IMG/VR virus record: IMGVR_UViG_3300011116_000215
Span: 1-31,624 of that record
DNA from: a virus
Length of the DNA: 31,624 bases
Reading direction: 5' to 3' (one strand)
Part shown: positions 1 through 31,624 of the stretch, piece after piece
How the letters are laid out: each line of letters opens with the position of its first letter
How positions within the stretch are numbered: position 1 is the first letter of the stretch
Made by a program: the position numbers and the translations under genes
Notes under the pieces: model-generated
The model's input: only the letters and a program-made list of their open reading frames with translations
The model's database searches: none
Told to the model about the DNA's origin: nothing

Positions 1-691
1 AAGCGGCAACAATCGTAGCGGCAGTTGCATCGCGGCTTCCGCAAGTGTGCTGCTTGATCGACTGAGACATATTGACTTCATCAAAGCCCAACACGCCAGT
101 GCCCATCATGCCGTTGCGGAATTGCTTACTGATGGTGTCGGTAGGATTGAACAAGCCCTTCATACCTTCAACCAGACCAGCGTTTGCAGCGGGGTTAACC
201 GTTGCATAACGGGGCGACATTACAGCGGCGTTTTCATTCAGCTTCTGCTGGGCTTGCAACAGCACCAAAGAAGTCGAAGGAGTCGTGCCAGGGGTGCCGA
301 CAGTGTTACCGATGGTTTTGTACGCATTGGCAACATCAGCGTCAATGCTGGAGGCCAACTGGCTGATACGAGGCTTCAACACACGCTCTGCGAAGTCATC
401 CAACTGCATGGTCAATTCAGCGGAAGTGAAGTTCACGCCGATATGCTTTTGCGAGGCGACAGACAAAGTGGTGAACTGTTCGTTGTCGTCCTGAACTTGC
501 AGGGCGGCACCGTCAGTGACCAAAGCGCGGTCGGGCAGACGAATACGCAGAGTAGAACCGATCTTGGCACCTTCAACAGCGAAGCTGTCGTCGTACTGAC
601 GGTTTACGTTACGGGTGAGTACCAAGTTGTTCTCGAGGATTTCGAGAGCCTTCCGGGTAATCATATCAATGGTTAGGATACTATTAGACAT
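1..691 (-). CDS. major capsid (coat) protein, P22 gp5-like, 3' partial
   Basis: The frame is open from an ATG at 689-691 to the window edge, about 230 residues with no stop, so the C-terminal part lies outside. The N-terminus reads MSNSILTIDMITRKALEILE, the typical opening of P22 gp5-type coat proteins. It is followed by NNLVLTRNVNRQYDDSF, a GSTLRIRLP segment, and a helix-rich stretch around FAERVLKPRISQLASSIDADV. P22 coat is about 430 residues, so roughly half is present. An AAGGA ribosome site lies 8 nt upstream of the ATG. The scaffold gene precedes it by 22 nt in the same operon, which is the usual order for P22-like heads. It would form the icosahedral shell. The family call rests on recognised sequence pattern and gene order. 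The long open frame on the opposite strand here is an antisense shadow. Confidence 0.88.
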   Translation of the reverse strand, partial: MSNSILTIDMITRKALEILENNLVLTRNVNRQYDDSFAVEGAKIGSTLRIRLPDRALVTDGAALQVQDDNEQFTTLSVASQKHIGVNFTSAELTMQLDDFAERVLKPRISQLASSIDADVANAYKTIGNTVGTPGTTPSTSLVLLQAQQKLNENAAVMSPRYATVNPAANAGLVEGMKGLFNPTDTISKQFRNGMMGTGVLGFDEVNMSQSIKQHTCGSRDATAATIVAA

Positions 692-713
692 GAAAAAAAG
701 TCCTTAAAAAAAG

Positions 714-1475
714 TTAGCGGGTTTGCGCTTCCCACTTCTTACGCTGGCGTGCCCTTTCGGCTTCAATCCACTGCGAATCCGTCATGGTCTTGATAGACCT
801 GGGATCAGTAGTGTCATAGGCCGGTGATCCAGTGGATCGGGCAGTGACAGGCGAAATCGGCGCTGGCGCGGATGTCGTACGTTTCATTGGTGGATCAGAC
901 GCCAATTTGGCTTCAATCTTCCCAATTTCCTTTGCCTGTGCAAGCGGGGCTAGGCGAGATATACGCTCTGCATCTTTGGGGTTAGTTCCGAGGTAGTAAG
1001 CTAACTCAGGCCCAACATCCGAAGACCGAATCGTATCGGCCATCACGTCCGTAATTGGCAGCTTGGGGTTGTATGCGACTTGTTCAAAGTCATCATACTT
1101 AGCGCGGGCTTCCTCTTCCTTATCGTGATAACTCTCAAGAACTTGCGAGTGCTGCTTGGCCGCTTCACGCTGCGCGATCAGTTGCTCGGCCTTTTGATAA
1201 GCCAACGCATCGGCGTAAGCCTCTGGCGTTTCAAACTGATCGACAGACTGCGCTGCCGGAGCCCTTAAGGTTTGCGTTTCCGCAAGCCTCTGCGCTTGTT
1301 CCCGCTCCCACTTTCGTTGCTCTCTTGCGAGGCGTTTTCCAATAGCTGCATCAAGTTCCTCTTGCGAGAAGGTCTTGGGTGCTTCTGCTTCCGGCGCTTT
1401 AACTTCAGGTTCAGGTGCAGCCGTTGCTTCCTGTTCCGGCGCGGGTTCTACTACCGCTAGGTTTTCTTCTGACAT
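714..1475 (-). CDS. capsid scaffolding protein
   Basis: 253 residues. The N-terminal third is very rich in Ala, Glu and Pro (MSEENLAVVEPAPEQEATAA). It is followed by FSQEELDAAIGKRLAREQRKWEREQ, a charged helix seen in many phage scaffolds, then long predicted helices and a basic C-terminus (RARQRKKWEAQTR). Basic tails of this kind bind coat protein in P22-like scaffolds. The ATG at 1473-1475 is preferred over a GTG 33 nt upstream because homologous scaffolds start MSEE-like and a GGA lies about 8 nt before it. The gene sits immediately before the coat gene, as expected for an assembly factor that leaves the procapsid before or during packaging. There is no protease motif, so this is scaffold only. 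Confidence 0.85.
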   Translation of the reverse strand: MSEENLAVVEPAPEQEATAAPEPEVKAPEAEAPKTFSQEELDAAIGKRLAREQRKWEREQAQRLAETQTLRAPAAQSVDQFETPEAYADALAYQKAEQLIAQREAAKQHSQVLESYHDKEEEARAKYDDFEQVAYNPKLPITDVMADTIRSSDVGPELAYYLGTNPKDAERISRLAPLAQAKEIGKIEAKLASDPPMKRTTSAPAPISPVTARSTGSPAYDTTDPRSIKTMTDSQWIEAERARQRKKWEAQTR

Positions 1476-1508
1476 TTTTCGATTCCAAAGAATCCCTGGT
1501 GAACGCAC

Positions 1509-1545
1509 CAGTACGTTTTTTCAGCATTATGCTGGAATTTTGTCT
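1509..1545. promoter_or_regulatory. dyad in the gap before scaffold, possible late promoter
   Basis: The gap between the tailspike stop and the scaffold start contains a perfect 6-bp dyad, CAGCAT-T-ATGCTG (1522-1534). It overlaps a -10-like CATAAT on the minus strand (1526-1531). No good -35 is visible. The A-run after the stem in the minus direction argues against an intrinsic terminator. It could be a secondary promoter or an RNA processing or stability element boosting scaffold and coat expression. This is weak evidence. Confidence 0.25.
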
Positions 1546-3171
1546 TTACAGTATGGTTCTTGTCATAGTTGGGCCTGATGAATAGGTTACCACTAAAGAT
1601 TTATATGGGCCAAGGGTAAAAGACCCGCTTGTTGCACCCGTGTTTACACCGTTAACCGCAATGTTGCTAACCGTACCACCAAAAATAGTAATGACTTCGG
1701 TAGAGTACCCCGCCGTAATTGTTTGTGGGGATGATGTACCCCCAATCGCCGCAGTTCCACCGGGATTTAACCCAGTGTTATTTTGATAAACAGAAGTTAC
1801 ATTTGCGGCTATAGAACACGCGGGGGACAACGAAACATCGTTGCCAACAGCGGTCGTATAAGTAGCGCCAGATTCTTCTTTAATAGCTGATGATGTAGTG
1901 TTAAATATGCGGTTGCCAATTAACATAGCGTGGGTTGCCGTAGCCGCAATATGTATCCCGTACACGCCAGAATTTTCAATGTAGCAATTAGATACAACAC
2001 CGTTAGTAGACGATACATAAATTGCATCGTTAAGACATCCATTAACGGTTACATTGTCAACGGTAGTTCTTGCGCCTAAAATAATTCCGTAAGAAACACT
2101 AACACCTTCAAGAGCGCCATTTGATATGCTTATATCAACACCGGTTGTTTGAATAGATAATGCCGCCGGATTTCCCGTGCCACTTGAGCCTAAAAAAGAA
2201 CAATCAAGTATAAAATCACTAATAGTTACGGAAGAAATACCGTCCGTAGTAATCCCAGAGTTATCGTACAACGATATAGCAGTGCCCCAACCAGTAGTTG
2301 GATGTTTTGGCCGTCCGGTGAAATTAGTCGCAACAACACGGCTTGTCGTGCCCGTAGAAAGCCCTGGCGCTTTGTAAATTCTAAGAGCATTGCCAGCTTC
2401 ATTTTTTAATGTTACGTTGGTGATAACTACTTCTTGAATATTTGCGCCATTGATTGAATAGGCAAACGGCGTGACGCTAGTAAGCGTGTTTTGTGTTTCC
2501 GATGTTTCATTATTTATAGCAATGCAATCGTCGCCGGAATAAATGTTGCAGTTAGCAATTGCTACTTTATAGCACCCCGAGCCGACCCTAATTCCATCTT
2601 CAAAAGAAAAAGTACCGGAATGTATATTTGCAAAATCTATGTTTACATTACTTACCAAAACGTCCATGCAATAGCTAAATTGCATCCGGCAAGCACTCCA
2701 ACTATCCAATAGCGTAATGCTTTGCACACGCACATTTTTTACGTTTTGAAAAGCAATATGCGTTTGGCCTATGGCACTGGCGGCGGTGCATTTGATTGTC
2801 CCGCCAGTAACGCTAATGTTTTCATTACCTGTAGACGGTGTGCTGTTTACAAACAAGGCTTTTTGGGTTGACCCCGTTTGGTTGTACCCGTTAACGCCGC
2901 TTGCAACCCCGCCAGCCGTTATTAAAACGGCCGAGGCGTCCATAAGAATATGGACGTTAGAAGGCAATGCAATTGATGGGTTTGCACCTGACTGAGTTGC
3001 AAAATAAAATGAACCTTTAGGCACATAGACCGTGCCGCCGGAAGAAACCGAGGAAACTGCGGCGATAAAAGCCGCCGTAGCATCCGTAGCACCGTCCGCT
3101 ACCGCACCAAAATCTAAGACATTTGCAGTAGCCCCCGTAATCATTGAATACGAAACTTTTGTGAGACTCAT
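1546..3171 (-). CDS. tailspike / depolymerase with right-handed beta-helix (pectate lyase-3 / GH28-like)
   Basis: 541 residues. The start ATG at 3169-3171 is set by a GAGGAG ribosome site and an ATGA overlap with the preceding 55-aa gene. Residues about 15-60 (NVLDFGAVADGATDATAAF, then GGTVYVPKG) are the signature N-terminus of the pectate-lyase-3 superfamily, used by phage depolymerases. The body has many short Val/Ile/Asn repeats of a beta-helix. Around residues 192-219 it shows DGIRV and SGDDCIAI, and near 262 ALRIYK. These resemble the NxD, DD and RIK motifs of GH28 polygalacturonases, but I see no clear GHG histidine motif. It probably degrades host surface polysaccharide at the virion tail tip. 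There is no head-binding domain on this chain, so it may attach through the separate adaptor at 4231-4728. Substrate is unknown. The gene looks visibly more AT-rich than the head genes, fitting modular exchange. Confidence 0.82.
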   Translation of the reverse strand: MSLTKVSYSMITGATANVLDFGAVADGATDATAAFIAAVSSVSSGGTVYVPKGSFYFATQSGANPSIALPSNVHILMDASAVLITAGGVASGVNGYNQTGSTQKALFVNSTPSTGNENISVTGGTIKCTAASAIGQTHIAFQNVKNVRVQSITLLDSWSACRMQFSYCMDVLVSNVNIDFANIHSGTFSFEDGIRVGSGCYKVAIANCNIYSGDDCIAINNETSETQNTLTSVTPFAYSINGANIQEVVITNVTLKNEAGNALRIYKAPGLSTGTTSRVVATNFTGRPKHPTTGWGTAISLYDNSGITTDGISSVTISDFILDCSFLGSSGTGNPAALSIQTTGVDISISNGALEGVSVSYGIILGARTTVDNVTVNGCLNDAIYVSSTNGVVSNCYIENSGVYGIHIAATATHAMLIGNRIFNTTSSAIKEESGATYTTAVGNDVSLSPACSIAANVTSVYQNNTGLNPGGTAAIGGTSSPQTITAGYSTEVITIFGGTVSNIAVNGVNTGATSGSFTLGPYKSLVVTYSSGPTMTRTIL

Positions 3172-3335
3172 GCTAATTGCTCCTCTGTTGGGCGGGTTAA
3201 AGTTGGATGTTCCCATTTTGCAATGTATGGGCCTTTTTCATCTGAATCATCTTGCACCACAATTGTTCCTGACGGACTAAAATCTTTGTCCCACAAATCT
3301 GGGTAAATTGATTTGATTTTTTCAACAATGTTCAT
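3168..3335 (-). CDS. XkdW-like small tail-fibre-associated protein
   Basis: 55 residues. It begins MNIVEKIKSIYPDLWDKDF, continues SGTIVVQDDSDEKGPYIAKW, and ends PTLTRPTEEQLA. This pattern (KIKxLYPDL, then a GTIVxQDDSD-type strand, then a W..P..PT.EQL tail) is the short XkdW-type protein found beside fibre genes in many phages. The start ATG (3333-3335) overlaps the stop of the upstream fibre gene as TAATG. The stop overlaps the start of the tailspike as ATGA, so translation is coupled on both sides. The family has no proven function. Position between two receptor-binding proteins suggests a fibre assembly or chaperone role, which is inference. Confidence 0.75.
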   Translation of the reverse strand: MNIVEKIKSIYPDLWDKDFSPSGTIVVQDDSDEKGPYIAKWEHPTLTRPTEEQLA

Positions 3336-4231
3336 TATGCGGCCCTTACCAATACACCACTAAAATACGTTGCTGAAGAACCGCCGCCAATTCCGGCGGT
3401 TGCGGCGGTGATGTAAACATACAATTCAACGTAATCGGTTGACCCATTAAAATAAATAACATCTTGCACGTTTGATTCACCAGACGGCGCTTGAACGTAA
3501 GGGCCGTATTTGTAAATCGACCCATTTTTATAAATAGCGGATGCCATAGATGTTGAAGCAGTTGACCCGCCGGAACCAATTTTGCCATTGATTTGGTAGT
3601 AGCCCGCAATGGTTGGCGTAAACCGATAGTTGGTTGTTGAATCAAAATTGTTGTTGGTATCAAATGTTTCCGTATCCAACTGCACTTTGGTGTACACACC
3701 GGATGTTATGGTTTGATTGGTGGCACGGTACACCGAAAATGCTGGCCCAGACCCTGCCGCATCTTTCCAGACCGGCGTTCCAGCACCAACAGATGCTAAG
3801 ACTTGCCCGCTTGTGCCCGCCGCAGTAAACGCAAACGCCGTACCATTTCCAAATGCTACCGCCCCGTTTGTTGGTGTGCTAGTGCCATTTGTGCCGCCAT
3901 TGGCAATCGGCAATGTTCCACTTACATGGGTGGTAAGGCCAATCTTGCCCCAGCTTGGCGCGGTTGTTACGCCGCCCGAAATAAGCGCATTGCCGGTAGC
4001 TACATCAGCAAGTTTGGAAAGCGTTGTAGTGGCACTAGCGTATAGCAAGTCCCCCACGGCGTATGACGTTTGGCCTGTCCCACCTTTGGCTGCGGTGATG
4101 GTGCTTAGTCCTGGCGTTAAGTCGGAAATTGCAAGTTTGACCGTTGCGCTGCTTTGAACAATAGGCAAAACTTCCGTGCCAGCAACCGGAGTGGTTGCCG
4201 CTGTAAGCGCGGAAATTTTGGTATTAGCCAT
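3335..4231 (-). CDS. tail fibre protein with C-terminal C1q/TNF-like domain
   Basis: 298 residues. The N-terminus MANTKISALTAATTPVAGTE matches a common start of phage fibre proteins. The middle carries Gly/Thr-rich fibre repeats (AAKGGTGQTSYAVGDLLYAS, then GGTNGTSTPTNGAVAFGNGT and GTSGQVLAS). The last about 130 residues (from AFSVYRATNQTITSG, through YRFTPTIAGYYQINGKI and a closing YFSGVLVRAA) read as a C1q/TNF-like jelly roll, a receptor-binding fold that trimerises. The start overlaps the upstream gene's stop as TAATG, and the stop overlaps the XkdW-like gene. The GGTNG(T/A) module also occurs in the 777-aa fibre at 29277-31610. It is probably a virion fibre or fibre tip; receptor unknown. 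Confidence 0.8.
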   Translation of the reverse strand: MANTKISALTAATTPVAGTEVLPIVQSSATVKLAISDLTPGLSTITAAKGGTGQTSYAVGDLLYASATTTLSKLADVATGNALISGGVTTAPSWGKIGLTTHVSGTLPIANGGTNGTSTPTNGAVAFGNGTAFAFTAAGTSGQVLASVGAGTPVWKDAAGSGPAFSVYRATNQTITSGVYTKVQLDTETFDTNNNFDSTTNYRFTPTIAGYYQINGKIGSGGSTASTSMASAIYKNGSIYKYGPYVQAPSGESNVQDVIYFNGSTDYVELYVYITAATAGIGGGSSATYFSGVLVRAA

Positions 4232-4728
4232 TAGTTATACATTACTTCAATTAACGAAGTCAAAGGAGGTGCTTGCGAGAACGTCAAAGTTGCGCCTGAC
4301 ACAGCGTAAGTATTTTTGTTTTGGTACACGCCATTGATGTACACAAACGTATAGTTTTCACCAAATGACGCTGTGCTTAAAGTAAACACAGTTTGTGATC
4401 CAGTACCCGTAAAGTTGTTTACTTGGTAACTTGCGGCCCCAATACCTGACACATTATCATAGGTAGCAATAAGTACATCAGCAGAGGTGTTTAAAACAAA
4501 TTTGTACGGTGACGCACTTAACCAAATTTCACCTCCTGGCACACGCCCAGCCGAGTCCAAAATAATTGGATTGGTATGGTTTGTACTTCCCGATGAACTA
4601 GTGTAAGTAGCTTGTGGGGTCGTTGTTCCCGCAGCGTAGGTGTACAGTTTGCCACCAGACAGGATTACGCCACTGTTGGTAAAAAATTGGGCCGCAACGC
4701 CGCCCACAGGGGAGAGAAAGACGGCCAT
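4231..4728 (-). CDS. tailspike head-binding-like adaptor protein
   Basis: 165 residues. The first about 105 residues (from AQFFTNSGVILSGGKLYTYA, through a TTTPQATYTSSSG strand, to NPIILDSAGRVPGGEIWLS and YKFVL) match the N-terminal head-binding or tail-attachment domain of P22-like tailspikes. Here that domain is a free-standing gene followed only by a short beta-rich extension (TGSQTVFTLSTASFGENYTF, VYINGVYQNKNTY). The extension resembles a fibre-linker domain. An AAAGG site lies upstream of ATG 4726-4728. It probably docks fibres or spikes to the tail. The domain match is recalled from family pattern; the adaptor role is inferred from the lack of a receptor-binding domain. Confidence 0.68.
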   Translation of the reverse strand: MAVFLSPVGGVAAQFFTNSGVILSGGKLYTYAAGTTTPQATYTSSSGSTNHTNPIILDSAGRVPGGEIWLSASPYKFVLNTSADVLIATYDNVSGIGAASYQVNNFTGTGSQTVFTLSTASFGENYTFVYINGVYQNKNTYAVSGATLTFSQAPPLTSLIEVMYN

Positions 4729-4737
4729 GATTAACCT

Positions 4738-5007
4738 TTATTCGTAGGCTACAGTAAATGCAGCGGAAGTTCCTGCCAGCACAATATACAGCCCTTTATT
4801 GAAAAACAAGCCTGCGGGGAAGTTCAAATAGTTTGTGCCTGCCGATACGCTGATCGTGTCCGAAATTTTAGGATCGCTGGTGCTGGCCGCACCGGAGTCG
4901 TACACCGTCAAAGTACCGCTGGAGGATGCCGAAACGAAGATGCCGTAGAGTTTGCCAGCGCCAACTTTAACTTGTTTGGTCGCGGCTAGTTGCATATAGT
5001 TTGCCAT
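4738..5007 (-). CDS. small beta-rich virion-associated protein of unknown function
   Basis: 89 residues. The sequence is alternating beta strands with no signal peptide or membrane segment: VKVGAGKLYGIFVSASSSGT, then LTVYDS, then LNFPAGLFFNKGLYIVLAGT and AFTVAYE. Proteins of this shape occur among structural genes of many tailed phages. An AAGGAAA ribosome site precedes ATG 5005-5007. It lies between the helical protein gene and the fibre adaptor, in a block of virion genes, so a minor capsid-decoration or tail role is likely. No specific function can be assigned. Confidence 0.65.
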   Translation of the reverse strand: MANYMQLAATKQVKVGAGKLYGIFVSASSSGTLTVYDSGAASTSDPKISDTISVSAGTNYLNFPAGLFFNKGLYIVLAGTSAAFTVAYE

Positions 5008-5016
5008 GATGTTTCC

Positions 5017-5385
5017 TTACGCTAAAAAGCGGAGTTTGTAGAGGGTACGCAGATAAATCTCAATGATATTGTCGATCAACTGTTGCAACGACATATCGGT
5101 CTTGTCCACTACGTCATAGCGGCACTTTTCAATCTCGTCCAACTGGTTTTGCAAAAAGTCGATGATGTTGGCCGTCTTGGTGGCCGAATGCAGCGTGATC
5201 GGCCCCATCAGGCCATGACGGCCTTGGTAGGCTTCAGCAAAGTCATCCGCAGCGCCAATAATACGCTCATAGAAAATATTGAGCGCGACGTGTTTGGAGT
5301 AGCTGCGGGTGTTCAAATGGACGCTGTGGGCCACATCACGGGCCAAGAATAGCATCCCGACAAAATCGGCGGCTTTGTACATCAT
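5017..5385 (-). CDS. conserved helical phage protein (resembles DUF5856)
   Basis: 122 residues, almost entirely helical, with conserved-looking His and acidic residues: FVGMLFLARDVAHSVHLNT, HVALNIFYERIIGAADDFAE, AYQGRHG, and a C-terminal IEIYLRTLYKLRFLA. I recognise this pattern as a phage family that I believe is DUF5856. It is sometimes compared with four-helix ferritin/Dps-like bundles, but function is not established. The start overlaps the portal stop as ATGATG; the second ATG (5380-5382) is an equal candidate. It follows the portal gene and may be a virion-associated or portal-adjacent factor, which is inference. Confidence 0.7.
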   Translation of the reverse strand: MMYKAADFVGMLFLARDVAHSVHLNTRSYSKHVALNIFYERIIGAADDFAEAYQGRHGLMGPITLHSATKTANIIDFLQNQLDEIEKCRYDVVDKTDMSLQQLIDNIIEIYLRTLYKLRFLA

Positions 5386-7571
5386 TGTGGCATTCCCATT
5401 GGTTGTTGTTGTTCCATGCCTTCTTGAGGCATCTCAGAGCCCATATCTACGTCACGCCCAGGCATCTCGGTAACCAAGTCGCCAGAAGTGATCATGCCAT
5501 GCACAGTACCCAGCACGATGTCTTGAATTTGCTCTGGCGACATAGATGCCTGCACAGCGGAAATCCGCTGGGTTTCAGCTTGGTACGCCTTGACCGTTGC
5601 TTCAAAGTCTTTGCGGTGCATATCCTGCGCCTCAATTGACTTGCCAGCATTGATGATCATCTGGTGCATCTGCTCCATCTCTTGGCCCATTGCTTGGATT
5701 TGCTGCTCTGCGGCCTGCAACTCGGGCGGCTTGTCGCCGTCTTGCATAAGTTTGGGGTCAATGGTCTTGGCAAAGCGCTTCGCCATCTCTTGGGCACCAG
5801 GCCAATCCATGTTCTTGACAAACAAGTCACCGGCCACTTGCCATAGCTGGGGGTTGCCTTGCAACAGTTGGCCCATCGCCTCCAACGCCTCTTGGCGCTT
5901 GGTCGCGTAGCCTGGGCCGGTGGTAGCCACCACGTCGTACTTGCCCACGCCAGGGTTGTAAATCTTGTCGATCACGATGCCCTGCTGATCCACAATCTTC
6001 TTGACCGGCTCGGCCTGCATCGGGTCAATCTTGACCATGCTGGTTTCACCGTCTTCACCAATGATGCGGGCAATACGTTGTGTGTCGTAAATTTTGGGGA
6101 TCAGATCAATTAACTGGCGGGTCAGATACCGCACGCCACGGGCCAAGTTATCGCCAAAGTGGTACGTTCCGACATCACCCTCGCGCTGGCGAGCCAAAAT
6201 GGCTTTGCCGCTACGTTCATTGGATGTCATACCCAAAGATGCGTTGTATTGGCCGGTGGATGCCTTGATGTCTTCAGAAGCGCCTGCTTTGGCCTGTAAT
6301 AGCCCGCTGGAGGCCATTGGCGGCTGCGCCCGCTGGGGTAGTGGCAGCGTAGCGCCCGCGCCGTCTGTAACGTCTGGATTGACCTCCAAATACGGCCAGT
6401 TGGTCGTGTTGGCGGTTTTCCATTGGTTTTCGTAGCCTTCAAACTGACCGCCGTAGCCAATAAATGGCGCTTTTGGAGCCAAAGCCAGCATTTCTGCCTC
6501 TTGGGACACCCAATAGTTGTACATCCGCTGGGCATCCTTGGCGTTTCGCACCAGGCCGGACACGTACAAGCGACCGTCAACCTCAAATTCGTTGCCCACA
6601 ATGCGGACAATCGGGATGTATTTGCCCGCCCACTCGCGTTCTTCCAAGATTTCGTAGCCGTTTATCTTGCAATACTTGATGCGTGGCCGGTCAGACTGCC
6701 GAGTCTTCTTGGGTGTGCCGTACATGGCGCGCAATTGCTTGTCTTCAGGCGTTCCATCAAACGCCGTGGCGTTGCCAGGGTACAAATTAAGCGTGCCCTT
6801 GTCGTAATCGACGTAGTAGTAGTCCGCGATGCGGATCGTGTCCTCATTGAGCCACTGCGACAGGTTTTGATCACCCACACCCAGCGTTTGCAAGGTGGTA
6901 ATGGGCGCTGAATCGGGGTACATCCGCTGGTAATCGTCTTTGGATATGTCCTCGGTCACAAAACACCATTTGGCGCCCGCGCCGCACGGGTCTTGGATGG
7001 TTGGATCCATGTAGACCGAAAATGAATTGCGAACCCGGCCAATTTTGATGTCTTGGTCAAAGGTATTTTCGTCGCAATACTCGGTCAGGATTCGAATGTA
7101 ACCTTCTCCGTAGGAGACTTGGTTTTCGCAGGCGGTGTCGTAAGCGACATCGGCGTCCGAGATGTATTCGATGTGCCTGACCATGCCGTTGAAGACTTCG
7201 GCAACGTCAATGTCGGCCTTGTCGTCGGCTGGAATAACTTTGCCTGTTGGGCGGTTTTGTCGTTGGTCATTGGTGACTTGCCGCACGTGCTGCGGCAGCT
7301 TGTTGATGGTCAGGCATGGGCGGGCGTTGATGGTCTGCCCTTGCACCGCGCCACGGGTCGCCAGCACATCGGCGGGCCACTGCCAGTGGTTGTCGGGCGA
7401 TCCAGCGTAGAACTTCAGGTCGTCAATCTCGTCCTCACGGGACTCAGACAGCGCCGAGATCGCCATATTCAGGCGGCTGCGGGCAGTCGCCAGTACGCCG
7501 GAGTCGTCGTTCTTCTTGCCGCCGCCATTGACGACGTTGCCTACCGCCACCATGCCGGTGTAATCAGCCAT
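5382..7571 (-). CDS. portal protein, P22 gp1-like
   Basis: 729 residues, close to the 725 of P22 gp1. Characteristic segments are DEIDDLKFYAGSPDNHWQWP, RPCLTINKLPQHVRQVTNDQ, the MVRHIEYISDADVAYDTACE helix, GYIRILTEYCDENTFDQDI, and IQDPCGAGAKWCFVTEDISK. The last quarter is a Gln/Met-rich helical barrel-like region (QQIQAMGQEMEQMHQMIINA). Portal forms the dodecameric vertex through which DNA is packaged and ejected, and it docks the terminase. The start ATG (7569-7571) overlaps the stop of the preceding 47-aa gene as TAATG. The order terminase, small basic genes, portal agrees with P22-like phages. Confidence 0.93.
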   Translation of the reverse strand: MADYTGMVAVGNVVNGGGKKNDDSGVLATARSRLNMAISALSESREDEIDDLKFYAGSPDNHWQWPADVLATRGAVQGQTINARPCLTINKLPQHVRQVTNDQRQNRPTGKVIPADDKADIDVAEVFNGMVRHIEYISDADVAYDTACENQVSYGEGYIRILTEYCDENTFDQDIKIGRVRNSFSVYMDPTIQDPCGAGAKWCFVTEDISKDDYQRMYPDSAPITTLQTLGVGDQNLSQWLNEDTIRIADYYYVDYDKGTLNLYPGNATAFDGTPEDKQLRAMYGTPKKTRQSDRPRIKYCKINGYEILEEREWAGKYIPIVRIVGNEFEVDGRLYVSGLVRNAKDAQRMYNYWVSQEAEMLALAPKAPFIGYGGQFEGYENQWKTANTTNWPYLEVNPDVTDGAGATLPLPQRAQPPMASSGLLQAKAGASEDIKASTGQYNASLGMTSNERSGKAILARQREGDVGTYHFGDNLARGVRYLTRQLIDLIPKIYDTQRIARIIGEDGETSMVKIDPMQAEPVKKIVDQQGIVIDKIYNPGVGKYDVVATTGPGYATKRQEALEAMGQLLQGNPQLWQVAGDLFVKNMDWPGAQEMAKRFAKTIDPKLMQDGDKPPELQAAEQQIQAMGQEMEQMHQMIINAGKSIEAQDMHRKDFEATVKAYQAETQRISAVQASMSPEQIQDIVLGTVHGMITSGDLVTEMPGRDVDMGSEMPQEGMEQQQPMGMPQ

Positions 7572-7714
7572 TATTTCTTACCCTTTGGGGCTGGCGCGCT
7601 GCGCTTGACGGCGTAAGCAATCGCCACGGCCTGTTTGACCGGCTTGCCCGCTTTAACTTCAGCTTTTACGTTTTCACGAAAGGCTTTGGGGGACGATGAT
7701 TTAACGAGTGGCAT
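7571..7714 (-). CDS. small basic conserved phage protein (47 aa)
   Basis: 47 residues: MPLVKSSSPKAFRENVKAEV, followed by KAGKPVKQAVAIAYAVKRSA and a Lys-rich end. The 'MPLVKS.S.KAF..NV' plus 'AGKP.KQA.AIAY.VKR' pattern is widespread in tailed phages near terminase and portal genes, with no proven role. The start overlaps the previous gene's stop as TAATG and its own stop overlaps the portal start as TAATG, so it is translationally locked into the head operon. High Lys content (11 of 47) suggests contact with nucleic acid, but this is inference. Confidence 0.75.
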   Translation of the reverse strand: MPLVKSSSPKAFRENVKAEVKAGKPVKQAVAIAYAVKRSAPAPKGKK

Positions 7715-7869
7715 TATTTGCCTTTCTTGGCCGTCTTGGCAGAATCTTTAAAATCTTTAGCCGTTGGGGCGCCTTTTGCACCTACAGGGCGCATTTTTTC
7801 TTTGCTGCCCGCTGCAATACGTGCTTGCTTGGCGTGAATATTTGCGTACAGTCCAGGTTTAGTAGCCAT
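7714..7869 (-). CDS. small Lys-rich phage protein (51 aa)
   Basis: 51 residues, beginning MATKPGLYANIHAKQARIAA, then GSKEKMRPVGAKGAPTAKDF, and ending in a KTAKKGK basic tail. The 'GLYANI..K..RIAAGS.EKMR..G..GAPTA..F' pattern is seen in short phage proteins upstream of the portal. It contains no cysteine or membrane segment. The stop overlaps the next gene as TAATG, and only 2 nt separate it from the preceding gene. Function is unknown. Together with its two neighbours it forms a run of three basic micro-proteins between terminase and portal. Confidence 0.72.
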   Translation of the reverse strand: MATKPGLYANIHAKQARIAAGSKEKMRPVGAKGAPTAKDFKDSAKTAKKGK

Positions 7870-7871
7870 GA

Positions 7872-8120
7872 TTAACACTTCCATCTTGCTAAAGCAGCAG
7901 CTTTGCGGGTGGGATTACCCTTTTCATCTTTCATTGGCCCAGGCACGCCAGACATACGGGCGCAGAACGAGTCCTTGCGTGCGCCGCCTTGGGGTTGCGG
8001 AGCCTTGAGATTGGAGCCGGTTGCGGCATTGTACTTCTCACGGCCTTTGGCCGTCAGGCCAGCGCCTTTGGATGTGGGCAGCTTCTCGCCTCGTCCGACA
8101 GATAGAGATACTTTTTTCAT
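7872..8120 (-). CDS. small basic conserved phage protein (about 82 aa; resembles DUF6321)
   Basis: 82 residues from ATG 8118-8120, which overlaps the terminase stop as ATGA; an in-frame ATG 12 nt upstream is an alternative. Key segments are MKKVSLSVGRGEKLPTSKGA, GLTAKGREKYNAATGSNLKA, PQPQGGARKDSFCARMSGVP, and a terminal ALARWKC. The Gly/Lys-rich 'KGAGLTAKGR.KYN..TGSNLK.P' core with a 'R..SFCARM.G' motif is a recognisable phage family that I believe is DUF6321. I know of no function. It is likely to contact DNA or the packaging complex given its charge and position, which is inference. Confidence 0.75.
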   Translation of the reverse strand: MKKVSLSVGRGEKLPTSKGAGLTAKGREKYNAATGSNLKAPQPQGGARKDSFCARMSGVPGPMKDEKGNPTRKAAALARWKC

Positions 8121-9640
8121 GCGCCCATCCATGAAGTGTGCATTGCGCCGTCTTGAGCGTTATACCGGCGAGTGGGCTCAGTATACTCGCGGTGAGCCAC
8201 GGGAAAAGCAAACGTCACGCATATAGCGTCCGCTGCGTCTGGTGATGCCAAGCCCCGTGCTTTCATTTCTTTCTTGCTCTCCAAGAAGATTGTTCCACGT
8301 GAATCAGGCTTCATCTTAGGCGAAATCAAATCCGTCTTCAAGAACCTGTCGGTCGGGATACTAGCAGATTTTAGCCATTCCTTCATCTCGCCCCACATCT
8401 GAGCGCGCATATTTCCGTACATTATCGGGTTTTTGGCCTTATTTCCAAAGTTCACGCCCTTAATCTTGTACCTCTGCTCCTTGAGCCTGTCCACAATCCC
8501 AGCCCCCAGCCCACCCTCGTCAATCACCACCAGGGTCGGCTTATATTCCTCAATCGCGTCGATCACATACCCCACGACCGTCATCGTGTCGTCGCCCCGG
8601 TGCCGCGTTATGTTAACAATATCCCGTCCTTGGCGCACGGCGATGACCGTGGCGTCCGCGCCGTAGCGCGCCGGATCAACGCCGATGACGATGGGCGCTG
8701 ACAAATCCTTGTACCGCTCCCGCTTCATGGCCTCGTCCACTATGTCCGAGCCGATGAACTGATCGTCCCCCGCGCTTGGGAACATCCCGTAGACCTCGAC
8801 GTGCGCTTGGCTGGAGTCTGGCCCGTACTCTTGGATGATCCGCTCGTAGACCTGTTTGTCCGTACCCTCGACCGTGCGCGCATCCACCACTTTGGTCTTC
8901 CAAAACGCCCGCTTGGAGTTAAACGCCTCGTAGAAGTACCCCGTGTTACGGCGCGGGTTGGAGAACGCCAGCCAAAAACGGTTGGGCGTGTTTTCAGTAA
9001 AGAACCCGCTGGTTACCGCCCAAATCGTGTCGTCGATACCGGACGCCTCATCAAACACCACCAGCACGCCGTCGTAGTTATGCACACCCGCGTATGCGTC
9101 AGGGTTCTCCGCTGACCACAGTCGCCCTTCGACGCCCCAGTACCGGGTGCCCTTCTTCAAGTCCCGCTCGACCAGTTCGGTCAGCCACTTGGCGGGCATT
9201 ACCCGCGTGGCGCTCACCTCAAACCAATGTGAGTTAATCGCCATTGCCAGCCACTTGGTGATCTCGGCCCAGGTGATTGATCTGAGCTGGCTTTCCGAGT
9301 TGGCCGAAATGATCGTCGTCGAGCCGATGCGGGTCGCCAGCATCCAGATTGTGATCCAACTGACCAGGGCCGACTTGCCAATACCGCGCCCCGACGAAAT
9401 TGCGCTTTGCAGCACGGCGTAGTCCAACTGCCCCTTGTTTGCTTCGATATGCTCGGCGATGTCTTGCAGCACCTCGCGCTGCCATTTGCGCGGCCCCTTG
9501 AAGTTTTCCAGCGGCGTGCCTTTGACGCCCCACGGGAATACCAACGCTACAAAGTTGAGCGGGTTGTCCTTGATGCGCGGCGTCCACAGACGCGCCATCA
9601 GGGCTTGTTCGTCTTCAGCGCTGTATCTGGTTGACTGCAT
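8117..9640 (-). CDS. terL: terminase large subunit (packaging ATPase-nuclease)
   Basis: 507 residues with both expected domains. The ATPase domain has a Walker A SGRGIGKS at residues 83-90 and a Walker B VLVVFDEAS at 192-200. The RNase H-like nuclease begins at VIGVDPARYGAD (about 318-330), followed by VVIDEGGLGAG (371-381) and a late acidic cluster in SPDAADAICVTF. It cuts concatemeric DNA and pumps it through the portal in the cytoplasm. The start ATG 9638-9640 lies inside the 3' end of the small-subunit gene (26-nt overlap), and the stop is coupled to the next gene by ATGA. Length and motif order are typical of P22-style headful terminases. Confidence 0.95.
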   Translation of the reverse strand: MQSTRYSAEDEQALMARLWTPRIKDNPLNFVALVFPWGVKGTPLENFKGPRKWQREVLQDIAEHIEANKGQLDYAVLQSAISSGRGIGKSALVSWITIWMLATRIGSTTIISANSESQLRSITWAEITKWLAMAINSHWFEVSATRVMPAKWLTELVERDLKKGTRYWGVEGRLWSAENPDAYAGVHNYDGVLVVFDEASGIDDTIWAVTSGFFTENTPNRFWLAFSNPRRNTGYFYEAFNSKRAFWKTKVVDARTVEGTDKQVYERIIQEYGPDSSQAHVEVYGMFPSAGDDQFIGSDIVDEAMKRERYKDLSAPIVIGVDPARYGADATVIAVRQGRDIVNITRHRGDDTMTVVGYVIDAIEEYKPTLVVIDEGGLGAGIVDRLKEQRYKIKGVNFGNKAKNPIMYGNMRAQMWGEMKEWLKSASIPTDRFLKTDLISPKMKPDSRGTIFLESKKEMKARGLASPDAADAICVTFAFPVAHREYTEPTRRYNAQDGAMHTSWMGA

Positions 9641-10046
9641 TGTCTGTGTTTAACTCATTGGCAACCACATCTACGACACGCATCTCTGCTTCTTGCAGCG
9701 CCTGCGTGATGGATATGCGCTGGTCTATGTCCACCGTGATGGATTGCTTGGCGACCCAGCCGTGCTGATGCTTGAGAATCTCAAGCGCCGCCTTGGCATC
9801 GCCTTCGCGGGCTGCTTTGTGCAGGATGTCGGCCATCTCACGTTCGCCGTCGGCTTTGCCCTTGATTGCGGCCATCTCGGCCAGTGGGTCAAATTGGCAT
9901 AGGTGCCGGTACTCTTCAGGCCGCATCCCCGACGCCAGGGCCAGCGTGTCGCCCTTGAGCCCTAGCTTGGCAGCGTCGTATATCGCCTGCAAGCGCGATT
10001 CGGTCGCTTGGACGTGTCGGACAGTGAGCGGCAGTGACTTGAACAT
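9615..10046 (-). CDS. terS: terminase small subunit
   Basis: 143 residues. The N-terminal half is a likely helix-turn-helix DNA-binding region: ATESRLQAIYDAAKLGLKGD, then TLALASGMRPEEYRHLCQFD. It is followed by a helical oligomerisation region (MADILHKAAREGDAKAALEI, LKHQHGWV) and an extended tail ending NTDNAVNQIQR. It would recognise the packaging start site and hand DNA to the large subunit. A strong AGGAG site lies 5-9 nt before ATG 10044-10046. It is the first gene of the head operon and abuts the repeat-rich control region, a common place for a packaging site. The assignment depends on position plus fold-like pattern, since small terminases diverge strongly. Confidence 0.8.
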   Translation of the reverse strand: MFKSLPLTVRHVQATESRLQAIYDAAKLGLKGDTLALASGMRPEEYRHLCQFDPLAEMAAIKGKADGEREMADILHKAAREGDAKAALEILKHQHGWVAKQSITVDIDQRISITQALQEAEMRVVDVVANELNTDNAVNQIQR

Positions 10047-10283
10047 TTGTTCTCCTGCGCCTGGGAGGCGTGTGCTGGAAGTTTACACTAAAAAAAAATT
10101 TTGTTTGCGAGCCCTCCGTTTACGTTGGCCCAACCGCTCGGCCCTACCCCTCCCCCCTCGGCCAAAATCCCTAGGCAAAATGGCAAGGGTTGGTTGGCTA
10201 TGTTGGCTATGCCAATCGAGTTGGCCAGCAAATGGCCAGCGCCTGGCCGATTGGCAATGATTACTGAATTGCTTGGGGCTGGT

Positions 10284-10330
10284 TGTTGGCTATGTTGGCT
10301 ATCCAAAACAAACCGCCAACATAGCCAACA
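10284..10330. repeat. perfect 16-bp inverted repeat with 15-nt loop
   Basis: The forward iteron at 10285-10299 and the inverted one at 10315-10329 form arms that extend one base outward (10284 with 10330). This gives 16 paired bases around a loop at 10300-10314. No T-run follows on either strand, so it is not an intrinsic terminator. It could extrude as a cruciform or be a paired binding site. Confidence 0.7.
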
Positions 10331-10441
10331 CCATGCGGCGGTGCGCGCGCAGCATTTTGCGGCGGGTTGGCGGTTGTTGGCTATGTTGGCACTTTTGACA
10401 CCCGTTTTAAATCGCTCCAAGGTGTTTGTAAGTATTGTAAG

Positions 10442-10458
10442 ATTTCACATTATGAAAT
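10442..10458. promoter_or_regulatory. dyad ATTTCA-CATTA-TGAAAT, possible operator
   Basis: A perfect 6-bp dyad with a 5-nt centre lies in the AT-rich part of the control region, between the fourth and fifth iteron copies. It could be an operator for either divergent operon. No protein partner is identifiable in this window. Confidence 0.3.
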
Positions 10459-10588
10459 ACACAAGTTAACCCTAGAACTAGATAATCAATAGCCAACATA
10501 GCCAACAAATTGAATTCCCTCAGCGATATGCATCCAAACAACCGCCGCCAACAATGCGCCTACTGTTGGCAATGTTGGCACCAGGGCA

Positions 10589-10634
10589 TTGTCACCAACG
10601 TGACACTAGAGCATAAAAAACACTTGCAAAGTGT
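10589..10634 (+). promoter_or_regulatory. predicted sigma70-like promoter with two flanking dyads
   Basis: TTGTCA (10589-10594) and CATAAA (10612-10617) are separated by 17 bp and fit a -35/-10 pair with 5/6 and 4/6 matches. A dyad GTCAC-CAAC-GTGAC (10591-10604) overlaps the -35 side. A second dyad, ACACTT-GCA-AAGTGT (10620-10634), covers the predicted start. The first gene of the rightward operon begins at 10706. This is a motif-based prediction. Confidence 0.4.
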
Positions 10635-10705
10635 AAAGAAATCCCTTACGCTCCAGGTGCGCGCAAGCGCAGGGCAACCCCATCAAACTAAAGTAAAGGT
10701 AAAAA

Positions 10706-11002
10706 ATGGAAACTCTAAAGTTCAACACTCAGCGGATGTACACCGACAAAGGCCAGCGCATTGCTGCCGCTTTGCTCGACAACGGCGACATTTACTTCTC
10801 CGATATTGACCGCCACATTGACGGAACAATCTCCGCCAACGGCTTGACGCGCGACGAAATATTAGGTTTTAACCTTTTCAGCCGCGCCGAAATCATGCGC
10901 GCCTATGACCATAGCGAATGGAAAATGGGTTGCAGTCAGCTAGGTTTTGAAGCTGAACGCGACTTGCGCCAAAAGCTGAACGCTATTGCAAAGACTCTTT
11001 AA
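10706..11002 (+). CDS. hypothetical protein, first gene of rightward small-gene operon (98 aa)
   Basis: 98 soluble residues: METLKFNTQRMYTDKGQRIA, then AALLDNGDIYFSDIDRHIDG, and a C-terminal SEWKMGCSQLGFEAERDLRQ. The first half has a beta-strand plus 'DNGDIYFSDIDRHIDG' turn pattern; the second half is helical. An AAAGGT site precedes ATG 10706. I do not recognise a family with a known function. It is the promoter-proximal gene of a ten-gene run, so it is probably an early-expressed host-interaction or regulatory protein, as an inference from position. Confidence 0.7.
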   Translation: METLKFNTQRMYTDKGQRIAAALLDNGDIYFSDIDRHIDGTISANGLTRDEILGFNLFSRAEIMRAYDHSEWKMGCSQLGFEAERDLRQKLNAIAKTL

Positions 11003-11012
11003 GGACTACACC

Positions 11013-11216
11013 ATGAAAACTGAAATACTGATTTACGGCTTGGAGCGCGGCGAGACGCGCCGCTACACCGAGGCGCTACTTAGCACCCAATGCCAAACCG
11101 CCGCCGACATTGAAAAAGTCAAAGAGGCCGCAAGCGCTGCGGGTTATCACTCTTTCCGTGTCGCCGTCTATGACGGCTCGCCGCCGAACTTTGCCGCCGC
11201 CGTTAATTTCATCTAA
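11013..11216 (+). CDS. hypothetical protein (67 aa)
   Basis: 67 residues starting MKTEILIYGLERGETRRYTE and ending in a PPNFAAAVNFI tail. The start at 11013 is chosen because AAGGA lies 7 nt upstream; an earlier in-frame ATG at 10986 lies inside the preceding gene with no ribosome site. The pattern 'EILIYGLERGETRRYTEALL' followed by 'IEKVKEAASAAGYHSFRVAV' suggests a compact alpha-beta fold. No known function is recognised. It is in the early-type plus-strand operon, 10 nt after the previous gene. Confidence 0.72.
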   Translation: MKTEILIYGLERGETRRYTEALLSTQCQTAADIEKVKEAASAAGYHSFRVAVYDGSPPNFAAAVNFI

Positions 11217-11230
11217 TTGGAGTACACATT

Positions 11231-11551
11231 ATGAAACTCACCATAGAAAACGCCTCCCAGTTCCGCGACGAGTTCCGCCAATGCGGACGCGCTGACCAGT
11301 TCAGCTATGAGGCGCTCGGCCTCTTGTTTGACTACTTGGAGGACGTAAACAACGATTACGACTTGGACGTTATCGCCCTCTGTTGCGAATACTCAGAGGA
11401 TAGCGTCGCGCAAATCGCCGAGTCTTATGGGCTGGAATTGCCCGATGATGAGACAGAAAAAGAACACCAAGCCGCCGTGCGCGCCTACTTGGAAGAACAC
11501 ACGTTTGTAATCGGCGTTACACCTTCCGGCATTGTCTACGCTCAATTTTAA
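11231..11551 (+). CDS. conserved hypothetical phage/plasmid protein (106 aa)
   Basis: 106 residues, strongly acidic: MKLTIENASQFRDEFRQCGR, then ADQFSYEALGLLFDYLEDVN, then DLDVIALCCEYSED. The end is YLEEHTFVIGVTPSGIVYAQF. I recognise the 'FR..FR.CGR.DQFSYEAL..LFDYLE' and 'LDVIA.CCEY' pattern from small phage and plasmid proteins of unknown function. The acidic profile would suit a protein-binding or DNA-mimic role, but that is speculation. TTGGAG precedes ATG 11231. It belongs to the rightward operon. Confidence 0.78.
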   Translation: MKLTIENASQFRDEFRQCGRADQFSYEALGLLFDYLEDVNNDYDLDVIALCCEYSEDSVAQIAESYGLELPDDETEKEHQAAVRAYLEEHTFVIGVTPSGIVYAQF

Positions 11552-11562
11552 GGAATCACACC

Positions 11563-11751
11563 ATGAAACAACCCGAACCCTTTACCCTAGAGTTTGACCG
11601 ACTGCTAGAGGCCGCGCCTGACATGCTTGACATGCTCTATCGGCTGCTTCCTATAGTGGAAGATGCCAAGGCTGACCCAAGCTATAAACCAGGCTATGTA
11701 GCCAAGCTGGAGCGTGAATTATTGGGACTCATTGAAAAGGTGGCACCATGA
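11563..11751 (+). CDS. hypothetical small helical protein (62 aa)
   Basis: 62 residues: MKQPEPFTLEFDRLLEAAPD, then MLDMLYRLLPIVEDAKADPS, ending in an LERELLGLIEKVAP helix. The 'LLEAAPDMLD.L..LLP' helix is common in tiny phage proteins without a known role. AAGGA precedes ATG 11563, and the stop overlaps the next ATG as ATGA. It is probably a helical hairpin. Nothing in it indicates an enzyme. Confidence 0.7.
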   Translation: MKQPEPFTLEFDRLLEAAPDMLDMLYRLLPIVEDAKADPSYKPGYVAKLERELLGLIEKVAP

Positions 11752-11951
11752 TCGTCATAAAAGCACAAGAAAAAGCCCTGACATTTGACGGCGACTCAGC
11801 CACGGCGCTGATGCTTGTCAATGACTTGCGCGAGTCATATCAAGCCAATGGCATGGAGATGCCCAAGATGTTGAGCGGCTTTGTTTTCAATATTGAAGTG
11901 GCGTTGCAAGACGCTGGAATACTAAACGAATGGTTTGAGGTGACGGCATGA
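11748..11951 (+). CDS. hypothetical protein (67 aa)
   Basis: 67 residues: MIVIKAQEKALTFDGDSATA, then LMLVNDLRESYQANGMEMPK, ending in NEWFEVTA. It is coupled to both neighbours by ATGA overlaps (start 11748, stop 11949-11951). The composition is soluble and acidic with a strand-helix-helix-strand look. Not recognised. The tight coupling makes it very likely to be expressed. Confidence 0.68.
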   Translation: MIVIKAQEKALTFDGDSATALMLVNDLRESYQANGMEMPKMLSGFVFNIEVALQDAGILNEWFEVTA

Positions 11952-12058
11952 GGCAACACTACAAACCCGAACCAGCCCCCCGCCCTTGGGCTGATGCCCT
12001 TCTGGCGATCTCAATCGGCCTGATCTTGGCCTTTATCCTTTTGGAGTATTTACCATGA
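11948..12058 (+). CDS. single-pass membrane micro-protein (36 aa)
   Basis: 36 residues: a hydrophilic N-terminus MRQHYKPEPAPRPWAD followed by one transmembrane helix (ALLAISIGLILAFILL) and a short EYLP tail. The ATG overlaps the previous stop, and the TGA overlaps the next ATG, each as ATGA, so it sits exactly in the translational chain. The basic N-terminus predicts an N-in orientation. Function is unknown. Small early phage membrane proteins can alter host envelope or exclude other phages, but that is inference only. Confidence 0.68.
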   Translation: MRQHYKPEPAPRPWADALLAISIGLILAFILLEYLP

Positions 12059-12240
12059 CACGACAAGAAATGATCCACGCGCTGACTAAATTCGAGATGG
12101 AATACTTGCAAGAGTACCCCGAATGCTTGGCAGACAACGCCAAATTTTTTGCCGATGGCGGTTTTGCCAATTACACCGATGAGCAATTAATAGCGCAATG
12201 CCGAGATAATGTATGGCTTGAATTGGAGGTGCAAGCATGA
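12055..12240 (+). CDS. hypothetical protein (61 aa)
   Basis: 61 residues: MTRQEMIHALTKFEMEYLQE, then YPECLADNAKFFADGGFANY, ending TDEQLIAQCRDNVWLELEVQ plus Ala. It is acidic and mostly helical, with two aromatic-rich turns. Both ends overlap neighbours as ATGA. The 'M...LT..E..YL...PE.L......FF..GGF..Y.DEQL' shape recurs in small phage proteins that have no assigned function. Confidence 0.7.
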   Translation: MTRQEMIHALTKFEMEYLQEYPECLADNAKFFADGGFANYTDEQLIAQCRDNVWLELEVQA

Positions 12241-12413
12241 TTGCATTAGACGACCTCACAATGGCGCAAATATTCGGCTCCGGTTACCGAGACGGCGAGC
12301 GCGGAAACGACAAGCGCGACCTAACCGCAAAATTTGGCAAAGACGCGCAAGAGGAGTATCTGCACGGATACGAACAAGGCAACCAAGACGCACAAAGGAG
12401 CGAAAATGACTGA
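12237..12413 (+). CDS. hypothetical protein with Gly-Tyr/Asp turns (58 aa)
   Basis: 58 residues: MIALDDLTMAQIFGSGYRDG, then ERGNDKRDLTAKFGKDAQEE, and a GYEQGNQDAQRSEND end. Two copies of a short 'G(Y)xxG' motif (SGYRDGERG and HGYEQGNQD) flank a basic middle, a shape shared by small phage helical-hairpin proteins. The start overlaps the previous stop as ATGA. The 3' end overlaps the next gene by 8 nt and carries that gene's AAAGGAG ribosome site. Function unknown. Confidence 0.65.
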   Translation: MIALDDLTMAQIFGSGYRDGERGNDKRDLTAKFGKDAQEEYLHGYEQGNQDAQRSEND

Positions 12414-12552
12414 AGCCCAAGCCTACATTAACGGCGACACCCAAACCGCCGACTTGCTACACCGCATCAACGAACTGGAGGACGCGCTGCGCGCCCTCTT
12501 GGATGATGACAACGAAAACACGCGCATCCGCGCGGAAATGGCGCTGGAATGA
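12406..12552 (+). CDS. hypothetical small acidic helical protein (48 aa)
   Basis: 48 residues: MTEAQAYINGDTQTADLLHR, then INELEDALRALLDDDNENTR, ending IRAEMALE. The start at 12406 is fixed by an AAAGGAG site 5 nt upstream; the longer in-frame start at 12334 has none. The central heptad-like helix (LLHRINELEDALRALL) could form a coiled coil. It is coupled by ATGA to a following 20-codon frame. Function unknown. Confidence 0.65.
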   Translation: MTEAQAYINGDTQTADLLHRINELEDALRALLDDDNENTRIRAEMALE

Positions 12553-12611
12553 TCATTCTTGCAGCGGCGATAGCCGCCGCCATCTTAGCCATTCTTTTCG
12601 ATCTTGATTAG
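12549..12611 (+). CDS. possible 20-aa membrane peptide at end of operon
   Basis: 20 codons from an ATG coupled by ATGA to the preceding gene: MIILAAAIAAAILAILFDLD. Residues 2-17 are a full hydrophobic helix. The TAG abuts the intrinsic terminator, so the frame fits exactly between the upstream stop and the transcript end. Against it, a GC-rich dyad (12564-12580, GCGGCG-ATAGC-CGCCGC) could explain the Ala-rich reading, and its 3' end overlaps the convergent primase-helicase gene. Treat it as a candidate only. Confidence 0.4.
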   Translation: MIILAAAIAAAILAILFDLD

Positions 12612-14888
12612 AGCCCCTTCGGGGGCTTTTTCAATGGCGCGGCGCAAGTCCGAGCGGCTGGATGCCGCCAATTCAGGCGCGCAAAAGATGTGCTTCTTGG
12701 TTTGGTACTCGCGGGAGGCCAAGCGCCCCATATCGACCCATCCGGCTTCCTTGAGGGCATGGAGGAGCGCGGGGGGTACGATCTTGATGGCTGCGGGGGC
12801 GTAGGCTTGCAGTTCGTCACACAAGGCGTAGAAGGGCGCGCCAATGACACCGGAGGCAAATGCGCGCTGGCGTGTTCTGATCATGTTGACCAGGAAACTT
12901 TCCGCGCCGCTCATGCCATGCTCGACCATGATCATCTTGGCCTCCGTCATTGGGGGCGCTGCGTTCGGGTTCCACGCCGACACGTCCCGAGTGTGCAAGT
13001 ACGCAGACACGGCGGCGAACCCGCCTTGGCGCTCGTACCAGTTCCAAAGGGCGACCGCCTCTGCCTCGGGCAACTTGCCTGCTTCTGCCCATAAGACAAA
13101 CCAGCGACGATCTTCGCTGGGCAACGATATGGCTACACGTTCGTTTGAAAATGCCACTACGAACACGCGATTGAGGGCATAGTAGGGGTGCAAGCCCTTG
13201 CGGTTGACCAATAGCAGTTCGGGGGGCGCTGCAATGATTGGCTTGAGAGTGTTCTCTAGCGCTCTGCGGTCTTTGGCCTCTGCTTGGCGCAACTCGGCTA
13301 TCTCCATCACTTCACACTCAAGGGCATAGCCCCATTGCGAACTGAGGTCTTCGTTCTTGACCAGCGAACAATTGTGCTTGGCCTTGCCGCCTATAGCCCA
13401 AAAGAACGGGGCGAAAAGGGTGTCTTTCCCTGACCCATGATTGCCGCCCAAAAGGATGGCGTGATTGATCTTGTGGCTGGGGAACTGCACTTTGTGTGCC
13501 AGGGCGTTAAGCAAATGCTCACGCTCGAATTCAATCGGCACCATGCGCTCGACATGGCGCATCCACAGGCTAACGTCACCCGCTGCGGGAGCAGGCCGCG
13601 CATTGCGCCAGCGGTTGCCGTAGACCAACCCCTCACGCGACACCAGCACCGATTCGCCTGCGGCGTAGGTGATACCTACGAGCGCCCTTGCGCCCTTGTC
13701 TTGGCGGTACTCGTCAAACGCAAACGAGGCTTCGATCTTGCGCTTGCCGTGGCGCGACTTGCATTCGATATGCCGAAACATGGCGTTGAACGTCTTACGC
13801 ATCAATTCGCGTCGGTCTTGCATATCAAAATATGCGTCATCGTCTTGTATATACGCAAACCGCTCGAACCAGCCGGACATCTCGACACGGCCTAGTTCGC
13901 GCTGCTCAACCTCTGCGATGACCGCTGCGGCCTCGTCGGGATATGAAGGTGTCGGGGATAGTTTGGCAAGCGCGTTGTCCATCACCGCTGCCAGCAACTC
14001 ATCACGCAGGCCGTGCGACCGCTTGGGCCCACCCTGCTCTTCCACCCACGCGAGATAGGCAACGCTATCCCATTCGGAGCAATGCTCGTGCAGGCAGCAA
14101 TACGCCCTGTTTAAAGGGTGATAGCGCCCCATCGGGTTGCCGTCGCTATGCTCGGCGCTATTCGGGCAAACGACGCCCCACCAACCGCTACTGTTGCCTT
14201 TCTCCAGCAAGTCGCCACGCGCTGCCGTCCACGCCAGCACGTCATCGCCGCCGTCGTCTGTAAGCCGGATCGGGCGTACTGTGGCGGTGTCGGCTGGGTT
14301 GGGAGTGACGCCCAAGGCGGTGCATATCTCTGCAAGGCTAAACTCACGCTCTGGGTGAAACTCGACCAAGGCAGACGCGAAGCGGTCGCGGCCAGGCTTG
14401 AGGTTGATCGAACCAGGCAGTCTGAAATTGCGCACGGGGTTGATCGCGCCGCCGTCGGTGTAGCCTGCTTCTGCGATGGCGACAATGGCCGCGCTGAATT
14501 CGCCCTTCATGGGCTGATCGTCCAGAGCGAAGGTGTAGCCATACTGGTAGTTATTGGGGCTGGTCTCCATGATCCAAGTCGGGTCGATGGGCGGCACCTT
14601 GGCCTTGGTGCCCACGTCATCCAGCACTAGGAACGCTACACGTTCGCAGGCATCGGCCTTGGCTGCGGGCTTGCCCTCGTCGAATCGGTCGATGATGAAG
14701 CAGCCCGTGTTGCAATACCACGCTTGGTCGGGCTTCCACTTCTTGGGCAGGAACGCAGGCCAAGCGCACTTGATTGCACCATCGGCGTGATACTGCACCT
14801 CGCCATCTTTAAGGATGGGCTTTTGCCGCACAAACAAAATAACCTCGCCCTCGGGCGCAATGTTTTCGAGATAAGTTAAGAAATTCAT
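12585..14888 (-). CDS. primase-helicase: RepB-like primase, zinc motif and SF3 (DUF5906-like) helicase
   Basis: 767 residues. The N-terminal about 200 residues look like an archaeo-eukaryotic/RepB-type primase: VAFLVLDDVGTKA at 84-96 with acidic D90/D91, and PVRNFRLPGSINLK at 151-164. Residues about 240-270 hold a Cys/His cluster (C241, H247, C264, C265, H267, H269, C270) that probably binds zinc. The C-terminal half is an SF3-type helicase with Walker A GGNHGSGKDT (481-490), an acidic Walker B-like CEVMEIAEL (525-533) and a sensor VVAFSN (577-582). The surrounding pattern resembles the DUF5906 helicase seen with NrS-1-type prim-pols. It would unwind and prime the phage fork. The start is coupled to the polymerase stop by ATGA. 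The last 27 bases overlap the convergent small operon. Confidence 0.85.
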   Translation of the reverse strand: MNFLTYLENIAPEGEVILFVRQKPILKDGEVQYHADGAIKCAWPAFLPKKWKPDQAWYCNTGCFIIDRFDEGKPAAKADACERVAFLVLDDVGTKAKVPPIDPTWIMETSPNNYQYGYTFALDDQPMKGEFSAAIVAIAEAGYTDGGAINPVRNFRLPGSINLKPGRDRFASALVEFHPEREFSLAEICTALGVTPNPADTATVRPIRLTDDGGDDVLAWTAARGDLLEKGNSSGWWGVVCPNSAEHSDGNPMGRYHPLNRAYCCLHEHCSEWDSVAYLAWVEEQGGPKRSHGLRDELLAAVMDNALAKLSPTPSYPDEAAAVIAEVEQRELGRVEMSGWFERFAYIQDDDAYFDMQDRRELMRKTFNAMFRHIECKSRHGKRKIEASFAFDEYRQDKGARALVGITYAAGESVLVSREGLVYGNRWRNARPAPAAGDVSLWMRHVERMVPIEFEREHLLNALAHKVQFPSHKINHAILLGGNHGSGKDTLFAPFFWAIGGKAKHNCSLVKNEDLSSQWGYALECEVMEIAELRQAEAKDRRALENTLKPIIAAPPELLLVNRKGLHPYYALNRVFVVAFSNERVAISLPSEDRRWFVLWAEAGKLPEAEAVALWNWYERQGGFAAVSAYLHTRDVSAWNPNAAPPMTEAKMIMVEHGMSGAESFLVNMIRTRQRAFASGVIGAPFYALCDELQAYAPAAIKIVPPALLHALKEAGWVDMGRLASREYQTKKHIFCAPELAASSRSDLRRAIEKAPEGALIKIEKNG
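12612..12631 (+). terminator. intrinsic terminator of the rightward small-gene operon
   Basis: The stem AGCCCC-TTCG-GGGGCT (12612-12627) has a stable UUCG tetraloop and is followed by a T-run at 12627-12631. It starts one base after the TAG of the 20-codon frame. It lies inside the 3' coding end of the opposing primase-helicase gene. Confidence 0.85.
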
Positions 14889-16786
14889 TTTCCGTATCGC
14901 TCCATAATTGAGACTTCAGCGTCTAGGGGTAAACCCTTAGCCCATTCGGGCGGGGTACACATGACCAAGCGCAGCGCCTCGGGGTCGGGCGTTGCGGTTT
15001 CGATCACAATTTCATCGTGGACGTGCAGCACCACGTCATCAAGCTGGCGCAGCGAATGGCGCAGCAAGTCATTAGCCACGGCCTGCGTAATGTTCTCGCA
15101 GGCCAAGCCCTTCCACAGGCGCGCGCGCGGCCACTCCTTGGCGTCAGCGGCGGGTTTCCATGAGGCTTTGGCGTAAGTCACACCTTCGGATTCCAATCGG
15201 GCGTATGGGTAGCACAGGATGCGGCCAGAGGGCAGCACATACCATAGGTGCAGGCCGTCAAACAGGTAAGTCACCCGACCGGCGCTGAACTCTTTGCCTT
15301 TGTTTCGCATCGCTCGGGTGTACGCTGATTCTAGGTCTTGCCAGTACGGAACAGACCAAGGGTTTGCCCTACGCCAAGCATCAACCATGCGCCGCGCATC
15401 GGACTCCGGCAGCGCCACGCCGTACACGCGGCCCATTGCTGCAAAGGCACCGACGCCACCGGCAAAGCCGCAGGCTAACTCTTGCACCTTGCCGATTTGT
15501 CTCTGGTCTTTGGTGACCTGGTTCACACTCACATTGAACGTCGCAGAGGCGTTGACTTTATACACGTCTTCGCCTGATGCAAAGATCGCCAGCTTCTCGT
15601 CGCCCTTGCCGGACAACCAAGGGTTTACCCTAGCTTCGATGGCCGACCAATCAGCGACGACTAAGTGTTTACCCTTACTAGGTACAAGGGCGGGCCGGAG
15701 CATTCCTCTGAGGACGTCGGTGACTCGCTCGCCGAACTTGGGGACGATGGCGTGGCCCCTGACCATAGCTGTTCGTACGGCGTCGGGTTCTTGAGCGCAC
15801 TTGCGGGTAAAGTTGTGGACTTGTGCTCCATAAGACGAAGCGCGTCCAGTAGCGCTGCCGCCTGCAAAGACAAACGCGCCTCGTACTCGGCCATCTTCTT
15901 CGTCTGATAGCTGTGCAAGGCGGCTGAACTTCGCAACCGAGGACGCCCAAAGGTCGTCGGCGCATTGGATAACTTCTTGAACGTCATAAGGTACTTCATC
16001 AGGGTCTCCCATCTTCAGCAAATTAAACCGCACGGTCTTGTCAATGGAGTATTTGCCGTCCTTCTCCATCAGCTTCTTGGCCTGCGGGCCGACACGGGCC
16101 AGCACCCACTCGCGCATCTTGGGGGAGCGCACGCTGGTGATCTCGCCGCCGGTTACCTCGGCCACGATGGTTTGAATCTCAGCCAACTCAGCGCTGGCGT
16201 ACTTGACCGCAGCATGGCACAGGGGCACGTCCACCAGCACGCCTCGGTCGTTGATACGCTCGTTGACGTGGTAGTCTTGCAACTCTTGGGCTGACAGGGG
16301 CCGCATGGCCTTGCTGATAGCGCGCATGGCCCTCACGTCCTGCTCGCAGTAGGCCACCATCTCGGCGGTCAACTCGGGCGACTCCTCGTAAGGCGGCACG
16401 CTCATCTTGCGGATTAGCTGGGCACCACGGTGGTCTTTCTTCATGGACGCGCCAGCGAAGCGGCCAACGTCCTCAAGTGAGCCAGGCGCGCAATTGGCGC
16501 GGGCCTGCGCTGCGGTGCAGACGAACTGCTCAAGGGCAAAGTCGATCTGCAACACGTACCAAAAAATTAAGCGCTCGAAGGCGGCGTTGTGGGCGTAAAT
16601 TAAGCCCTTGTGGTCTGCGACCTCTTGCGGGAACGGCTGGTCAGGCGTCCAAGTCTGTACGTCTTCGTCGTCGAAGGCGTAAGACATACACAGCACTTCG
16701 GTGCTTCCGTGCTGGGCGTAGTTGTAAACGCCCGCGACTTTTAGGTCGCAGGCGCTACGGGTTTCAAAATCGCAATACAAAATCAT
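14885..16786 (-). CDS. DNA polymerase, family A with 3'-5' exonuclease
   Basis: 633 residues from ATG 16784-16786, chosen over a GTG 12 nt upstream because it makes an ATGA overlap with the HNH stop. The exonuclease domain has DFE at 6-8 (exo I), an AHNAAFERL segment near 66 (exo II) and YCEQDVRAM near 146 (exo III). The polymerase domain has motif A VVADWSAIEARV (about 376-387), a motif B-like RQIGKVQELACGFAGG (about 429-444), and motif C LHVHDEIVIE (about 587-596). No 5'-nuclease domain is present, as usual for phage enzymes of this size. It replicates the phage genome with the downstream primase-helicase. Confidence 0.94.
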   Translation of the reverse strand: MILYCDFETRSACDLKVAGVYNYAQHGSTEVLCMSYAFDDEDVQTWTPDQPFPQEVADHKGLIYAHNAAFERLIFWYVLQIDFALEQFVCTAAQARANCAPGSLEDVGRFAGASMKKDHRGAQLIRKMSVPPYEESPELTAEMVAYCEQDVRAMRAISKAMRPLSAQELQDYHVNERINDRGVLVDVPLCHAAVKYASAELAEIQTIVAEVTGGEITSVRSPKMREWVLARVGPQAKKLMEKDGKYSIDKTVRFNLLKMGDPDEVPYDVQEVIQCADDLWASSVAKFSRLAQLSDEEDGRVRGAFVFAGGSATGRASSYGAQVHNFTRKCAQEPDAVRTAMVRGHAIVPKFGERVTDVLRGMLRPALVPSKGKHLVVADWSAIEARVNPWLSGKGDEKLAIFASGEDVYKVNASATFNVSVNQVTKDQRQIGKVQELACGFAGGVGAFAAMGRVYGVALPESDARRMVDAWRRANPWSVPYWQDLESAYTRAMRNKGKEFSAGRVTYLFDGLHLWYVLPSGRILCYPYARLESEGVTYAKASWKPAADAKEWPRARLWKGLACENITQAVANDLLRHSLRQLDDVVLHVHDEIVIETATPDPEALRLVMCTPPEWAKGLPLDAEVSIMERYGK

Positions 16787-17166
16787 GCGTGGCCCCACCG
16801 AGTAGCACGGCCTTTATCAAGGCCAGCTTTACGGGCGGGCGTCATCCAAGTGTTATGTCGTACAGCGTCCAAAATATTTTCGCTGCGCGTGCCCCATCGC
16901 AAATTAGGCAGCCGGTTATCGGCGGGGTCTCCATTTATATGCAAGCACTCATGCTTGTTTGGAGCCGCGCCAATGAACGCCAGCAGCACTAGCTTGTGAA
17001 CACACTGGCTATTTCCACGTCCCAATGCCACACTCAAATGACCGCTGGGCATACGGCCTGGGCGCAAGATGCGACCTTCAGGGCGGCGCTGATACGAGCG
17101 AATTTGCCCTTGGTCGCTGACTTCATATTTGCCGTCATATCCCGGCACAAGTTTCCAAACTTCCAT
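16783..17166 (-). CDS. HNH homing endonuclease with NUMOD4 domain
   Basis: 127 residues. The N-terminus MEVWKLVPGYDGKYEVSDQG is a NUMOD4 DNA-binding motif. The rest is an HNH_3-type nuclease: VHKLVLLAFIG, then HINGDPADNRLPNLRWGTRS with the His-Asn-Asn signature, then ENILDAV. The start at 17164-17166 is set by an AAGGAG site; a TTG start 36 nt upstream lies in a hairpin and is rejected. Such free-standing enzymes nick DNA and spread between phages. Its stop overlaps the DNA polymerase start as ATGA, so the element is fully integrated into the operon rather than flanked by junk. Confidence 0.88.
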   Translation of the reverse strand: MEVWKLVPGYDGKYEVSDQGQIRSYQRRPEGRILRPGRMPSGHLSVALGRGNSQCVHKLVLLAFIGAAPNKHECLHINGDPADNRLPNLRWGTRSENILDAVRHNTWMTPARKAGLDKGRATRWGHA

Positions 17167-17185
17167 ATCGTCGTCTCCTTTTCCA

Positions 17186-17209
17186 ATGCCCACTGTTACC
17201 AATGGGCAT
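17186..17209. repeat. 7-bp stem-loop between HNH gene and upstream gene
   Basis: ATGCCCA (17186-17192) and TGGGCAT (17203-17209) pair around a 10-nt loop in the 55-bp gap before the HNH gene, ending about 10 nt upstream of its ribosome site. Homing endonuclease genes in phages are often controlled by 5' hairpins that limit translation from long transcripts. That role here is inferred. Confidence 0.4.
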
Positions 17210-17221
17210 CAGAAAAGGCCG

Positions 17222-17851
17222 TTAGGCCGCTACGCGACGACGACGACTTGGTGCGGCAACTTCGGCGGGTTTGTCAGCTTCGCCTTCCAAAGTCAACCAT
17301 TCCACCACCTCGAAGACCGGCGTAAAAATCCGGCCATACGACTTGTGCTGGTAATGCTCCTTTTTGAGGCGCACCACTGGCACTGGTTTGGTTTGGTCTT
17401 TATCGACCTGATCTGCCAAGGCCACGGCCAAGGACTGGACGCTGCGCTTGCCGCCCACCGAGGTGGTCGTAAAGCGGGCTTCCATGCCCTTGTCTTCGCC
17501 AGTCAGACACTTCAGACTCATACCCACTTGAGTCTCCCAGCCCTTCTTGGCTGCTGGGGGCGCACCGTCCAACTCCGGCAGGGGTTGGGACACGGGCACC
17601 ATCTTCTCGCCCAACACCTCGCCGTCGCCCCAAGCAATAAAGCCGTGGACAAAGGAGAAGGGGTTGACCGCCCAGGTGCTGTCCTCTTCGATTTCGGTTT
17701 GGTCTGCACCAAACACCCAATGGCCGGTCTTGTCCATTTTCAGGATGACCGTACCGGCTGGGCCGACATCGGATTGGATAGCCCGCAGGGAAGTTGCGAG
17801 GGTGGAAACTGCGGGCAAGCCCGCTTGGGAGAACGCTACTAGATTGGACAT
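17222..17851 (-). CDS. conserved phage protein of unknown function in replication operon (209 aa)
   Basis: 209 residues. The N-terminus MSNLVAFSQAGLPAVSTLAT leads into a beta-rich body (GTVILKMDKTGHWVFGADQT; SFVHGFIAWGDGEVLGEKMV; PVVRLKKEHYQHKSYGRIF; VFEVVEWLTLEGE) and a Ser/Arg-rich tail ending RRRRVAA. I do not recognise a named domain. Position between the DUF2800 nuclease and DNA polymerase is where other phages place a DUF2815-type single-stranded DNA-binding protein. The beta-rich body would allow an OB-like fold, but typical SSBs end acidic and this one ends basic. AAAGGT precedes the ATG. Confidence 0.72.
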   Translation of the reverse strand: MSNLVAFSQAGLPAVSTLATSLRAIQSDVGPAGTVILKMDKTGHWVFGADQTEIEEDSTWAVNPFSFVHGFIAWGDGEVLGEKMVPVSQPLPELDGAPPAAKKGWETQVGMSLKCLTGEDKGMEARFTTTSVGGKRSVQSLAVALADQVDKDQTKPVPVVRLKKEHYQHKSYGRIFTPVFEVVEWLTLEGEADKPAEVAAPSRRRRVAA

Positions 17852-17861
17852 TTCTGTACCT

Positions 17862-18989
17862 TTATTGAAGTTTAGAAAGGGCAGCGGTTAATTGCTTACC
17901 CAAGAGCATCACCTCGGGGCGCGGGTCATCCGCGCTTGCCAAGGTGTTACCTGAAGAGATGGCGACGACCAGATCGTCCGGCAAAGCCTGCTTGCGCTTT
18001 TTGAGCGCCTTCTCAGCTTTGGCCGGAGAGATCACGGAAGTCTCCAACACCTCAGATTCGGTCAGACCGAACGCGAACAGGGCGACTTTGGCCTTGTCCT
18101 CGTCAGTCCATGAACGGATCGCACGCTTGGCGACCAGTTTGTAATCAGGCAGCTTGGCCCCAGACTCCAGCAACTGGAGTGCCAAGGCCCGCAGATCGGT
18201 AATCCACTGCTCCAGCATATCAGCGTTCTTGAGATAGGTGGCAATGGTCGGCGGGTCAAGGTTGTCGATGGTTGTCTGCAAGGCCCGCTCGACTGCGCCG
18301 GTCATCTGTGGGCACACCGGCTTGGCGGCGCACCAGCGGCAGTGGTCACCAGAGCGCAGCGGGGCGGTCTTCTTCTCGCTCATCTTGACGGCCTGCACCA
18401 ACTGCAATTCAAACTCAGCAATGCGCGCTGGCGTGGTCACCCAACGCTTGACTGCTGGCGGCTGCACGATCACCATCTCAATCTCGGTCACGCCCTCAAA
18501 GGCCCACTGGGCTTGCGGTGTACGCATGGCCGCAGCGGCGTAGAACATCAGTTGCATATTCTCTTCGACTTCAACAGCGACACCATCGCCAAATTTCCAA
18601 TCCAGCACAACAGCACGAGTGCCAATGCGACCGATAAGATCAGTTGAACCAAACACACCAGGCAATAGATCGCCAAAATTAACGCTTGTCTCGGCCTCAA
18701 TTTCCATCTCCTGCTTGGGGTCGATCTCGTCCAGCGCGGCCAGCGCGGGCTTGAGTTTGTTGTCAATCAGTTCTTGGGTCAGCGTCTGCTCTTCGTACGC
18801 GGTGCCAAGGTAATGATCTGGCGGTAAGCCGGACATCACGATCTCAGCGATGACGTTGTGTAGGAGAGTACCTTCGTCAGCGTACTTGCTACTGGGCTTG
18901 GGCGGCATCTTGGCGACTAAGGCCACAGAACCAGGGCAGTTGATTACCCTCTTGGCGGTGCTACCGCCGACGATACTGGAGTGCTGCAT
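17862..18989 (-). CDS. DUF2800 PD-(D/E)XK nuclease, RecB/Cas4-like
   Basis: 375 residues. The opening MQHSSIVGGSTAKRVINCPG is characteristic of DUF2800. Nuclease residues are visible: H44 in EGTLLHNVIAE, D117 in GVFGSTDLIG, D130 and K132 in VVLDWKFGDG, and Q146 in ENMQLMFYA. C18 together with C217, C220 and C226 (CRWCAAKPVC) matches the four-cysteine iron-sulfur pattern of Cas4/AddB nucleases. It probably processes DNA ends in replication-recombination. The gene leads the minus-strand replication operon, with AAAGGA before ATG 18987-18989 and a likely promoter just upstream. Confidence 0.87.
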   Translation of the reverse strand: MQHSSIVGGSTAKRVINCPGSVALVAKMPPKPSSKYADEGTLLHNVIAEIVMSGLPPDHYLGTAYEEQTLTQELIDNKLKPALAALDEIDPKQEMEIEAETSVNFGDLLPGVFGSTDLIGRIGTRAVVLDWKFGDGVAVEVEENMQLMFYAAAAMRTPQAQWAFEGVTEIEMVIVQPPAVKRWVTTPARIAEFELQLVQAVKMSEKKTAPLRSGDHCRWCAAKPVCPQMTGAVERALQTTIDNLDPPTIATYLKNADMLEQWITDLRALALQLLESGAKLPDYKLVAKRAIRSWTDEDKAKVALFAFGLTESEVLETSVISPAKAEKALKKRKQALPDDLVVAISSGNTLASADDPRPEVMLLGKQLTAALSKLQ

Positions 18990-19006
18990 TTAGAGTCCTT
19001 TAGTGT

Positions 19007-19030
19007 TTGTGAGCCACAACTATATCACAA
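19007..19030. promoter_or_regulatory. TTGTGA-N12-TCACAA dyad over extended -10 promoter (minus strand)
   Basis: In the 64-bp gap between two divergent operons, TTGTGA (19007-19012) and TCACAA (19025-19030) form a perfect dyad. On the minus strand TGATATAGT reads as an extended -10 (TATAGT at 19019-19024 with TG one base upstream), about 30 nt before the DUF2800 start. On the plus strand a weaker TAAACT (19041-19046) lies just before the VRR-NUC ATG. A protein bound to the dyad could control both operons. This is prediction from motifs. Confidence 0.4.
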
Positions 19031-19053
19031 CTTTTTGTGCTAAACTTCTTGAC

Positions 19054-19326
19054 ATGAAAGAAAAAGATGTAGAAAATCATTTTGTCTGGGCAATCGAACG
19101 TATGGGCGGGGTGTCATACAAGTTCACGTCCCCAGGGCGTAAGGGCGTAGCGGACAGGATAGCTTGCCTGCCTGACGGCAGCACTTGGTTCGTGGAACTC
19201 AAGACCAAGGGCGGTAGGTTATCAGAGTTGCAAAAGCTGTTTGCCTTTGATATGGCGCGGCTCAATCAGAGGTATATGTGTATATGGACAAAGGAACAAG
19301 TCGATGAACTACTACAACGAGATTGA
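19054..19326 (+). CDS. VRR-NUC domain nuclease
   Basis: 90 residues, about the whole minimal VRR-NUC domain. Key residues are E7 in EKDVENHF, D34 in GRKGVADRIA, E48-x-K50 in TWFVELKTKGG, and Q60 in LSELQ. These form the PD-(D/E)XK core. Stand-alone VRR-NUCs of phages cut branched DNA, so a Holliday-junction resolvase role is likely. The ATG at 19054 gives the canonical family start; there is no clear ribosome site and a -10-like TAAACT lies only about 8 nt upstream, so the message may be leaderless. The end overlaps the methyltransferase by 23 nt. Confidence 0.87.
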   Translation: MKEKDVENHFVWAIERMGGVSYKFTSPGRKGVADRIACLPDGSTWFVELKTKGGRLSELQKLFAFDMARLNQRYMCIWTKEQVDELLQRD

Positions 19327-20155
19327 CCCGTATGCCGCGCAATGGCTACGCAATCTCATAGCGGCGGGGCATATCGCCCACGGAATTGTTGACGAACGGA
19401 GTATCACAGATGTTAAACCCGCCGACCTCGCAGGCTACACCCAATGCCATTTCTTTGCTGGTATCGGAGTCTGGAGCCATGCGCTACGTCAATCAGGATG
19501 GCCTGACAGTAGACCTGTTTGGACGGGTAGTTGCCCATGCCAGCCATTCAGCGCCGCAGGCAACCAAAAAGGCACCGCCGACGAGCGCCATCTCTGGCCT
19601 GTCTGGTTCAATCTCATCCGCGAGTGCCGCCCTCCAGTTATCTTTGGTGAACAAGTTGAAGCAGCAATTAGACACGGCTGGCTCGACCTTGTTCAAGCTG
19701 ACTTGGAAGGAGAAGACTACGCCTGCGGGGCGGTCGGTATCCCTGCTGCGGGCGTCGGCGCTCCGCACATTCGGCAGCGACTCTGGTTTGTGGCCGACAA
19801 CACTCGCGTCGGACAGTCGGGGGTCAGCGGGCGTTGGCAAACGCGAGTTACCGAATGCGGTGAAGTGGATAGGTTGGCCGACGACATCGACGCGGGATCA
19901 CAAGGGCGGCTACCGGGGGGGGCGTATGAGAGACGGCAAGATCAGCACGGACACGCTGGATGTAGCAGCGCAACTGGCTTCTGGGCCGACTGTGATTGGC
20001 TCTCCTGCCGAGACGGAAAATACCGGCCAGTTGAACCCGGCACATTCCCGTTGGCTCATGGGTCTACCGCCAGAGTGGGACGCCTGCGCGCCTACGGCAA
20101 CGCCATCGTCCCGCAAGCAGCGCAAGCGCTCATAGAGGCTTACATTGAAACTTAG
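19304..20155 (+). CDS. DNA cytosine-5 methyltransferase (Dcm-like)
   Basis: 283 residues from ATG 19304, which has AAGGA 8 nt upstream. All main motifs are present in order: motif I HFFAGIGVWSHAL (49-61), motif IV TGSCPCQPFSAAG (74-86) with catalytic C79, motif VI as VIFGEQVEA (EQV instead of ENV), motif VIII PHIRQRLWFVAD (154-165), and motif X GRLRAYGNAIVPQAAQA near the end. The target-recognition stretch (about 170-250) is short. It probably methylates cytosines in phage DNA to evade host restriction; specificity is not readable. It overlaps VRR-NUC upstream and the helicase start downstream. A 726-nt second gene is nested within it in the +1 frame. Confidence 0.92.
   Translation: MNYYNEIDPYAAQWLRNLIAAGHIAHGIVDERSITDVKPADLAGYTQCHFFAGIGVWSHALRQSGWPDSRPVWTGSCPCQPFSAAGNQKGTADERHLWPVWFNLIRECRPPVIFGEQVEAAIRHGWLDLVQADLEGEDYACGAVGIPAAGVGAPHIRQRLWFVADNTRVGQSGVSGRWQTRVTECGEVDRLADDIDAGSQGRLPGGAYERRQDQHGHAGCSSATGFWADCDWLSCRDGKYRPVEPGTFPLAHGSTARVGRLRAYGNAIVPQAAQALIEAYIET
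19410..20135 (+). CDS. nested out-of-frame gene within the methyltransferase (241 aa)
   Basis: 241 residues in the +1 frame, wholly inside the methyltransferase gene. ATG 19410 has a GGAG site (19398-19401) with 8-nt spacing; earlier TTG codons are less likely. Segments such as TSAISGLSGSISSASAALQL, GSTLFKLTWKEKTTPAGRSV, SLLRASALRT, and SRWLMGLPPEWDACAPTATP resemble a family of uncharacterised phage and prophage proteins I recall (pattern S..SA.LQ.SL..[KR]L......GST...LTWK....P.GR...LRAS..RTS and a C-terminal 'N..[FH]SRWLMG.PPEWD'). That is why I treat it as real and not a shadow. The C-terminal motif resembles the NP.W..WLMG.P tail of some cytosine methyltransferases, so a partner or target-recognition role is possible. 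Function is unknown. Confidence 0.62.
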   Translation: MLNPPTSQATPNAISLLVSESGAMRYVNQDGLTVDLFGRVVAHASHSAPQATKKAPPTSAISGLSGSISSASAALQLSLVNKLKQQLDTAGSTLFKLTWKEKTTPAGRSVSLLRASALRTFGSDSGLWPTTLASDSRGSAGVGKRELPNAVKWIGWPTTSTRDHKGGYRGGRMRDGKISTDTLDVAAQLASGPTVIGSPAETENTGQLNPAHSRWLMGLPPEWDACAPTATPSSRKQRKRS

Positions 20156-21452
20156 ACCCTACCAAGAGCAGGCGGCTGACTTCCTGTACGAGCGCGACAG
20201 GGCGATGATCCTCGCCCCTGTGGGCGCGGGCAAGACGGCCATCACGCTCACGGCCATGCAGGCCATGCTCAAGGACGGGCACGCCAAGCGCTTCCTCGTG
20301 CTAGCCCCCAAACGGGTCGCCACCGACGTTTGGCCGGTCGAGCAACCCAAGTGGGCACCCGACGTGACGTTGGCCGTGGCCGTGGGCACCCCCAAGCAGC
20401 GGGCTGCTGTGCTGGCGTCCAGCGCCCAGGTGGTGGTGACCAACTACGAGAACCTACCCACGGGCACCTTTGACGCCGTGGTGTTTGACGAACTGACGCG
20501 GCTCAAGAATCCCAGCGGCAAGCGCTTTAAAGACTTGCTGAAATTCCTCACGCCCATTGAGATTCGTTGGGGGCTGACCGGCTCGTTTACCAGCAACGGC
20601 CTAGAGGACGTGTTCGGCCAATGCAAGATCGTTGACCAAAGTCTGCTGGGCCGCAGCAAGGGCGCTTTTCAGCAGCAGTATTTCGTGCTTATCAACCCCG
20701 ACTTTGGCGAGTGGATGCCCCGTAAGGGCAGTCTTGAGAAAGTGATGGCCGTAATAAAGCCTGCCACTTTTGTCTTGGACGCGGGTGAGTATAGCGACAA
20801 GCTGCCCCCGCTCCATACGGTGGAAGTGCGCTGCGATCTGTACGACCGCAAGCCGTATGACACCATGAAAAAGGATTTCAAGTTGCAAGACATCACGGCC
20901 ATTAACGCCGCCGTGGTGACCGGCAAGTTGCAGCAACTTGCCAGCGGGTTTGTGTACCACACCGTACAGAGCCCATCGGAGATACCTGGCAAGTGGGTGA
21001 CGGTGCAGACGCCCGTGTGGTTTGACACGGCCAAGTTTGACCGGCTGCATGAGTTACTGGAGGAGAACCAACGTGCTAACACGCTTATTGTCTACAACTA
21101 CCAAGAGGAACTGGCCGAACTCAAGCGGCGTTACCCCCATGCTCAGACACTTGACGACGACCGGGCCATTGAACGATGGAACGCAGGCTCCATTGAGTTA
21201 CTGCTTGTCCACCCCAAGTCAGCAGGCCACGGGCTCAACCTCCAATATGGCGGGTGCCGGATCGTTTTCCTGTCCCTGCCCTGGTCGCTTGAGTTGTATG
21301 AACAAACCATCGGGCGCTTGCATCGTAGCGGCCAGCGGCATGACGTGTGGTGCTACGTGATGCTGACCAACAAGACGGTGGACGAACGCATCTGGGCGGC
21401 GCTGCACGACAAGCGCGCTATTTCTGATATTGCAATGGAAGAACTATGTTAG
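20145..21452 (+). CDS. SNF2-family DEAD-like helicase/ATPase
   Basis: 435 residues. The start is TTG (20145-20147): an in-frame TAG lies 10 nt upstream, no other start is available, and AGAGG sits 6 nt before it. N-terminal MKLRPYQEQAADFLYERDRA is the Q-motif-like opening. Walker A is APVGAGKT (24-31), motif II is DELT (115-118), motif III is around LTGSFTSNG, and motif VI is QTIGRLHRSGQ (near 390). The second RecA-like lobe has HPKSAGHGLNLQ. It is a compact phage SNF2 translocase, perhaps in replication restart or chromatin-like protein removal. It overlaps the methyltransferase end by 11 nt. Confidence 0.92.
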   Translation: MKLRPYQEQAADFLYERDRAMILAPVGAGKTAITLTAMQAMLKDGHAKRFLVLAPKRVATDVWPVEQPKWAPDVTLAVAVGTPKQRAAVLASSAQVVVTNYENLPTGTFDAVVFDELTRLKNPSGKRFKDLLKFLTPIEIRWGLTGSFTSNGLEDVFGQCKIVDQSLLGRSKGAFQQQYFVLINPDFGEWMPRKGSLEKVMAVIKPATFVLDAGEYSDKLPPLHTVEVRCDLYDRKPYDTMKKDFKLQDITAINAAVVTGKLQQLASGFVYHTVQSPSEIPGKWVTVQTPVWFDTAKFDRLHELLEENQRANTLIVYNYQEELAELKRRYPHAQTLDDDRAIERWNAGSIELLLVHPKSAGHGLNLQYGGCRIVFLSLPWSLELYEQTIGRLHRSGQRHDVWCYVMLTNKTVDERIWAALHDKRAISDIAMEELC

Positions 21453-21604
21453 ACAAACTGAAAGCACAACTCAAAGCGGCCAAGGCCGAACTTAAGGCCC
21501 GCACGCGCCAGTTGAACGCCACCTATCGGGCGTACGACCGCTGCGTCAACCTGATCACCAAACTGGAGACACGAATTGAAAAACACTTGGCGAAGTCTAA
21601 ATGA
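21446..21604 (+). CDS. small basic coiled-coil protein (52 aa)
   Basis: 52 residues, nearly all one charged helix: MLDKLKAQLKAAKAELKART, then RQLNATYRAYDRCVNLITKL, and ETRIEKHLAKSK. The heptad-like spacing of Leu, Ala and Ile suggests a coiled coil. The ATG at 21446 overlaps the last codons of the helicase gene, so it is translationally coupled. It overlaps the next gene by 29 nt. Not recognised beyond a common type of short phage helix. Confidence 0.6.
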   Translation: MLDKLKAQLKAAKAELKARTRQLNATYRAYDRCVNLITKLETRIEKHLAKSK

Positions 21605-21767
21605 CCGTCTGCCCACACTGACCGAAGAGGAAGTGCTGGATATGCTGAACAACGAGCGCAACACGCTCAAAAGAGTATCCATGCTGGAGCGTATGCACCA
21701 GCGGTACAACACCCTGCGCGTCGCGCGGGAGAGACTTGAACTACTAAAGGAAGCTAAATTACCATGA
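21576..21767 (+). CDS. small helical phage protein with TTG start (63 aa)
   Basis: 63 residues: MKNTWRSLNDRLPTLTEEEV, then LDMLNNERNTLKRVSMLERM, and HQRYNTLRVARERLELLKEA. The start is TTG at 21576 with GGAG about 8 nt upstream. The 'NTWR..N.RL..LTE.EV..ML..E....R..MLERLHQRY..LR..RERLELL' pattern is familiar from short phage proteins of unknown function. It overlaps the preceding gene by 29 nt in another frame and the following gene by ATGA. Confidence 0.68.
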   Translation: MKNTWRSLNDRLPTLTEEEVLDMLNNERNTLKRVSMLERMHQRYNTLRVARERLELLKEAKLP

Positions 21768-21955
21768 AATTTATTAAATTTTTGAAAGACTATTACCGCG
21801 ACCTGACGCCAGCCGAGGTCATCCAGCGTGAACTGGCGCAGGCCCATTTGGACAGGCTGGAGGCCGAGGCGGCGTGTGAGTACGCCCAAGCGGTGCTTGA
21901 CATGAATATGACCCGTATAGAGCGTCTGAACACACGTTTGGGAGAGTACAAATGA
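21764..21955 (+). CDS. small helical phage protein (63 aa)
   Basis: 63 residues: MKFIKFLKDYYRDLTPAEVI, then QRELAQAHLDRLEAEAACEY, then AQAVLDMNMTRIERLNTRLG. It is entirely helical and amphipathic with coiled-coil spacing. Both ends overlap neighbours as ATGA. 'LTP.EVI..EL.......LEAE...EYA.A...MN..RI.RL...L' is a recurrent small phage protein of unknown function. The tight packing supports expression. Confidence 0.7.
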   Translation: MKFIKFLKDYYRDLTPAEVIQRELAQAHLDRLEAEAACEYAQAVLDMNMTRIERLNTRLGEYK

Positions 21956-22173
21956 ACTGCTGCAACGCAAACGGAGTGTGCGACCAAGGCAAAGACTGCC
22001 CTGTGCGCAAGCAACGCATCAAAGAGATCAACGATGCCTATATCAACGGGTACAACGACGCACATTTGGGCGACCCACTGGATGACCTTGCCGACACGTT
22101 CAAAGGCTTGATTGCTTGGCTGGGATTAGCGCTTGGCGTGTGGATTGTGTGCTTGCTTATTTGGGGTAAGTGA
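21952..22173 (+). CDS. Cys-rich membrane-anchored protein (73 aa)
   Basis: 73 residues. The N-terminus MNCCNANGVCDQGKDCPVRK carries five cysteines in a compact cluster that may bind metal. It is followed by an acidic helix and one transmembrane segment (about 51-70, LIAWLGLALGVWIVCLLIWG) with a Lys end. The C-x(n)-G-x-C-x(2)-G-x-(D)CP-x-R pattern at the N-terminus recurs in small phage and plasmid proteins. The start overlaps the previous stop as ATGA. The cysteine head probably lies in the cytoplasm, which is inference. Confidence 0.68.
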   Translation: MNCCNANGVCDQGKDCPVRKQRIKEINDAYINGYNDAHLGDPLDDLADTFKGLIAWLGLALGVWIVCLLIWGK

Positions 22174-22262
22174 TGAAAAACTTTTCTAATTGGATGAATA
22201 CGCCGCTTGGTGCTTTTTGTATCGGGCTTTTTCTAGGATATATGTATCGGGGGGCACCATGA
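22173..22262 (+). CDS. 29-aa membrane micro-protein
   Basis: 29 residues: MKNFSNWMNTPLGAFCIGLF plus LGYMYRGAP, with one short hydrophobic segment (about residues 12-23). Its ATG overlaps the previous TGA (TGATG) and its TGA overlaps the next ATG, so it fits precisely in a coupled chain. It directly follows another membrane protein, suggesting a pair. Function unknown. Confidence 0.55.
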   Translation: MKNFSNWMNTPLGAFCIGLFLGYMYRGAP

Positions 22263-22444
22263 CAGGCTACGAAAGCAAAAAGAAAGCGGCGCAGGACAAG
22301 CTGAATGATGACGACATCCAAATCTATCAGCGCCCGTGGGTTCACCTGACAGATAAGGAGATTTGGGCATTGCATGATGGGTATCTCAATCCTGTTGAAT
22401 TTGCCCGAGCCATCGAAGCCAAACTTAAGAAGCGCAACACATGA
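22259..22444 (+). CDS. hypothetical protein (61 aa)
   Basis: 61 residues: MTGYESKKKAAQDKLNDDDI, then QIYQRPWVHLTDKEIWALHD, then GYLNPVEFARAIEAKLKKRN plus Thr. The start at 22259 is chosen over an upstream in-frame ATG at 22190 because the ATGA overlap and the 'M.GYESKK.AA.DKL.DDD' opening match short phage proteins. The 'LT..EI..L' helix followed by an 'ARAIEAKL' helix is a common small-protein pair. No function assigned. Confidence 0.72.
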   Translation: MTGYESKKKAAQDKLNDDDIQIYQRPWVHLTDKEIWALHDGYLNPVEFARAIEAKLKKRNT

Positions 22445-22647
22445 CTTTTATTCCCCGAAACGACAATTCCATCCACCGCAAAGACTTGAACCTTACAGAG
22501 CCTTGGGCACCAAGGCAGCGCAATGAGCATGAGGCGTTGCCGCCTACATTTAGCATTTGGGAAAGACCTGTGTACCAACCGCCCCGCATGGAGACGCCGC
22601 GCCCTGGCGCAAGTGATCACTTAAATATCAAACGGCGGGGCGTATAA
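22441..22647 (+). CDS. hypothetical Pro-rich protein (68 aa)
   Basis: 68 residues: MTFIPRNDNSIHRKDLNLTE, then PWAPRQRNEHEALPPTFSIW, then ERPVYQPPRMETPRPGASDH. It is Pro/Arg-rich and probably largely disordered, with a small basic C-terminus (LNIKRRGV). The start overlaps the previous stop as ATGA. Not recognised. Its composition suits a peptide that binds another protein, which is inference. Confidence 0.6.
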   Translation: MTFIPRNDNSIHRKDLNLTEPWAPRQRNEHEALPPTFSIWERPVYQPPRMETPRPGASDHLNIKRRGV

Positions 22648-22649
22648 AA

Positions 22650-22985
22650 ATGCATAAGTCAAACCATCAAGCCATACGGATGCTGCTCCAGCAGTATCAC
22701 GACGGCCTGACCGCTGCCGACGCCGCCGAGCGGCTGGAGAAAGACCCAAGCCACATCCGGCGTGCGTTAGCTGAAATGCCAGACGCCTATATTGACCGCT
22801 GGATAGCCCACCGCAAACAATGGACTGCTGTATGGTGCGTTATCGTCGCGCCAGAGAACTGCCCCAAACCAAGTGAGAAACCAAATGCCAGACCTACCGA
22901 ACTTCGCCGCATGGAACCACGAAACCTTAGCGAAATTCGCTTTGGATTCGTACTTACGAATGCAAGCCCAACAGGACGCCATTGA
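22650..22985 (+). CDS. helix-turn-helix protein (111 aa)
   Basis: 111 residues. The N-terminal half is a helix-turn-helix: QAIRMLLQQYHDGLTAADAA, then ERLEKDPSHIRRALAEMPDA, followed by YIDRWIAHRKQWTAVWCVIV. The 'DGLTA..AAERL...P.HIRRAL..MPD.YIDRW' pattern is a familiar phage family predicted to bind DNA. The C-terminal about 33 residues overlap the next gene in another frame and look unconserved. This is the only obvious DNA-binding regulator of the rightward operons, so it may act as a late or middle regulator; that is inference. Confidence 0.75.
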   Translation: MHKSNHQAIRMLLQQYHDGLTAADAAERLEKDPSHIRRALAEMPDAYIDRWIAHRKQWTAVWCVIVAPENCPKPSEKPNARPTELRRMEPRNLSEIRFGFVLTNASPTGRH

Positions 22986-23055
22986 GCAACTGCGCGGCGA
23001 CCTGAAGGACGCCATGCAGTTAGTACGGACGAGTGCCCTTAGCGTCGATAATTAG
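22885..23055 (+). CDS. small conserved phage protein (56 aa)
   Basis: 56 residues from ATG 22885: MPDLPNFAAWNHETLAKFAL, then DSYLRMQAQQDAIEQLRGDL, then KDAMQLVRTSALSVDN. The 'PDLPNF..WN...LAKFA..SY.RM..QQ.AIEQLR.DLKDAM' pattern is a recurrent short phage protein. It overlaps the helix-turn-helix gene by 101 nt in a different frame. It runs 36 nt into the convergent endolysin gene at 23020-23055; the family pattern ends near residue 47, so the last residues may be a run-on. Function unknown. Confidence 0.7.
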   Translation: MPDLPNFAAWNHETLAKFALDSYLRMQAQQDAIEQLRGDLKDAMQLVRTSALSVDN

Positions 23056-23439
23056 CACCTGGCCCCGAGGCTTGCCCTTGGGGTCATTGGGCACCGAGAT
23101 GTGCGTCCAACGGTCAAACTCGCGGATCAGTTGATCAAACGGCAATTTGGCCGCGATAACCGCCTTGACTACAGCGTCGGGGGCCATGCCGGGTACACGA
23201 ATATCAGCAGCGCAGCCGACCCGATGCTGGCTAGTGTCTTTAGAGCCCACTGCATCATTTACTTGTTTGCTCCGAAACGCGCTGTTAACCATGACCGGCT
23301 TGCCGCCAATAGCGACTTTGACTTGTTCCAGCAAGCCAGCCAAGCGCTGGAGATTTGCAATTTCACTAAGGTTAGGTTCATTTTTAAATTCTCGGTGATC
23401 GGTGACAGTTAATTCTGCCAACGTGAAATTGGGAGTCAT
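23020..23439 (-). CDS. endolysin: M15-family peptidase
   Basis: 139 residues, a complete Peptidase_M15_3 domain. Zinc-binding and catalytic residues are visible: H72 in TSQHRVGCAADI, D79 in the same motif, E107 in QLIREF, and H113 in RWTHIS. This family cuts peptidoglycan stem peptides, usually as a D-alanyl-D-alanine or L-Ala-D-Glu type endopeptidase. There is no signal peptide, so it needs the adjacent holin to reach the wall. The start overlaps the holin stop as ATGA. It is the last gene of the leftward late operon from the right edge and converges with the rightward operon. Confidence 0.92.
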   Translation of the reverse strand: MTPNFTLAELTVTDHREFKNEPNLSEIANLQRLAGLLEQVKVAIGGKPVMVNSAFRSKQVNDAVGSKDTSQHRVGCAADIRVPGMAPDAVVKAVIAAKLPFDQLIREFDRWTHISVPNDPKGKPRGQVLIIDAKGTRPY

Positions 23440-23843
23440 TTTGCCGCCACGCCTTGTATCTTCTCAGCGGTGCGCATACCGCCCAGGCCAAGCATTCCGA
23501 GCAGCAGCGGCATCATGGTGCCCGTGTCCATCTGCGGGAACTTGACAGGGTGACCGGCCAAGGCCGAACCCCACTCAGCCAACGGGCCGACGACGAACTG
23601 CACGGCAAAGCCAGCGCCGCACACCCAGCCAATCGCTGGACGCCAGCCGGAGACGAAGACGCTGCTGCTGGCCGCTTCGATTTTGTTGATGTCCATCTGG
23701 CCTGCAAGCTGGGCCAACTCGCCGTTTTGTTGCAGTTTGAGCAACTCCAGCTTGGCAGCGGCTTGCTGCGCTGGGTCAGGGAAAACCCTATCTAGGACTT
23801 TGCCGCCAATGTCTAGCAGCGCGGATACAGGATCAAGGGCCAT
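23436..23843 (-). CDS. holin, GTA-type 3-TM family
   Basis: 135 residues. The N-terminal half is helical and soluble (MALDPVSALLDIGGKVLDRV; AKLELLKLQQNGELAQLAGQ). The C-terminal half has hydrophobic segments around SVFVSGWRPAIGWVCGAGFA, VQFVVGPLAEW, and MPLLLGMLGLGGMRTAEKI. 'SVFVSGWRPAIGWVC' is the hallmark of the GTA_holin_3TM family. It forms pores in the inner membrane to release the M15 endolysin, encoded next with an ATGA overlap. It overlaps the upstream 76-aa membrane gene by 11 nt. Confidence 0.9.
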   Translation of the reverse strand: MALDPVSALLDIGGKVLDRVFPDPAQQAAAKLELLKLQQNGELAQLAGQMDINKIEAASSSVFVSGWRPAIGWVCGAGFAVQFVVGPLAEWGSALAGHPVKFPQMDTGTMMPLLLGMLGLGGMRTAEKIQGVAAK

Positions 23844-24063
23844 CTGGCGCTCCTTTGTTGGTGCGGATGTCTACGATGCGCTCGGCGGTCTTACCCGCAA
23901 AGATTGCGGTGATCACAATAATCATCGCCTGCCCGAGCAAGTCAACGTACGCGCCACGGGTTTCCATCTCAAAGACGGACAGCAGGGCGAAAAAGAAGTA
24001 AGAAAACAGTAAGAACACAACCGTCACCGGCTGGATGTTGCGTGCTAACCATGACTCGTTCAT
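23833..24063 (-). CDS. two-TM membrane protein in lysis cassette (holin-like or antiholin)
   Basis: 76 residues: MNESWLARNIQPVTVVFLLF, then SYFFFALLSVFEMETRGAYV, then DLLGQAMIIVITAIFAGKTA, and a basic hydrophilic tail. There are two transmembrane segments (about 12-31 and 39-56). The 'WL.RN.QPVTV.FLL.SYF' start is familiar from small proteins next to 3-TM holins, so it may be an antiholin or second holin. It overlaps the holin by 11 nt and is coupled by ATGA to the preceding gene. The role is inferred. Confidence 0.75.
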   Translation of the reverse strand: MNESWLARNIQPVTVVFLLFSYFFFALLSVFEMETRGAYVDLLGQAMIIVITAIFAGKTAERIVDIRTNKGAPDGP

Positions 24064-24380
24064 TTTGCCTTCTCCATGATCTTGGCCCGCAAGATGGGGC
24101 TATCAGCAGTGCCAGCCCACTCGGATAGGGCGTTCCAAATAGCAGTGTAATCGTCCACGCTGCACGCTGACCTGTCCAGCCACGCCAGCATGGCTTTGTG
24201 GCGCTCTGCTGGGTCGTGCGTTGACCAGGCTATGGCATACAACTCTTGCACCGCGCAGCTTGGCTGCTTGGGTGGTTTGGGCGGCTTCCTGATTGGCGGT
24301 GGCGGCTCCGTACTCAGAATCAACTTGTCCTGGGCGACCGATACCGTGACCAGCGCCAAAAAGAGTATGACGCCGCGCAT
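24060..24380 (-). CDS. predicted secreted protein in lysis cassette (106 aa)
   Basis: 106 residues with a clear signal peptide, MRGVILFLALVTVSVAQ, then a Pro/Lys-rich linker (TEPPPPIRKPPKPPKQP) and a helical domain (CAVQELYAIAWSTHDPAERH, then KAMLAWLDRSACSVDDYTAI, then WNALSEWAG). The signal-plus-proline-rich stalk resembles spanin-like or o-spanin architecture, but no lipobox Cys follows the signal. Two cysteines (C42 and C72) could form a disulfide. The 'DP.ERH..ML.WL' region followed by 'W..LSEWAG.ADS..LR.KI' is a recurrent phage family. A periplasmic lysis role is an inference from position. Confidence 0.72.
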   Translation of the reverse strand: MRGVILFLALVTVSVAQDKLILSTEPPPPIRKPPKPPKQPSCAVQELYAIAWSTHDPAERHKAMLAWLDRSACSVDDYTAIWNALSEWAGTADSPILRAKIMEKAK

Positions 24381-24383
24381 TAG

Positions 24384-24605
24384 TCATTTGTCTGCTTTGT
24401 TTTCCAGCCGGTCAAAAATCTTGCCGAGCATGTCCTTAATCTCGCGCATATCGTCTTTGTAGTCTTGACGGGCTACATAAATCGTGGGCAGCTTGGACAA
24501 GTCGTTTTTCAATTCTTGCACTGCTGTCCACAACTCGCGGGCAAACCATCCGGCCACGGCCATGCACGCGCCCAGAATGAGATTAATAGTTTGCTGATCC
24601 ATCAT
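24384..24605 (-). CDS. membrane-anchored coiled-coil protein (73 aa), lysis-cassette candidate
   Basis: 73 residues with an N-terminal transmembrane segment (MMDQQTINLILGACMAVAGW) and a charged coiled-coil body (VQELKNDLSKLPTIYVARQD; YKDDMREIKDMLGKIFDRLE). This layout, one TM then a coiled coil, fits an i-spanin or a holin-associated protein. The start overlaps the previous gene's stop as ATGATG; the second ATG is an alternative. It lies immediately before the secreted 106-aa protein, so the two might be an inner/outer pair, which is inference. Confidence 0.7.
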   Translation of the reverse strand: MMDQQTINLILGACMAVAGWFARELWTAVQELKNDLSKLPTIYVARQDYKDDMREIKDMLGKIFDRLENKADK

Positions 24606-26635
24606 GGTGCCAGTGCGTTTTCGTTTGCGGGGGCCAAAGCATTAATTGCGCCGGGGGCAACTCCACTCCATTTAGTTGGGTCGGAGATCAACTGCAATAC
24701 TTTGCTGCGCTCGTTGGCGGGTAGCGTGTTAAGTAGATCGGCTGCGCCCTGCGGCGTTTTAAATGCTTCCGTCAACGTCCGCATGGTTTTGGTTCCAATC
24801 TTGTTCTCCAAAATTTGAATTGCCTTATTGGTAGTTGCGGCCACGGCGGTGATGTACGATGGCAAACGCACTTTGGATAAGTGCTGGGTTAGCAGTTCTT
24901 TAAGCGCGTCTTGGCCTTCCGCCACTTGAGTCTTGATGTTGGCTTCGCGCACAACTTTGGCAGCTTGATCGCGCAATACATTAAGCGTGTTTTCGCTTAC
25001 ATCCTTGGCGATGTTATAGCTACCAGGGCCAAGAATTTTCTCAACGGTATCAGGTGAGTTGCCTTCAACCAACCGAACAAACTCGTCTTTGTTGGTCTTG
25101 AACAAATCCAACGCTTTGCCGGACAATTTCTTTTCGGCAATTTGTTGCGCGCCTTTGGCGTATGCGGCCAAGTAATCTTTGTACCCTACGCCGCCTGCGT
25201 TGACAATTGCGTCGTCAATAACAGGCTTAAGTTTGGTCATAACTGACGCCGCCAAATTGCGCTGGGTAGTTGCGTCCGCGCCAGGGTTCAATTGACGAAT
25301 GGCGGCGTTAACCGAATTTTTGCGGATGGCGTCCAAAGCCACGGCGTCGATCAAGCCACCACTGGTAGTCCATTTTCCAATGTCATCGGCGACATTTTTT
25401 ACCGCCGTAGACATGATGTCATTACCAGCAAATTCAGGCGCTGTTGCCAAACCTTGTATTTTGCTTACAAGCGCTGGCGCGTTTAATGGTTTGATGCCCA
25501 CCGAACGCAGACTGTCCGCAGCGCCTTGCGCCAGCCGAGCGCCTTGGCCCAAGTCCAACGATGCATTGGCCGCTTGCGATGACCACTCATCAGCCATCCG
25601 AGCCAAATCACCTTTGTAGGTGTATTTGGTAAAGCCTACCGGCAAACCTTTTTTAATTAACTCAAGCCGCGCTGCTGCTTCGGCCACGTTTCCGGCGTTG
25701 ACCAAACGACGTACATCAGCCACTGCGGACGCCGCTTGGTCGCTCAAACTGCTTGCACGGGCTTCTAAATCAGCCACGTCTTGGCCAAGATTGGCACGCG
25801 CCAGCGCGGTATCACGCATCGGCGTGGTGACTGCGCCTAGCCTAGCCTTGGCCTCAAGCGATGCGGCTTTTACATCAGTTGCGCTAACGCCGCCCGCCAA
25901 TTTAGCCAACTCGTTTACGGCGTCTTGCTCGTTCATGTTTTTGAGCGTCAACGTAAATTTAGGATCAGCGGCCAACCGGCGCTCAATTAAGGCTTGCCAA
26001 GTGGGATTGGTAATGCCTGCGGTCGCCTGCGCAGCGGTTGTACCTGCTGGGGCGTTGCGTAGTGCATTAAGGGCGCTAGGTAAATCACTGGCAAGCGCGT
26101 TGCGGGCAATTTCAGCGGCTTTTTGCTGAGGTATTTGGCGCAAATCCATGACAGCGCCTGCGGCTTTGCCAAGTAACGGCGCGACCACCCGCCCGCCCGT
26201 TTCCATTGTCGCGCCTTCTAAAACGTTTTTGAGTGGCTGAGTGATAATTTCCAAACCTTGCGGCGCGGGCTGCATACCCATAGCCACGTCAGCAGCGGTC
26301 ATTCCTTGCTTGGCAATGCCATAGCCCAGCCCCGCCCCGCCTACAGTGCCCAACGGCCCCATAGGCGTGCCCAAGACCGCGCCGCCTGCCGCGCCCAAGG
26401 CTTCTAGCGTAGGCGCCACGTAAGGCCGCGCTGCTTGATAAATTTTCTGACCGGTAGTCAATTCTTGCCGTGGAGCCGTAGGCATACCTTCACCAGCAGG
26501 TGCAGGCGCAGGGGCGGGCGCGGCAAATAACTCTTTGGCTTTTGCAATTACTTGGTCATCAGTCGCGCCTGTTGGCCCTTCAATCTCGCGGATAGCACCG
26601 CTAGGGTCGCGCACCTTATAGATTTGAGTTGCCAT
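24602..26635 (-). CDS. internal virion / DNA ejection protein candidate (677 aa)
   Basis: 677 residues from ATG 26633-26635, which overlaps the previous stop as TAATG; an upstream GTG/ATG is not needed. The N-terminus MATQIYKVRDPSGAIREIEG is typical of this class. A Gly-rich hydrophobic zipper (LGAAGGAVLGTPMGPLGTVG, GAGLGYGIAK) at about residues 75-115 could insert in a membrane. The rest is long Ala-rich helix. Large helical proteins with Gly zippers just before lysis genes often act in DNA ejection through the host envelope (P22 gp7, gp16, gp20 are the model). No enzymatic motif is visible. The ejection role is inferred from pattern and location. Confidence 0.72.
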   Translation of the reverse strand: MATQIYKVRDPSGAIREIEGPTGATDDQVIAKAKELFAAPAPAPAPAGEGMPTAPRQELTTGQKIYQAARPYVAPTLEALGAAGGAVLGTPMGPLGTVGGAGLGYGIAKQGMTAADVAMGMQPAPQGLEIITQPLKNVLEGATMETGGRVVAPLLGKAAGAVMDLRQIPQQKAAEIARNALASDLPSALNALRNAPAGTTAAQATAGITNPTWQALIERRLAADPKFTLTLKNMNEQDAVNELAKLAGGVSATDVKAASLEAKARLGAVTTPMRDTALARANLGQDVADLEARASSLSDQAASAVADVRRLVNAGNVAEAAARLELIKKGLPVGFTKYTYKGDLARMADEWSSQAANASLDLGQGARLAQGAADSLRSVGIKPLNAPALVSKIQGLATAPEFAGNDIMSTAVKNVADDIGKWTTSGGLIDAVALDAIRKNSVNAAIRQLNPGADATTQRNLAASVMTKLKPVIDDAIVNAGGVGYKDYLAAYAKGAQQIAEKKLSGKALDLFKTNKDEFVRLVEGNSPDTVEKILGPGSYNIAKDVSENTLNVLRDQAAKVVREANIKTQVAEGQDALKELLTQHLSKVRLPSYITAVAATTNKAIQILENKIGTKTMRTLTEAFKTPQGAADLLNTLPANERSKVLQLISDPTKWSGVAPGAINALAPANENALAP

Positions 26636-28053
26636 TATTTGACTACCTTCCATTCACCGCCGCCAGCCGGTGCAGCGGCGGGAGCCGCAGCGCCACCTGT
26701 TTTGTATTCGTAAGTCATGTCATACGCATCACGCACACGTTGTTTAGATGCGCGGGTCGCGTTGGCAGCGTTTGTCAAAGCGGCTTTTAGATCGCCCGTG
26801 TCTTGCGTGCGGTTGATTGGCGCAAACGCATCGCGCAAATATTGACCTTCTTGGTTGGACACATTACCCAACGCCCCGCCGGTTGGCGACGACGCACGCA
26901 TGGCCTGCAATTCTGCAAAGCCGCCGCGAGCCACAATGCTGTCGTATAGCGCTTGGGCAGCGCGGGCTTCTTTTGTAACCGCAGGCGTGCGGCCATAAAT
27001 AAGGCCGGAGATGCCGGACAGCCCTGGATGGTTTGCCAATTTTTCCAAGTCTGCCGCCAATGTATCTGACTTAGATTCAAACGTCTTGACTGCTGAAGTA
27101 GCTTGGGGGTATTTGGCCTCGCGCTGTTGAATTTCTTTTGGTGGTAAACCTTCCATTGCACTTGCAGGCGTCATTTTTCCTGACAACGCTTGTTCTCTAG
27201 TAACGTACACAGGCTTGCCGGTCACAGGATCAACAACAGCGACTGGCGGCTGCTCTGGGCGCGGTGCGGCCGGTGGGCGGCTTGCCAATGCAATTCGTGT
27301 TTTCTGGGCTTCTTCTTCGGGTGTAAGCAAGCGTTCCGTACGTTGCGCGTCGCGGAATGCTTTATACCCTTCTGTAGTAAGCGGGTAGCCTAAAGCCTGC
27401 ATAGTTGTTGCATCAGCCGAAGTAGGTGCTTTTTCCGGCGCAGCCGGTGCTTGGCTAAACTTGCCGCCTTGAAAAACACTTGCGCTAGGCGCAACCACAA
27501 CAGGCTTCATGCTTTCAAGCAATTGGCTGACGCTTTGCATTGAGCCCATACGCAACTGGTCAAACTTACCAGTTTGCACTGCTTCATTTAGTTGCGCTAT
27601 TCCTTTTTCTGGCGTCGCACCTAAACTTTGAAGGTACGGCCCAAGCACGGGATCGGCGTGTACGGATTTATGCACCGCTAAATACGCCTCTGGCGTATCT
27701 GCCATGCGGTAAGCATCAGGAAGCAATGCCAATTTATCAGCTATTAACTTAGTGCTTTTGATCTGTCCTTCAGTGCCCGCAGTTTTAGCTTCTTGTTGAG
27801 ACTTGGCAAAAGCAAAACCTTTTTCAGGGCTAATTCTTGTTACATCTTGCAAATATGTTGCAGACGCTGGGTCAAGACGGCGCAAAGCGTTGGTTTCTTC
27901 CATAGCCCGTTGAGCCTCTTGCATCTTCAGTTGGTTTAACTGATTTACTTGCTGGCCCTGCTCCAGTTGTTGCATCCTGCCATATTGAACAAACGGATCA
28001 GGCGGCGGTTGAAACTGGTAGCCTTGAGCGATAAGTGCGTTTAGATCGGCCAT
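26635..28053 (-). CDS. internal virion protein candidate (472 aa)
   Basis: 472 residues. It is Gln-, Ala- and Pro-rich, with a helical N-terminus (QYGRMQQLEQGQQVNQLNQL), a long middle (TPEKGIAQLNEAVQTGKFDQ), and a C-terminus with SGISGLIYGRTP and a disordered TGGAAAPAAAPAGGG tail. It has no signal, catalytic motif or transmembrane segment. It lies between two other ejection-protein candidates in the P22-like order of three internal proteins. AAGGA precedes ATG 28051-28053, and the stop couples to the next gene as TAATG. Function is by context only. Confidence 0.68.
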   Translation of the reverse strand: MADLNALIAQGYQFQPPPDPFVQYGRMQQLEQGQQVNQLNQLKMQEAQRAMEETNALRRLDPASATYLQDVTRISPEKGFAFAKSQQEAKTAGTEGQIKSTKLIADKLALLPDAYRMADTPEAYLAVHKSVHADPVLGPYLQSLGATPEKGIAQLNEAVQTGKFDQLRMGSMQSVSQLLESMKPVVVAPSASVFQGGKFSQAPAAPEKAPTSADATTMQALGYPLTTEGYKAFRDAQRTERLLTPEEEAQKTRIALASRPPAAPRPEQPPVAVVDPVTGKPVYVTREQALSGKMTPASAMEGLPPKEIQQREAKYPQATSAVKTFESKSDTLAADLEKLANHPGLSGISGLIYGRTPAVTKEARAAQALYDSIVARGGFAELQAMRASSPTGGALGNVSNQEGQYLRDAFAPINRTQDTGDLKAALTNAANATRASKQRVRDAYDMTYEYKTGGAAAPAAAPAGGGEWKVVK

Positions 28054-28062
28054 GTTCTATCC

Positions 28063-28839
28063 TTAATAATAGGGGCTCATAGCAGAAACTGGTGGCCCTA
28101 CTGAACCAGGATCTGAATACATATAGTTGTACCTTGGATTTTGTTGACGCTTTAAAAAATCATTAAAATTCATCTGATTTTGATATGAACTTGCAGCCGT
28201 TTGAAGGCCACCTGCCAAAGTGTTTGCAGCGCCTAATTGACCTGCGCCAGCAGCTTGACCCGCTGCCATGTACGCTTGCCCAGCGTTAGCGCCGTAGTTC
28301 CCCGCTGCCGTGCCTTGATTAGATGCCGCAGACTGACCTGAAGCCATCAAGTTGCCCAACGGCTGAAGTTGGTTTGAACGATTTGTCTGGTAGCGGTTAA
28401 AAGCGTTTTGGTATTCTTGTGAGCCCATATCTTGACCGTACCTAGTGGCCGCTTTTAATGCCCCACCAGAGATTAAACCGCCTCGAGCGGCTGCGGATCG
28501 TTCAAGTGCTTTTTGGCCTTCACCCAAACGGAAAGCGTAGCCTGGGTCTGCTTGGTAATCGGCCATGCTAAAGTCTCTACCGTACTTGCCGTACCCAGCA
28601 GCGCTAGCGTTGCCACCAAGTCCCAACAATTCCATCAGCCGATTCTGGCCGGTTAAGCCAGCTTGACGGTAAGGCTCTTGCCCAGCCATTTGCTTATCAA
28701 ACATTTCCTTTTGAAGAGCGGCGGCGCGGTCAGCAGCCTCTGCTTGAGTGCTTGCAGCTTGCTTTGCGCCGGAAGATGCAATTACACCGCCAAGAAGAGC
28801 GCCGCCCGCTCCAATCATTGCTACTGTTATAAAACTCAT
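28063..28839 (-). CDS. DNA-transfer / internal virion protein with Gly-zipper N-terminus (258 aa)
   Basis: 258 residues. MSFITVAMIGAGGALLGGVI is a Gly/Ala-rich hydrophobic helix, then a charged helical region (AASTQAEAADRAAALQKEMF), a Gly/Tyr-rich loop (ASAAGYGKYGRDFSMADYQA), and a Gly/Ala-rich end (GAANTLAGGLQTAASSYQNQ). The family pattern ('MIGAGGALLGG..A..GAKQAA..Q..AAD.A...Q...FD' plus 'DPGYAFRLGEGQKALERSAAARGGL.SGG') is the internal protein common to podoviruses and siphoviruses, likely the P22 gp7-like ejection factor. GAGGTG precedes its ATG (28837-28839). The start is coupled by ATGA to the upstream gene. Confidence 0.8.
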   Translation of the reverse strand: MSFITVAMIGAGGALLGGVIASSGAKQAASTQAEAADRAAALQKEMFDKQMAGQEPYRQAGLTGQNRLMELLGLGGNASAAGYGKYGRDFSMADYQADPGYAFRLGEGQKALERSAAARGGLISGGALKAATRYGQDMGSQEYQNAFNRYQTNRSNQLQPLGNLMASGQSAASNQGTAAGNYGANAGQAYMAAGQAAGAGQLGAANTLAGGLQTAASSYQNQMNFNDFLKRQQNPRYNYMYSDPGSVGPPVSAMSPYY

Positions 28840-29273
28840 ATTGACACCTCAAGTGATTGATCTTTTATCTTGTTTCCAATACCAAACATAGCGCGTGGGT
28901 CATCTTCAACTAATTCTGACTCTACATCTTCCACCGTATCTGATTCAACTCGGTGAAACGTCATACACAACGCATCAGTCTCCGCGTAGACTGCTCGTTT
29001 TGTTCCAGGTTTGCTGCATATCACTTGCGGCCCTGTAATCAATTTGACGCCTTCATCCGTAGTAACCGCAACTGTCCCAAAAACAACCATGTAGAAGTGT
29101 TCTTTTTTGTGGACTTTGCCAATTATTAAACACCCTGCCGGACGCCAAACTTGACGGCAGTACATACCGCCGTGGAATAAATGCTCAGTAGGCGCTTCGT
29201 ATTGCTCATGTTTGGCAACTTCAATTTGCAACGCCTCAACCTTTTGGCGCATATCTATTTGCAGATTACCCAT
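28836..29273 (-). CDS. cupin-like (RmlC-like) conserved phage protein (145 aa)
   Basis: 145 residues from ATG 29271-29273; a TTG one codon upstream is ignored. The central part (LFHGGMYCRQVWRPAGCLII, then GKVHKKEHFYMVVFGTVAVT, then VICSKPGTKRAVYAETDALC) is a small jelly-roll cupin, with possible metal ligands H34, H55, H59 and others. The acidic tail ends FGIGNKIKDQSLEVSI. The family is frequent near tail and ejection genes in environmental phages, with no proven function. It might be a virion structural or enzymatic factor. The stop overlaps the DNA-transfer gene start as ATGA. Confidence 0.75.
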   Translation of the reverse strand: MGNLQIDMRQKVEALQIEVAKHEQYEAPTEHLFHGGMYCRQVWRPAGCLIIGKVHKKEHFYMVVFGTVAVTTDEGVKLITGPQVICSKPGTKRAVYAETDALCMTFHRVESDTVEDVESELVEDDPRAMFGIGNKIKDQSLEVSI

Positions 29274-29276
29274 CAA

Positions 29277-31610
29277 TTACTCCAGCAACAGGTTGTTGTT
29301 AGACGCAGCCTGCATAATAATCCAATTGGTGCCGTCTGACACCATTGTCGCCCAATTTCCCACCACACCCAGCAATATGGCCGTGCCAGCGGTCGTGCTG
29401 TCAATCGGCACAACATTGCTGGACGCCGACACGAGCGTCTGGGCTTGCATATTCTTAAACGTCAATTCGCGGCCCGTCCAGCTTGAAGCGGCGGGAAGCG
29501 TAACTGTGCAAGTCGAGCCGGACTTGTTGTTGATGTACCAAATTTCGCCATTGGCGACTGTAAAGTCAGCAGTTTTGGTGACCGGCGCTGCAACCCCCAT
29601 GTAATCGGTATTGGCCGTAGCCGCCGAGATGGCCGTGCCGTTGCCTTTGAGCAGGCCGATGATGGTGGTTGTCAGGGTTAACGCTGGCGTTGCCCCGCCG
29701 CTAGATGTACCGGCAAAGCCATTGGCCGAGACAACCGATACCGCCGTGACCGTGCCGGTGTAGGCAGGCGCGGCCCAAGTCGGCGCGCCGCCCGTGGTGG
29801 CCGTCAGCACTTGGCCGGTTGTGCCCGCCGCCGTAGCGACCGGCGCTGCGCCAGCCCCGCCGCCGTAGACAACGCCGTACTGCGTGAGCAGCGCCGAGGA
29901 TGCCATTGCGGACGTTGACGAAAAATAAGGTATGCCGCCCGATGTGCCAGCACTCAAGCCCGTACCGCCCCGGCTGACTGCAAGCTGGCCCGTCCATCCC
30001 AAAGTCATGGACGCTGCTTTTAACAGCGCTGTCGTAGGCGTGCCGCCCAGGGTCATAGTGACGTTGGTATCGTCGGTCTTGGTCAGCGCGGCGGGCGCAA
30101 GTTCGCCGACGGTGCCCGCGTTGTCGTACAGAATATTGCCAGTTGTGCCGCCCGAGACTGTGGTTGTGTTAACTGTAAGACCAGAATTGCCCTGAATGCC
30201 TGCAACCGAAATAGACCAGGCGGCGTAAGTACCCGAACCGCCTGTCGAATCGACATCAACGGTCATGGATGTGGTGCTGTACGCCGTGATAACACCTTCC
30301 ATGAAATTGGCTGGCGTGGTGGTGTAGGCCACCCGAACTCGCGTGCCCACGGCAAAGGCCGTGCCGGTGACGCTTAAGTTGGTTGTAAATGTTTTGCTGC
30401 CCGTGCCAATCGTGGTTGACGTGGCCGAAGTCAATCCGTAATAGCCAATGCCGATCTGGGGTAAAGAAAACACACTGACAATCGCCGAAGGACTGGCGGG
30501 GCGAGTAGGACTTGTTAACGCTGCTTGGTATGCGAGACTTACGGTAGTCGCGGGGCATGACCAATAAATTTGAATGTAGTCGCCCGCAACAATATCCAAA
30601 ATCCAAGAGCAAACTGACAATTGAACGTTGTTGGCCCCGCCAACAAATTGAAGGTCTTGACCCGAGTTAGCAATATTTGAACCGTTTTTAGCCAGCCAAA
30701 CGCTAACGACAGGATTGCTGCCCGTAGAATTTATATACGCTAGCTCGTTAATTATGTGATATTGACCGGCGTTGGCAAATGTAATGCGGTTGCCGCTGAC
30801 AACAGACACGCCATTGGACAACACAGCCGAAGAATCTAATGCTACAACATTCGCAACTGTGGCCCCGCCATTGGCTTGGTTGGTAGTGCTGATTAGTAAA
30901 CCGTAGTAGCCCGCAGAGCCAACGCCGCTAGAAATGCTTGACCAAGTAGGGGCGCTGGTGCCGGTCGATTGCAAATATTGGCCAACGGTACCCGCTGAAG
31001 TAAAGCCGTAAGCCGTGCCCGTGCCGTAGGCAACTGCGCCCGCCGTGGGCGTGGCCGTGCCGTTTGTGCCACCATAGCCAATTGCAAGCAACCCGCCCAG
31101 CGTAACCGCGCCTGTAGTGGCCGTGGCGGGGGTAAGGCCAGTGCTGCCGCCAGACCAGCTTAAAACGCCTGTATTTGACAGCGTGACATCACCCGTGGTG
31201 CTGGACGCCGATATGCCGGTGCCTGCAATGATGGACAAGACGCCGGTATTGCCAATGGTGACATTACCAGTAGCGCCAGATACCGAAATGCCCGTGCCAG
31301 CGATATTAGACAGCACGCCCGTATTGGCTACAACAATTGTGCCCGCGCCGTTGGTGACAGAAATACCCACGCCATAACCGAGCGTGTTAAGCGTGTAGCC
31401 CGTGCCGTTACCAATTAACAGTTGGCCGTTGGTTGGAATCGTGCCCAGGCCGGTGCCGCCTGAGTCAACGGGAATAACACCCGTGCCTGCGCCAAGAATG
31501 TTGTACAGGCTGTAAAACCAACGATACCATTCACGCGAGACTGCGCCCGTGCGCTCGTCAACCAACGACACTCGCGGGGGCGTGATCTGGGTTTCGTTGG
31601 CAAAAGTCAT
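29277..31610 (-). CDS. large tail fibre protein with repeats (777 aa)
   Basis: 777 residues. The N-terminus (MTFANETQITPPRVSLVDER, REWYRWFYSLYNILG) is a typical virion-attachment start. It is followed by three tandem about 26-residue repeats (NTGVLSNIAGTGISVSGATG type, residues about 95-160). A fibre module then runs from GGTNGTATPTAGAVAYGTGT, and a C1q/TNF-like domain from YYGLLISTTNQANGG through FANAGQYHIINELAYI. Later come further GGTG repeats, a TADFTVANGEIWYINNKSGS strand, and a terminal WATMVSDGTNWIIMQAASNN. It would form a trimeric fibre for host recognition. The start ATG lies at 31608-31610; its ATGA context suggests coupling to a gene that ends at 31607 and continues beyond the window. 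Confidence 0.82.
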   Translation of the reverse strand: MTFANETQITPPRVSLVDERTGAVSREWYRWFYSLYNILGAGTGVIPVDSGGTGLGTIPTNGQLLIGNGTGYTLNTLGYGVGISVTNGAGTIVVANTGVLSNIAGTGISVSGATGNVTIGNTGVLSIIAGTGISASSTTGDVTLSNTGVLSWSGGSTGLTPATATTGAVTLGGLLAIGYGGTNGTATPTAGAVAYGTGTAYGFTSAGTVGQYLQSTGTSAPTWSSISSGVGSAGYYGLLISTTNQANGGATVANVVALDSSAVLSNGVSVVSGNRITFANAGQYHIINELAYINSTGSNPVVSVWLAKNGSNIANSGQDLQFVGGANNVQLSVCSWILDIVAGDYIQIYWSCPATTVSLAYQAALTSPTRPASPSAIVSVFSLPQIGIGYYGLTSATSTTIGTGSKTFTTNLSVTGTAFAVGTRVRVAYTTTPANFMEGVITAYSTTSMTVDVDSTGGSGTYAAWSISVAGIQGNSGLTVNTTTVSGGTTGNILYDNAGTVGELAPAALTKTDDTNVTMTLGGTPTTALLKAASMTLGWTGQLAVSRGGTGLSAGTSGGIPYFSSTSAMASSALLTQYGVVYGGGAGAAPVATAAGTTGQVLTATTGGAPTWAAPAYTGTVTAVSVVSANGFAGTSSGGATPALTLTTTIIGLLKGNGTAISAATANTDYMGVAAPVTKTADFTVANGEIWYINNKSGSTCTVTLPAASSWTGRELTFKNMQAQTLVSASSNVVPIDSTTAGTAILLGVVGNWATMVSDGTNWIIMQAASNNNLLLE

Positions 31611-31624
31611 GAATTGGTCGGGCT
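31607..31624 (-). CDS. possible 3' end of an upstream late gene (edge fragment)
   Basis: Only six codons are visible, ending SPTNS-stop, with TGA at 31607-31609 overlapping the fibre ATG as ATGA. The ATGA coupling is the same as elsewhere in this operon, which is the only reason to list it. Identity cannot be judged. Confidence 0.25.
   Translation of the reverse strand, partial: SPTNS

Follow-up and report, generated by a model that had tools for sequence, protein, structure and literature searches.

In satellite phage P4, the alpha protein is a single polypeptide that unites a primase and a helicase with a winged helix at the C-terminus, and its winged helix binds the repeats of the origin, after which unwinding and priming follow, as outlined in PMC4234260 (citing Yeo et al. 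2002 and Ziegelin and Lanka 1995). The replication protein of plasmid pRN1, called ORF904, is likewise a primase-helicase, in which the helicase is of the SF3 type and the C-terminus forms a winged helix (PMC4234260). Unlike the array described here, the origin of pRN1 contains no iterons but a large stem-loop (PMC4234260). In the PLE satellites of Vibrio cholerae, the DNA-binding domain of RepA covaries with the origin iterons, the modules being swapped, in a setting where a nuclease directed at the origin attacks (PMC8263062). For the DUF5906 primase family, we found no description of an origin in the open literature searched.

The stretch of DNA analysed here (the window) is an IMG/VR contig of 31,624 bases from a P22-like podovirus, and encodes a portal protein, terminase, DUF5906 primase-helicase, DNA polymerase, exonuclease and SNF2 helicase. 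The phage group to which it belongs is large, uncultured and found in freshwater, and includes hundreds of contigs. The window lacks the major capsid, tail adaptor and gp10-like genes found in relatives, and because these are missing at its ends (positions 1 and 31624), the contig is ~5-6 kb shorter than the full genome. An array of iterons occupies the gap between two divergent operons, directly upstream of terS (Table 1). We conclude that this gap, at positions 10193-10582, is very probably the replication origin of the phage, and that its iterons are probably bound by the phage's own AEP-primase/DUF5906-helicase. The array, its conservation and phasing, the AT-rich island and the covariation between wing and iterons were computed here.

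Table 1. Features of the proposed origin gap and of the proposed initiator gene in the window
Feature	Position	Strand	Basis or remark
Small terminase (TerS), left flank of the array	9615..10046	-	position beside TerL
Iteron dimer 1, GTTGGCTAT GTTGGCTAT, motif ATAGCCAAC on the - strand	10193..10210	-	
Single iteron-like unit GTTGGCCAG	10220..10228	-	
Iteron dimer 2, arm 1 of the conserved inverted pair	10285..10302	-	
Iteron dimer 3, ACCGCCAAC ATAGCCAAC, arm 2 of the conserved inverted pair	10312..10329	+	
Single iteron-like unit GTTGGCGGT	10366..10374	-	
Iteron dimer 4, adjoins the AT-rich island on the terS side	10376..10393	-	
AT-rich island, 95 bp, 67% AT (window 46%), likely DNA unwinding element	10394..10488	.	
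Iteron dimer 5, ATAGCCAAC x2, adjoins the island on the early-operon side, opposite orientation	10489..10506	+	
Single iteron-like unit GCCGCCAAC	10544..10552	+	
Iteron dimer 6, GTTGGCAAT GTTGGCACC, one mismatch versus the 15-mer	10565..10582	-	
98-aa protein, right flank of the array, encoded first in the right-hand early operon	10706..11002	+	not conserved
Proposed initiator and iteron binder (767 aa), an AEP-type primase joined to a DUF5906 (D5/SF3-like) helicase	12585..14888	-	
Predicted C-terminal winged-helix domain of the primase, residues 656-755	12624..12923	-	AlphaFold2, VIA-align
Wing loop ASREYQTK, residues 724-731, predicted base-reading element	12696..12719	-	

The initial annotation reported six copies of a 15-mer in the gap, and this array is real. 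Exact copies of GTTGGCTATGTTGGC lie at 10193+, 10285+, 10315-, 10376+ and 10492-, with a one-mismatch copy at 10565+, and the window contains no further site at 0 or 1 mismatch. When up to 3 mismatches are allowed, the window has 11 matches, compared with a mean of 1.32 and a maximum of 6 in 100 shuffles. The true unit, however, is not the 15-mer but a direct repeat of 9 bp, (GTTGGCTAT)n, that mostly occurs as a dimer. The iteron is thus a 9-bp unit, ATAGCCAAC, arranged in head-to-tail dimers. Tandem direct repeats in non-coding DNA, as expected of an iteron-type origin, are present. The exact 15-mer occurs in at least 118 IMG/VR stretches, with two or more copies in at least 17 of those listed; 16 of these 17 belong to this phage family, and the sole exception (L098) carries its two copies in a repetitive tail-fibre-like ORF.

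Relatives were taken from IMG/VR as TerL homologues. Across 67 of their gaps, identical 5-mers are found 9 bp apart 1367 times, versus ~70-440 times at the remaining lags between 5 and 40. At least three lag-9 pairs are present in 66 of the 67. The pattern NNN[GA][CT]CNAC yields 364 dimers in 99 gaps versus 0-3 in dinucleotide shuffles; as this pattern was itself derived from the data, the lag-9 count is the unbiased test. Iteron cores found across the phages are GCCAACA, GCCCACA, GCCTACA, GCCGACA, GTCCACA, GTCCATA, ACCCAGA and GACTACA. It had been proposed that absence of the 15-mer from close relatives would argue against a functional array. Many very close relatives do lack the exact 15-mer, yet they keep the array with a different core, and absence of the 15-mer would mislead because the sites are recoded rather than lost. 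Origins whose sites differ in this way from one close relative to the next are missed by searches for exact repeats. In most phages, variation at the N base of the core comes without a change in the wing, and since this base changes without a change in TerS or primase, it is largely degenerate.

The iteron dimers flank an AT-rich island and have opposite orientations on its two sides. When gaps are read in the orientation of TerL, the '-' dimers are those nearer to terS and the '+' dimers those farther from it, and an AT-rich segment separates the two sets. In relatives, this island is 64% AT versus 48% for the proximal block, and the AT-richest 60 bp fall inside it in 42 of 47 gaps, where 7.6 are expected; an AT-rich region adjoining the iterons, where unwinding takes place in iteron-type origins, is thus found in these 42 relatives. 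A rule of 30.5-bp spacing, suggested from the window, did not hold, as distances across 99 relatives track the DNA helix, with a period of ~10.4 bp for dimers of the same orientation and ~10 bp for opposed dimers (null fraction at most 0.001). Cumulative GC skew, which had been offered as a check, does not turn at the gap, either in the window or averaged over 18 relatives. To our knowledge, this layout of 9-bp dimers opposed around an AT-rich island is different from that of P4.

The N-terminus of the proposed initiator matches AEP primases (6zp9, 3h25 and 3h20, each with probability 1.0) and also RSF1010 RepB'. The primase of pRN1 ORF904 is of the AEP type. The helicase part, which lies in the same protein as it does in P4 alpha, matches Pfam DUF5906 (E 8e-10), and its only sequence match in the PDB is a remote one (E 0.025) to the NrS-1 phage primase (6k9e, 6k9c). 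An AlphaFold2 model of the whole primase has a mean pLDDT of 50, yet residues 660-750 are confident. Because the whole-primase model is poor, only the C-terminal domain was trusted; a separate model of residues 600-767 has a pLDDT of ~84-92 over 660-749. The elements of this domain follow the order helix-strand-helix-helix-strand-strand, and its VIA-align matches are nearly all winged helices, with modest Z scores of 4-6 and a best of 6.2. Residues 618-718 of the NrS-1 primase align with it at Z 4.2, in a comparison confined to the proteins. Foldseek gave no match with E under 0.001 for either the whole-primase or the C-terminal model, and P4 alpha's own domain is absent among the structure matches listed.

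The window protein therefore resembles P4 alpha in joining primase, helicase and a predicted C-terminal winged helix, for which binding to the origin is suggested by the covariation described below. Unlike P4 alpha, which has a bacterial Toprim primase, it has an N-terminus matching AEP primases and a DUF5906 helicase. Because a bacterial Toprim primase domain is lacking, we do not class this system as P4 alpha-type, although the two may work alike.

Iteron class covaries with the wing of this predicted winged helix. In an alignment of primase C-termini, the wing is GRLKSRRYDTKKH in phages with GTCC iterons versus GRLASRGYQTKKH in their GCCN sisters. Among 123 distinct phages, K724 together with D or E at 729 is found in 32 GTCC, 6 mixed and no GCCN phages, whereas A, S, G or H at 724 is found in 59 GCCN and no GTCC phages. 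One further GCCN phage has K724 with T at 729, which brings those outside the K724 and D/E729 combination to 60 GCCN and 0 GTCC. On a tree of primases from which the winged helix was left out, iteron class, residue 724 and residue 729 each change 7 times. Supported branches provide 5 independent pairs that differ in class; residue 729 agrees in 5 of 5, and residue 724 agrees in 4.7 on average and disagrees in 0. The corresponding sign test gives p = 0.06, the minimum possible with 5 pairs, and the recoding events that can be counted as independent number only 5-7.

A scan of 1375 columns of primase, TerL and TerS ranked primase 727, 729 and 724 as the top three. Residues 727 and 729 account for the whole of the information on class, compared with ~60% for the best columns of TerL and TerS. 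No column of the polymerase, SSB-like protein, exonuclease or portal reaches 1.0, whereas wing residues 727 and 729 do so in the same rows; among the seven proteins scanned by column, only the primase wing predicts iteron class perfectly. A near-identical set of phages provides an example. L517, with GCCAA iterons, and L485 and L518, with GTCCA iterons, have TerS proteins that are 100% identical and are 98.5-98.6% identical over primase residues 1-655. Their wings differ by A724K, G727R, Y728H and Q729D, and in their gaps the flanks are conserved while the iterons are swapped site by site.

Residue 726 is associated with another base of the core. Where R726 is present the C of ACA is present, and without R726 this C is lost, as in phages with S726 and GTCCATA (L235, L237) or A726 and GCCAAT (L449). 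In the L313 group, Q726 occurs with ACCCAGA and H726 with ACCCATA, and phages with M724 and R726 have GACTACA, in which ACA is retained. This association of residue 726 with base 8 comes from few lineages, and 26 loci have no dominant word. In one lineage, S724 occurs with GCCGACA. Where the wing has L722 and K724 but not D/E729, a clear 9-mer array is mostly lacking, with ACCCACA in some of these phages. A first test, which compared identity over the whole primase by N base, revealed no covariation, because the N base is degenerate and the informative bases are 4 and 8.

The initial annotation proposed a binding platform for a replication initiator or a master regulator, and stated that no obvious cognate protein was known. 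The first of these proposals is supported by the tandem iterons, their helical phasing, the AT-rich island between opposed iterons and the residue-level covariation. This covariation also points to the 767-aa primase-helicase as the probable cognate protein. The other proposal, that the array is an operator through which a phage regulator, possibly the primase itself, controls the two divergent operons without there being an origin, agrees with its position between these operons and with the fact that an initiator could also autoregulate. We regard it as unlikely, because the array-bearing phages have no conserved regulator in common, because the protein that covaries is a primase-helicase encoded ~2 kb away rather than next to the array, and because an AT-rich island between opposed iterons is typical of origins. 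Two of the proteins suggested earlier as binders do not fit: the 98-aa protein is not conserved across array-bearing relatives, and the HTH protein (22650-22985) is found in 10 of 29 records and is missing in several relatives that bear the array, G012, G013, G020 and G021 among them. The remaining early genes offer no common candidate, as the early operon is highly variable. Homologues of the HTH protein in G018, G001, G026 and G025 contain one in-frame TGA, which might reflect overlapping frames or a stop.

Some packaging sites, such as that of phage P1, are arrays of repeats. The array lies directly upstream of terS and mostly co-occurs with TerS of the window's type, and it could thus be a pac site bound by the adjacent small terminase, another of the proteins suggested earlier. 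This explanation is very unlikely, in that identical TerS proteins accompany different iteron classes in L517 and L485/L518, and no TerS column explains the class (the best reaches 0.58 of 0.93). The covariation of the wing argues strongly against it, and phages with unrelated terminases retain opposed repeats around an AT-rich island. In the L313/G019 group, the primase is ~67% identical to that of the window, the terminase is unrelated and a 9-mer array is not recognisable; many members nonetheless have an AT-rich stretch with ATGACAATTTGACCC or ATGACTACA repeats in opposed orientation on its two sides. In L313 and some of its relatives, the 9-bp periodicity is strongest outside the origin gap, where it arises from G-X-Y-like coding repeats, and was set aside. 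DSL-LC05-type phages combine a homologous TerL with a different primase and a polymerase of family B. Of their gaps, 5 of 52 have at least three tandem segments, versus 30 of 42 with window-type TerS and DUF5906 primase; 12 of 42 phages with a DUF5906 primase, the L722 wing group included, have no recognisable 9-mer array.

The inverted repeats might instead form hairpins in RNA or single-stranded DNA, for example as priming sites like those of RSF1010, to whose RepB' the primase N-terminus is matched. An inverted dimer pair with an offset of 28-29 bp is present in 24 of 99 relatives, and positions 10280-10334 of the window fold strongly as DNA (-19.2 kcal/mol, z -8.2). However, the arms of this pair differ at the N base in L284, L320 and L323, so that their complementarity is not kept, and direct repeats with helical phasing indicate duplex sites. 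Because the arms need not match at N, protein binding to duplex DNA is favoured, and hairpins are highly improbable. Binding of host DnaA to the repeats as DnaA boxes is scarcely credible: TTGTCCACA, the GTCCACA form, fits a DnaA box, but the window class ATAGCCAACA deviates from it, unlike sites of the DnaA/oriC type, and the sites change with the wing of the phage primase. A DnaA-like reader encoded by the phages was likewise rejected, because a DnaA C-terminal domain was absent from DSL-LC05 and the 28 IMG/VR family records searched, and was found only in the distant MW202483.

In the origin that we propose, iterons, mostly head-to-tail dimers that flank the 95-bp island with their ACA ends outward, would be bound as duplex DNA by the primase-helicase through its C-terminal winged helix. 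The wing loop, residues 724-731, would read the iteron core. Copies bound on one face of the helix could then melt the island, and the bound primase-helicase would load as helicase and prime synthesis. From the sequence comparisons, we infer physical binding, melting of the island and initiation at the gap.

We tentatively suggest that origin and initiator have been recoded together repeatedly between near-identical phages, a few wing residues changing in concert with the iterons, perhaps driven by an antagonist, and that the series yields a residue-to-base code. Such an antagonist, targeting the origin, may be an origin-directed nuclease, a satellite or incompatibility with co-infecting relatives. 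In PLE the whole RepA_N domain and the origin are exchanged, whereas in the group of the window a few wing residues of a primase-helicase change along with the iterons. If this suggestion is correct, residues 724, 727 and 729 would pair with core base 4, and 726 with base 8, in a code for the wing of a winged helix. The phages would provide natural pairs of initiator and origin by the dozen, with specificity switched by few residues, and a concerted change in the specificity of an initiator and all its sites would become directly testable. An uncultured freshwater phage group would also gain a testable origin and initiator.

Other repeats are present in some of these gaps. Palindromes of the AAGTTAGTGnnCACTAACTTAG type form a second repeat family, with several copies each, among the iterons of L063, L069, L082 and ~20 other relatives. 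A GCCCACATTGCCCACACGACCCACA repeat beside terS remains C-type in K724 relatives whose other iterons are GTCC (for example, L045, near -470 from TerL), and may have a separate reader such as TerS. In the distant relative L207 (MW202483, 28200-29000 and 31423-31719), the gap contains GTTTATGTAAAC repeats together with ACTACCAAC tandems, and a DnaA C-terminal domain is present in a small protein that this phage encodes. Repeats of the TGACCCAGTGGGTCA type are found in the equivalent gap of L206 (OR003940, 33300-33990) and in DSL-type relatives, which have another replication module, and are possibly the origin sites of these phages. In the origin gap of L468 and L469, the 9-bp iterons are replaced by threefold 10-bp nnnTGACAAT repeats, which are opposed across an AT-rich island.
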